Origin: Diadema setosum
Taxonomy: Eukaryota; Echinodermata; Echinoidea; Diadematoida; Diadematidae
Direction of reading: 5' to 3'
Length of the DNA: 64,000 nt
Assembly (NCBI RefSeq): GCF_964275005.1
Contig: NC_092689.1
Location: forward strand, 2,759,001-2,823,000
In this document: positions 1 to 64,000 of the stretch, in pieces
Layout of the letters: each line of letters opens with the position of its first letter
Numbering within the stretch: the stretch's first letter is position 1
Notes under the pieces: model-generated
What the model was told of the DNA's origin: nothing
Databases searched by the model: none
The model's input: the letters and a program-made list of their open reading frames with translations, nothing else
Made by a program: the position numbers and the translations under genes

Positions 1-180
1 CTGGGAATGTAATTATCATTTCATTATTATTATTTATTTAGCATTTCAACATACAATACAAACAGGAAGTCATACCAGTAATACATTCCATGATATAAAG
101 AATGTGGTAATTCTAGGTGGATGCTGCTGGTTGCCAGGGGAGGAAAAGGCAAACTTAATCTCCAAGGCTCGAGGCCTTCC
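1..180 (-). repeat. Possible LINE 3' tail, antisense
   Basis: Read on the minus strand this stretch ends in AAATAAATAATAATAATG-type sequence, which resembles the AU-rich 3' tails of non-LTR retrotransposons. No coding part is visible on the minus strand next to it. It could equally be ordinary AT-rich DNA. Confidence 0.25.
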
Positions 181-423
181 CGACCAGTGCATGCACCTTG
201 AATCAGCTATACCAATATAAAGCCATTACAAAGAAACTGTTATTATAAAATCCACTATTATTAAAAAGGGGAAATCTCTCACCACATTGTGGACTTGGAA
301 AGACTTTTGGATTTATGTATGAATAGTGCTAAAGTACTACAAAATTATAGTTTGGAAGACAAACTGAAATCATGAAAGCCCAAATTAGACTAGGGACATT
401 CAACCATGAGTAGCTGACAAGTG

Positions 424-905
424 ACATATTGAAGCTAAATAAGGACAAAACTGAAAGCATTGTTCTGTCGTCTGGTAGACTGCATTATACGCCCGACTGG
501 AGATATGAGCCTTCAGATTGGGAACCCACTGTAAATGTATTACATATTGTAGTAAACCTATGTGATCATTCTGATCAGATACTCAATGTAAATGTCAGAT
601 CTTGTCAGTAGAGTGTACCACATACACTGTATGTAGCAACCTCCACCTGAGAAATATTAGAAAGTATCTCACTGCGGATGCATAAAACCATCCAGTGTGC
701 TTTCTTGTTCAGAGCAGGCTCGATTATGGAAATTCTCTGCTGGCAAATACGAATGTCAACAACGTGGAAAGACTCCAAAAAGTCCAAATCGAGTGGCTCG
801 TCTGGTGCTTGGAGTAAAGAGTACCTTACCTACAGGTGTAGTAATCCTTTACTGAAGCATTTACACTGGCTGCCCATCACAAAGCGTGAAATTTTGAAAT
901 TCTGA
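424..905 (+). mobile_element. LINE (CR1/L2-like) reverse transcriptase remnant
   Basis: The conceptual translation near 429 reads LKLNKDKTESIVLSSGR, which matches the stretch after the catalytic region of CR1/L2/Jockey-type reverse transcriptases (LNxDKTE). Further on, near 712, another frame gives SRLDYGNSLLA followed by a NVNNVERLQKVQ stretch, the well-known 'SRLDYCNSLL..L....RLQ.VQN.AAR' signature, and near 800 comes an ARLVLGV-like piece. An HWLPI word near 866-881 fits the end of the domain. The pieces fall in different frames with in-frame stops, and the segment between them is shorter than in intact elements. This is therefore a decayed, 5'-truncated copy with no coding capacity. Confidence 0.75.
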
Positions 906-999
906 ATGCAGACCAACTGACCAGAATATGACGTGTTTACACAAAATTGATACATTGTATGTAACAGGGGCAGATCCAGAATGTTTTCTCAGGTACAAG

Positions 1000-1420
1000 A
1001 AGGAAAGAAGGCAAGCATTTTTTATGAGATCTTGTCATCTCAACCTCAGAAGGCAATCAGGTGAGAACCAAGATCTTGTCTTTTCAACTTCTTGGATTTG
1101 AGATGGTCAGAAGGCAAGTTGTGAAGTCTCATCTTCTAGACATCTTGGTTCCAAGAAGGCGAAAAGGCGAGAAGACGACATCTCACATCTTGTCCCCAGA
1201 TCTTGTCTGATCAACTTTTCAGGCCCAAGGGTGAGATGTATAAAGACCTTGTCATCAAAAAAGGCAAAAAGGCATGGCCTTTTCGACTTCTTGGCTCCAA
1301 ATAGGTGGGAAGATGAAATCTCATATAGTGCCTTCCTGTATCCTTCCTGTATCCAAGAGATCACAAAGACATATTGTATACCATATCTCAAATCTCGTCC
1401 TCTCACCTTTTTGGATCCGA
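1000..1420. repeat. Degenerate tandem repeat of AAGGCAAGA / GATCTTGTC words
   Basis: Short words such as AGAAGGCAAG, GATCTTGTC and CTTCTTGG recur about a dozen times in both orientations, spaced by 20-60 bases. Open frames on both strands here (for example 1107-1406 minus) are by-products of the repetition. No protein family is recognised. Confidence 0.6.
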
Positions 1421-2619
1421 AAAGATAATGAAGGCAGGGGACAACACTTAAAAGCTTCTACATAATGCAAAGTGTTTCAAAGGAAATATTGCAAGGTCCA
1501 TTGGCAGGTACTCAATTCAACCTCAAACAATTCCAAGAAGGCATTATAGTTTACAACATTGGTTCAGCTGCAGACAGAATGACTCTTGAAATCGTCATGG
1601 TGACAGGCAGTCACCTTCATTAATCATTCACCAAAACAGCCCACTAATGACCTCATTAACACCTGCACTACTCTGACCCTTGCATAACTTTACCAAGGCC
1701 TTCTGAATAGTCACTAACAACTTGTTTTCAAGTCTCAACTAAAGGCACCAAAAACTGACTACTGTTGATTGAAATAAAAAGGAGAGAGGAATAAAAATGA
1801 ACAAAAGAAAATAGCACTTTTGACCAAAATGCAATCTTTAATTAAATGCAGATCTACATAAACGTAAAGACTGTTTTGAATGAGAGTAATGGAGCATTTA
1901 AAGCTATACTTTTCCATCATATGTAAACATACAGGATCTGTGAAATTTGAAATTTAACTGATCTTTTACAAGACATGCTATAAGAAAACTTGTTGAAAAC
2001 TTTTAATAATATAAAACCAGATATCACAAAGAAAATCACTGAAGTGACTTTAATTAACATGATAAGCTACAAACATGTAGGGGTTTGACTTGTAAGGTAT
2101 TTCAAAATCATCTATGAAAAAGCTTCAGCAATTTCCCTCTGTGTATAAATCCCTATCAAACCAAAGTTTCTCATACAGCACTGAAAGTATGGCACTGAAA
2201 AGCTGCAATCTGATATGTTTGTGATCAGTACAATGCTCACTTCAAGACTAAAAACTAGATGGAATAAAGATGATGTTATAGTATGCACGTGGTACCATTT
2301 ATAACTCACTGTCAGTTCCTTCTGATGATCTCTGTTGCTTTGTGTTATAGGCTGTGGCATTCGACTGTTTATACTCGGTGTAACCTGTGAGCTGACATGA
2401 ACATGGCAGGAATAAATGAATCATGCTCAGCCACATGCCTACAATTCACACTATCTAGAGAGTTCTTGCTTGACTATACAATGTAGATGATCTATACATA
2501 GGCAAATGACGTTTCGGTGATGATGGCCACTCTTTGCTATCTATAGGTTCTGTACAGTACATTGTATGTGCTCTTACACTGAGACACTGGCTATACATCA
2601 AGTGTAGCAAGGCTTTGAG
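1421..2619. other. No feature recognised
   Basis: AT-rich single-copy-looking sequence. Open frames are short, without splice-framed coding character or a recognisable motif. Confidence 0.5.
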
Positions 2620-2826
2620 TACTGTAAAACATGATACAGTATATTCGCGGCATGAATTTATCGCGAATTGGAGCCAACGGCCTTTTATGCGGCATGAAAT
2701 TTTCGCGAACTACCACTGGCATTCAATGCATATAGTGTAAACAAGAACTTTCACATGCACTTTAATTTCGCGAATCTTGGCGTTCGCAAAATTAAAATGC
2801 ACACGAACATTCCTCGTTTTACAGTA
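2620..2826. mobile_element. MITE, TACTGTAAAA-end family, copy 1
   Basis: The ends are TACTGTAAAAC at 2620 and its complement, GTTTTACAGTA, at 2816-2826. Inside are TTCGCGAA, ATCGCGAAT and TTTCGCGAA words and ATGCATGAAATT-like stretches shared with copies at 18462-18675, 21565-21650 and 57285-57497. The TA at each end may be the target duplication of a Tc1/mariner-type element. There is no transposase, so it is a non-autonomous element. Confidence 0.6.
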
Positions 2827-4499
2827 TGATTTGACTATGAACATGTGATATCCCCATACAAAAACATGCTCTCACAATCTAATAGCATAAAAGCTATTGT
2901 TCAAACTGGGCCCTGATTAGACCAATACCCCATTCACACATGGTATTCAGAGTACTCCGGGAGCACTCCTAAAGCAATCCAGACTCTGTATTAATGGTCA
3001 CCAATGTTCTGGAAGTACTCTTAAAATGTTGTATAAACGGTACAGTTGGGCTTTGTGCATAACATTTACAGTGTAGACAACATCGAGAATTAGTTATGCA
3101 TATCAGCAGACATGAATTTTGCTTATATTTTTGATACTACAAGATGTACACATTTGTACAATTCCTTGTCAGAGTGATAAACCATTCAAACATAATTTAC
3201 AACTGAGGTGATATTACTACTTCATCTCTTTAAATAACTCTCTTTACTAGAGTGCAAAGAAATAAATCAACAACAACAGTAGCTCATTCCCAAGGTTCTC
3301 CAGCTAAAACTTCACAAATAGACAGATGACATGAATACCACTAAGAGTTATTAATCACTCAGGCTTGAAATTTTACACCAACTGCTGGCATAAACACCTT
3401 TCTACAGAAGTCCTGTCATACTCAACCGAGCCCAAATTTTTACTGAATGACTTCTTCGATATTCCAGTTTTTCTGCAAAGCAGCAAAATACGAGGAAGGA
3501 ATTCCCTTTAATCCAGAGTCACAACGATTCCTCAACAATGCACCGTGGTAGTGCATACAGTGCCCTTCCTACTCTACAGTGTATGTAACAAAATGATTCA
3601 TCTGCTCCCAGTGAGCTGATGCACACTTTGAGCTATTACCCATCACAACTACACTCTGTCCATCTGGTTTGGATGACAGAGTAGCAACATGATTCAAAGG
3701 CTGCTAGTTTGCAGCAGTCACAGCACCTCAATATCAACAACAGTCACTTTGGGATGAAAGATCTGTGTACCCTATACAATGTACATCAGAAGTGACAAGA
3801 TTAGTGCTGTTTACACAGTCTGTGAACAAAATATCAGGATGTAGAACAATAAAAATCTAAGTACAGTACCTAGATTGCCCCTGTTCAGACAAACATAACT
3901 AGCCCCCTATTAACTGCTGATCGTGATAATTTATGGACCAAACTGCGCATGTGTGAAATCTGCGGAAAGGATGACCTTTGCCTTTGTATTCATGCACTGC
4001 TGTTGTGATGTGTGTTTTGACTGATAAGGCAGAAAATCTCCTGATTATTTGCCCTAGTAGCTTTCATACACTGAATCAATGCTTTTAAATGAGAGACACG
4101 AGCATGTGACTTTGTTCGGTATGTGACTGGTGCTAAGACTATGCAGCAAGACAGGAGTCTGAAGAGTCCAGAAATGACTACTATGTAAGGATTATGTTTA
4201 CATCTCCAGTAGATAATCTCACACCCAATGAACCGCATGTTCATTACATTTCTTGACATTCAATGTACTCATGAATCAATCTAATCTCAAACTCATGATG
4301 TACCAGGTAACTGTGGTGCTATGTATACATGTATACATACTTTTACTGCATGTACGTACATGTACCTCTCTTTTTCTTGGATTTTGTACACACACACAAA
4401 AAAAAAGTACATCTTCCCGTCCCTCTCAATAAAATGTACAGGTACAGGGCATATCGAGATTAAGACCACAAACTGAGTGATGTTCTCAAAATGAATAAT
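2827..4499. other. No gene recognised
   Basis: AT-rich intergenic sequence. Open frames at 3990-4259 and 4293-4571 (minus) show no family motif. A TACATGTA-rich run lies at about 4318-4365 and a short CA/A run near 4390. Confidence 0.5.
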
Positions 4500-4990
4500 C
4501 CCAATATGTAGCGATGTCAGCGGGGTCACATTTAACACATTTCCTATTCTGCCGACTAGTAGACCAGCCAAACCTCAAAAAAGGCTCTAGATAAGGATTC
4601 GACGGCATTTTTTGTTAATGCTCTGTTCTCATGATGAAAGTCTTGCAAAAATACTAAGGAATAGCGTACGGCCGGATGTCAAGCGTATTTTTGCCAAAAT
4701 GTCCTTTTTAGCTCAAAATTCAGAAGCATGTCGAAAATCACGATTTTTATTTTTTGCTTGCATTCAATTCATATTTGAAAGATCTTGAGTTTCAATTGTC
4801 CCTTTTCATGAAATTGCAATTTAAATGAGTTTCCTTAGCATTTTAAAAGGTCATTTTGTACAGCCATATATGGGGCTCTCAAATGTTTGGGTGTTGTTTT
4901 CTCGAAATAATATTCACAGATTAATTAACGTTCTGCAAAGTTTGTTTTTCCAAGCTAATTAGATGATCTTCCAAAAGTAATTTAATGTTT
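4500..4990 (-). repeat. Left member of a diverged inverted repeat pair
   Basis: The segment around CGTACGGCCGGATGTCAAGCG (4667-4686), GAAAGTCTTGCAAAAATACT (4636) and AATCACGATTTTTATTTTTT (4737) reappears in opposite orientation at about 12912-13125 with roughly a quarter of positions changed. The weaker match continues for a few hundred bases inward, towards 5000. Confidence 0.65.
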
Positions 4991-5099
4991 TATAAAACTA
5001 CAAATGCTTCTTTAATTGAATGTGTCAATATTATTTCTAGTTTTCTTGAAGAAATTTTTACTTTTAATAAAAACTCTGAACATGTAGGAACTCAGAAAA

Positions 5100-5570
5100 T
5101 GCATTTTCGAGCATTTTCCAGTAGCCCCGCGCTGCTTGTGTGCGCGCAAATACTGAATACGTGTGCGTACGTAGGTAAAGTCTCTCGCCCTCGCGCGCGC
5201 GGGACTCGACTAGATAGAGCTAGCTGCATGTTTCAGTCGTTGAGCTGGAAACGTGGTGACTGAAAAAGGGACTATATTTCCTTTGAATGTAAGTAAATTA
5301 GTAAATAAATACATAGTTCTTTATTGCACTGCATAAGGGAACTTTAAAATCTGTTTTGATCTAACAGTTGATATACAACTTTGATCTGAGACTTGGTAAA
5401 TATCAAGGTTCAAGCGCTAGTAGAATCTAACGTTAGGCCGATGTCTTGTGACTGTATTTCGCACCGATCCCGTGGGCATGCCTACCAACCCCCGGGCCGC
5501 CACCCGACAGTGCCGGCGGTGCTTGTTAGTGGAACACCGATTATTCCGCAAGGCACGTCTTGACACGGTG
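5100..5570. promoter_or_regulatory. CpG-dense patch, possible promoter or non-coding exon
   Basis: Two short GC-rich stretches (about 5125-5235 with CGCGCGCGCGGG, and 5455-5570 with CCCCCGGGCCGCC) stand out from AT-rich surroundings. Between them is a donor-like AATGTAAGTAAA at about 5287. A promoter with a first exon on the + strand is possible, but no coding sequence supports it. Confidence 0.3.
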
Positions 5571-6480
5571 CGAAAAGAGGCCTAGGCCCTACATTTATAC
5601 TATAGGTCTACGTCGAGATTTAGGTGTCTTGTTCATTCGATCTAGGTTTCTAATCTATGGCCTCATCACATGCAGTACTGAATCCTCGTCTAACGTTAGG
5701 TCTAATCTATACAGTTACACTCTCTCTAACTGTCGACATAGATATCGTTAGGGGTTACTGTTACTAAAGTGTTAGATGTACGGCTACGCCTGTTATGTCA
5801 ATACAATTATTCAATCGGGCTAGGCCCTAATCACAATGAACTTAACAACTAACGTTAGCACATTAGCAGAACACTTTGTATAACGTAGTCACGTAGACAG
5901 TACAGGCCCACTACTGCTAACGTTAGATGTATTTGTAGGGCTAGGGCCAGGTCCAGGGCAAGGGACTGTAATCTACAGAAGTCTAGATCTATAGAGTCTA
6001 ATCAAATACTCAAGACCTGTATAAAATCTAGCGGGTCTGAAGTATAAATAGCTGGCGTCTAGAATTAGGATCTAACCTTAGTCAAGATCTGGGCCACTGA
6101 TTCTACCTAACGTTTATAGAGGTTTCTAATTCTAGTAACCTACTAGATATCTACTAGGCAGTTTTGTTGTAAAGACCCAGCTAGTAACAAGGCCTAGCTA
6201 GACCTAAGTTTAGACATCTAGAGGTTCTAAAATCTATGCATATATTATATATCTAACGTTAGGCTAACTTTGATCTAAGTAAAAGTTCACGTTAATTAGA
6301 TCCAACATTTCTATCTTGATCTAACATTAGAATATCCTAACATTAGCTCTAACGTTAGCAGTCTCTACAGCAGAGGTCTAAGGTTGACGCGATCCACTCT
6401 TTATGGTACTGTAGACCTACATGGGTTTAGAAAAAGAGTCTAGGATTTAGGCCTAGGTGTTTTATAAAAGTGAGTCTACA
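5390..6480. repeat. Patch enriched in CTAACGTTAG and CTAG words
   Basis: The palindromic word TAACGTTA(G) or a one-base variant occurs near 5428, 5692, 5748, 5850, 5927, 6108, 6252, 6322 and 6350, together with many TCTAG and GGCCTAG words. There is no fixed period, so this is a compositional patch and not a tandem array. No open frame is convincing. Confidence 0.55.
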
Positions 6481-6504
6481 ACCGAGTGATCTTGCCATTC
6501 GAAT

Positions 6505-6600
6505 ATGCCCGAAATTAGAAGAGAGAGAGAAAGTGTTCAGTCCTGACTGCCAACCTCTCCTAATCTGTGAATCATTTACATGTACTCTTCTACTAGTTTA
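6505..6600 (+). repeat. Exon-like repeat block 1 (partial)
   Basis: It shares GAGAGAGAAAGTG, TCCTGACTGCCAAC and TAATCTGTGAATCAT with block 4 at 8283-8420. Clear splice-like edges are lacking here. An AATAAGATC follows where the other blocks have GTAAG. Confidence 0.5.
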
Positions 6601-7012
6601 CAAATAAGATCTAGGCCTAGTCAAAAAGGAACTCTTTAGAAATGCCCTTACTCATATAAAGTACCAACTTCTTATGTTAATGTCTCATAGAATAAAGGTT
6701 CATTTGAAAAAAATGTAAATATCACATTTTTATTGGATCGTTTATACCGACTCACTGAAACCTGAATATCTTTCTTCTTTTTTAAATTTTCAAAAAGCTA
6801 AAAAAAAAAAAAATCACATCTCAATAAAAGAGATACAGGATATATCTATTGTTATAATTGATTTGCATGGGGAATAGAGAAAATTATGTCAATGCCAAGA
6901 TGCCTTTTCAAAACAATCAAATTTCAAATTATTATTTTTTTCACTGTTAGCTTATAATGCTGTGCTTTAAAGATGGAAAAATTATTTGAGTCATGTTGAT
7001 TTCTGTTTTCAG

Positions 7013-7148
7013 CTAGATGTACCAACAAGTGGACAGACTGAGTCTTGTCTTCAAACTTCGCCAGAGAGAGACATATCCTGACTTGCCAAAATCTAATTGT
7101 AAAGTCTGAGCTCTTTCTACCTGCAACAAAGTGCAGAACAACCAGAAG
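7013..7148 (+). repeat. Exon-like repeat block 2 with splice-like edges
   Basis: It is preceded by CTGTTTTCAG and followed by GTAAGAAAC. It shares AGTGGACAGACTGAG and AGAGAGACATATCCTGACTT with the other blocks. All frames carry stops or lack recognisable protein, so if it is an exon it is non-coding. Confidence 0.5.
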
Positions 7149-7762
7149 GTAAGAAACGGTAAATGTCTGAAATACATTATAGCGGTCTAATTTCAAATAT
7201 CTTTTAAATGCTAAGTTACTAAGTGCTTCATTATCAAATGTATCAATTAAGTGCCCAGTTGAAAATAATGACAAATCTAAATACATTGAGTATTAAATAT
7301 TCCTATTCCATTTGAATAAGTTGTAACAAGCATGTTTTCACTTTGGCAGTTGCATTACAATACAATGTACAAGTACTTTGCAAACAAAGAGAGGAGAAGA
7401 ATTTTATATCTCCATTTATATACAAAGGGGAGCAAATCTATGATCAAATGTGTATTCTTGTTTTCTTGTAAATTCATCGCATGTTCTATTGTAGAGGATC
7501 ATATGAAAGAACGGTATTCTATCCACTGAAGGGGAGATGATATAAAAATCAAACATAAATGTAATCAAGTAAGATATTATACGTAATGAAATATTTCTCA
7601 ACCATGTCAAATGGAAATGGCGGTGGCACAAGTGTTTAATGTGTGCACAGATGAAAATACGTCTATAGTCTCAAGTCAATTTACTTTCCATTATTATTAT
7701 GTTGCGTTAAGTATGATGTAAGGGCAATATGCTGTGATGTATTGTTCTTTATTTTTATCAAG

Positions 7763-7869
7763 GTGTCAGCAACAAATGGACACACTGAGTTCGAGATCAC
7801 ATCCACTAGAGTGAGGGGGAGATAGAAAGATATCTTGACTGCGATGTAAATGCCCTTTCCAGCTCACAA
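7763..7869 (+). repeat. Exon-like repeat block 3 with splice-like edges
   Basis: It is preceded by ATTTTTATCAAG and followed by GTAAGTGTC. It carries AATGGACACACTGAG and a degenerate AGATATCTTGACT, matching the order of words in blocks 2 and 4. Confidence 0.45.
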
Positions 7870-8282
7870 GTAAGTGTCAACGATTTGAAATTAGGAATAT
7901 TATCTCATGAATACAAACCGATTTATGCAAGGAAATCATATCCTGATCCACATACAAATGAGAGCATGATAAAATCAAATATTTGTGTACAGGAATTATA
8001 GGTGTCAAGATGACTTCCATCCAATAATAATTCATTTTCAGTAAGATACGGCTTTAAAGCATCAAAGATGATAATAACAATGACAAGATTAATGTATTAC
8101 ATGTAATACACGTTGACAGTGACCTGAAGATCCAAAATCTCATACTAAGAGATTCATGAGATCGTGATGATTAATTCTAATTCATGATGAATGTGTTTGC
8201 TTTTTGTTGCAGTATAAGTATCCTGTTTCACTCATAAAAATGATAACTTATTTAAGTTTCCGTTAATTATATTTTCGACCAG

Positions 8283-8420
8283 AATTAGCACAAAGTGGAC
8301 AAAATGGACCCTGCAAACCACAGCCAACTACGGACAAGAGAGAAAAAGAAAGAGACATGTCCTGACTACTAACTTCTAATCTGTGCATCCTGTACCCTAT
8401 TTCGAAAGGAAATACGGGAG
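8283..8420 (+). repeat. Exon-like repeat block 4 with splice-like edges
   Basis: An AG at 8281-8282 precedes it and GTAAGCAAT follows at 8421. It shares AAAGTGGACAAAATGG, AAAGAGACATGTCCTGACTA and TAATCTGTGCATCCTGT with blocks 1 and 2. No protein-coding frame is seen. Confidence 0.5.
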
Positions 8421-9342
8421 GTAAGCAATAATGCATGTAAAATGTAAACCCCAAATAGGTTGGAATATTTTGTCAAGCCTTTGACATCTTGACCAAATTT
8501 TTGACTGTCGATCGTTCATTGGGCAGAAAATTAATGCATGATTTGCTAAATGAATGCAGTACTGCATATGTATGTAGTCAATCACTCCAACAACCAAGAT
8601 TCACATGAATTAGCTGATTCTTTTTTTTTTTTTTTTTTTTTGAGCCTCTGTCAAAGATGATTGCAGGAGTCTTTGTGTTGTTGCAGTCATCCATTCACAC
8701 CGTGGCACATCTGTCCTATAGATTCTCATTTTGCAATAACTTAACATGTACTCAGCAGATCATCTTCAAATTTGGTTTTATACAGAAGAGATAATTACCC
8801 GGGCTTTGTAGCATTTTAGTTTCTGTTGTGATTTTGCTGCTGATTGTAAATTACATGGAAACCCTGATTTCTATTGACTGTAGAGCATTGCTACCATGGT
8901 ATTGTATTTACCTTTGGATGACAAAGTTACCATAACCTCTAAGCAATTTGACTTTGATTAGTTATGAGGGTATTGATGTGAAAGGTCACCGGGTTATCAT
9001 ATGCACGAAAGTGTTGAATGTATCCAGTTGCAGTATCAGACAAGCACTACCTTGAAATTCTTCTGAATGGAATAAAAAGCTTAATGGAAAGAATTGGATA
9101 TTTGGATCATGAAAGTTTCCTACATTTTATATTTCATTGTGTACTCACGGTTAAATTGCTGCAATTAGGATCTACTGTATAAAATATACTTTACCGTTTT
9201 AAGGAAACACTACATACATGACATATAGAGGAAATCAAGTAACCATATATCTTTAGCGTATATGTCACTGTGTCTTCACCAAAGATTAAAATGCCCATGT
9301 CACTTTCCTCATCAAGTAAAAACAAATACGCCATTCTTTTTT

Positions 9343-9378
<36 letters not shown>

Positions 9379-9747
9379 GAAACACCCTGCTAGGCTATCC
9401 GGTCCGCATCCAGATTCCGTATGAAGAATGTCATTAGAACCTGAACTTACATGTGGAATGCATCCATCTAATCTTCTCAAATGTAATCAAAATGTGCTTT
9501 CAGGACTATTATATAAGTTGAATACAGCTGTATATATATATGAAAGACATGTGTATATATTAGGAATTTCTACTAATCCAGATCAAATGCTTCTTTTCTA
9601 ATCTTTTTTGTTCTTATTTTCTTAAGTGATGAAGTAAAACAAGGTCTGATATCAAAATGTGCTCAACACTACTTGGCAAACAGAATTTACAATATGATTT
9701 GATACAGATCTACTTCCAATTTTGATTGCAGCATTAAAGGGATGAGG
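8421..9747. other. No gene; simple repeats only
   Basis: It contains a poly-T run at 8622-8641 and a T-rich then (TC)n tract at about 9337-9376. The rest is AT-rich with no supported coding region. Confidence 0.5.
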
Positions 9748-10120
9748 GATGGTCTACTTTTGGTTGAGATGGGGGCTGAGATGGAGATTTTTGTGAAATA
9801 ATGAGAACCCTGTTATGAAATATTAAAGAGTAAACAATACCAAGAGGAATTCCAAATTCATTTGTTAAAAATTGGTTTTGAAAAGGCTGAGATGTACGAA
9901 AACAAAGAGGTCCTAATAAAAGGTGGCACCCACTTTTAATTATAATCATTCTGTGTCACTTTCTTAAAAATTTCTCGGCCATTTCAAACCAACAACTTTA
10001 ATCAAACAAACTTCAGATTACTCTAAGAATTTGATGCTCTTTCATGTTTCATAAGTTGTTTTTAATTTGCTTGCAAAAAGTTAAAGTCTGAATCTCCATC
10101 TCAACCAAAACTATACCATG
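9748..10120. mobile_element. MITE, GGTTGAGATGG-end family, copy 1
   Basis: The left end GATGGTCTACTTTTGGTTGA and the right end TCAACCAAAACTATACCATG are imperfect inverted repeats of about 25 bases. The interior words GGCTGAGATGTACGAAAAC, TCCTAATAAAAGGTGG and ATAATGAGAA recur in the copy at 46530-47155. No coding capacity. Confidence 0.65.
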
Positions 10121-12241
10121 CCTTTGAGACTCACAGTTACAAGCCGCATCCTACTAGTTCATGGAAATTGATCCTCTCATTTCCTTTTAATCCCAAACGC
10201 CACTATTTTAATCCTGTCAGATTGGAATGTCTTTTGTTTTTGGTTTTATGGGGGGAGTCAACAAAAGGGATGTGAACTCTGCCTTTCTTCATCAGATGGA
10301 GGAAAATATATGACATGTTGGTCAGAAAAGAAAAAGAAAACTGCATGTTGAAGTGCTTAAAAAGAGAAAACTTCACAAAGGAACAGGGAAATAGCACAGA
10401 GCATGTTTTTTTTTTTTTTTTTTCTAGTTCAAGATATGAAAGACATAAGTAAACGGTTCCAATCCAAACACCAAGTACAAGAAGTAGTGAAAAGAATATG
10501 ATCTGGTCAAGATGTATGTTTTGCCAGTTTTGTTGGGTTTTTTGTCACATATGCCGTAATTGTCATGATGTTGGTAATACTGTAATATATGTTAGCTATT
10601 CAGGGCCCCAGCAATGTATTCTGGTACTTGGAATAAGGGAAAGTATTAGAGGGAAGCATTACCCACGCATTTTGGAGAGGCAATTTCTTTTTTTTTTTTC
10701 TTCTTCTTCACTGAGAGACAAATACTCAGTACAGATATCTTAGCACACTGGTCTGCGGAACACAAAAGTGATATCAGACTAAAAGCAGAATCTTAAAAAT
10801 TTGGCAGTCACCATTCTAATTTAGTTGTACAGTGACGAAAGTTCAATGCAACAGCGTACTGTCATAATTAGCTAGGATATGTAACCACAAATTGTGAAAA
10901 AGATAGAGATATTGAAATATTGCTAAAGAGAAATGTTTGTTTTTCTTACTGGTGTAACGTTTGTGATGGTGGACACATAGTATATGTCACATTAAAAAAA
11001 TGAGTTTATCAATGCAGTTATTGTAGTCAGCGCAATTTGTATTGTTGATTTTCAAAGTCTTTGGATGTATGTCACAGAGATTTGTTCATGATAAAAATTT
11101 TCACTGAGGACTCATTCTTTTTTAATGCTTTTAATCATTAAGAAGATTGCTTTCAGATGGAATTTTTGTTTTTGTTTTCAGATGTCCACAAATCGAGACT
11201 GAGGTTCTTTACCTTTCAAAACGAAATAATGTTGAAGACAAATAATTATTTATATTTTGCAGGATTCAAGCATGTTCTTACTGTGTATGGTATTTCTATC
11301 AGAATTTTGGTAACCAGCAACATAGATGTCGAGTGCTGCTATTCTAGTAAATGTACGCTAATGGCAAATCATTATTTTAAAAAAGAGAAATTGCCTCGTT
11401 TGCTGTTTACTGTATTTCATCGTGTGTTGATATAGTCCGTGAACGCTGTTTGAGACGGTGGTTGCGGGCGTGATGTGCACATTGTGTAGTACGTTTTGTT
11501 GGTTGACTGGGAATTTAGAGTGTTGGTGATAACTGAAATGATTTTTTTTTTTCCACAAAGATGTGATAATATAGAACAAAAAAAAATCGAATTGCAAACA
11601 ATCAATTTGTTACATGTCTGCTCCAAGGACATAGAACTTGGCAAAGGATAAATATAATCTGCACTATAGACTAGATAATTTAACCGACTTAATGATGGGA
11701 AGGGGAAATGAGGCTGTTATTGCATTGTACGCATTTCAATTCTAGTTCCTTTTTACTTCTTGTTTTCTTTTTTGAGGGTGATATTTGCCTTACCTTTTCA
11801 CACAAATATCTGGGATACATATGATATTCTTATGTCGCCGAATAAGTGTGCGTTCCAAACAACATTCATGTAAACAATCAACCATCATAAAAGAAACATT
11901 TAGTAAGTCTTCTGCGGGAGGATAGATCAAAATAAAATGCAAACACCTCGCCTTAGAACATTACAAAAGTAAAAGTGATTTCGTGCCTATCCCTTGCAGG
12001 GCTGCGTTTCAGGGCCTGAGAATGCAAACTATATAGCATTGTATTGATAACCATGAACTCCCAAGCATTCTCGGGGGAAGGGGTGAGTATGCAGGATGGG
12101 AGATTTGGTATCGTCATTATCCCCAGTAAAACGTGATTTGTTATCACGGTTTCCATGACAACCATTTCCAAACATAGTAAACAATTCATATATAACTCTT
12201 AGGTTTCATTGTTAAACATAGATTAGTTAGATTGATACATT

Positions 12242-12276
<35 letters not shown>

Positions 12277-12699
12277 CATGTTTCAACACTTGTACGTTTT
12301 ACTATCATGAATATTTGAAATTTTCAGGGAGTGACCTAATAATGATCAGTTGCCATGGTAACAACACTACTGACCACCCCTCTTTATATTTTTTTCTTTT
12401 TTTTTTTTGCAAAGAAGCACATTTCAGTCATATCAAGGTGCCACAAAGGGTTTTTGCAGTCAGCTATCCAACCTGTCCATTGACTTCGCCGATTATATAA
12501 GATAATATACCTACACGCACTATACCATGTACATTATATGGGCCTACGCTATACATTCGATTTTTCATTCAAAATGCGCGTCCAGTGAAAATACATCGTC
12601 CCATTTAGGATACCATAAAACGAGTTATCTTTCGCCTTATCTTATAATTTCTTTGCTGCATAAGATATCAGAACATATATCATATTTCAAAAAATAAAA
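10121..12699. other. No gene recognised
   Basis: AT-rich sequence with poly-T runs at about 10407-10424, 10687-10700 and 11541-11552, and a (CA)n tract at about 12247-12273. At 11170 the text TTTTCAGATGTCCACAAATC and GAGACTGAGG resembles the start of the exon-like blocks at 7-8 kb, but the match is short. Confidence 0.45.
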
Positions 12700-13130
12700 A
12701 CTTTTGAATAGATTGATTTAGGTAGTTTAAAAAAAACTTTGAAATATTGGTAGATTTTACAAAGTACAATTTTGAGTAAATCACGGTTTTATGTTTCATT
12801 GTGCCATATATGTGCGTGTGATATTCTACATTCAAATGTATATTAGTCAGGTTCTAAACTTGAAATGGAAGATAATACATTTCGAGTTTGAAAGGTACTT
12901 ATCAACCATTACTTATTTCGATAAAAAAATAAAAATCGTGATTTTTGACATTCTTTCAAATTTTGGGCTAAAAAAACATTTTTCGGCAAAAACGCGCTTG
13001 ACATCCGGCCGTACGATAAACTTCAGTATTTTTGCAAGACTTTCAGCTGGGAAACTTAGCATTAACAAATTTTGCCGTCCAAAGTAAAAAAAATCGTCTT
13101 GGCTGGCCTACTAGACGTGTTAAAAGGTCA
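12700..13130 (+). repeat. Right member of a diverged inverted repeat pair
   Basis: Inverse counterpart of 4500-4990. The best match runs from AAAAATCGTGATTTTTGACA (12932) through GACATCCGGCCGTACG (about 13000) and TATTTTTGCAAGACTTTCA to TTGGCTGGCCTACTAG (13099-13114). The open frames at 12791-13087 and 13072-13311 run across it and are not supported as genes. Confidence 0.65.
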
Positions 13131-14325
13131 ATTTTCATCAAAGCACTGTGGCTATATAACAGCTTTAATTCTTTTAAGAAATATCAATAAAATGCACTAT
13201 AAATTACTAAAAACAAAAAGTTTAATTTGGATCAGCAAAATTATCAGGAAACTTGCATTCGATGACATTATCGTGGAGCTCCACATTACACGAAGTACGT
13301 CATGCAAGTAGCCATCTTGAAGAAAGTGACCCCAAATTATCCCTGCTTCCGGGTTGTTTTTTTCTCTCTCTTACCTGGTTATATGACGTAGGTGTTTAGA
13401 GATATTTACGTCGGTACATCTCCACATGTTGCACATGCGAAATGACCAGTCAGAACTCGACGAGCAGTTCGTTTTCCCCCTAAAAATCTTGTATTTTGGT
13501 GAAGTTTGGATAAAGAGGCATCAATTTTGTGACTTTGGACTCTGATTTCTATGGCAAAATCTCAAGGGTTTAAAAAAAACCGGTCTTTATTTGATTTTTG
13601 TGGATGTTTTTAAACTAGAAACCACTTGCATTTACAGTAAAAACCTGTCGCATTTTGTCGCAACAAGGATAAGCAAGCCGGTGTCGGGAGATCTTTCGGG
13701 CATTTTTCGGGACGCAGAATCACGGTTTCGGAGGTAATTACGTAGGTTCGTATTTAAGGCCACCTTACGTGTAACCGTTACAAGTGAAGGGCCTGCTACT
13801 ACGTGTTGTGCTAATTACTTCATTACTATGCCGTTTTTGCCCATAGAATTTAATTGATTTCCACAATGATCGTTTCCAAAATAAGTTTTCGTTGTCAGCC
13901 GGTTGTTCAGTACTTGTAAAGTATGTTTTTTTCTTTCAAACCACCTTAACACTAGTATAACACTAACACTTCCAATAGTTCTAACCAGTTACTAAATAGA
14001 CTTTTTAACGTCAGGTCTAAAGAAAACTTTATGATAATGTATGTTTCACTTTTCAAATTCAGATCTTTAAATTCTGACATTACATGTAACAGTTAGACAA
14101 AGTCCAAGTTTAAATCGGCAAATTACAAGTAATTCAATCTTGTCTTGAGTTTAATTTGATGAAGAAGATGTTGGGTTTTGACTTTGAAGTACAAATGTTT
14201 ACCAATGGCCCTCTGTATGTATGAATATGATTGTTGTTAGATAGGTTAATCATTAATTATTATCATTGGTCTATTGTTATTATAATTATTGTTATTCAAT
14301 ATTTAACATTAGTATTATTATTAAC
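13131..14325. other. Intergenic, weakly CpG-bearing, no gene supported
   Basis: The stretch 13260-13800 has more CpG than its neighbours (ACGTCGGTACATC, CCGGTGTCGGGAGATC, TTTCGGGCATTTTTCGGG). A first exon or promoter cannot be excluded, but no coding frame supports one. Confidence 0.35.
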
Positions 14326-14469
14326 AACTGCAGAATATCTCGCCAAGATTTTTGAGGCATGCACGAGATTTTCTTGTGCACTGAGTGCGTAGTATCCCGG
14401 ACGAAATAAAGCACAGTCAGTATAGTCGAGAAATCTCGTCTGGAGATCTTGGCGGGGTATTTTGCAGTT
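14326..14469. mobile_element. Small palindromic MITE
   Basis: AACTGCAGAATATCTCGCCA at the left end pairs with TGGCGGGGTATTTTGCAGTT at the right end, with about 24 paired bases. TTAA occurs at or near both borders (14321-14324 and 14468-14471) and may be part of the target site. Length about 144 bases, no coding. Confidence 0.6.
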
Positions 14470-16784
14470 AAGCCAATTATTGTTAATATTTATCTTAAGC
14501 TTATTAGTAATACTAATGTTTTATTGTCAGGCACTAACTTGGTTAATCATAACATTGGCACAGAGTCTATGCCTAATTGATTAGTATTGATTAGAATATT
14601 ATGATTTTAATTTAAAATGTAATTTTGCAATATTTTCAGGCCATTTGTGATATTATCCAGCAGTGGATCCAGGATTTGAAAATTGGAGAGGAGGGACGAA
14701 ATTCAACGAACTTTACTTGTAAAACTCACAAAGGAATAGTGGAATACCCAAAAACTCCACTTGACTTTTTGGAGTCTTCCTCGATCAGTAACATTAACAA
14801 TGTGAATGAAAAAAAATATAACCGTATGAAAAAAACAATAGAATAAATTAAGATGAAGTATACAGTAAACTTGCTATTTAACTTTTTTTTTTTTGTCTCT
14901 ACATGTCTGTGAAACAGGTTCATTTTGGTGCATAAAACCATCTTTTTTTGTTGTTTCGAAAACCTGCATGGGGGGGGGGGGGGGGTAATAGAGTAAGGAG
15001 AAGCAATTCTCCATAAATTGCCGCAGAAGACATACAGTTGAGTGCGACATTCGACAAGCCATAACTCAGTAAATAAATATCCAATTTCAATTATCTCTTC
15101 ACCATTGGATTTGTCTCGCTGAGACCTTTAATATAATATATGGTTTGGCCATATTTCACGATTTTTTTTTTTTTTTTGGTCTAACATAGCTACAATATGC
15201 CAGGAATATATCCCCCATAGCATAATAATTTGCATCCATGTGAAAATGAGGGCTGCAGCAACCTTAGTAATTGTGTCACTGCCTCACATTGACCCATACT
15301 GAGCACAGAGCACACCCACATCCGTCCCCCTCCCACACACACAGTCACAAAATAAATGAATAAATAAACAGAATATTGCCTAAGCCTCATTAGCTCTTTA
15401 AGGTCTGACTTACTCTGTGTGTGTAACAATCATTCATTGGATAAATACTGATTGTAAAAATTATACATTATATACAATGTAGCAGCCTGTACACTAAAAT
15501 ATTCATATTGCTCAAGTACATTGTATACCTGTAGAGATTTGTACGTATCTGGGAAATAATTCAAAAGATTCTGTTTGGAGAATTAAAGTTTAATTGGCTT
15601 CGTGCGTCACAAACCTTGATGAATCTGACATCCACAGACCTTCACAAGAGCATTGGCCGTAAGTGGGTAGTCAGCAAGTCATGCTGAACTCTCTTGCATT
15701 GTACCAGTATGTACATTATCAGAGATCAAGTTTCTGTGTAAAATGCACCAGAGGCATCCTTTGGCAGAGATGGTTACCCTGTATGACTTTACACTGTACA
15801 TAGGCCTTGACATTCAAAAGGTTATTTTTGGTCCAATATCATTTTTATCATAACTCTTCTGTGTCATTTCAGTCAGTGAAATAATGAGCCTTCCCTTTTT
15901 GAGTTTTTTCCATTTCAGAAAAATCCGCTTTAGGTAATAAAGCATAGCAAACAAAACAACTTTGGAACTATAGCAACTAAAGAAAAAAGTATACATATAT
16001 ATGACAATTTGCATTTAACATACATGTAGAACTGTATTCATCATAAAACCTTCACATGGCCTTGGCTTGAATGATGGCAGCACAGTATGCCTATTAAAGT
16101 TGCAGGGGAAAACAGCACACTTTTTTTATTGTTATATAAATCTGACTAATGCAAGAAGAAAATTACAGCCTGTACAGTCTAAAAAGATCGAGTACTAAAG
16201 CACAAAATTTTCAGGGGTGGCAAATAGTGGAGAGCACAAAAAACACACACACTGATGCTTCAAATAAAAAAAAAAAATATGAAATCTATAAATCACTGAT
16301 AGTGAGGACAAATGAAACTTGGAAATTGCTTGGATCATGGCCATGTCAATAGAATGTTTCAGATCTATACAACATATTTTGACAGACTGGACCTTGACAT
16401 TATATCATGATGTAAACAAGAACTTACTCATACAGCCTACAAGGTACATACCTGGTATTTTTTTCTCATAAAGGTCAAAGCAACTGCTTGAATTTCTTCT
16501 TGAACAAGACAGTATTTTTGAGCCAGTGCTTCAGCATAGTGATGGAACATACAAAGTAGAAAAAAGGCACAAGCAAACAAACAAACAAAGATCAGCAGGT
16601 ATTAAATGGAAGTGGGGGTTACAAAGGACCGATAAGACACAAATCAAAACAAGGAGATTGACAAGAATCCATTTCTTCAAAGACCTAGCACTCACCAGGT
16701 ACTATGTATTCCTCATCGTGTCAACAAGTAAAGAACTGCAGCATACAGCTGGTTTGTCTAATCACACACAAACAGTAGCTACAC

Positions 16785-16838
<54 letters not shown>

Positions 16839-17818
16839 AACAACACAAACAGGAAGAATGGCATGACTTTTATATAACTGTCTAGATAAAATTCTAACCT
16901 TTTCATAATACTTTTTATGAGAGGGGGAAACAGTGCTCACATCTCATTGACCTGCAGACCAGAGGTAAAAATCACCACATTGTATGCAATAATTCTGTAC
17001 ACAATGAAATGCATGATCTAAATCTCAACACCTGGATCCCAGGTACCCCATCTACACTTGATGTGGGGGGGGGGGGGCAGGAGGGTGGAGGAGGGAGAAC
17101 AAAGTGGTAGAGTGGAAACTCCCAAAGGAGGTGCCCTCTACTCAGCAACTGTAACCCTTGCCAGAACTTGGGGTTTCTCCAGAACTTCACATGATTTCAC
17201 AATAGAACCATATTGCTTGGTTTTCAATGTTCAACACTGGCATGACGTCTCAAAACTCACAGACTGTTTTCATTATTAGTTTTAGAAGAAAGGAGCATTC
17301 AATAAATATTTAATGTACATGTAGGCCCCTAAAGGATACATCTTCAGCATATATATTAAAGAAGACCTACTGTACAAGTACATGTCATGTGTGAAATTAA
17401 GGATATGAAAACTCTTGCCATGAATTAGAATGTACTTTGCATATTCTTGCACTGACAGACATAAAGTGTCATATGTGCTCAGGAAAAATTTTACATACCG
17501 GTACATTATACTTAGATGTCTGGCGATATCCACAACTGTAGCCAACCAAAATAAAAGTGGATCACCTTAATCTGAATAAATCATTCAATTTCATAGGGTT
17601 AGGTAATTTTTGTAGATTAATTTCATAAATCATCTGCTCAAAGTGAACATTCAATGAGTGAAATGGCATTTCCTGATATAATTTTTCACCGGGCATTCAA
17701 ATGGTAACTGTCTTGGAGGAGTCTGCGCCTTTGAATGTTTCTATAACAGATACATGTACATGTATATGGCGCCATACAAATGCTGTGGATCATCATCATC
17801 ATCATCATGTATCACACG
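14470..17818. other. No gene; simple repeats
   Basis: It holds G runs (14970-14987, 17065-17077), poly-T (15163-15178), (CA)n at about 16784-16834 and scattered A-runs. Open frames at 16526-16885 and 15190-15429 owe their length to CA/GT repeats or chance. Confidence 0.45.
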
Positions 17819-17822
17819 TTAC

Positions 17823-17846
17823 CCCAGGGTACTGTAGTACCCTGGG
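17823..17846. repeat. Short perfect hairpin
   Basis: CCCAGGGTAC and GTACCCTGGG are 10-base perfect arms separated by TGTA. An ATC-repeat lies just before it. CCCTGGGTAC occurs again at about 18065. Confidence 0.6.
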
Positions 17847-18461
17847 TTACCGCGTTGTGTAGCGCCACCTCACGTCCACTCGAGGACAGCCACAAAAAAT
17901 GCATGCACTGTGTGTGCGTGTACATAGTATTTCCCATGCCACTGCATGCTATACTATGCGTGCATGGCACGCTGTGCTACCAATAGCGTGTGCTTCAGTG
18001 CAGTGCAGTGCAGTGGCTAGCGCGCGCTAGCTCCAGCACCAAAATAATTTCCACTTTTTGGCAACCCTGGGTACAACCTTTTAAAAAATAAAAAATAAAT
18101 AATTCAACAAAATGGCTGATTTTTATTTGGTACCCCGGAATACCATTTAGAATGTATGTCATCATATATGCAGCATTTATCATGAATAGCAACCTGAAAA
18201 TATAACATTACCAACAGGTTTGATCTTCTGAAATGAGCACAATCATGTACACACTGGCCCTCTTGTAATTTCTATCAAATGTCTGTACGTCAGTATTGCT
18301 GAATTTCCTACTGAGGAGCACCCGTCAATAATTACTATTGTCACATACACACACTCTGATATAATGCATTTTCAAAAATAGTGTAATGGTACAACTAACC
18401 ATTCATAAAAGTATTTTTTGAAATGTGAAAATAGTAGGCCCTACAATCAATGAGAGAAATA

Positions 18462-18675
18462 TACTGTAAAATTGGAAATTTTCATGCATTTCGCTCAACC
18501 AGAAGCTATATAAAGAAGTAAAAATAAAAGCACGCAAATTTTTTTGCTTGCCATACAATGTATGTTCCAGTAGTTGATGTCTTGATTTCGCAAAATCAAA
18601 AACAGGCAAAACTTTTCTTACGCAGCCAAGAGCAAAAAATCAGTCGCGCAAAAATAACAATCCACTTTTACAGTA
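18462..18675. mobile_element. MITE, TACTGTAAAA-end family, copy 2
   Basis: TACTGTAAAATTGG at the left and CACTTTTACAGTA at the right are inverted ends. The interior includes TTTCGCAAAATC and CGCGCAAAAATAAC, diverged forms of the TTCGCGAAATT words of copy 1. Confidence 0.55.
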
Positions 18676-18995
18676 CCGGTACTCTTTCCATTTCAAATCC
18701 ACTTTGGGAATGAAGAAGAAAACACACTAAACATGGTAAAAAAGAAAAAAACACACACACATAATTATTGGTGGCTCTGTAGAATGTTCATGAAAAAATG
18801 GAAGTGTGAACCATGCTGATTCACTCTCCTTTCCACTTTACAGGCTCTGAGTTTCTAACATATTTATTAAAGCGGTGTGAAGCACTCAGCACTCAACAGG
18901 AGACAATCGTTGCCATGGATACAGTATGTGGATATCCACCACCTCATGGGTGTAACTGGCTATAAACCTGATTATTGTTGATAATGGCGTCTTCA

Positions 18996-19153
18996 CAGTG
19001 GTGGATCCAGTGGGGATCGCACCGGGCACACTCCCCCCTTTATTTTTTGCCAAAACAAAAAAAGATAAAGAGAAAAAATGGGGGCGCATGCTCCCCTCCC
19101 CCTTAATTTTGTAAAGACGCCCCCTCTTCACGGAATTCCTGGATCCACCCCTG
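18996..19153. mobile_element. Palindromic element with GTGGATCCA ends
   Basis: CAGTGGTGGATCCAGTGGGG at the left pairs with the complement of GGAATTCCTGGATCCACC and CCTG at the right. The interior is C/G-run rich (GCACCGGGC). The same end-type sequence (TGGATCCGCCACTG) closes the tandem array near 35812, so both may belong to one broad family. Confidence 0.55.
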
Positions 19154-19808
19154 CTTCATTATGCCCTCAATACTTTCTGTTTTAATACATTGTATTGTAG
19201 TTGACTCACAGGGTTCAGTAGACCTCAAGTTCCTTGTGAATTACAGCCCATCTACATACATTGTATGTATATAGTAAGTAAAACATGTGTACTAAAAGCA
19301 GAATGTTTTGTAAGTTACATGTAGTAGCTGATGAAATACTAATGTTTGACTGGTCTCTCTTAATTACTAGTTTCATATTTCATGCAACTATAATTATCAT
19401 TATATATCATCATCGTTGCTGTTGTTATTATTATTATTATCATTATTATTGTGGTTGTTGTGGTTGTTTTTGGCCACTGGTGTTTTGTTAGAAGTTAGTA
19501 TAGAGGACCCACTCACGACCCACTCAAGCATGAAAACAAATAAATAAAATAAATAGTTTCTTGTCCTAATTATCTTTCTTTGCCATTGCATTTTTCTTTA
19601 TTTTTTTGGTAAACAGCAAAAAAGAAAAATTTTGATTGATTTTAGCTTTTTCCAGGGTCTCCATTGAAGCTTGTACACGCACAGCCTTCATGTTGTAGTG
19701 CTGCTCTTAAAAACAAAGTTATGGAAAATCGACTAGCTGAATAATATTGTGCCCTGGATCAGGCATTATCAAATCCACCACGTTGGGAAAAGGCAAACAA
19801 AACAAAAC

Positions 19809-19841
<33 letters not shown>

Positions 19842-20389
19842 GTGCCCTAATCCTCTTCTTTTTTTTTAATTTTGACAAGAAACTAAAATTGTTGTTGTTA
19901 TTTGGCCTTTCAGAGTAAATTCAATAAAATCTCCTAAATTTTAGTCGATGCAACTACTGGATAGAGTTCTTTGAGGTCCAATGTCCATGTTGTAGACTTA
20001 TATCTGATGTTTTGACTGAGGCCTATAAACTGCCCTGTCGCCATATACTAGTAGATGCTTTGCATTTTGCCAGATGTTTTAGATCCAATGTTTGCATTTA
20101 CTGTGCACTTTGCCAAATAACAATTTGAGTAATATCAAGAAGAAAAACTTGGGGACCTTCTCTCAATCGTTTTGTGAGTCAAACTACCCATTCTGACTTT
20201 CTGGATTTAACAGAAAAGTTTCAGGCTCCTGTCTTTATGTTTATTAGAAGATGCCCAATATACAATTGGATGACAGTTGCAATCAACATTGTTAGTAAAA
20301 TCACTGCTGTCATAAATCGAGGAACTACCTCGTATGTGCTTAGTGTAATGCATTATTTCATAATCATATTTTTTCTTCAAATTATTTTG

Positions 20390-20424
<35 letters not shown>

Positions 20425-20489
20425 CAACCACGATTCTCCAGTGGCATCATTTGTCAATCATTGCTAACATAAAATACTATCCATATGAT
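19154..20489. other. No gene; simple repeats
   Basis: It contains an ATT/TTG-rich microsatellite (about 19405-19475), an (AAAAC)n run (19797-19840) and (CA)n (20395-20420). No supported coding region. Confidence 0.45.
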
Positions 20490-21140
20490 TAATAAGCAAA
20501 TAATCAACGTCCGTGAAGGTGATGGGACAAACTATCACTTCCGAGGTGATATGGATGTAGCTATCTTTCCGAAGCGCAGCTGAGGAAAGATAGCGTACAC
20601 ATTCAGATCGCCGAGGATGTGATAGTTTGTCTCTATTGCCTGAATCTAAAAGTTGATTATTTGCTTTATATTCCACATCTAGGGTCCTAGAAATTCTCAT
20701 TTTATTCCACATCTGAAACTGTTTTAGCTGTCTTTAGGTATCCTTAGGGCTTAGGCTACGTATGCGCGTAGATGACAGAACAATGAATTTGCTGCACGCA
20801 CTGCGCGGCACTGAAGTGAAAGTGCCTTGCACTGTGTACTATCAAATGACCTAGTTAAATGATAGTCCACAGTGCAACGCACTTTTATTTCGCGCGTACT
20901 CATCTCGCGTTAAGACTGTATGGACTGCCAGAGACCAGCAAAACAAACAGCTGTCTTTATAGATGACAAAACAATGAATTTGCTGCGCGCACCGCGCGAC
21001 ACTGAAGGGAAAGTGCATCGCACTGTGTACTATCAAGTGACCTAGTTCTCCTCAGGTGATGTGATGGGCAAAACTACGCTTGATCACGTGATCAGCTCTT
21101 GACCAATCCTATAGCAAGATCAGTATGTGGAATATAACAA
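20490..21140. repeat. Composite element: hairpin plus direct and inverted duplications
   Basis: GCAAATAATCAAC (20492) pairs with GTTGATTATTTGC (20652), enclosing a stem-rich core. An approximately 87-base unit at 20769-20855 (AGATGACAGAACAATGAATT) is directly repeated at 20960-21046 with about a tenth of bases changed. The end of the unit is also present inverted at about 20855-20895. The layout is that of a foldback-type element. Confidence 0.5.
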
Positions 21141-21186
21141 GTGATATTGGAATGCACCTTCTACTTACTAGACTAGGCATCTTATA

Positions 21187-21539
21187 GGGTGCGTTCGAGC
21201 GCTCTATAACGAACCAAAGCGAACTGAACCAAAGCGTACTGTACCAAACTGTGCCAGTTTTGGAGCGTTCGAGCGCTCTGTTGAGAAAGCGTACCTCAAG
21301 AGTTATTTTTTAGAAAAGGCCACGCATTTTTGTAGCAGGAATGTCATTCACCTGGCGCTTGAACTACTTACAGCTGTCCCAAACAAAGAGAATAATGTTC
21401 TTGCATTGTGACGTATTTGCATGATATGCGCATGCTTTACAATGAACTTTTGGTACGCTTTTGGAGCACATCGGGAAGTGGTCCACTTTTGGCTTGGTAC
21501 AGTACGGTAGGAGCTTTAGGAGAGCGCTTGAACGCACCC
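21187..21539. mobile_element. MITE with GGGTGCGTTCGAGCGCTCT ends
   Basis: The left end GGGTGCGTTCGAGCGCTCT pairs with the right end AGAGCGCTTGAACGCACCC (one or two mismatches in 19). An internal copy of GGAGCGTTCGAGCGCTCTG lies near 21261. The long minus-strand open frame 21364-21945 covers half of it and is not a gene. No clear target duplication seen. Confidence 0.65.
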
Positions 21540-21564
21540 ATGGAGTCTCTGAAGACAATCTGAC

Positions 21565-21650
21565 TACTGTAAACAAGAAACATTCGCGATATGAAACTTT
21601 TGCAAATTGGAGCCAACAATCTTTTTTTGCAGCATAAAACTCAATGTCTT
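21565..21650. mobile_element. MITE, TACTGTAAAA-end family, copy 3 (partial)
   Basis: TACTGTAAACAAGAAACATT followed by CGCGATATGAAACTTTTGC and AAATTGGAGCCAACAATC matches the inner half of copy 1 (AATTGGAGCCAACGG at about 2670). Only one end is present. Confidence 0.5.
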
Positions 21651-22168
21651 CTGCTAAACATGTTACAAGTAATAGAGAAGCACTCTGAGAGCACAGACCT
21701 CTGTAAAGCAACTCATTCCCACTACTGATCTTGTTCCCAAAATGAGAACAGTGATTTCCATCCATACATAAAATCATGCATGCTGAAAGTAGCCCGATTT
21801 CCCAATGTAGAAGCCTTTTGTTACATTGTATGTCATCAACTTTCAGCTGCGCGGCAAGCCTCGCCCCAGCAGAAACTAGAGCATGCACTGTAGGCACGTA
21901 TGCAAACCTCAAAAATGCACTGCTTGAACTCTGGTACGAGTTCACTGACCCAGTCTACCAGCCAAAATATCATAAATCCTTCATAAAATCCAGATTTTTC
22001 ACAGATCACTACCTAAATTTAATCATCTGTTCCTTGTGTCATTCTTAACTTTTCCTGTAAGTTTCATCCAAATCCGTTCACAACTTTTTGAGTTATTTTG
22101 CACAGGGATAAACAAACAAACCAACGGTAATGAAAACATAACCTCCTCCCTTGTTGGCGGGGGTAATT
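21640..22168. repeat. Interspersed repeat family 'CTCTGAGAGC...GGCGGAGGTAA', copy 1
   Basis: It runs from GAAGCACTCTGAGAGC through CCGATTTCCCAATGTAGAAG and AAATCCGTTCACAACTTTT to CATAACCTCCTCCCTTG. The same order of words is found at 33215-34170. Similar 'AACATAACCTCCTCCCTTGG' endings are common in marine invertebrate repeats. No coding; the open frame at 21776-22048 is incidental. Confidence 0.65.
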
Positions 22169-23538
22169 AAATCTTTTTACAATGACTGACATGAACAGAT
22201 GATGTCCCTGGCAGAATCTTGGGTTTATTTTTTTGTGTGTGAATATATCAATATCCAGTACAGTAGACGAGTCTAAGCTGAAGAAAGAAATGTTAATGTA
22301 GCTGAAAAATTATAATGAAATAGACTATCCTTGCACATATCTGGTCAAATAAAAGTGATGTTGAATCATGACATGAATCAACAGAGAAGTAGGGCCTAAC
22401 AGCCGTTAGGCATTAGATCTAGTACAGTAGAACACTCTCCGCAATATGCATACTATAAAACGTTAGACAGAGAAAGATCAGTCTGTCCGGAGGAGCCTTT
22501 TATTTTTTTGACGTTATCGCTCTCCTCCGGAGAAATGTGTATAGGAGGGGATCCATGAAGCCAGACGCAGTCTCCGCGGAACATATCCCCGACGACCAGA
22601 TACAGACCAATCTTTCGGTCAATTATGCATGCTTGCATTTTTTAGGCCTATCCATAGGCCCAGCCTATTTTAGTATTACCTGTTCTCATGGTTCTACATG
22701 TCAATGATTTATTTCTATTGTTAATGATAAATGTATAGTTTCTAGGGCGTACCGGTAATAAGCAGATAGTATACATTATTGATCACTGCTTCAAAATATC
22801 GAGAATAACTTCACGTACGAAGGGAGCGACTACCTTCTGATATTGAAGGGCAATGAAGCGTACAACTTCAAGGACAATTGAATTGCAACCTTGTTCAAGA
22901 ACAACTGACACGGCACAGTAAACTTACAACTGCACGGGCATCAATCTGTCCGACGTTTCAACGACAACGTTCCGCTTGTGCGAACTTCAACACTTGCCGG
23001 GGAGCAACTCATTCACGGTCCACGGACGTCTCTGATCCGATGCAGTGATTTCTTGATATTCTTGCCACTGGCGTATTTACGAGAGGGTTATTGCTTTCTC
23101 TGTCACGTTATCCTTGTAATGTCAGATTTCATCATAAATTCAGGGGATGTCGGGCACACTGACAATCAGTAAAATTGCACGAAATTTGCGTCCCACTTCG
23201 AATCCGAAACAAAAACTGCGGGGATGCTCTCCGCATCCACCATCCAACACAATTCCGGGATTTGAGGATTGTGCGATGCGAATACAGAGTACATTTGTAC
23301 TAGCAGGTATGTAGCTTTTGCTTGAAAGCGCAGCGCTCGCTCACACACGTACACACAGCTGCTAGTTTAGTACGTTTCAGGAGCTGCATCTCATCGCTCC
23401 TCCTGCTTGACTTGCCACAGAGATGGCGAAGACACACAGTTATGATTGCTGTGTAAGTAGTGCAGTGTTAGCTCTGTGTAGTCGGAGTGTACCGCACGCC
23501 TAAGTTACTGAAAACAAGCAACTTTCAAGGAAGTAGCG
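22169..23538. other. Intergenic with a hairpin and a moderately CpG-rich part
   Basis: TCCGGAGGAG (22487) and CTCCTCCGGA (22532) form a 10-base-arm hairpin. From about 22800 to 23420 CpG is raised compared with neighbours. A candidate first exon is listed separately at 23423. Confidence 0.4.
23423..23452 (+). CDS. Candidate short first coding exon (MAKTHSYDCC)
   Basis: An ATG in good context (CAGAGATGGCG) opens MAKTHSYDCC and is followed at once by GTAAGTAG, a strong donor site. The preceding 600 bases are relatively CpG-rich, as for a promoter. A start of this type, basic residues then a CC pair, is seen in some small zinc-binding domain proteins such as THAP-type proteins, but ten residues cannot establish that. 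No downstream exon is recognisable; a 3.5 kb palindromic element begins 87 bases later. Unspliced, the frame stops after 26 codons. Speculative. Confidence 0.15.
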
Positions 23539-23659
23539 GTAGTCCAAGAGCGTTAGGTCAAAAAAGGACATTTTTGGTAACAAGCTGATTTTTTCAGGAT
23601 AAGTCCAGAAAAATGTCTAGAATAACATACTAAAAGTCCTCATAAATCCTCTTTGAGCG

Positions 23660-24200
23660 TTTTCCGCAATCCAAGATGGCGTCCAAAATGGCCGCCATTT
23701 TAGGAAATTCGTATAACTTTTCAACCAGAGAACCAAAATACAAAATTCAAATGTCTAAATATATGTTTTGAAGCATGGAGAACTCAATGAAACACATATC
23801 AAGAGATGTTGATGCACTTAAGTACCGAAATCCAAGTTGGCGTCCAAAATGGCCGCCGTTTTCTGAAATTCTTATAGCTTTTTAACCCAAATACAAAATG
23901 TAAATGTCTAAATATATGTTTTGAAGGATGATGAACTCAATAAAATACACATTAAGAGATGTTGACGCAGGCAACTACAGAAATCCAAGATGTCGTCCAA
24001 AATGGCCGCCATTTCCTGAATGTTTTATACCCTTTCAACTGGGAAACTCAATACACAATTTAAGAGTCTTATATGTTTCGTAACATGAAGAACTCAATAC
24101 AATACATATTAAGAGATTTGGACGCACGCATGTACCTATCAAACCGCTCGAGCTCTTCCTAAAATGCAAAATGGCGTGCAAAATGGCTGGCAGTCACAAT
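23660..24200 (+). repeat. Left-arm array, about four units with ATGGCGTCCAAAATGG core
   Basis: CCAAGATGGCGTCCAAAATG starts at about 23671, with variants near 23831, 23984 and 24165, so units are 150-180 bases. Each also carries AAATGTCTAAATATATGTTT and AAGAGATGTTGATGCA. The fourth unit is the most diverged. Confidence 0.8.
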
Positions 24201-24719
24201 TTTATCTCATAATCATGTAAATAAATGTCAGTATAGTTTATAAAAAAAAAAACTTGTTATTTAAAGAATGATTCTTCTGTGCAAGGTATACGAATAAAAA
24301 CATTTGGGTGTTAAACTCAAGGAGTGTGTCCTTGTTACGAGAGAAACATCTCACCATCAGATTTGTTGCTAAACGGAGAACCTACTAGAAGGCAATATCT
24401 TTTTACCACATGGTCTTTTCGTCACCTCAAGCACATGAGATGAAAACTTAGTGCTAGCCCCTTTTTATTACCAACGCATTTGATGTCTACCGTGAGGTGA
24501 GTTCCAGTTGAAAATGTCAGTTATCACTTGAGAAGTAAAAACAATTCTTTTTGATATCTGTGCTACACATAAATGTTCAAAACTAGTATCTACATGTGCT
24601 ACAAAATAATGTGTAATTCATCACATGACAGTGAATTTCTTCGGCGCAGTATATTGCTCCACCTAAACATAGTGTCTAAATTATCTTATTCATTTCATGG
24701 AGATTATGTAAAATTATAT

Positions 24720-26020
24720 AATAGATAGAAATCAGAGAAAATGACACTCATAATAATGGGAGGGATACTCCTCTCCCACACAAGGGATCTTTTTTCTTTT
24801 TACTCGAAAGTGAAACATATAGTGCAAACGTGTGGTAAGATATTGAATTATTTCCATCAAAGAGTAGGAAATATATAAATTAGTATTCAGGGAAATGGGC
24901 AATATATTGGAGGATGTGGAAAGGGGATCCCCTTCCCCTCCCCCAACATTAGGGAGATATCAGACTTGATATCCAGACATCTGATGCACCCTATTGGTGA
25001 AATATTAGATTTTTGTTTCCATTAAAAAAGGAACAAAAAGATATATAATCATGGAATTGCGCGATCATAGGGTTGCCCGCTCCCACACGAGGGAAAATTT
25101 CGTATTTTCAGACTTGAAATTCATAGATCTGTTGCACCCATTTGGTGAAAAATCCGATATTTGTTTTCTATTTCAAAACGTTAGGAAAAATACATATTCA
25201 GGAAAGTGTCGGGGAGGGGGAAGTGTGAGAGGAGAATACTCCTTCCCATACCATGGAGATTTTGGCATTTTCCAATTTGAAATTCAGAGATTTAGCGCAC
25301 TCTTTGGATGAAATATTTGAGATTTGCTTTTGTCCTAAAAGTAAAAAAATATATATTTATGGAAATATGCGGGAGGAGGTGTATGAGGTGATGCACCCTC
25401 CCACGAAATGGAGATTTTTTTTTTTTTTTTCAGGTTACGGGTTTTACGGTGCGCACTGTTGATGAAATACTAGATTTTTGTTTCTATTAAAAAGTGTAAG
25501 TCGAAAAACAGACTAGTATATTCAAGGCAATGAGCTAGTAGAGGATGTGGGGGGATCACTTTCGACTGGAGGGCGTTTTGAATTTCTATGGTCGTCACTA
25601 AACGGCCTAGTGGTGCACCCTTGGTGTAATATTGATTGTCCATTCTCAAAGAGTAGATAATTCACAGTCTCGATATCCCTATCCCCTCCAACACGAGGGA
25701 GCTTTTACACTTGAATTGAAATGGAAATAGTAATATCATTTACACACAATTGATGGAATATTTGGGAATTGTTAATCAAAGGAGTGTTTAATTTATATTG
25801 GGGGAAGTGAGTGGTGGAAGAGTTAGGAAGGGCAAATTACCCTCCAATATGAGGAAACTAACTTTTGCATTTTGCAAGTGAAAGATCTAGTGCACTCTTT
25901 TTGATGACATATTCGGAAATTTGTTAATCTCAAAAGTGTACAAAGTCTATGGAAAGGGACCGAGCGAGGGACGTATAGCATTTTTATGATTGCAATAAAT
26001 TTCAATGACAAAGTGCAAAT
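24720..26020 (+). repeat. Central array, about 155-base units in direct orientation
   Basis: Words such as CACCCTATTGGTGAAATATT, AGATTTTTGTTTC and GGAGGATGTG recur near 24990, 25136, 25299, 25457, 25620, 25757 and 25890. Each unit includes a run of C/T such as CCTTCCCCTCCCCC. Divergence between units is high, about a third of positions. Confidence 0.65.
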
Positions 26021-26219
26021 ACTTCAGGTTGAATATTTGAAAAATAATGATTGTACAGGCCACCCCCTTCCCCAATGGGGGGGGGGGGATGCATTCAACC
26101 CAACCTATACCCGTGTTGTGCACACTTGAGGGAAAGATTCCACTGGACCTTCTGAGTTGTTGAATCTTGAACATTATATTGAATTTCTTTGTCTGTTGAA
26201 ACAAGCTAAAAACAGCAAT

Positions 26220-26960
26220 TTTTGATAAACAAACGGCGGCCATTTTGGGCAACATTTGGTTTTCGCGAAGAATTCATGAAGTTTTATTTGTACTTACGTG
26301 CTTCATGATCTCTGAATAAGTATTTCGTTGAGTTCCTTACGTCTCAAAATATATATTTATACATTTAAGTGCGTATCACGGTTACCTAGTTTTAGGGTTA
26401 TGAGAAAAACAAGAAATGGCAGCCTTTTTGGACACCATTTTGGATTTCTGAAAGCGGTTAAGTAGCTTTAAGTGCTTTATTTGTGTTTCAAAATCTCTGA
26501 ATAAGTATTATGTATTTGGTTCCTTGTGAGTCAAAACGTATACTTCGACATTCCAAGTGTGTGCAGTTAAAATCTACTTGCAAAATTATGAGAAAAATAA
26601 TCAGGAAATGGCGGCCATTTTGGACGCCATCTTGGATTACGGTACTTGCGTGCTTCAAAATCTCTTAATATGTATTTTATTGAGTTCTTCATTCTTCAAA
26701 ACATTTATTTAGACATTTAAATTTTGTATTTAGGTTACCAGGCTGAAAAGTTATAAGAATTTCAGAAAATGGCGGCCATTTTGGACGCCATCTTGGATTT
26801 CGGTACTTGCGTGCATCAACATCTCTTGATAAGTGTTTCATTGAGTTCGTCATGCTTTAAAACATATATTTAGACATTTAAAATTTGTATTTGGGTTCTC
26901 TGGTTGAAAAGTAACAAGAATTTCTTGAAATGGCCATCTTGGATTGCGGAAAACGCTCAA
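26220..26960 (-). repeat. Right-arm array, about five units inverted relative to the left arm
   Basis: GGCGGCCATTTTGG and GCCATCTTGGATT words occur near 26233, 26415, 26605, 26767 and 26930. The outer two units are the closest matches to the outer left-arm units. Confidence 0.8.
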
Positions 26961-27200
26961 AGAGGATTTATGAGGACTTTTAGTATGTTATTCTAGACAT
27001 TTTTCTGGACCTATCCTGAAAAAATCAGCTTGTTACCAAAAATGTCCAGGTTAAAACTAATGCTCTTGGACTACGGGAGAACTGTCTCCTGCAGGGAGGG
27101 AGAGTATTATAGACTTTCGTGGATTTCACCAGGGAGGTGAGACATTTTTGTCACACTTTGGGGATTGTCAATTTTCCGAATATTCCACACAAGTGTGCAT

Positions 27201-27231
27201 CAGATCGCTCTTCTTTAAGAAGAGCGATCTG
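27201..27231. repeat. 31-base perfect hairpin
   Basis: CAGATCGCTCTTCTT and AAGAAGAGCGATCTG are 15-base perfect arms around a single T. Confidence 0.75.
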
Positions 27232-29383
27232 ACGCTCTATTTCAATTCTAACAACGCAAAAGTTCCGTCGTGTGGGAGGGGGCTACCCTTCACCTCCCCC
27301 CCCCCCAGTCAATCTGTGAATATTTTTTTCTTCCTTTTTTGATGGGAAAAAATGCAAAAATTTCACCGAAAATGTGCACCGTTGTACCTAAAATTAATTA
27401 TATCTTTTGATAAAACGGGGTCCTATCGCTGAATTTCAGGTTTGAAACACACTCCCAGTCCCCCTCCCCCGACTCGGTCGCTCCGCTCCCTCGCACATAT
27501 ACAGTATACAATATTCCAACTCCAAGTTTTGCCCCCCCCCCCCCCCCCCCATCGTGAAAACGGATCAAAGCCTCCGCTGGGGGGGGGGGGGCAATGAAAT
27601 ATTCAAAAGAATCGCTGGTGCACACTTCATAGAATATTATTTGGAAAATTTTCAATTAAAAACTAAGACGATACGTTTGGGTATTAATTTTGTTTTAATT
27701 TGCAAGAAACAGTCCCATACAAACTAAATTCTTGTTGTGTGAGTTTCTTATTAGATATCTAAGAGCATCGACGGAGCAGGGAGAGGGTGTAGTATATAGT
27801 ATAATATACACGTTTAAGATACAAATATAACTTGGAGGTGAATACAATTTACTATATTTCAGTATTCAAAAGTTTTTAAAAAATGGGGTGTCCATCCCTT
27901 TTGCCATCCCTCCTCTTGCCGTTATGCACCCTTATGCAATATGCATTTCTGTTTCCACAAGCTAATGTAAAATTAGGGTTCTATAGTGATTCAAACCACA
28001 ATTTCTTTGAGGGAAAATTATCCGTCGCCACAACATTATTAGTTGTAACAAAGGATGCGTGCATTAACTCCACTGAAAACTGCAATCCTTCCAGAATAGC
28101 TAAGTCCTGGTCTCGTACATAATTTATCCCTCACGCTTCTACCGTACTATATATAGAGATAGATACTAAAATGACACTGTGCCTTCTACAGCCTGCAAAG
28201 GGATTGTATGACGATGACGATGATGATGAACTGCATTTATATAGCGCAATTATTTTTTTCTTTTGTCTGTAAAGAACATTCAAAGGCGCCTGGCTCAAAA
28301 AAAAAAAACAACAAACAAACAAACAAACAAACAAATTAATGCAACACATTATTCACAGAGCTGCCGGAAAAGAAAGAACTCCGTTAGGACAACAAACTCT
28401 GCAACTAATAATTCATACCAGCAGCAATGCTTCATCAAACCAGGACACAAACTAGACAATGGCTGAAAACGTACAGAGGACGTTGACATTATAATGGTAT
28501 CAACGTCCTTGCAGTTTTTGCCCATTAGTGTGTATACATGCACTCCATACCAGTGGAGGAATAAAGCAGCTTGTTTTTTTATTATGCATCGAGTGCAGAA
28601 CCACGCCCAGAATAGATGCTATTCACATTCAGTTACTAGTAACATTGAAATACACAAGCATTTCCCAAATCAACCCAGAGACAGACAACAATTAAAGAGC
28701 TTTAGTTTGTCAGTTTGCTATTTATTTATTGTTTCTTCTTTTTCATTCTTTTTTCTTCGGTGCCTCAGAGGATTTGTCAAAACAATACATTAGCAATCCC
28801 ACTGATGATCCAGACTGCGAGTCGTACAGTATGTCTGTCCCCCCCCCCCCCAAAAAAAAAAAAAATACAATCGGATTTCCGCATTGATAACATTCAATAT
28901 GATTAAACCGTTTAAATGCTACTTCAGGGTCTTCAAATACAAAATCTTAGCTCTATTTTGCAGAAAACCCCATTCAATTTGGTCTAGCGATCACAGAGAA
29001 ATGTGGATTGTTGTAAAGCCTGTCATGAGTCTGATTCTTCCAAGTTCAGCACTTGGATGCTCTATTGTGTGAATACAATACTTAGAACCTGGAGGGAAGA
29101 GATTCCTGACATGCTCTATACAAAATTCCTCATTTCTCTTTGACCACTGAAGCATGTCAAATGGGGTCTTCTGTAAGATGTGGGCAATGAGTTATATTTT
29201 CATCAATATACCCTGAAATTGTATGTGGATTGATTCACTACTTTTAAAGTTATCGCTGCGGAGGGTACCGTTATATATATATATACTTTTTTTTATTATT
29301 ATTTTTTTTTTTGGACATACGGTATAGAGATCTGTGTACACAGCATATGCAGGCTCTTTCTTTGCTGGCAGACCATGTGCCAC
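27232..29383. other. No gene; homopolymer tracts
   Basis: C and G runs at about 27297-27306, 27532-27550 and 27580-27591, an A-run with (CAAA)n at about 28298-28334, and a C-run followed by an A-run at about 28839-28865. AACGTACAGAGGACGTTGAC and TATCAACGTCCTTG near 28467-28507 form a short imperfect hairpin. Open frames are not supported. Confidence 0.45.
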
Positions 29384-30010
29384 GGGTGGTATTCTGTAAG
29401 CGCGATCCTTATCCGCGTAGGACAAAAAATAGGATACCCTTAGAACAGGCAAAATCGGTACCGTTTGTATTCTGTAAGCCTGTCCTAAGCTAGCCTTTAA
29501 ACAAGGCGACTCGCTCTGCGTGCCCCCGTATAGCGCGTTTACCCCACAGAGTGGAGCGAGCCGCCTTTATCCACTCGTTCATCAGGGATGTGTACTTTTG
29601 TCGTTGTTGTTGCTTTATATTCTTTGACAAATTTGCGTACAAATTTCACGCAGAAAATACACACGGCACCAAGGCAAGCCGCGCGCGCTTGCTAACAAAT
29701 TTATATTCTTTGACAAATTTGCGTACAAATTTGTTAGCAAGCGCGCGCGGCTTGCCTTGGTGCCGTGTGTATTTTCTGCGTCAAATTTGTACGCAAATTT
29801 GTCAAAGAATATAAAGCAACAACAACGACAAAAGTACACATCCCTGAACGAGTGGCTAAAGGCGGCTCGCTCCACTCGCCGGCCAACAGATTTGTGGGGT
29901 AAACGCGCTATACGGGGGCACGCAGAGCGAGTCGCCTTGTTTAAAGGCTAGTCCTAAGCCTATCCTAGGACAGTCATTTATGAATAATGAATATTAATGA
30001 AGAAAGACAG
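29384..30010. mobile_element. GGTATTCTGTAAG-type palindromic element, split by a MITE
   Basis: GGGTGGTATTCTGTAAGCGC at 29384 starts sequence made of GTCCTAGGAC, ATCCTTATCC and TATTCTGTAAG words. It is interrupted at 29491-29950 and resumes with CTATCCTAGGACAG. A related but inverted end lies at 33040-33084. The right limit is not clear. Confidence 0.5.
29491..29950. mobile_element. 460-base MITE with long inverted repeats and 9-base target duplication
   Basis: The direct repeats GTCCTAAGC at 29482-29490 and 29951-29959 flank the element. The ends TAGCCTTTAAACAAGGCGAC and its complement extend into an almost complete palindrome. Nearly every base of the left half, for instance GACTCGCTCTGCGTGCCCCC, is matched in the right half, and the inner TTTGACAAATTTGCGTACAA is repeated at the axis. 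Nine-base duplications are typical of Mutator-like elements. No coding. Confidence 0.9.
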
Positions 30011-30407
30011 GACACACCCGACGCAGTATCTATAAGCCAATCATCTCGCTAATTATACGCAATGCGCGCTCAAGATCTACATTGCTCAAGAGTGCGCTTC
30101 ACGCAGCTCTACTGTGCGAGGAGTTAAAAATGTATTGTCAGTCTAATTTTACAGTTAAGAATACAATTTCGATTATCAAAACTTTAGCACGCACCTAGCC
30201 CACCATAATAAATGTGACCTTACGAATTCCATTAATTTGCTTTTAAAGTTTTTGCAGAAATTAGCTCAAATTTTGAACTTTTGGAGGATGTTGGGGTAAA
30301 CTGGGATATCATCACTGCCTGCCAAAACTTTGCCCTTAATTCAAAGTTATTATAAAATATATAAGATTTTCTTAAATAAATATAAAAAAATAATAATGAT
30401 AATAGAT

Positions 30408-30444
<37 letters not shown>

Positions 30445-30907
30445 CGCTCACAATCAAATGATCGATATGCTTGTAATAACATTGTTACTGTTTGTCCCAC
30501 CATGGACCTACAACGAACGTAGGTCCATGGTCCCACTTAAACCGAACCAATGTTCCACTTCTCCCAGGAAAAACAAAAAACAAAAAACAAAACAATGATA
30601 ACACAAATACGACACGTATAGAAATATAGCGGAGCAACCCGTTATGTGGCTAGCATCAAAAGTCTTTGGGTCCGATACATGTGTGCCCCATTTTAAATAT
30701 CAGAAAGTTATTCGAGAAACTTCATCAAATCACAGGTTTTGTCCCACTTCATTCACCCCGCTAGCTCTCCCTATCTTTATGGTAGTATAGACTTACATGC
30801 AGGGCAATGATAACAGAATAAATAAAGGAGATTACTGATAGATTAAACAAAGATATAAACATAGAGCTACTATAGCTCCATGATATCCTCGAACCAACGG
30901 GGGTGCT
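30011..30907. other. No gene; (CA)n tract
   Basis: It includes GCGC-rich words at 30060-30110 and (CA)n at about 30410-30442. A 12-base-arm hairpin built on GGACCTACAACG / CGTAGGTCC lies near 30505-30530. No coding support. Confidence 0.4.
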
Positions 30908-31108
30908 GTTCGTTATTCCGAAGGTTCGTTAATCCGAAACACACAAATTCCCTATACCTAGAGGTTCGTTAATTCGAAAATGGAAAAAGTGTTCGTTAAT
31001 CCGAACATTTTTTTTTTTTTTTTGTGGCGTTATTTCGAAGGTTCGTTATTCCGAAGATTTGTTAATTCGAAAATGAAATTCGGAATAACCAACCTTCGGA
31101 ATAACGAG
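30908..31108. repeat. Array of TTCGTTAATTCGAA-like palindromic words
   Basis: GTTCGTTATTCCGAA, GTTCGTTAATCCGAA, GGTTCGTTAATTCGAAAATG and relatives occur about eight times in 200 bases. The last copies (TTCGGAATAACC, CTTCGGAATAACGAG) are inverted, so the block is a foldback with a T-run (31010-31023) near its middle. Confidence 0.7.
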
Positions 31109-31117
31109 CTGTAACCG

Positions 31118-31422
31118 CAGAGACTCCATCCCCAAGCACCTTCTGATCTGGAGATTCTCCCGCCCGAAACCCCTAGCAAACGGGAGACTCCAAGTTGATG
31201 TGTGCGAAGCACGTGTATAGGGTTCTAGATGTTCTCTGGTGCTATCTAAGGCTTATTTTTTTCAACATACGATAGCAATAAGTAAGAAATCCTTTCCACC
31301 GGGAGACACAGAGCCAGGGCGGGAGAAATCAAATCTCCAGCGGGAGAACGGGAGATTTTGCAAAAATGGGTTTTCGGCGGGAGATCTCCCGTCGAAAACG
31401 GGAGAGTTGGAGTCTCTGCTAC
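31118..31422. mobile_element. MITE with CAGAGACTCCA ends and 9-base direct repeats
   Basis: CAGAGACTCCA and its complement TGGAGTCTCTG mark the ends. GGGAGATTTC / CGGGAGA words recur inside in both orientations. CTGTAACCG flanks on both sides (31109-31117 and 31423-31431), a probable target duplication, although four extra bases follow the right inverted repeat. Confidence 0.7.
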
Positions 31423-31580
31423 CTGTAACCGTATAAACACGTAAGTTCACTACATTGTGAAAAAAAAAAATGTTTACCCATGCACATGGACTGTTAGGTC
31501 ACCGGGTTGCGTCACACACTACGTACGTCTTAACAATAATGTGAGCGTATGGATCGTTGCGTTACTAGTACTTTACATGG

Positions 31581-31890
31581 TCGGCGGAACCGTGGGGGCT
31601 CATCAGGCCCCCACTTTTTGTGCACCATACAAAGAAATAAAGGTGTCATCACTTTGGGCCCCCACAATTTTTTAACCCGCTATGTACGTAAGTGGCACTA
31701 AATAGAAATAGATAGAGATCTTGAAGTAAGAGCGCGGTAAGGTTATGTTTTTCCAATGTAGACTTTTTTTTTTATTTGCTTGTCAGCTGAAGAAACCCAC
31801 AAATGGAAAGGGAGAGAGGAGCTGAGGACCTTTTTTTTTTTTGTTAGCTCATGAAACCCGGAAGTAGGCCTCCATGCTTTTAAAAACGTT
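31581..31890. mobile_element. GGCGGAACCG...AAACCCGGAAGT family, copy 1 (diverged)
   Basis: It begins TCGGCGGAACCGTGGGGG, contains GTGTCATCACTTTGGGCCCC, a T-run, a TGAAACCCGGAAGTAG word and ends near TTTTAAAAACGTTCC. The same order occurs at 44794-45061. Confidence 0.5.
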
Positions 31891-32054
31891 CCACCTGCCC
31901 TGCTTTATTCTTCACGCGACCTAGAAGCGCACTGCGTACGTTTCTTTTTCTTTGGTTACTAGATCTTCATAACAACGACTTCGAGGGTCACGTATATAAT
32001 GTGGGCGGCAAAGGTAGGCTACTTGCACTGAGTCCACATGACGTTCGGGCCGAC

Positions 32055-32195
32055 GTTGAGCATAATAATCATGATAACAATAATGACAATAACAATAATG
32101 ATAATAATAAAAATAATAATAATGATAATAATGATAATATTAATAACGATAATTAAAATCATTGTTATCATTATTACAATATTAGTAATAATTAT
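32055..32195. repeat. AATAATGAT microsatellite
   Basis: Irregular runs of ATAATAATG and TAATAAC. Repetition explains the long open frames on both strands here. Confidence 0.75.
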
Positions 32196-32290
32196 GATAA
32201 TAGCTTTTGTGTTATTGTGTACATAATGCACTTTTGATTTATTTTGTGCCGAATAAAATGAAGTGTGAATTGAATTGAAAATGGCGAACA
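32196..32290 (+). repeat. Possible LINE/SINE 3' tail (GAATTGAATTGAA)
   Basis: GCCGAATAAAATGAAGTGTG then AATTGAATTGAAAATGG resembles the 3' end of CR1/L2-type elements and their SINEs. Only the tail is visible. Confidence 0.35.
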
Positions 32291-32312
32291 ACAAACAAAA
32301 AAACACATACCA

Positions 32313-32502
32313 CACTCTAAAAACACAAATGTTGAATTAGCATTTAAAAGGGCCGAGGAGTGACAACATTTTCAAAGTGTTGGTTTTCCTGCTAGATTCA
32401 ACATTTAAAATGTTATTTTAAAAGTTGGATGCAACACTTCAAAAAATGCTGTCACTCCTCGGCCCTTTTAAATGTTGATTCAACATTTGCGTTTTTAGAG
32501 TG
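32313..32502. mobile_element. 190-base palindromic MITE (CACTCTAAAAAC ends)
   Basis: CACTCTAAAAACACAAATGT pairs with ACATTTGCGTTTTTAGAGTG. AAAGGGCCGAGGAGTGACA at the left is matched by TGTCACTCCTCGGCCCTTTT at the right. CA stands outside each end and may be the target duplication. Confidence 0.8.
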
Positions 32503-32669
32503 CAGGCATAGATCAAGAATACAATATTGTTTCGAATTTATAGACTGCAGTTTTAGAATCCTCAGTATGAGAGGAACAGATAACTCTGTTATACGATCCA
32601 TGTATTTATTTTCTTGTTAATGAACATACAAAATAAGAGACAGCAGGTCGTCAGTAGGCCTATATATAC

Positions 32670-33084
32670 GCAATAGCCCGGCATAAAGCGCCAGAGACAG
32701 ATTGCCTAGAGGCTATCCTTATTTTTGCTCCTAAACTTGATCCTACTTGTGCTTACAGGGCCCGTCTTATAAAGCCTTCAAATCAATCACAAGTCCCCAA
32801 ATCAATCGCAACTTGCATTGCAGCACACAAAAAACTTGTGATTGATTTCTATCACAAGTCTTTATAAGACAGGCCCCAGAATACCACTTATCTTAAGATC
32901 TCATTAACATCTAATTACATCTAATTAACATATCAAGTTACGCCCCTATCCTAAACTGGGAGAGAAATAAGGATCGCTGACGTCACTATCCTATTTCTCC
33001 TCCTACGCGCGGTGTTACAGAATACCAATCGCGTATTTAGGAGCGAGAGCTGTCCTAGGATCCTTACAGAATACCACCCCTGGT
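32670..33084. mobile_element. GGTATTCTG-family element, interrupted
   Basis: The right end is GTCCTAGGATCCTTACAGAA then TACCACCCCTG, the inverse of the 29384 element's left end. Internal TACAGAATACCAATCGCG and CAGAATACCACTTATC words repeat the motif. The left part is cut by the small MITE at 32758-32877. Confidence 0.5.
32758..32877. mobile_element. 120-base MITE nested in the preceding element
   Basis: GGGCCCGTCTTATAAAG at the left pairs with CTTTATAAGACAGGCCCC at the right, followed inward by AATCAATCACAAG and CTTGTGATTGATT. The host sequence CTTACAG / AATACCAC appears split by it. Confidence 0.7.
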
Positions 33085-33214
33085 CCACCCGTGGTGTAAT
33101 ATGAATTGTCAGCGAGTTGAGTGGCTGAATTCCAATTCTGATATCTTCCTTGACAAAAAATGAAATAGGAACTTAGAGGATTAAAACTACTTTGGAATAA
33201 AAGTAAATCAAAGT

Positions 33215-34170
33215 GAACTAGAAAAGCACTCTGAGAGCGCAGACATCCGCCAAGCAGCTACTTTCCACCGATGATCTTGCTCTTCCCAAAGAGATTTTTC
33301 TCCTCTCCACCACTTAGGAAAAGTTCTTTGGGCTCTTCCATAGAGATCAGTGATTCCCACCTGTAGGTATTCATGCTGAAAAATCGCCCGATTTCCCAAT
33401 ATAGAAGCCTTTATTATGTCATAAACCCTCGGTTGCGCAGCGCGCCTCGCCTTAGCAAGTTGAAAGTTGAAAGTTGTAAGTTTATTTTACTCAACAACCC
33501 ATACTCTGGGTATCGAGTCCAACGTAAAACCACATATATCACATCATTAGTCAAATAATACAGAATTGCAAATAACTTCAACAAGTGTACAAAACTACTA
33601 TAACAAAGTAAATAAGAATGAAATACGATTGATAAAAAGAAAAACACAAAAATGTACAGAAATATACAATATATACAAAATATTATGGTGAAAAATAAAA
33701 GGAGAGAGAAGAGAAATGGAGGTGAAGAGGGAAGAGTGAGAAGGACACAAAACTGGTGACAAAGTACCTATACAAATTAACAAAAGAAATTGAGTGGCAT
33801 ATAGTTCAGAAAAAACATTAAAAAGAAACAGAAATAAAAAAAACCGCAGACATACGGAAATATATTCATATGATAAGTGAACAAAGAATGAAGGAAATAT
33901 GGAGACGAAAACGAGAAGAGAAACTAGAGCATGCTTGAACTCCCAAGTTCATTGACCCTACCTGTCAAAATATCAAAAATATCCTTCATAAATTTAAAAA
34001 AAAAATATTAGATCACTATCAAAATTTAATCATTTGTTACTTGTGTCATTCCCAACCTTTCCTGTAAGTTTCATCCAAATCCGTTAACTATTTTTTGAGT
34101 TATTTTGCACACGGACAAACAAACAAACCAACGGTAACGAAAACATAACCTCCTCCCTTGGCGGAGGTAA
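33215..34170. repeat. Interspersed repeat family 'CTCTGAGAGC...GGCGGAGGTAA', copy 2, with insertion
   Basis: It matches copy 1 (21640-22168) from AAAAGCACTCTGAGAGCG to ACCTCCTCCCTTGGCGGAGG, but about 465 bases of unrelated sequence lie between CGCCTTAGCA and GAAACTAGAGCATGC. The other copy is continuous there. Confidence 0.7.
33458..33925 (-). mobile_element. Inserted retroelement 3' end, antisense
   Basis: On the minus strand it ends TGAGTAAAATAAACTTACAA then CTTTCAACTTTCAAC: a polyadenylation-like word followed by a short tandem tail, as in many LINE and SINE 3' ends. No protein-coding part is recognised. Its insertion point is defined by the uninterrupted copy of the host repeat at 21.6 kb. 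Confidence 0.5.
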
Positions 34171-34176
34171 AACAAA

Positions 34177-34206
34177 AAACAAAAAAAAAAAAAAAAAAAA
34201 AAAAAA
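34177..34206. repeat. Poly-A run
   Basis: About 29 A residues after the end of the preceding repeat copy, perhaps part of its tail. Confidence 0.8.
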
Positions 34207-34546
34207 CACTCGGTATTTCCAAGGACAAAATGCAATATGACAAAATAAGAAGCACGTCTATGAAAGTTTCATAAATATCAGACAAAAACTAAGGATCTGA
34301 AAAGATTTCAAATTTCACATATTTAATTTGGCAGGGACGTTGATATCAGTCAAATCCACATTAAGCAAATTAGATGAGATGATAACAGTGCCGTACCGTG
34401 GGTCAAGACATTGGGGGGAGGGGGAGGGGGGAGGGGGGGGGGGCACCTCGTGGAAAAGTAATTTTGTCAGTCTGCAAACTTAATGGGGACTACAATGTAC
34501 ATACGGAATGTGATACATTCCACAGCGCAGTCATTGAGCAACAGTA

Positions 34547-35029
34547 GGCGTTTTCACATCAGCCCGAAGTTTCGAAATAGCGCGCTATTTTCTGACTTGG
34601 GAAATTTTCCCGATAGCGAAATAGCGCGCTATTTGATACTGTGAACACAAATTAGCGCGCTAATTGTATCGCTCTGATCGAGAAAATTTCTCGACTCCAA
34701 CTCGGGAAATTTCTGAAATAGCGGGATAGTAGCGCGCTATTTGATTACGACTCGAGAAATTAGCGCGATGAATCCCATCATGCCTAGCGTGTGTGACCCG
34801 ATCGATCGAGACACACTGCACACAAATCATGAGGAATTTTGAGAGGGCACACACATTACTGATGCTGCTTGCACATACTCAGCTGTCGAATTAGCTATTT
34901 TAAAATTTCTAACTATTCGGGCTACCCCTTCTTCGGGCTAGTGTGAATAAGAAATGAAATAGCGCTCTAATTCGCAATCGCGAAAAATATTTCGAGCTTG
35001 GATTTTTATCGGGCTGATGTGAAAACGCC
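34547..35029. mobile_element. 483-base MITE with TA target duplication
   Basis: GGCGTTTTCACATCAGCCCG and its complement, CGGGCTGATGTGAAAACGCC, are the ends. TA is found just outside both (34545-34546, 35030-35031). The interior is full of AAATAGCGCGCTATTT and TAGCGCGCTA palindromes. A TA site suggests Tc1/mariner-type mobilisation. Confidence 0.85.
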
Positions 35030-35099
35030 TATTGCAAGTTTTCCTTACATGGATTATGGAATGACGGTGTGAAACGACAAATTTCTGGCAGCATCACCA

Positions 35100-35337
35100 G
35101 GTGAATTGCATAACAAGTCAATGCGAGCGAGCTTGAAAATTTTAACATTTTACAGTCCCCAAACTGCTGTTTGTAGCTATATTATTTCGCTTTTGAAATG
35201 AAGGGGGGGGGGGGGGGCATGCACCGGGCGCATCTGCTGGCAATTACTGGCAGCAACATAACGATTAAATGCGAGCGAGCGAAGCGAGCGAGCTTGAAAA
35301 TTTTGACATTTTACAGTCCAAAAACTGCCGTTTGTAG

Positions 35338-35406
<69 letters not shown>

Positions 35407-35820
35407 TTGGAAATTAAGGGGGGGGGGGGGACGCACCGGGCGCAACTGCTGGCAATTACTGGCAGCAACATCAGGAGAATGGCATGACGATTAAATGCGA
35501 GTGAGTGAAGCGAGCGAGCTTGAAAATGTTGACATTTTACAGTCCCAAAACTGCCGTTTGTAGCTACATATTTTTTTGCTTTGGAAATCAAGGGGGGGGG
35601 GGCGCACCGGGCGCAACTGCTGGCAATTACTGGCAGTTACATCAGGAGAATGGCATAACGATTAAAATGATGCGAGCGAGCGGAGCGAGCGAGCTTGAAA
35701 ATTTTGACATTTTACAGTCCAAAAACTGCCGTTTGCAACTACATGTATATTTTTTCGCTTTGGAAATTAAAGGGGGCGCCCGGTGCCCCCCCCCCCCCCC
35801 TGGATCCGCCACTGGTAGTC
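35100..35820 (+). repeat. Four-unit tandem array (about 150-220 bases per unit)
   Basis: Each unit has GCGAGCGAGCTTGAAAAT, GACATTTTACAGTCC, AAAACTGCCGTTTGTAGCTA, a G-run, CACCGGGCGCA and CTGGCAATTACTGGCAG. Units start near 35121, 35275, 35510 and 35680. The second unit has gained (TA)n and poly-T tracts at about 35340-35403. The array ends with TGGATCCGCCACTG. Confidence 0.8.
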
Positions 35821-36422
35821 AAGGGTGTCGGTTTATGTTCATGATTGGGGAAGTATGACCAGCGAGGGGGCGTCGAAGTGACCAAGCGGGGGAAGGATGT
35901 CCAAAATCTGCACTTTAGAGCATCCCCTAATTGTGTTTGTGTGTGTGTGTGTGTGTGTTTTGTGTACATGGAAAAGTTAGGTCAAGTCTTATTATTGGCA
36001 AAGCAAGGCATTTTAATATAGACTTGTATGTATAAAGCAACACTGCAAAATCAATGATCTAGCTTTGATATAACGAATCGTAAGGTTCAAAGGTGTGCAT
36101 TCTACATCACATTGCGCAACATTGCAGCGACTCTTTTTGCCGTTCGGATGTTCTGAGTACACTGCGCACATCCTGCTTATATTCATCATGGACCCTACCA
36201 CAAAATAGGGTCCATGTATTCATAATGCCAACCAGGAGTCACGCTGAATCACAATCTTTTGTCGGCTCTGGGCGTTTTGAACAATGTTTCACACTATATA
36301 CCTCTTTTAATTATGGTTAAAAGAAATCTTAATTTTTTTTTTCCGATGGGATGGGAGAGTATGAAAGGTGATGTCATCTTGTCTGATCTGAATAAGTGAC
36401 TACACTGTATGTTTGATTACTA
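35821..36422. other. No gene; (GT)n tract
   Basis: (GT)n at about 35934-35958. A short hairpin, ATGGACCCTA / TAGGGTCCAT, lies at about 36188-36215. Confidence 0.4.
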
Positions 36423-36956
36423 CACTGTAAAAACATGGGTGTTAGGAGATTTAACACCACGGGTGTTAAATCTAACACCGATCAAACTTCAATAAAGGAC
36501 CACACCCACAGGTGTTAAAAATGCACTGTGATGGTGTTGAAAAGTGTTCACCTGACACTTCGTGGTGTTAATTTGACACTGTACCTGGTGTTATTTTGAC
36601 ACTGTACTGGTGTTAATGAAAAAATGACACCACATGGTGTTGATTTGATACTTGTTGGTGTTAATATCAATGGTTTAACACCCGTCCAGCTTCAATAAGG
36701 GACCACACCAGCTGGTGTTACTTTGGTGTAAAATTATTTTCACATTTTTTCAAAAATCTAGTATTTTAATGTAAAATTCTTGATCGTCTTGTTTAAATTA
36801 AAAATCAACAAGAAGTGCAGTTACTAAGAAACTCTTCAAAAAACAGTTTAAAATTTGGAAATGACACCCGGGGGTGTTGATTTAACACCATAAATGAGCA
36901 CCGAAAATTTAACACCAGCTCGGTGTTCACTATCTAACACCGGACTTTTTGCAGTG
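36423..36956. mobile_element. 534-base element with CACTGTAAAAA / TTTTTGCAGTG ends, TA duplication
   Basis: CACTGTAAAAACATGGGTGT at the left pairs with the complement of AACACCGGACTTTTTGCAGTG-type text at the right. TA flanks both sides (36421-36422, 36957-36958). Inside, GGTGTTAA and TTAACACC words recur about fifteen times in both orientations. No transposase, so it is a non-autonomous, probably Tc1/mariner-type element. Confidence 0.75.
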
Positions 36957-39900
36957 TATAGCTGTGATGTGAACACATTTACCTTCAAACCCACAGTATT
37001 TCTCACACATTTTCACAATCACTTTTACTTTTCGATTTATTTGCCTTCACATCACTCTCCATACAACAGTCAACTTGTGGAGTTTCTCTCTAAATCAAGC
37101 TGTAAATGTGTGTGATTTAATTCACCAATATATAGTAACAGCAAAGAGCCAACAATGGTACAGTAATTGAATCTGTACAGCAAACAAATGAAAACACAAA
37201 TCCAATGATTTCTCTCAAAATACTTTAATATGGGTAGCTTTCACATAGCATCTCCATCAGTACACACTACACAGTTATTGATCTCATTAATCACAACAAC
37301 ATAAAAGGATAGATATTGTAGGCCTACTTGATTTGAAAATAGTTAGTGGCATCAGAAACGCCTGAATCAAAATTAAGATGGCACAGAGTCAAGATTCTAT
37401 TCAGGCTCTACTCAATCATTCGAATTCTTTTATTTCTCTGATTGGTTAAAGTCACTCACAGCAATTTGTTAACTTACTGTCCATTAGAAAACGACATTAC
37501 ATATAATCCACTATCACATTATCACAATAAATCAAGTTTCTTTGAAATCTATAACTTTCATTAATATTTGGTCATCCATTGAGGAGTAAATAACAAGCAG
37601 TATTGAATTTGTTGGATTATTGAATTATCACATTTTGATGTGTACATAAACTCTACATGGAGAGTTGGTTTACATCAGCAGTGAAATAAATAAAATAAAA
37701 AGTACAAACAGTAATTTGATCAAGAAAAAAAAAACCAAAGTGATTTTTCAGTTCATTGTCAGTAGACCAGCTGACATGGTAAATGTATTTTACTGGAATT
37801 TCAGAGTAGCTTTTTTCTTTAAGTGACTGTTACATACATATTGTGACTCTTGATGTTGAAATTATCCTTGAGATAAGTTACCTACTACAGTGCACTCCTG
37901 TTAAACGAACACAATTATAAAGAAATTCAGGCTACGAAGACGTAAAAATGCAGGCTGGAACATATCCGTTCTATGTATTTTTGTTGTTTATTTGTTCAGA
38001 TATAATGAAATGTCAATATAACGATAGAAACTGCAGATCCAGAGGACTTCATTATAACAGGAGGCCATTGTACATGTAGTACTTATTGATGATACTGCAG
38101 AACACCAAGCAATTTGACAAAAAAAAAATACAACAAAATACAAAACAAAACAAAACTATGAACTTACGTAAAATCACAGAATCTTCCCCATGCTTCCTGG
38201 AAGGATTATGATGAAACATTAATCATCTTTTCTTCTCATTTTAAAATAATCAAGTCCACTGTAACTACTTCCTACTCTATAATTTATTTTGTAAATAGAA
38301 AACCAGTATATATTTGTCTGTAAAATGAAGATAAAATGACAACATGAAATCATAATTAAAAATTGAGATGTTCCATCACACATCATATAAAAGAAGTTTA
38401 GTTAGTAAAACTTTCATTGAAAAAAGAATTGAGATTCTTCTATATACTGTAGTTACTAATCTTTCCTCTCAGCTCGCTACGTCACATACATAACTCGACT
38501 ACTGCATACATATTAATATGAATAGTTTAGGTTACAAGTATGCTGTATGCATACAAATTAATGTTCCTTCTCCTTGCATAAAAATTTGATATAAGTATTT
38601 GTACTAAGTATACATGAAAGACATGTATGCACATGTATCATTGTAATAGTTGCTCTATGTATCACTACTAGATGATTATGGTAATTAACTATTGGTGCTC
38701 CCTCTTGAATTTGCTTGTTTATTTGTTTGTCTGTCTATTTGTTGGGGGATTTGTGAGACGAGAAGAGTCATTGGTAGCCAAATAGATAGGAAGATAGAGG
38801 AACCTGTAATAGATTAAACTCTATCTACTGAACTCTCTCTCTCTAAACATCTGTTATATAGTAGTACGGTGTACTGTACTTTCAATGTAGATATCTGTGT
38901 GGGGAGAGGCATTCATAATTATTTTTGTAACACAATGCAAAGCACCACAGATGGATCTCTGCAACATTTAGAGCCACCTTACAATGACTGGCTTCCCCAT
39001 TATCAACAAAACACACATTGTAGTACTGACAAACCTGTTCTGGTGTACATAACTAACATGGATATGAAAAGATCTTACCAGAAGATTTTATGGGGTAAAA
39101 TTGTCATCACAATGTACTTCCCTTATTCACTTTGGCCACTTAAAGAAATTTCGTTTTGTGGAATAATTCTTGCAGTCCCAACTATCTTGTGATAATGGTG
39201 TTCGCCTGTGTTTGTTGTAAGAGTGTAGCAGGTATCACTATATGGGAGACAGATGAGAGAAAGGAGATGATGGTGATAATATTGCACCAGAGTGTGATAG
39301 TACATGTATTGCACATTTCATATGAGAAAGCAGTATTGATGCAATGTTGTATGAGAATGGCAATTCCCACCATCAAGAGTGGCGGGTATATTTGATAGGA
39401 GGAAGTGTGTTCACTGTAATACAGTGTATGTACCTCCAATGTTGGCAAACTTTACGTAGTCCCCTATTTCATGCTGAAATAGACATGTAATACACGTATA
39501 TAAACTCTGCACATCTGCACATTCTGTGCAGTACTGCTACAGCAAACAAAAATAATAGAATCTAACATGTTGAGAACAAGTCAATTCGTACTGTTAACTG
39601 AGTGACAGTGAAATTCACTCTTTTACATAGATCTTATTTTGAAATCTATCTTTGACAGATATTCCATATACAGTAGTATATAATTATAGATATATTGGAC
39701 AGATATACATGTACTCTGTGATACTCTTAAATCTATTTACTGTTAGCACAAAGTTTACTGTCACTTGACCACTAGATTGAGGAAAATACTGTATGACAAT
39801 GAAATACATGTAGTAACTTCTTCTGACTGCTCTAAATATTTCATGAGAGAATGAAGTCTTAGCTTCATGGGTAGATAGATATGTTTCACACCAAAGTGAA

Positions 39901-40993
39901 CATGTGCAAAACACATATTGTGTGTTTGCTGCAGATCAAAACTGCTTGCTCCTAATCTACGCCAAATATTCTGTGAGGCTTTCATTCTCACGAATTTCAT
40001 AATGGTACTCATGAATTTAAAAACACACAAAAATATATTTACTCTTTTTCCGACATGAATGTGACGTGCATGCAGACATTTCTCTAAACAGCACTGTAAT
40101 CCACAATGACAAATTTAGTCCTGATTCACACACACACACACACACACACACAAATTGACTTGCTAAATATATGGGGTATACAGTAATATCATTTCAGGAA
40201 AATAAAATGCGTTGAAGCAAGAAGAGGGTACCTGGGGATGAATGTCTATTACACACTGACATTCACCTTCACCTATTTTTAGGCACCTGATGAGACACCA
40301 GGCAACATCAATGTAACTTTTGAAGAAACTTGTTGGTTTTTTTTATATAAATTTTCTGAATTATATGCTAACATTTCAAAGTTTGGTATGACCTTAGACG
40401 CCATGACCTTCATCACTTGTTTTTCTTGACTGTTGACCTTGAACTTTGTTATTATATTTCTGAAATCTAATGGATTAGTTGCCCCCTCAAACACTGCCCT
40501 CATTTCAAGATTGACAAATCTAATCAACCATTGCTTAATCATTGCCCTATATGCAAAGAATGATAATAATGACAAATAAGATTAAAAAAATAATACAAAA
40601 ATAAAAATCCACACAAATAGGCCTCCCATTCCTTTAGTAAAGCTCTTAACCCATTGAGGACAGTTTGATTTTGCTACAACACCCACTTCCCATAGAGGCT
40701 TGCCCGAGTACATGTATACTCGCGACTCATCCTCAATGGGTTAAACATCTAAAATTTGTACAGTATGATTAAGCAATTCTGTAAAATAATCAAAATAATT
40801 GTAAGCATGCTAAGAATAATAAGAGACAATGTTGCACATCTATGTTCCAACACCTTATACATGTAATGCCTGTAAGTATGCCTAAAAATACCCCTGATAT
40901 CTATCCATGCAAATATCACATGTTATAAATGCAAAATGAATCATAAAGCAAAAATTCCTAAATGTGCTCAGTGAAAGAAATTCATGACATATG
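36957..40993. other. Repeat-poor stretch, no gene recognised
   Basis: Four kilobases of AT-rich sequence with almost no elements except (CA)n at about 40128-40152. Open frames such as 38869-39192 and 40279-40575 have no family motif. It lies downstream of the minus-strand membrane-protein gene and part could be its 3' untranslated region; an ATTAAA word (minus strand) lies at 37219-37224. CTACAACACCC… and CCATTGAGGACAG / CCTCAATGGGTTAA near 40650-40745 form a small imperfect hairpin. Confidence 0.35.
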
Positions 40994-41766
40994 CCTGGGG
41001 TGGTATTCTGAGGTCGTAATTAAGTCCGTAATTAACTTCGTAATTAAGTCGAGAAGTTAATAGGCCCTTAATCATGGGCAAAATCGGTATTCTGAGGACG
41101 TAATTAAGGTATGATTAAGTCCCCTATAATTATCTTATCATAAATGTTCCTCCCATCTAATTGTTATTCCATCCAATCAGACGCGTAACCGTTGTTAGAA
41201 GCCAAAATGATGATTACGCGCGAAAATATGCCATCAATGCGCGCTCCTCCACACACCCCCTGTAATTACAACCCAAAAGCTCCGTGCACACACTCCAGTC
41301 TTTGATTGCAACTATTGCAATCCTTCACCTAGGCACGCGAAGAGCTCGCATAAAATGACAAAATTCCTCGAAGATCACCTATATTTCTTTTTTTCTCTGA
41401 ATTCTATGGATACCATGACAACAAGATTCAACCACTCCTCGGTTACCGAAGACAGTAAGCATCGTTGTGGCCGAGAAAATACGCTCTAATGTGTGATATC
41501 TGAGTAGTTAATGACACTCTTTGGTATCATTAAGTTTTCCATTAACTTTCGTACTTAATTACACCCTCAGAATACCGATTCGTCATTAACTCTGTGATCA
41601 TGTCCTCTCAGAGGTGCACGCGCATTGATACGCGCAAACCTTTCCTGCAAAACGCTTGTTGCTATAGTAGTTAATATACCCCCTACTTAATCATGCTCTC
41701 AGAATACCAATTCGGTAATTAAGTGCTAATCAGACACTTAATAAGCCCTCAGAATACGGCCCCAGG
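40994..41766. mobile_element. 773-base palindromic element (CCTGGGG...GTATTCTGAGG ends)
   Basis: CCTGGGGTGGTATTCTGAGG at the left pairs with CCTCAGAATACGGCCCCAGG at the right. Many CGTAATTAAG / TTAATTACG and CAGAATACC words recur inside. The interior (about 41180-41350, 41590-41650) is CpG-bearing single-copy-like sequence. It resembles the GGTATTCTG elements at 29.4 and 32.7-33.1 kb. Confidence 0.75.
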
Positions 41767-42590
41767 TGTTCAGATTTACAGGCATCTATAGGCAGCTCCT
41801 CGATTCACTGATGATGTGTGGTAAGTTACCTGTACATGTACTTTGAAATTTGCATGATGTGATTGTAATTCACAGGCAATCTCTGAATTACCCTCAAAAT
41901 ATTGACATACTAGTACTTTAGCTCTCAATAACCGTGGCAAAGTCCCCGAGTCAAACAAGCCTTGTAGCACAATCCAACCTATGGCAACTATTGAACTTAA
42001 TTCCACAGATTAGCACAATGATGGCAGAGGTAGTGAAGGAGAAGCTGAACCTCAAATAACATTTTATCTGATGTGACCATCGACTTGGTCTTTTACTTTC
42101 ATTGTACAAGGAATTACATCAGACTGACAAGGAAAACAGCGACAAACAAAATCTAAGATCCAAGATGAGCTATTGGCAACCTGGCCCTCGAGTTGCAACA
42201 GATCCCTGTACATAGCTCAACAAGTCATTGATTATGGCCCTGCCTTCTGCATTTAAACTTGACAACTCATCAACAATTGTACGTCTACCCTTCAAGAGAG
42301 TCCTACAGCTTATCATCAAAATTACCTGTCTCTGACACCAAATAACTTGACATTTCAATTTGGGGGCATAATGAATACAACACAAAGCTATCTTTCTGAA
42401 TGTCAAATATCCTGCTCAGATCTAACTTGCAGAGAGCTGAGAAATGAATTTGGTAGATTGCTTGGGAAATGTATGATTTCTGTATCTCATATCCACAGCA
42501 TCCTGCCACACAGTTTACAACAATAAAAGATTAAAGCATTGTATTCTTGCTACATTGATCTCTTCAGCTGACTTAACAAACACACGTATG
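41767..42590. other. Probable 3' flank or untranslated region of the minus-strand gene
   Basis: It follows directly the stop codon of the gene at 42591. Minus-strand open frames here (41776-42006, 42170-42406) lack motifs. No repeat was identified. Confidence 0.35.
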
Positions 42591-42906
42591 CTACACATCA
42601 AAATCTTTTCTAACTTGGCTGTCCAGAAACTCAAAGAAGTATCGCCCCACACAGAGGAAGCATAGGCTGGCACACACAGCATAGACACTTCCAATGAATC
42701 TGTCCTCCACCAGAACTTGCTTGCCTGTGCCGAACAGGAGCACCGAACCAAAATTGAACATGGCGCTGCCGTAAAGGCTGAAGAGAACTCGGTTGGAGAT
42801 GCTGGCCGCTTGGAGACATCGTCTGCTATAGATGTAGAGTCCAATGCCCAGGTGTGCATTGAAGAGCAAGCTGTTGGCCACTGCAAGATTCCACTTTGGA
42901 AAACAT
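42591..42906 (-). CDS. Coding exon 2 (last) of the membrane-protein gene
   Basis: It follows the acceptor CTATTGCAG and encodes from the third base of codon 56 to the TAG stop (residues 57-160), including three hydrophobic stretches. A second open frame on the same strand (42515-42886) is a shadow. Confidence 0.8.
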
Positions 42907-44265
42907 CTGCAATAGAATTTGAATATAATGTTGGTACATTGATTACCTTCGCTTCAAAATGTGAACACTGATAAAGTTGACAGGAAATCCCAAGTCAATG
43001 GCAGGACAAAATGTGTCAGGGTCGGAGCATATATACATGTGATGTGGACCAGAAAAACAGCAAAAAAACAAACAAACAAACAAACAAAAACAAAAACAAC
43101 CCCCCCCCCCAAAAAAAAAAAAAAAAAAAAAAGAAACCTAGCCTAGGAAAGTGTTTATTTGTGACAACTCAATTGGCATTATCGCCAAATAGTCCACCTC
43201 TCCATTCACCGCCATTCATTTCATCATAGCCGGGCACTTCTTTCAACCTCCATATTGGGTGGATAGTAGACTTTGCACGTAGTGAAGACGCACACGCAGA
43301 ATGAGAGGGGACCGATATCACGATTTGGCCCACCTCAACAGTAACTTAGTTATAATGTCTCCCATCAAGGCTAAGAAGATGAAGTTTCAAGAAGAACTAC
43401 ATGTACTTGTAGTACTAGGTACTATACTTTTGTGTAGGAGCTGGTTCCTTTTGGATCTAACAGGCAAGAAAGAAGAACCGTTTAAATCTGAATGGTTAAC
43501 TGAATCCAGCAAACTCTCTCTCTCTCTCTCCTGCTCGTGTTCTCCCTCTCTTGAGAATAAAAAATATCCTGTCTGCTTTCATTATGGCCATGGCAGGGGA
43601 AAAGGAGGAAGGCAAGGTCCAAGAAGGGCAATTGTGCACTGCCCCAAGGAGGAGGGAGGCAAGGTCCATGACAAGATTGGCAAGGAGGAAGATAACAATG
43701 ATTAATTAAGTGAGCTTGAGATTGGAAGAGGAGAAAGAGAAGAAAGAGTTGGACGAAAATGATAAGCCAATAAAAAGGATGCCCACAGGATGGATAAAAA
43801 TAGAGAGGCATATTCGTGAAACAGGCCCCACCATGCACCACTGCCTATCTGTACTATTGTCACGGTGGCTTAAGAGGACGATAACGAGCTTAGAACAATG
43901 CTTTTATTATTCTTTTTTTTTTTCATCATTGACATTGTTTGCTGGGCTATCAACTCACATCAATGATTAGGTATCGGACTACAGTGCTCGCGCTTATCCG
44001 TTCGCCGGACTGCGAACAATACGATCAGCTGGCTGTATGCACACACACAAGCGAAGACGAGGGGAAACAAGTGCAAGTGAGTCGATAACTAAACTTACCC
44101 CACTAATAGAGAGCGATCTAATATATGGACAGCAAATGCAGTATGACTTGCAGCACCAACAGCAGGAAGTATCGTGTAACTGATGTCGTTCAAATATTTT
44201 CTGCAGCAGAACGATTCCAAGTACGATTTCCACTTCCCACTTTGGCTAGGCTCCAACACCTCCAT
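42591..44265 (-). CDS. Two-exon gene for a 160-residue multi-pass membrane protein, unrecognised
   Basis: The exons are 44265-44099 and 42906-42591 on the minus strand. The first ends at a GTAAGT donor in phase 2; the second follows CTATTGCAG and restores the frame through a split glycine codon, giving 160 residues and a TAG stop. It starts MEVLEPSQSGKWKSYLESF. Hydrophobic stretches lie at about residues 28-48 (ISYTILPAVGAASHTAFAV), 61-82 (WNLAVANSLLFNAHLGIG), 95-115 and 126-144, so probably four membrane passes with both ends on the same side. It ends RKDFDV. There is no signal peptide, metal site or enzyme motif I know. The exact phase agreement and the CpG-rich sequence just upstream make it a real gene. 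I cannot assign it to a named family; a small TMEM-type protein of an endomembrane or mitochondrion is possible. The 1.2 kb intron holds homopolymer runs. Confidence 0.8.
43060..43135. repeat. (CAAA)n, C-run and A-run tract inside the intron
   Basis: AAACAAACAAAC repeats run into about ten C and then about twenty A residues. Confidence 0.85.
44099..44265 (-). CDS. Coding exon 1 of the membrane-protein gene
   Basis: It encodes residues 1-55 plus two bases of codon 56. The ATG at 44263-44265 is the first in frame; the donor GTAAGT follows at 44098. It carries the first membrane segment. Confidence 0.78.
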
Positions 44266-44480
44266 GATGGTGCATGGTCCCGATCGGCGGCGCCGCTGCG
44301 ATGCGGGAATGCTGCAGAGCTACGAGCTGGCGGTAGGGTCGGGTCGTTGCGGCCAGTGCTGCGCGTGCATGCAGTTCGGGAATCGCACACAATCGCTAGT
44401 TACCGCACCCAGCGAGGCCATGTGTAGTGGGGTCTCTGACCGCACCCAGCCAGGCCCCGCCCATCACAGCTTCTGTTAAT
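44266..44480 (-). promoter_or_regulatory. CpG-rich promoter or 5' leader of the membrane-protein gene
   Basis: A GC-rich block (GATCGGCGGCGCCGCTGCG, GGTCGGGTCGTTGCGG, GGCCCCGCCC) lies immediately 5' of the ATG on the minus strand and contrasts with AT-rich surroundings. No TATA box was picked out. Open frames across it on both strands result from its high GC. Confidence 0.55.
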
Positions 44481-44559
44481 TTTGACCAATTTTGTTATAA
44501 ATCATTTTGATTTTGACGCAGCATCAACTTGCGTACTACATGCATCTTTGCTTTCCTTC

Positions 44560-44634
44560 TTTTCTTTCTCGTTTCCCTTGTTTCTCCCTCTCCCTCTCCC
44601 TCTCTCTCTCTCCCTCTCTCTCTCTCTCTTTCTA
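44560..44634. repeat. (CCCTCT)n / (CT)n tract
   Basis: TTTCTCCCTCTCCCTCTCCC followed by a CTCTCT run. It lies at the upstream edge of the minus-strand promoter. Confidence 0.85.
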
Positions 44635-44793
44635 TTTGCAAAGGAGGTATGGATACTCTTCATTGATTCCAAGATTTATAAATACATGTAGGATGTAGGC
44701 CTACTTGTACTGTAGTTGAATACAGAAACATTGTGAAATGAAAATGCATGTTACACAAACGTGCACAACGCTTCGTGATTGAAATCAAAGCAG

Positions 44794-45061
44794 GGCCGGC
44801 GGAACCGGGGTGGCCGGGGGGCTCGATCGCCTCCCCCCCCCCCCGCCTTTTTTTTTCTTCTTTAGGAATACATAGCGTGTCACCACTTTGCCCCCCCCCC
44901 CCCCCACACACACACACACAGTCACACACACACACTCGCGCTGAAGACTTTTTTTTTTGCTTGTTAGATGCACTGATCTCCCCTCTAACAGTGGTTAGAT
45001 GGTGAAACCCGGAAGTTGTAGAAGTGCTCCCCCCCCCCGCTTTTGAAAACGTGGCGCCGAC
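44794..45061. mobile_element. GGCCGGCGGAACCG...GTGGCGCCG family, copy 2
   Basis: It starts GGCCGGCGGAACCGGGGTGG, holds a C-run, GTGTCACCACTTTGCCCC, a CA run, a T-run, GTGAAACCCGGAAGTTG and ends TTTTGAAAACGTGGCGCCG. The terminal GCCGGCG / CGCCG(A) are short inverted repeats. Confidence 0.6.
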
Positions 45062-45326
45062 CATGCAAAGTACATTGTATACTACTGAATAACTTCAATG
45101 TCAAGGTTCAAATGGTCAGCAGGCTCGAGATACACAGTGCAAGTGGCAGAATCCAATAAAAGTTAATCAGACAACTACAAGAGATGTATTATTATTTTCA
45201 ACAGAGGTTAAGATACTAATATAGAAATACAAACAAACAATACTTAGAGCTTTTAGCCTATTGATAGCAGGTGGTTCAGAATGGCATCAGAGAAGGGAGG
45301 ACCGGCGAGAAATAGAGTCCATGCAT

Positions 45327-45442
45327 GGCCGGCGGAACCGCTTTCTTTCTAACCGTATAATATTTCTTTTTAATTCATTTTTTTTTCTTGCTTGCTTGCT
45401 TGTTAGCTTATGAAGTGCAACTTTTGAAAATGTGGCGCCGGC
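45327..45442. mobile_element. GGCCGGCGGAACCG...GTGGCGCCGGC family, copy 3 (short)
   Basis: GGCCGGCGGAACCGCTTTCT at the left and TTTTGAAAATGTGGCGCCGG at the right, with a T-run and GCTTGCTTGCTTGTTAGC between. TCCATG lies close outside both ends and may be a remnant of a duplication. Half the length of copy 2. Confidence 0.6.
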
Positions 45443-46529
45443 TGTCCATGGAACTGACCAAAGATTAGATATAGAGTTGATTAAGTGTTCCAGACTGCTA
45501 AACAGGTAGAATATCTACGTACTGAAGACCATAAGAGTAGAGATCGAAGCGCACGCATTGACTCTCTTTGGTGGAGACTTTGTTTCCTATCAATAATGGT
45601 CCCCCGGGATCATTCCTCCTTTGCGCAACCTCAATTCTTTCCATGGCCCTCTATAGTTCAATGAAAGTACAGTAGCCAATAGGCCACTGAAGGATTAAGA
45701 AATTAGTCAGTGATAAAATAACTTGTCATTCAAGTTTTCACCTCATCTTCATGCCAAGCTGCCCAGATCAAGTCAATGGGAGTATTTTGTTATCCTGTCA
45801 ATATCGCATATTTTGACTATAAGCTACCGGACATACTAGTATGCCTATATAGCTTCTGTCATCTCAGAAGCTTCTCAAAAGGCAGCAAAGAGCCAAATAA
45901 AGTATATTATTGTCAATGTGTATAGAAACTAAAAGTGAAATGGCATTCCAAGTTCACATCACCGATACATCTTAAATGTATAATTAAAAGAAATCTATAG
46001 CAAGTATATAGTTATGAGTATACTATACTCTTATTAAGTTCAATCACAAAATCTGCAGAAAGTTTGAGAATGGTTGAGTTTCATAATACAAAAATCAACA
46101 AATCTCTGATTTGTAAACGAATTATCAAATTTAAACAAAAAATAAGCGGCGGTTGTATGGAATGTTATCCATTTTAACAAAATCATATCATCAAAATTTT
46201 ATAAACACTGTCTTATTTTGTTACTGGAATATTAAAGTATGAATGAGCTAACTTTATAGTCACCACCCGGGCAAAAATTTCAAGCAAAGTGATGTGAATT
46301 ACTAAGAAAGAGTTAAAAAGATGTACAATTTAAGCATAACACAAACACTTTATTTTATCAGAGGGTAACACCATCCTGGCATGAGCACAATGCATCAGAA
46401 AGCAGAACTAGAAACACCAACACTTATAATATGGGACAATAATATCATGATACAGTCTGAGGCCGCCAGATGATAATTGGAAGATGGGTAAGAGGGTGAG
46501 TAGATAGCATCACACATTGCCTTGATGGA
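45443..46529. other. No feature recognised
   Basis: AT-rich intergenic sequence without an obvious repeat or coding frame. Confidence 0.45.
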
Positions 46530-47155
46530 ATCTATACACTTTCGGTTGAGATGGGGTTTGAGGTTTCCAACGTTTTTTTTTTTATTATTCTATTTCATTT
46601 TTTTTTAATAATGAGAATCCTCTTATGAAATGAGGCCTCCATCCATTTCAAGCTTAATCGCTTATGATGGTGGTCTCCTGCATTCAATTATCTCTGTTGT
46701 TTACTGAAAAACACTGTATATTTCATTCTATATTTCTGTGTATCAACATCGCTCAATGCAATCACCTATGTGAATTTATTTATGTATTGTTATCGATTTA
46801 TTTCACTGCACTTGTTATTTTTTGTCTTTGTACTTTTTGAAGTTTGCATTCAAATTGCATTTGATTGAATGCAGAAATAAAAACAAACAAACAAACAAAT
46901 ATGAAAGAGCCTCTAATATTGTTAAAGGACTTCAGCATTTATTTAATTAAATAAAAAATAGTTTTGAAATGGCTGAGATATCCAAAACAAAGCAATCCTA
47001 ATAAAAGGTGGGACCCACCTTTTGTTTTTGGATATCTCAACCATTTCAAAACCGTGGGAAGTTCCTCTTAGTTAACATTTCATCATCAGGTGGTTTCTAA
47101 ATACATAGCAAAACGTTAAAAGCTGAATTCTCACCTAAATCAAAACCCTTTAGTG
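46530..47155. mobile_element. MITE, GGTTGAGATGG-end family, copy 2, with insertion
   Basis: TTCGGTTGAGATGGGGTTTG (46550) and CACCTAAATCAAAACCCTTT (47132) are the diverged ends. GGCTGAGATATCCAAAACAA and TCCTAATAAAAGGTGGGACC match copy 1 at 9748-10120. Extra sequence at about 46640-46900, ending in AGAAATAAAAACAAACAAAC, has a retroelement-like tail and is absent from copy 1. Confidence 0.6.
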
Positions 47156-47377
47156 TGAATACAAACCAAATCTTATCACAATACTGAATTGTACTAAACT
47201 TTGGATCTGTGAAATAACTTTTCTTTACATTTTTCTCTTGAAACCTGATAACCTTTATGCTCGAGCTAATTCATAATAAGCGTGCCTGAAAGTTCGTTAC
47301 AGTCTTCTGTTCATATATATTGACATCGGTGAAAGAATCAGTGGCTTGTAGGCTTCTTAATTTCATTCGGATTGACC

Positions 47378-47463
47378 TGTTGTTGTTGTTGTTGTTGTTT
47401 TGTTTGTTTATTTGTTTGTTTGATTTTTTTTTTATTTCATTTATTTTTTGTTTGTTTGTTTGT
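47378..47463. repeat. (GTT)n and (GTTT)n tract
   Basis: TGTTGTTGTTGTTGTTGTT followed by TTTGTTTGTTTG-type repeats and a T-run. Confidence 0.85.
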
Positions 47464-47489
47464 TGATACTTCATGAACACTGTATGAGG

Positions 47490-47752
47490 GCAGCCAGACG
47501 CGTGGCCGCGCCGCCCACCGTGGGCGCCCCGCCATGCGCCGCCCGCCCGCCCTCGACCGTACCCACGCCCTCGCTTTGCTATGTAGTACCCTGTACGTGT
47601 GTGTGTGTGTGTGTGTGCGTAGTATGATTAGTGTGCTTGTGACCTTCCTTCAATATCATCTGTTCATCATCACTGTTCATACATGTTAGTGTTATCTGTT
47701 AGACGGAGAATTGAACTTTTGTTAAAAGCCTTGCAAATCAAAATCTCGTCAG
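47490..47752 (+). promoter_or_regulatory. Putative ACSL promoter and non-coding first exon
   Basis: The block at about 47490-47580 is very GC-rich (GGCCGCGCCGCCCACCG, GCGCCGCCCGCCCGCC). A (GT)n tract follows, and the sequence ends at ATCTCGTCAG followed by GTGAGT, a near-perfect donor at 47753. The next good + strand acceptor in front of a coding exon is at 52380, which opens the ACSL coding exon. The link between the two is inference. Confidence 0.35.
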
Positions 47753-48065
47753 GTGAGTTGAATATTTCCGTTGGAAATTTTATTAACAATATTTAGACTT
47801 GCGTGGATGGTAATGACAGAGAAAATATGTTTAGAAATGTAGTGGGTAGATGCTGTATATCGTGTAGCAGAATGATACGGTTTAAGTGAATGGCTTAGTC
47901 CCACCTATAGAGAAATTTGAAGGAAACAATCATTCTGACGCCGCCGCGCCGTGACATGACGATGACGACAAGAGTCAAGACACGACGTCGACTCGATTCT
48001 ACCGTCATCGGCCCAGGTCTACATCTAACGTGTTACAATTGGGTATAGATCTAACCGTTACACTT

Positions 48066-48130
48066 ACAGTCGGACCTCGATTACTAGTATCTTACCATCT
48101 CTTATCCGGACTCCTCGGCTTCTCTAATCC
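48066..48130. mobile_element. Partial TIR element (CAGTCGGACCTCGATTAC)
   Basis: CAGTCGGACCTCGATTACTA, then CTCTTATCCGGACTCC: one end of the type seen at 51370-51741, without a matching right end nearby. Confidence 0.45.
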
Positions 48131-48792
48131 AGACGCCTCCACTCCAACTGTTGTCAACTGTCCAAAATCCAAGCAATGAAAAAGAAGTGTTACTAAAAAA
48201 GTTAGAATCTAGATGTAGCCACCTTGAACCTTGAACCTTGAATGAGTACTCTCCCAAAAGCGAAGACGCTGTTCTGGAGAGGGCTGTGCTGTGCAGTGTG
48301 CCGTAGCATGTGGCTGTGGTGACATGACATGACCTTCTTAAAAAAGTAGACCCTGAGTTCTCCTCTGCTCTCTAAACCCCATTTGGCATAAACACTTGAT
48401 AAAAATACATGTTTCCCTGTTCACTTTTAATTTTAGACAACATAAATTTGAAACCTTTCATAGATCTAGAGTATCGATTTATTATAGATGTCTATTAACT
48501 ACACACAGCCCAGTCGCTGTAAAAATGCGACAGGGCTGTACTACAATAGCAAGGTCCAAAACACAAGGCGAACACGTCGATCACATTGAGTTTTGATCCT
48601 TGACATAATTTTTGTCTCCTCAGACCATGCCTCTGACTCATTAATCTTCATTATGAATAAAACATGCATACACAATTCATAGCTTACCGAAAACGAAGAT
48701 TTTATGCAGCATGTGCGAGCGGAAAATCAATCTTTCGCACGGCCATGCAATCAGGAACGCGATCGGAGCTGCACTTTGCGACAGAACTCTAT

Positions 48793-49118
48793 GGCCCGAA
48801 TTCACGAAGGTGGTACAAATGAAACCATGGTTTAAACCATGGACAAAAACCATGAAGCGCCAAGTGTTGCACGGAATATTTCGTTACGAAATTGGTCATT
48901 TCGTCGACAAAATGACTGTTTCGTTAACTAAATTATCATTACGTGGACGAAATGTTCATTTAGTTACAAAATATTGTCATTTCGTTACAAAATAATCATT
49001 TCATCGATGAAATGACTGATTTCGTAACGAAATATTCCATGCGACACTTGGCGCTCCATGTTTTTTGTCCATGGTTTAAATCATGGTTTCATTTGTACCA
49101 CCTTCGTGAATTCGGGCC
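48793..49118. mobile_element. 326-base palindromic MITE (GGCCCGAATTCACGAA ends)
   Basis: GGCCCGAATTCACGAAGGTG pairs with CACCTTCGTGAATTCGGGCC, and about 100 bases on each side stay paired (AAACCATGGTTTAAACCATG and partner). The middle is made of ATTTCGTTACGAAAT, ATTTCGTCGACAAAAT and ATTTCATCGATGAAAT palindromes. Target duplication not evident. Confidence 0.85.
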
Positions 49119-49165
49119 TTTGTGGTGCATGCACAAATTTTGGTCACACATTTGCGCACAACTAG

Positions 49166-49210
49166 TAATGGTTTCCAGACCCTTTGCCAACTGGACTCCT
49201 TTAAATACAA
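49166..49210. mobile_element. Solo end of the element family at 62427
   Basis: GGTTTCCAGACCCTTTGCCA followed by ACTGGACTCC is identical to 62433-62462. The other end is not seen here. Confidence 0.5.
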
Positions 49211-49594
49211 AATGCGCCCTCTGTGGAGACGAGAGGTGGGCAGTTTCTTGTGCACATATACTCACTCTGCCATGAACAGCACTGGTCACCAGAAGTGTGT
49301 AGCTGTAAAGCAAAAATGCCATGGTTCGACCTCCCAGTACCAAAACTTAACTGCACACAAATGCATAGGTTTTACATATGTAGCAAGTGGTCGAATTTTG
49401 TGCAGCGTTATGGTCGAATCATGGGCAACGTGCTTTACTGTGTTCATGCTGACAGTCCCCTTATCTATGGTAATGTAAACACAGCGCAACCACTAGAGGT
49501 TACCTCAGACTCATGCCAGACTCACTCCAGACTCATGCTTTGTGCTGTGTCCATTTAGATTCCCCATCGTCCAAAGTGAATGCAGCATGACTGC

Positions 49595-50110
49595 CGGAAG
49601 TTTTGCTGTGTTCTTGTGCACTCTAAATAGTGTACTAGTGGGCTTCAAACTAAAAACCCGAATGGCAAATTTGTCAAAATTCCTCCGCAGGGCATCACAA
49701 GCTCATTTGATATATAAGGAGATATAATCTGTCCTTTTGATGGTGTAGGTTTACCTTCTTTGTTGCCATTTGACTTTTCCTTCTTCTTAGCCTTGCTGAT
49801 CTTATGGAATGCCCACTTGATGTAGGATTGTCACAGTTTTAGAGAACCTTTTTGATGTGGGAAGTTTTTCTTTATCTACTACTTTCAAATCAGTTATGCC
49901 TATGAAATAGAGCTTGGACAACTCCTAACTTGTGGCCTTGAAGTGGATGATTTGATTCAGCATTGAAGTAGTGGTCAGTATGAGTTGGTTTGTGATAGAT
50001 CTGGATGTATAGGGTGCCATCTGACTGAGTCATAGCCAACCTATCAAGGAAAGTACTTGTCAAGGATATGTCTATCTCTCGGACAGAGGACATCAAGTTC
50101 TAAACAGATC
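49595..50110 (-). mobile_element. Penelope-like retroelement reverse transcriptase, broken fossil
   Basis: On the minus strand, one piece contains FLDRLAMTQSDGTLYIQIYH followed by KPTHTDHYF and SNHPLQGHKLGVVQAL, the typical end of Penelope-like reverse transcriptases (LDV..TR..DG.L...VYRKPTHTD.YL...S.HP..HK). A second piece nearer 49600-49710 gives LRRNFDKFAIRVFSLKPT, matching the LRR....G....FKP region that follows in this family. The pieces are not in one frame, so the copy is broken, and no GIY-YIG part was recognised. An old truncated copy. Confidence 0.7.
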
Positions 50111-50189
50111 ATAATGACAGGGGAATGTGACAGCAGTGTAGAGTTCTAAGCTGAACATCTTATATACAAATCTTACAAATCTTACAGTA

Positions 50190-50400
50190 CAGTCAAACCT
50201 GTCCATAGGGGCCACCCAAGGGAGACGAAAAAGTGGCAGTTACAGACAGGTGGCCACTATAGACAGGTTCTTTAACATGCTTTTTCTCTCAGAGAGCATT
50301 GTTTTTTGTTTTTTTTTTTTGGTTTTTTGGGGGGTTTTTTGGTGGTAGTACATAGCAGGTGGCTGCTATAGACAGGTGGTTGCTGACACAGGTTTGACTG
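50190..50400. mobile_element. MITE with CAGTCAAACCTGTC ends
   Basis: CAGTCAAACCTGTCCATAGG at the left pairs with the complement of GACACAGGTTTGACTG at the right. The interior has GTGGCCACTATAGACAGGTT and GTGGCTGCTATAGACAGGTG. TA precedes the left end (TG follows the right). Widespread end type in animal genomes. Confidence 0.75.
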
Positions 50401-50460
50401 TGCATTGTGTGGCACACTTATGTAAGATATATATCAATAATGGCCATTTTAAGGTTATCC

Positions 50461-50656
50461 CCCCCCCCCCAAAAAAAAAAACACAATCAAACAAACAAAC
50501 AAACAAACAAACAACACACAAACAAACAACAACAACAACAACAACAACAACAAACAAACAAACTTTAACAAACAAAAAATCTAAGCCAAAGGACAGAAGA
50601 GGTAGAACCTACTTCAAATCCAAAGCTAAAATAGCTTATGTCCCCCCCCCCCCCAA
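50461..50656. repeat. C-run, A-run, (CAAA)n and (CAA)n tracts
   Basis: About ten C then ten A at 50461-50481, (CAAA)n and (CAA)n at 50482-50575, and a second C-run at about 50643-50654. Confidence 0.85.
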
Positions 50657-51369
50657 CAACAACAAGAAAACAGTCCTGTAGTAAAACAACAATTGAATAT
50701 AAAGTGGGAATAAGAAGAGTAAGCGAGAGAGGCAGGAGAGGGAGGGGAAGAGAGTGAAGAGGATCCATTGTTTTATGTTTTAATTTGACATAGACCATAC
50801 TTAGAGTGTTTTTATTGCCATTTATGCTTTGCTGATCTTCATGATCTTCATTTCTCTTAAATATATTACTGTATGTGAAAATGAATATCCTTGATTTCTC
50901 TATGTCTTCAGCCCTTTTGATGTTAGAGACAAAGAATTTTTGAAAGATTTTCTTTTATAATGCAAAGTCTGCAGTTTCTTTTATATCATTCTATTGTAGT
51001 GACAGCACATATTTTTGTAGAGTGGCAATCTTGGAAGGTCAGCCCATAGAATTAACCAAAAACTTTTAACTTGGCAATAGAATGTAAAAGTTTGTCACTT
51101 TTGAATGGATTGTCCAATTTTCCCAATTTTAGTGAATCTTTCTTTTTTCCTTCCAAATGATTACATGTTGGGGAAACTTCATACTTAAGTTGAGGCATTG
51201 CCAGTAATTAGTTATTCAATGGAAAGATTTTTTTTTTTCACTATTTTACCCAAGCACATCAGTTAATGTGTCCTCTTTGATATCAATCTGGACGTACCTT
51301 CCACTGTATTGCAGAAAGTAAGGCTTTTTGCTTCTAAACTAGTTCATTTCCTGCTTGTGCATATATGTA

Positions 51370-51741
51370 CAGTTGAACCTCTCGTATCCGGACAAGTCGG
51401 GACCGGGGCTCATCCGGATAAGGGATTTGGCCGGATACGGGAGACTCGATGTAGTACCACATGTAGTAATGTGTATACTGCAACCTTTTCATTGTTACAT
51501 TTGGGGATGTTTGGGGATGTTAAAATGTCTGAAGGTAAGCAATTTGGAAGGAAATTTGATGTAATGTATGTAAATCATGTTTGAAGTAATATGTAAGTCA
51601 TGTGTGTTTGTGTAGGAGTTCTCAAGGAGTTGGGAATCCCCCTTTCCTCCCGTAATTATTAAAAAAAAAATCACGACGAGATTGCGTCCGTATAATAGAG
51701 AGATCCGGATAAAGGGAGGCCGGATAAGAGAGGTTCGACTG
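51370..51741. mobile_element. 372-base MITE with CAG TTGAACCTCTC ends and TA duplication
   Basis: CAGTTGAACCTCTCGTATCC pairs with the complement of GATAAGAGAGGTTCGACTG. TA lies outside both ends (51368-51369, 51742-51743). CCGGATAAGG / CCGGATACGG words recur inside. Tc1/mariner- or pogo-type by its site; no transposase. Confidence 0.85.
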
Positions 51742-51802
51742 TAGTATTCTTATGATAACTTTTGGGAAACAGGGTTAAGAATTTGCAGGTATTCCACACG
51801 CC

Positions 51803-51862
51803 CCCCCCCCCCCCCCCAAAAAAAAAAAAAAAAAAAAAAAAAGAAAAGAAGAAGAAAAAAAA
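51803..51862. repeat. C-run followed by A-run
   Basis: About seventeen C followed by about twenty-five A, then GAAAAGAAGAAG. Confidence 0.9.
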
Positions 51863-52380
51863 AATGTTCCACAGTCCCTGCATTAGGTCATAGTCCATGT
51901 CTATAAGATTGATCTAGGTAGTACATTTAATATATGACTTGGTTACATTTATTATTTCTGTCGGCTGTTTTGACCTTTTCTGTTAAAGTTAACTGCTGTT
52001 AATTATCCTTCTTAAAGCCCTCAGAGTATCTGGCACTGGAGGATTAAAGCGTTTACACTGGCTGAGAAACTAAGTGGACACAGTATTAAAGGGGTTAATT
52101 GTATCTGATCACGCATGTTCAGAGGTATTCAAATTCTTGAAAAGGCTGTTAAAGTTCAAGCCTGGCACCACAATCTACTGTAATTTACATGTACATGTAT
52201 GTCTCAACAAACTAGTGTGTAGAGTAATGATTCTGTTGTAGATATGGTATCTCACTCAATGCAAATAATCAATATTAGCACTTAATTTGCATATATATCT
52301 TCGTATAAGTGTGTGTTTCATAGTCCCCTAATCATCTGTTGTTGGTTTTTTTTCTCTTTGTCTCACTGTCTTTTTTAAAG

Positions 52381-52591
52381 ATATTTTTTGTTATCTCGTC
52401 TCCTGGAGTGACCTGTGTCGACCATCATGCCTTGGGAAAACACAGTGCTAGAGGTGCTACGGGATCCAGCAGTGTACGGTACACTGGGTGCCGTCCTGGT
52501 AGCAGTATCCCTAGAGCTCTTGCGCCGAAGACTCCAAGGAAACGACATGGCATCACCAGTTGATCTCAACAAGCAGTCCATTGTACTGCCG
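52381..52591 (+). CDS. ACSL first coding exon with short 5' leader
   Basis: A pyrimidine-rich tract and TTTTTTAAAG end at 52380, a likely acceptor, so upstream non-coding exons probably exist. The ATG is at 52427; the exon ends ACTGCCG with GTGAGA after 52591 (phase 0). Coding part: residues 1-55, including the membrane anchor. A GTG at 52415 in frame is not needed. Confidence 0.8.
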
Positions 52592-54082
52592 GTGAGACTT
52601 GACTTTATCTCTTTTGGTCTGTTTAGTCATTTGATTTGATTTGATGTACGGTATTCTTTATATTGCTTCATTGCTTTGTAGCATCAATTTAACATTCATA
52701 AACTACACCTATATGTATTTATTGTGTGACGTACCGTAGCCCAACCAAACCTGTTATGTGTAACAGGCATTTTCCATTGTCTTCCAATTGTTACACATAT
52801 GGGAAACCCATCAAGTTATGGGTGGGCTCTAAAATCTCAGCCGCCATTAGACTGGTTGTGCTGTAATCTGACCATAATTAAATTGTATGCGCCAACTGGA
52901 AAGTCCTAAATCAACAAATCATGTACGCAAGTGTACACATAATAAGGCATATGATATCCTTGCTCAGGTCTGCAGTGACGGACACTCTTTATTTGTGGAA
53001 ATACTCACATGACATAGACACTAGATAAAATTCATTTGTATAGACTGCCAGTACAGTGCATTAAAGCATAGCAAGCCAATCAACCTATTGAGGAAAAGCT
53101 GATTTTTGCTCTAACACCTTTTTCCCATAGGCACTTGCCCGAGTATACTCAGGATTAGTCTTCAACGGATTAATGTCTAGACCCTACCTACTTGTTTGGA
53201 AGCAGTTTTACGTCTTTTTAAGTGTGTGAAGCTTTGCATTTTTTGTTTTCCAGCATATGATTCGCCCTGCCATACAATGTATCTCACGATACTGTCACAT
53301 ACCTCGACTGGCAGTGCTGTGTAGTATTACCTCGTGTGCAGTTTAGTACACACTGCAGTAGCAACTGCCAAATTTTAGCAGTTGCATACGTACATGTAAT
53401 CCCCATGCCAATTCATCCTTGTTATGAGGCATTTTACATAGTAACAAAAGTGATTACAAATGTATCAAATTTGGCATATTTTTCTGAGATGTTATTATGA
53501 TTTCGGACCATACTTCTGATAGAGACCATGTTGATCTACAGACTACTGGTATGCCAATGATTACTTGTTTTCGTATGTGGACTAATAATGCACAGTGCTG
53601 TAGGTACTGGTGCTGCTGAGCTGCCCATGTACCAGGGTATTCATTAGATGTGGTACCATAATCAGAGAGAGAAAAGTTCTGAATAATTGAATGACAGGAG
53701 TCATGTGACATGTTGGCATTCAGTTTAACATTTACAACCAAACCTTCTTGCATAAAGCATTACAAATTACTCTCACTTATTTGGGGTGGGGGAGGATGGG
53801 GTATTACCTGGTGTACAGGGCTAATGGAAAATTGATAATTCCGCATAATGGCAAATTTTTAGTCGATAACCAGAGTACCATTATATACCACATCACACTG
53901 CAAAATTTTGTATGTATACATTGGTTTTGATGATGCGTAGATGATTTGTAGATGAGGCAAGTGAATAATGTTTGTCTGGCCATGTAACCATATTAGTATC
54001 TAATCTATTTGTTTATCTATCTATCTATCTATCTATCTATCTCTATCTACTATCTGTCTCTATCTATCTAGAACTCTCTCTG

Positions 54083-54115
<33 letters not shown>

Positions 54116-55127
54116 GTCTATGGGCAATTCCGCAGTTAGGTGGACATGACATGGATAAAAGAAATGTGCCTCTTTATCTTACTCTTTAATTTAGGTATCA
54201 ACTAATGCCATGGATGTTCACCAATTACTAAGGTCTTTCAAATTCAGTAGATTTTATTTTTTGTATTTATTGATTTTGCGAGATCTAAATCCATCATTTA
54301 AAATGTACATGTGGGACTGGGGATGCTAAAATTCACTTAAATGCAAATTACAGTGGGTTGCTTTGATTTTTTTTCCCCAACTTTTTGCTAAAAGGTAACA
54401 GATGAATATATTTAAATACTCCAGAAGTCATGTGACATTTTGTCAATTACAAAAGGGTGAAATGACCTGCGGAATTACTCCGGACAAATGTAACGTTACT
54501 AACTGTAACGTTACTAACCATGCATTTGGGGGTCTAGCTAATAAATTATCGGTCGAACTGCTAAAAATATTTGCGTGAACATTTGTCATGATGCAATAAT
54601 TGAAATCAATGCATCACTTTGTTTGAAGTAACTTGAAATTTTGCACACTTTTTGTTACAAGACATTGATTTTTTTGTCATGTCCTTTTTTCGTAACGTTA
54701 CTAACCAGCCCTTTTAGTTGCCATAACAATTCTAATATTTATTGCATTGTACTCATTCTTTTCTATATCATAGACCTGGGAAGGATGAACATGTTTTAAT
54801 ATGATTTGGACTTGAAATGAATAAATGGTGATTTAGTAGTAAAAATAAATATCTAAATTTCTTTAAATGTAACGTTACTAACCGCGGAATTGCCCCTATC
54901 TATCTATCTGTCTTCATGTCTATCTATCTATCTGTCTATCTATCTATCTATCTTTTTATCTATCTATCTATCTATCTATCTTTTTATCTATCTATTTATT
55001 TATTTATCTATCTATCTATCTATCTATCTCTATTGTCTATCTGTCTCTATCTATCTAGAACTCTCTCTTTATCTATCTATCTATCCATCTGTCTATCTAT
55101 CTGTCTATCTGTCTATCTATCTATCTG

Positions 55128-55158
<31 letters not shown>

Positions 55159-58100
55159 GTCTATCTATCTATCTATCTCTGTCTATCTGTTTATCTGTCT
55201 TTCTATCCTCCTGCCTATTTCTCATTGTATATGTAGTAATATCCTCTGTATGATTCTTTCATATATAGGGGGAGGAAAGGATACATATATCTGCTTTTAC
55301 ACCAGATAGAAAATTCATCAAATATATTTCAGAAGACAGAAAAACTGTGTATGAAGCCTTCATTAAGGGAAAGTCCTTTGATGGTAAGTTTAATGCAGTT
55401 ATTATGTATTTTATCATAACTTTGTGACATCAATGTAGAAGGGACAATACTCTTTGTTGTTGTTTTTTTAATATATATGCACTGTCTGTGTCTGATATTT
55501 CATAGTATTAGTAAGTTTAATGCAGTTAGTATGATTTATCATAGCTTTGTGACATAATTACAGTTCAGTTGAGACAATATTCCTCTTCTTTTTTTTTCAC
55601 AAGAATAATATGCACTGCCCATGTCTATTATTTGATGGTAAGATAAATGCAATTATTATGTTTTATCATGGCTTTGTGACATCAGTGTAGTTGGTACAAT
55701 TTAGATGTGTTCCAAATACTGTTGACATATTCTGGGCTGTAAAGTTTTAACATTATCACTATGTAGATAATGAAGATGGGAATTCTGAAAACAGACTATA
55801 TAGCAATGGATTAAAAAAAAGAAGAAAATATTGAAATTTGCTCATGTTTGAAGTGCTAAGTAAGTTGCATGTGTGCTGTCAACTACCTGGTAGTCTCAAC
55901 ATAATTTAGATAAAGTCTTGGGAATGTGGATGTCATGACGCCCCCTTTCCTGCATATATACAAACACAATTTGCTATGCACTGTTGAATGCAATTGGGAG
56001 GTCTTGTGAAATAAATAATTTAATCAATGTTTTATTACAGGCAATGCAGACTGCCTAGGATCATGTATGCAGAGTGGTACAGTGGAGTACCTCAGCTTCA
56101 ATCAGGTGAGTCACACCCGTATGATTTCTAAATAGATTAGCGGCCATCACCTGTGCAAGAATGGAAGAGCACTCAGTTTGGGCTATTGTGCACAAACTGT
56201 GTGAACGTGTGTGTGTGTATGTCTGTCGTTTCGTCTGTCTGTCTGTCAGTCTGTCAGTCTGTCGTACTGTATTTGTGACTATATTTGCCTGTCTGATTAC
56301 TTGTGTTTGTTTGTGTGTGTGTGCGTGAAGACCACCCTGTATGTGCATGCGTGAATTAGAGCTTCTATACAGAGAGAGATAGAGAAATAGCGAGGTAGAG
56401 ATGCTCTGAGTCATAAATACAAGACAGAGATGACTATCAGGCAGAATGGGGGAGAGACAGTAGTGATTAAAGGTTTTAAGAAGTTGCACCGAAAGAAAAA
56501 AATAAAGATAAGGTGATTTCATCATGAAAATAAAATCGTTTTCCGAAAACAATGAAACAAATGTTGGGAGTCATTATCAAAATGGTATATATATGTGGAA
56601 CTCAAGATAGCTTTTATGATCTTGCAGCCTCAATGTCATTCGTATCACATCACATTACATGTTTTTGATTTCCACACCAGAACAACATTGAGATATTACT
56701 GGAGAGAGCTTTTACTTGTAGATATGTGTGAGGTCATAATTTTTATGAGCAGATATTCTGTGTGGACTGGGTCAAGAATATAATTCTGTTTCAAGAAACG
56801 GTTAGAATATATGTGAAATTTCAGTGTCAGGGAATAATTTAATGCAATCACAGCATCAAATACAGGCTATTACTGACCAGCACTGGCCCTTTTGTGTGAA
56901 GTTTACTCTTTGCTGTGTTCAATATACGTACAAAATGTATTTCTATAAAGAGCTATTTCACCTGTATATTTTTTGTGTATTCAAAAATAGAAATGTACTT
57001 TGAATCCTTTGGGCCTCTCAAAAACATTAAATATCTTATCAATTAATAGTTCACTAATGTATCAGATAGTAGGTCTGTTCACCTCCTCCCCCCAGAGCTC
57101 AAATTCATCTTGACATTCGACAAGTTCTTTGTTAATGTTGTACAGTCCATGTATAATTTTGATAACGTGTCTCAATATTGTATCACAGTTTATTTTCTCT
57201 TTGGTGCCAACAGCATCTTGATATTGGTATATGAGTAACATTAATGGGAGTATACCCTGTTTTCAGAATTTGATAGAGTTATAATACTGTATACGCAATA
57301 AAATATTTAGCAAGTCTAAATTTTCACGAATCGAGACTTCCCAAGATATCGCGAAATTAAAATGCATGTGAAGTTCTAGCTTGCACTTTATGCATTGAAT
57401 GCCCGTGGCAATTCATAAAAATTTCATGCAGCGAGAAAGGCCATCAACTCCAACTCACAAAATTTTCATGCTGTGAATACATTGTGTTTGACAGTGTTTT
57501 ACTTAGCTGAGAATGTGTCATACCTACACTGATACATGAAGGTATAACCTTGTTCAGATAATCACACAGTGCAATTAAATATCACATGACATATCTCTCT
57601 ATGGCAGGACATCAGTCAAAAAACTTCTTACGCTATTTCACATTGTGAGGTCAGAACGGGAAATTCCTCTCTACAATAGATAGGAAATGCCTTTTTCACT
57701 CTGTGACATTTTAGAATGAGACATAAGTTCACCATTTTGTCAGTTCAGTGATCCCACAGCAGTGTGTACTCTTGTAAAAAAAAAACAGAAAAAAAAAAAC
57801 CAACAACAACAAAACAATGACACTATTCCCACTGACTGCAGACTCACTTGTATAGAGTTGCAAGTTGTCATGAATAGTAGATTGTTTTTCTATGAAAGGC
57901 ATCAGGTGATAGTAACACACAGTGAATCTTAACATTTTTTTCCTGTTATGTCAATTAGCATGAGAACCAACACACCTTTATGTCATTAGAACCTTAATTG
58001 ACTGTTGGACCAAAGTATAATTTCATCTTCTGTATTTGTGTGCCATATTCTATATATAAAAAAGAAAATCCTACACACTTTGCTGTCTAGTACCATACCA

Positions 58101-61068
58101 TTCATTCTGATTTTAACTGCATAGTGTGTGATCTTACAAATATACCTAAGTCTTTCACTATTTCAAAAATTCTAATTATATGTCATTGACAGACCCCCCC
58201 CAAAAAAAAAAAAAAAAACAAAAAAAAAAAACACAAACAAACTCACAAACAAACAAACAAAAACAAAAACAGAATACAAAGTAGAAATTGTGGAGAATGT
58301 AAAATTAAGCAAAGATTTGTCAATGGACGACATGTTAGTGTTGTTCATATTGTGTGCATTTGTGTAAGTTTGTGTGTATTGCTCCCAAAGACTATATTCT
58401 CCTGGCTTTTGTAATACTTTCCTCTTTGGTGATTACATTCTTGCCCATCTTTCAGGACAGTGAAAGTTATATCCTGCCATGCAATTAAAACTATTTTCTG
58501 TTACCTGTATATTGGTGAATATAGACTGATATAGAACAGATTCAAGACCTCTGTGAATCTCTAAGTATAATTCCTAGGGGAAAATTGAAATGATTGATAC
58601 CTTCTTTTTTTTTTTCATCTTTTTCAAATGCTGATCTGTTGCTTTAATTTCACTGATTTCAATCAGAGCAGTGATGTAATTCTCCCCAGAGTGGCCCAAT
58701 GTGTTATAACATACAGAGTGTAGCAATTGTAACTAACCCTGCCGCTGCATGATTGATTGTCAAAGACAGGGGCTACAAGGTCACTGGTTTGGATTGTTCC
58801 AGAGAGGACATCCTTGTATTGAGGAAATGATCTGTCAATGCCATGTTAATTTAGAGCATATTGCACTGTTTGTGTGTCTGCAAGTTATGTAGAAGTACTA
58901 CATCATGCAAAGAGTATGCAGTCAAGCCTGTTGTAGTGGCCACTTGCCTACAGCAGCCACATGGTTCATGTGCTCCCCCTTAGGTGATATTTCACTGTGA
59001 AGAGTGATCACTAACTGTCTGTTGGTGTACTAATTCTCGCTAGTGTGCATGTGTACGAGTTCAGTAATCGACAGGCCTGGCCACTGGTACTCGCTGGCAT
59101 GGCTCGGGCGTTACAGCCGCCTATATACATGTACTGTACTAGTATCCGTGGTCGGCGCGGCGCTATAGGTGAGGTACACGTACGCGCACGCTAGCGCTGT
59201 GCAAATTATGCCCCGCGCCGGAAGTGCCCTTGCTACGAAGTGCACTAAATCTTGACGAAAAAGCTACATGCGGGTACTTTTTACGTCATTGGCGATAGTG
59301 AGAATTGCACTGCTTAGTTGCTAGAGTTTCTGCATTGCATGTAACAGCCTCTTTTACAACAGTAATCAAATAGTTAACTGCGAGAAAAAAAAAAAAAAAA
59401 AAGGCTGGAACAATACAATAGGTCATTATTATATTTTTTTATGCATTCATTTGTTTCTGAGATCTGTACAATTATTGTATGACAATCAGAAACGTTTAGC
59501 TTGGCTACTCACATTCATTTGTGTGTGTCTATGGGAAATGTGCATGTGATTAGCTTTGCAGATAACACATTGTAAGGTTCAAATTGGCTACCAGTCTGTC
59601 TCTAGTGGTCATTTGTCTATAAAGTCCATCTCTGTTTCTCTCGCAGCTGCGATGATGCAGTTATGAATGTTTCACTCAGTATCTTTAGTTATCATGCACA
59701 GGGTGAGTTAATTATTATCAGTTATGAGGTCTTTGGTGATATCCTATTCTGCCACATGTGGCAACAAAAAGCAATCTTACTGTGACCTGTGAGCCCCACT
59801 ACCCAAGCATATCAATGTGTTTTGTGTGTTGACTACTTCGTCTTGACTTCTCCCTGCTCTGTTCGAGAGAAGTGAAGCGGGTTCTAATACTCGCATATAG
59901 GGTATGACTCTCCCACACATGGGACTGACAGCTTCAAGTCTCCTCCAAAAGTTTAAAAAGACTTTTTCCAAGGGCACTACTGTAGGCTGGGTCTTGAATC
60001 CCATGCATGCGTGGAAAGCTCTCAGTCTCATCATCTGCGAGGTCTTAACCAATAAAGCTATGATGGCTAATTCTAGACCCAATGAAATATTCCATAGTTA
60101 CCTCAGGTTATCTGTTTATCATCAGATATGTTTCACATGTTGTTAAATTTTGATATGAATGAATAAAAATTTGACATGAATGCTTCATTCCGAGATCTGC
60201 ACATCCTTCTTCAACTCTACAGGTGGAAGTAGCTGCAAAAGAGATAGGATCAGGGCTCATACACCTGGGACTGAAACCCAAAGCAGATTCACTGCTTGGC
60301 ATCTATGCACAGAACAGGCTTGAGGTAATGTTAGAACAAGTGGAGTGATATTTATTTTGTTCTGTTTGTTCTTTGTTTGTTTATTTATTTATTTGTTTGG
60401 TTTGTTTGTTTGTTTGTTTGTTTGTTGGTGTTTTGGGGGGGGCAAAGGATGAGCGTAGGCACTGACAGTTCCTCCAACTTTTTAGGAAGGATAGTTGCAC
60501 TACTGTCATTTTTATTTCTAGTTGAAACATATTGAAGAGAGAATGGAGATTTAAATAAAGTAGATGTTTGGTCATGTAGTGTAAGTCCTTGCAGGTACCA
60601 GTAGTGAGAGACATTCATCACTATTTTACCATGGTTTATAGCTGTATGACCTGACTTCTTTTTATGTTTAACATTTCAATTCAAAGTCACAGAGCACAGG
60701 CTACTGTGGGAAGTACATAATCACCAAAGCAATGAGAAATTGATCCCAACAACAACAAGTCATACATAGCCTACATTGTATAAAGTGATGATAAAATATC
60801 AGAGTGCCCACATACAATGAATATGGACGCATGATACAAGAAGAATACCAGTTTGTCAATTTGTCTGTGTCTTTATGAAGGGAGCATGTAATCTTGCCTT
60901 GCTTTTCTGCTACATGTACTTACTGATATCAATGAAAGTGGTCTAACGAGAGCTGTTTTCTCTTTCAGTGGGGTTTGACTGATGTGGCATGTGTCACCTA
61001 CACCATCACAAATGTCCCTCTCTATGACACCCTTGGGCCAGATGTCTGCTCATTTGTCATCAACGAAG
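52427..61068 (+). CDS. Long-chain acyl-CoA synthetase (ACSL1/5/6 group), N-terminal part, exons 1-5
   Basis: Activates long-chain fatty acids to acyl-CoA using ATP, on endoplasmic reticulum or outer mitochondrial membranes. The coding exons 52427-52591, 55269-55383, 56041-56105, 60223-60324 and 60969-61068 join in consistent phases (0, 1, 0, 0, 1) and give about 182 residues. It begins MPWENTVLEVLRDPAVYG; a hydrophobic anchor follows at residues 18-32, then VDLNKQSIVLP and the family's TPDRKFIKY…TVYEAFIKG, LGIYAQNRLEW and NVPLYDTLGPD segments, matching vertebrate ACSL1 in order and spacing (IGIFAQNRPEW, VPLYDTLG). Full family members have about 700 residues, so three quarters of the protein, including the ATP-binding TSGTTGxPKG motif, lies beyond the window. 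The position of D/E residues is normal and no defect is seen. Confidence 0.92.
54010..54121. repeat. (TATC)n microsatellite, left part
   Basis: CTATCTATCTATC repeats with a CTAGAACTCTCTCTGTATC variant segment at 54068-54085. Interrupted by the element that starts at 54122. Confidence 0.9.
54122..54895. mobile_element. 774-base element with GGGCAATTCCGC ends, inserted in (TATC)n
   Basis: GGGCAATTCCGCAGTTAG and its near-complement CTAACCGCGGAATTGCCC are the ends. Adjacent CTAT on both sides cannot be distinguished from the microsatellite. TGTAACGTTACTAAC words occur at about 54490, 54505, 54693 and 54870. No coding frame. It sits in the first coding intron of ACSL. Confidence 0.8.
54896..55215. 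repeat. (TATC)n microsatellite, right part
   Basis: Long CTATCTATCTATC tract with TTTTTATC, CTGTCTATC variants and a second copy of the CTAGAACTCTCTCTTTATC segment (55056-55073). The long open frames (YLSIYLSIYL) are repeat artefacts. Confidence 0.92.
55269..55383 (+). CDS. ACSL coding exon 2
   Basis: It follows TTCATATATAG, in phase 0, and encodes GEERIHISAFTPDRKFIKYI and onwards to KGKSFD, ending in phase 1 before GTAAGT. Residues 56-93. The acceptor is weak in pyrimidines next to the (TATC)n tract. Confidence 0.82.
55384..56040 (+). other. ACSL intron 2, threefold repeated segment
   Basis: GGTAAGTTTAATGCAGTTAT, AGTAAGTTTAATGCAGTTAG and GGTAAGATAAATGCAATTAT occur at about 55383, 55510 and 55635, each followed by TTATCATAGCTTTGTGACAT-like text. 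A diverged tandem triplication of about 125 bases, starting at the donor site of exon 2. Confidence 0.6.
56041..56105 (+). CDS. ACSL coding exon 3
   Basis: It follows TTTTATTACAG and encodes NADCLGSCMQSGTVEYLSFN and Q, with GTGAGTCAC after it. It corresponds to the 'GPCLGSR…YEWLSYKQ' segment of ACSL1 but is shorter between LGS and the aromatic residue. Residues 94-115. Confidence 0.85.
56106..57284. other. ACSL intron 3, first part, nothing recognised
   Basis: A GTCT-rich run at about 56225-56265 explains the minus-strand open frame 56061-56552. Otherwise AT-rich. Confidence 0.5.
57285..57497. mobile_element. MITE, TACTGTAAAA-end family, copy 4 (reverse orientation)
   Basis: TACTGTATACGCAATAAAAT at the left; the interior has ATCGCGAAATTAAAATGCAT, ATTGAATGCCCGTGGCAATT and AAATTTCATGCAGCGAG, the inverse of copy 1's words (TTTCGCGAAC, ATTCAATGCAT). 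The right end is diverged. Confidence 0.55.
57498..58918. other. ACSL intron 3, homopolymer runs, no gene
   Basis: A-runs near 57775-57800, C-run/A-run/(CAAA)n at about 58193-58270, T-run at about 58604-58614. No coding support. Confidence 0.5.
58919..58985. mobile_element. Partial element with CAGTCAAGCCTGTTGTAGTG
   Basis: It resembles the left end of the 50190-50400 element (CAGTCAAACCTGTC and GGCCAC). No matching right end was defined; GTCTCTAGTGGTCATTTGTC near 59595 may be related. Confidence 0.4.
59090..59290. promoter_or_regulatory. CpG-dense patch inside ACSL intron 3
   Basis: GGCATGGCTCGGGCG, GTGGTCGGCGCGGCGC, ACGTACGCGCACGCTAGCGC and CCCCGCGCCGG cluster within 200 bases of AT-rich intron. 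It may be an internal promoter or a transposed piece. No exon is evident next to it. Confidence 0.3.
59780..60075 (-). mobile_element. tRNA-derived SINE-like element
   Basis: On the minus strand a TAGCTTTATTGGTTAAG stretch (60060-60044) looks like an RNA polymerase III A box and GGATTCAAGACC (60001-59990) like a B box, about 40 bases apart as in a tRNA gene. A further TTAGAACCCGC is found near 59885. The sequence does not fold into a functional tRNA by eye, so a tRNA-derived SINE is the best reading. Confidence 0.4.
60223..60324 (+). CDS. ACSL coding exon 4
   Basis: It follows TCAACTCTACAG and encodes VEVAAKEIGSGLIHLGLKPK then ADSLLGIYAQNRLE, with GTAATG after it. It matches the ACSL 'V...A..IGSALI.KGFK...DQFIGIFAQNRPE' segment. 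Residues 116-149. Confidence 0.93.
60325..60968. other. ACSL intron 4 with (GTTT)n tract
   Basis: GTTTGTTTGTTT repeats at about 60360-60426 then a G-run. Nothing else recognised. Confidence 0.55.
60969..61068 (+). CDS. ACSL coding exon 5
   Basis: It follows TTCTCTTTCAG and encodes WGLTDVACVTYTITNVPLYD then TLGPDVCSFVINE, ending in phase 1 before GTGAGT. The PLYDTLG block is diagnostic of the family. Residues 150-182. The next exon was not found before 64000. Confidence 0.95.
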
Positions 61069-61140
61069 GTGAGTTTCCAGATCATATTTCATGTTCAGTC
61101 TCTGTAGCTTGTATACCAGTATATTGTTTTAACACTAACC

Positions 61141-61627
61141 CCCTGTTCAGACTCAAGCCAGTTTATACCAAGACTCGATAAAGAAATGATGTATAAAGAA
61201 TCATCGTATAGCCGACAGACCATTCAGACGTGGTTCAGACGCTAATCTCAACCATTTGGAATACGTCGTATAGATGCGCAGTTTCCCACTGCACATGCTA
61301 ATGTGGTCATGACATGGCCGCTAGCGAGAGGAATGGGGTCACCTTTCGCGCGAGCTCACGTTACGCCCCGCCCAGTTATATCGTTCTATGGTCGCCATAT
61401 GTTCAGATGCACAGTGGACACAAGGGCATGCTGATTTGTTATCAAGTTCTAGTTCAAAACGATGCTGTGACCATTGTTTCGTTATACGTCTTTCTTTGTA
61501 CGTCATTTCATTATACGTTGTTTCGTTAATCAGCGTTCAGACGTATAAATTCATCATATAGCTATACCTTTTTGGTATACAGTAGCCATACCCTTTTAGT
61601 GTAAATGTTTTGCTTCTGAACACCCTG
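61141..61627. mobile_element. Possible TIR element (CTGTTCAGA / TCTGAACA ends)
   Basis: CCCTGTTCAGACTC at the left and CTTCTGAACACCC at the right are inverted. GTTTATACCAAG … ATCATCGTATAGC pairs loosely with GCTATACCTTTTTGGTATAC. GTTCAGACGT words recur inside. Ends are diverged and no target duplication was fixed. Confidence 0.4.
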
Positions 61628-62083
61628 GATAACATAGTGCTCAGAAAGGATCAGAATTCATCTTCCACCATTTTCAATTTACTTGCAATGTATCAAAAGG
61701 TTCTACCAGAAAGCTTCTCTGGCTGATACAGCTTGCAAGGATAATGAGTTGTTTGGGAGTATTTCAGGTCAAAGGTGTAAAATGATTTTGATCATACATG
61801 TAGTAGCCCAGTACACAACTTTTATTCCTGAAACAGCTTCCCAGTTCAGACATGTATGGGTAGAATGTTATTAGTATGCGATACGCGATGATCAAATTAT
61901 ACCCTAGCAGTAGTATTGAATCACACGCAGCTAACGAGTGGCATGTGATTCAATTCACTCTCCGGTGTGATGAATACTGCTGTGGCCTGATATATTATAA
62001 TAAATGTAATTGAATATAAAACATCACACAGAAACCATGATCAGGTATGCTATTAGATTGCAATACTCTTTGTTTACCAGCCA

Positions 62084-62105
62084 TTGGGGGGGGGGGGGGG
62101 GGGGG
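62084..62105. repeat. Poly-G run
   Basis: About 22 G residues; a C-run of about 18 lies at 62219-62236. Confidence 0.9.
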
Positions 62106-62302
62106 CTTTAGTATGTCTAACAATACTTAGGTAGTTAATTTATGCACTTTAACGTAGCAATGCACTGGAGTCATTTCGTAGTCCATTGAATCATGTTTTC
62201 TTCTTATTTTGGAATCCTCCCCCCCCCCCCCCCCCAAGTTATGGCTGGCATATTTATGAAGTTATAGTGTTTTAAAACTGAATAGGTCTACAAGAAGACA
62301 AA

Positions 62303-62790
62303 GACCCCGTTTACAGGCCCGCAATTTTGTCTGTTTACACTGCCGGGCTCGGCCCAGGCTTTTAATTCAAACCTTTCAATATTTTGTCGTAGTGGCGCTC
62401 TGCTTGTAAACAAACACAATTTGGTAAAGTCTGGTTTCCAGACCCTTTGCCAACTGGACTCCGCGGCGGCGACTTTGTCGCCGCCTTTGCCGAAGGAAAA
62501 ATCCTTTGCAGGACAAAACCACCTTAAACTATACTAGTTTTCGACGTTAAGGGCGTTAATATCCTGAATAGTGAAATAGCACGGACAGAGGGTCTGGAAG
62601 CCAGACTAAATTTGGTACCGCATTTGGCCCAGTTTGCGTTTATACAGAGAAAACGAGACCACCTCTAGAGCATGGCTAAATGCGCGGCCAATTTTGGCCC
62701 CGTATTTGGCCTTTTGCGCGTTCACACTGAACTGAAGGCGGGCTCAGCCGCAGCCGAGCCGCGGCCCAGCCCTGCACTGTAAACGGGTTC
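62303..62790. mobile_element. TIR element (CCCGTTTACAG ends), interrupted
   Basis: GACCCCGTTTACAGGCCCGC pairs with the complement of GCACTGTAAACGGGTTC. GGCCCCGTATTTGGCC and GCCGCAGCCGAGCCGCGG are GC-rich interior words. Cut by the element at 62427-62608. Confidence 0.65.
62427..62608. mobile_element. 182-base MITE nested in the preceding element, 9-base duplication
   Basis: AAGTCTGGTTTCCAGACCC at the left pairs with GGGTCTGGAAGCCAGACTA at the right. AATTTGGTA flanks both sides (62418-62426, 62609-62617). The same end sequence occurs alone at 49166-49210. Confidence 0.85.
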
Positions 62791-64000
62791 ATAGTGACAG
62801 GAATGAAATTGTTTCAGCGTAATGATGTCAAAATCAAACTCATTTGCTGGTTGCTGTGAGATGTCACTTAAATGGCTTGTCAGTTGACCTCAATGACCCC
62901 AGACTAGTGTCATGTTTTGTCTGATTTTGCACTAAATGCCTGATAAGTTTCTCTACAGCATATAATCTCTTTGAGTAAGATCATTTATTATGAAAGGTGT
63001 AATGTACACTGTAATCAATGCCCAGACTTGTTTGCCATGCTTGCTTACAAACACCCAATCACATGTATGCACCTTCTCACACCTCGGTGAAGTAAAACAA
63101 TAAAACAATGAACCCCATGTATTGTATTCTAATTCCATGTGCCCTGTTTCAGTCATCACTCTTGCAGTGAGAAAACAACATCCTTTCCAATAACAATGGA
63201 AATACTGTGAAAGCATGTGGAGAGTAGAGGGATATGAGTCCTTAGAGTCAGAAAGTCTGTCAATATTCTTACACATCACTAGACTGACAATTTCGTGTTT
63301 TGGGTATTTGTGTACTTCCATCGTCCATATGCATACAGAATTCTTCAACTGTAGGAAGTAATTGAGAAAGCACAGGTGTACATTCAAGTAGTATATACAT
63401 GTACTAATCGGTTTCTTGTGACAGTGCCATGAAACAACAATGCTAAATAATTGTTGTTTTTTTTGTTTTGTTTTTTTTTTACTTGGATTTGTCTTCTGTA
63501 AATGCATTTGAGGAATACGTATTTTGATGAAGATTAAACATTTATAAATTATAACTTGAAGTAAACTACAATATTCATGGCTTAATTGCATTACAGTGTC
63601 AGTGATAGCAGATTTTATGCAGTTAATTAGAATGCCAGATTAGGAAGTGAACGATTCTACTACATTTATGGTATACAAAGTTTTCTTCCAAATCCTGCTT
63701 TGTTGACAGGGGTACCTCATTAATTGATGCTCCATAAGGGCTTTCTACTGTAATCACATTTCACTGAATTAATTAGACTGGGGTTTGTTCTGGACTGGAT
63801 ATTTTGATTATAAAGGGCAATCTTTTGCAAATAATCACTATGGCATGCCCTGGATGTATTTCACGCCCTGTGATAGTTTGTAGTGTGTATATTCTAATTT
63901 TCATTGATTTTTCACAAACAATATCTTCAGGTATGTGCTCACCATTTTGTTAAGTATAGGTATTGATAAATATCTAAATCTGACCATCTATTTTTTCTAT
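62791..64000. other. ACSL intron 5, nothing recognised
   Basis: AT-rich. The next ACSL exon is not found. A T-run lies near 63453-63480. A 212-codon minus-strand open frame (62953-63591) shows no family motif. Confidence 0.5.

Follow-up and report, generated by a model that had tools for sequence, protein, structure and literature searches.

The block at positions 23540-27073 of the window (the whole 64,000-nucleotide stretch of Diadema setosum DNA that was analysed) is very probably a foldback-like, non-autonomous DNA transposon of the cut-and-paste kind. Its movement in trans most likely depends on a lineage of 8.1-8.2 kb AcademX-type elements that encode a nuclease. Terminal inverted repeats of ~130 bp and inverted subterminal arrays of ~161-bp units enclose a satellite-like core, at the position where the larger relatives have their gene. 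According to this model, the core would have replaced that gene, and the protein of the large elements would be the transposase that moves the window family. A 32-bp block that is conserved among the arm units is a putative protein-binding site.

The element measures exactly 3534 bp and carries the 3-bp duplication CGG on both sides. The original prediction had delimited a block at 23539-27074; the block is real, and its first and last bases belong instead to the CGG duplication. The parts of the window copy are as follows:

23537-23539, no strand: left target-site duplication CGG, read from the flank letters
23540-23668, plus strand: left terminal inverted repeat, 5'-TAGTCCAAGAGCGTTA, shortened by an 11-bp deletion when compared with the majority of left ends (by-eye reading)
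23669-24212, plus strand: left arm array, 32-bp block starts at about 23669, 23830, 23983 and 24164 (offsets 129, 290, 443 and 624 from 23540)
24213-24909, no strand: left spacer, of which 24334-24704 is a 75% match to sub-arm DNA of the large element L046
24910-26150, plus strand: central direct array with seven in-register anchors, outer limits approximate
26228-26944, minus strand: inverted right arm array, with 161-192 bp between block starts
26945-27073, minus strand: right terminal inverted repeat, ending ...TAATGCTCTTGGACTA-3', placed by the inverted-end match and the termini
27074-27076, no strand: right target-site duplication CGG, read from the flank letters

The inverted ends (23539-23680 versus 26933-27074) match at 94% over 142 nt, which bears out the matching ends of about 130 bases described beforehand. 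The arms had also been called almost identical, and this holds for the outer ~140 bp but not for the full arms, which align at 80% over 694 columns (23539-24212 versus 27074-26398); pieces of the arms that align without gaps over 164-203 nt are 85-90% identical, and no palindrome is observed in the middle ~2.2 kb. As anticipated, the arm arrays are oppositely oriented (TRF periods of 153 and 161; block starts at intervals of 153-181 bp in the left arm and 161-192 bp in the right arm) and the central array has a single orientation, with in-register anchors at 24986, 25134, 25297, 25451, 25615, 25892 and 26120, the first five spaced 148-164 bp; an extra GCACCC at 25393 falls outside the register and is not counted. 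Core units are about 66-73% identical over 38-87 nt in most comparisons (one 44-nt pair reaches 86%), and the proposed difference in within-array divergence between arms and core is therefore real. Also, arm and core of the window copy give no match to each other at E<=1e-5, in agreement with two unrelated arrays. The features of the foldback group, namely long inverted repeats, inner tandem repeats and a variable middle, are thus all present. No Pfam family was found at E<=0.01 in the 20 frames scanned among the 276 window frames of at least 60 aa, and scans of the window gave no tRNA and nothing in Rfam at gathering score. The window element has no evident gene of its own.

This block is a dispersed mobile element. 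When its left 662 bp were used as query against the genome (912.7 Mb in 102 contigs, 19 of which measure 31.8-52.4 Mb, the window being on contig 5), at least 63 matches were obtained (40 of 489 candidates scored). The 16-bp terminus has 179 exact occurrences (91+88) and a 35-mer taken from the terminal repeat has 102 (52+50), each with a reversed control of 0+0; these exact-terminus counts are lower bounds for the copy number. Among the 100 places listed for each of these two strings, neighbours within 15 kb were paired. For the 35-mer, 25 pairs are convergent, none is divergent and 3 lie on the same strand; for the 16-mer, all 24 pairs are convergent. The three same-strand pairs correspond to a tandem array at the locus L054. 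The spacing is 3.2-4.3 kb in 39 of the 49 listed pairs, although the two listings share many elements and the 25 and 24 pairs do not represent 49 separate elements.

Around the matches, 37 stretches were fetched, representing 36 places (L035 and L036 are at one place). An exact 3-bp direct repeat adjoins TAGTCC...GGACTA in 29 of the 30 fetched copies having both ends, the remaining both-ended copy, L021, being without it. Moreover, L010, L011, L013, L014 and L016 align end to end with the window copy at 84-89%, and four pairs of copies are 0.995-0.996 identical, which suggests recent movement of the family. No empty site was found among the fetched loci for 31 copies, and a genome-wide search for that of the window copy, in which 40 of 128 candidates were scored, likewise found none. 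One terminal-repeat pattern had no exact match in viral contigs, one arm pattern had none in prokaryote contigs, and no mention of the terminus sequence was found in a literature search.

These copies support the earlier reading of a foldback-like mobile element, with dispersed same-ended copies and 3-bp duplications. The alternative named beforehand for the case that no other copy shared both ends was a local, non-mobile inverted duplication of satellite DNA. A local process could by itself produce such arms and arrays, but many both-ended copies exist, which are collinear, lie on many contigs within different flanks and nearly all carry the 3-bp duplication. A local origin was rejected on account of these dispersed collinear copies, and its probability is negligible.

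Larger elements with the same ends are found in this genome. Among the 100 places listed, three convergent terminus pairs are 8.1-8.2 kb apart: L046 (8216 bp, duplication TTT), L048 (8081 bp, TAA) and L049 (8179 bp, TTT). L046 and L049 lie about 52 kb apart on G000:C12, have common printed flank letters and are 99% alike; they probably derive from a single insertion with later segmental duplication, and count as one site in the duplication tally. Two more long terminus pairs are observed, of 7.6 kb on contig 5 and 13.8 kb on contig 3, with partial reads L043 and L018. A further element, L047, is a 435-bp miniature that keeps both terminal repeats and is without a duplication, so that three of these four further elements (L046, L048 and L049, not L047) have the 3-bp repeat.

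The 16-bp termini of L046 are identical to those of the window family, and its arms are arrays of ~185-bp units with 73-75% identity to the window arms, one arm having eight block starts and the other four. A long gene, read as long minus-strand frames in L046, lies between the arms of L046, L048 and L049 at the position of the window core. At E<=1e-4 nothing in L046 matches the core itself, which thus occupies the position of the gene. In L048 the gene reads as two open stretches of 409 and 1067 aa that lie in the same frame and are separated by one stop, and in L046 and L049 the frames are interrupted by frame changes; none of the three has a single full-length open frame. Mobilisation of the window family in trans by this lineage is proposed because of the same termini, the 3-bp duplications and the homologous arm arrays. 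That the window-family and L046 arms are only ~75% alike counts against it.

By profile search, the protein encoded by these elements carries a nuclease domain of XPG/FEN1/EXO1 type. When 98 of 119 candidates were scored, a 427-aa piece of it gave at least 80 genomic matches, which range from 100% identity to remote similarity, and open frames of the remote relatives reach 1597 aa. Such remote relatives, seen at L051, L052, L053 and other places and some with frames of 1000-1600 aa, form a diverse lineage in this genome. In an alignment of five relatives, the invariant positions include D-N-x-D and D-Q, and a C-terminal stretch follows the pattern VFD.Y...AD...TD.LV.L...GCD. L048, L051 and L053 continue with a Cys-rich tail. 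The sequence of L052 stops within the start of this tail, and L050 is cut before it. A profile of this alignment retrieved 19 distinct PDB sequences at E<=10, comprising 5 EXO1, 10 FEN1 and 4 5'-3' exonuclease entries, many of them variants of one protein. The best E value is 7.3e-4, 3 of the 19 are below 0.01, and the matches fall at profile positions 1014-1217.

Single-sequence searches of the PDB gave no match at E<=1 for a 445-aa nuclease-like piece and only one chance-level match for a second piece. The Pfam scan of the large elements yielded sub-threshold matches only, with DUF6589 and 5_3_exonuc_N among unrelated ones, and the NCBIfam scan weak unrelated matches only. No catalytic DDE triad was identified in the large-element protein, and related-sequence searches found no relatives of it in viral or prokaryote contigs.

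The ratio dN/dS is 0.116 between L048 and L050 (854 codons) and 0.118 between L046 and L050 (445 codons), with dS about 1.4-1.6 in both cases. Because the ratio to this diverged relative is about 0.12, these codon comparisons show that the protein was long under purifying selection in the past. For the close copies L048 and L046 (dS 0.05) the ratio is 0.40; the present large copies look relaxed, and decay is likely given this value and the lack of an intact frame in L046, L048 and L049. From its position between the shared ends, the protein is taken as a candidate transposase.

The nuclease of Academ elements is of XPG type. Taken together, a nuclease and a 3-bp duplication would fit the AcademX lineage of Academ, an assignment that rests on the nuclease profile and the duplication length, matched to the published description. 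According to PMC10045372, AcademH elements have duplications of 9 or 10 bp and AcademX elements of 3 or 4 bp, and this length seems tied to the encoded helicase or nuclease, respectively. The elements described here resemble AcademX in both respects (PMC10045372): the duplication is exactly 3 bp in 29 of the 30 both-ended copies fetched, at the window copy and in L046, L048 and L049, and a nuclease is encoded in the larger elements, as recognised by sequence profile only, the window copy having no gene. They differ from AcademX in their long foldback-like arms, built of ~161- or ~185-bp unit arrays with a conserved block, and the length of 8.1-8.2 kb compares with a mean of 5565 bp given for curated bivalve Academ elements (PMC10294476). 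No description of a foldback-like Academ element was found in the literature searched, most subscription papers being outside its scope, and this anatomy with motif-bearing arm arrays looks like a novel Academ-type variant.

By anatomy alone, the window element could be a Mutator-type (FB, Tetris) or P-type (Galileo) foldback element. Published foldback elements are mostly assigned to Mutator, with exceptions, and Tetris of Drosophila virilis, FB and Galileo likewise have long inverted repeats, inner tandem units and a non-coding middle lacking a reading frame (PMC4079207). However, Tetris makes duplications of 8-10 bp (PMC4079207) versus 3 bp here, the large same-ended elements encode a nuclease-domain protein, and their frames have no Pfam match to a Mutator or P transposase. 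The gene-bearing relative is thus of another kind than in these foldback elements, and a Mutator or P origin is very improbable. It is also quite unlikely that the window family is moved by another superfamily with 3-bp duplications, such as Harbinger, EnSpm/CACTA or Zator. Harbinger prefers TWA targets, and this preference is not seen here, TAA or TTA representing only 6 of 33 duplications. Duplications of 3 bp are indeed made by Harbinger and Zator (PMC12730594, PMC10045372) and by fungal EnSpm families (PMC12730594), but the termini TAGTCC..GGACTA differ from the CA..TG of most EnSpm relatives (PMC12730594), and the large elements have no Pfam match to transposases of these three groups. 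Finally, oyster Helentrons are also mobile elements with a central satellite-like array (PMC7492417); these are rolling-circle elements (PMC4067079), whereas the window family is bounded by terminal inverted repeats and flanked by target duplications.

Arms and core move as one unit and are of equal age. This was assessed on an alignment of 24 copies, after exclusion of 7 of the 31 (L017, L019, L022, L024, L025, L026 and L038) for large rearrangements; the same set underlies the region identities, the block conservation figures and the pair identities. Averaged over pairs of copies, identity is 0.916 and 0.929 in the two arm arrays, 0.912 in the core and 0.905 in the left spacer, and only the outer ~125 bp are better kept, at 0.964-0.970. 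In a young subfamily of 11 copies, every region is at 0.975-0.985. Also, many of the best core matches sit at terminus-bearing places, by a by-eye comparison among the matches listed. The original prediction of a core older than the arms was rejected on these values, since copies differ from one another to the same degree in arms, spacer and core.

It had also been suggested that gene conversion or hairpin-mediated exchange preserves the likeness of the arms. This was weighed here as a rival in which, in addition, the arm arrays have no role of their own. In its favour, the left and right consensus sequences are nearly identical beyond the first ~40 columns, and one subfamily change in the terminal repeat is found on both arms; because of this column, rare arm-to-arm exchange may occur. 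Four other subfamily columns, however, are changed on one arm only, and a left-specific block of about 11 bases net is present in 29 of 31 left ends and absent from right ends. The exceptions are the window copy and L019, where the block is shortened and a remnant is visible by eye. The 11-bp shortness of the window left end had raised the suspicion of conversion by the right arm; GGTCAAAAAA is kept there and the next 11 bases are missing, and these remnant letters led to the rejection of conversion, the change being a deletion. An automatic diagnostic string calls the left ends of the window copy and L019 as R, owing to a different gap placement. No wholesale arm-to-arm conversion is seen. 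The left-specific block and the one-arm subfamily changes indicate that each arm has mostly evolved on its own. Constraint is the simpler account of why the ends are alike, and the one that explains it best. The 32-bp block is, moreover, conserved above the remaining arm sequence, and conversion as the cause of arm likeness is unlikely, finding no support in the window copy.

The 32-bp block has the sequence ATCCAAGATGGCGTCCAAAATGGCCGCCATTT, which may resemble the YY1 site of animals. Each arm has 4-6 block starts (8 copies examined), the outer ones usually 161 bp apart and the inner ones up to 192 bp. Over the 24 copies, column identity is 0.954 for the block, 0.915 for other arm sequence, 0.911 for the middle and 0.970 for the terminal repeats (one-sided rank test, p 9e-6, columns treated as independent). 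Without the block adjoining each terminus the values are 0.950 versus 0.910 (p 1e-4), and without the two blocks adjoining it 0.942 versus 0.910 (p 0.006). Nine combs shifted by 16-144 bp give 0.900-0.943, that of 80 bp coming near at 0.943. Within units, conservation is 0.88 in the block versus 0.72 in the rest, and in L046 0.903 versus 0.754, both figures being biased by a motif-based choice of units that tolerated up to 12 of 32 mismatches.

A tentative explanation, possible but rather doubtful, is that the arm arrays are putative docking arrays, in which the 32-bp block found in most units would recruit the transposase or a host factor. The arrays would have been present in the gene-bearing ancestor and kept by selection, and gene-less copies with an unrelated satellite core would compete for the enzyme and seed satellites, as at L054.

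At that locus (G000:C12:39073300-39079900), a 3270-bp tandem unit consists of a 3134-bp both-ended copy of the element plus 136 bp of other DNA. The positions equivalent to about 475-877 of the window copy are missing, the array is 99.76% alike at a one-unit shift, and the terminal-repeat 35-mer occurs four times at 3.1-3.3 kb spacing, corresponding to four units. A satellite seeded by a foldback element is known for Tetris (PMC4079207), and the window family seems to have seeded that of L054 in a similar way.

Other repeats are observed near the element. In the right flank of the window copy, core-related units lie at about 27239-27378 (69%, opposite orientation), a dispersed repeat of ~60 bp at 27152-27211, and a 33-bp palindrome with an unpaired central base at 27200-27232. 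A second array-bearing repeat with units of 171-175 bp (34386-36287) matches a 3.9 kb insert in the copy L022, at positions ~760-4670 of its element. This insert is probably another transposon family because, by eye, an apparent 8-bp direct repeat, CTTATGAG, flanks it. Also, 21921-22166 and 33932-34170 of the window form a direct repeat (81% over 253 columns), with a further match nearby between 21776-21871 and 33369-33457.

The foldback anatomy, usually tied to Mutator or P elements, would here occur in an Academ-type lineage that encodes a nuclease. Since this genome also contains gene-bearing relatives, and the block offers a concrete site, the role of arm arrays in foldback elements becomes testable. 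In the same way, the near-homogeneous array of L054, whose unit contains an element, makes the conversion of a foldback element into a satellite testable.
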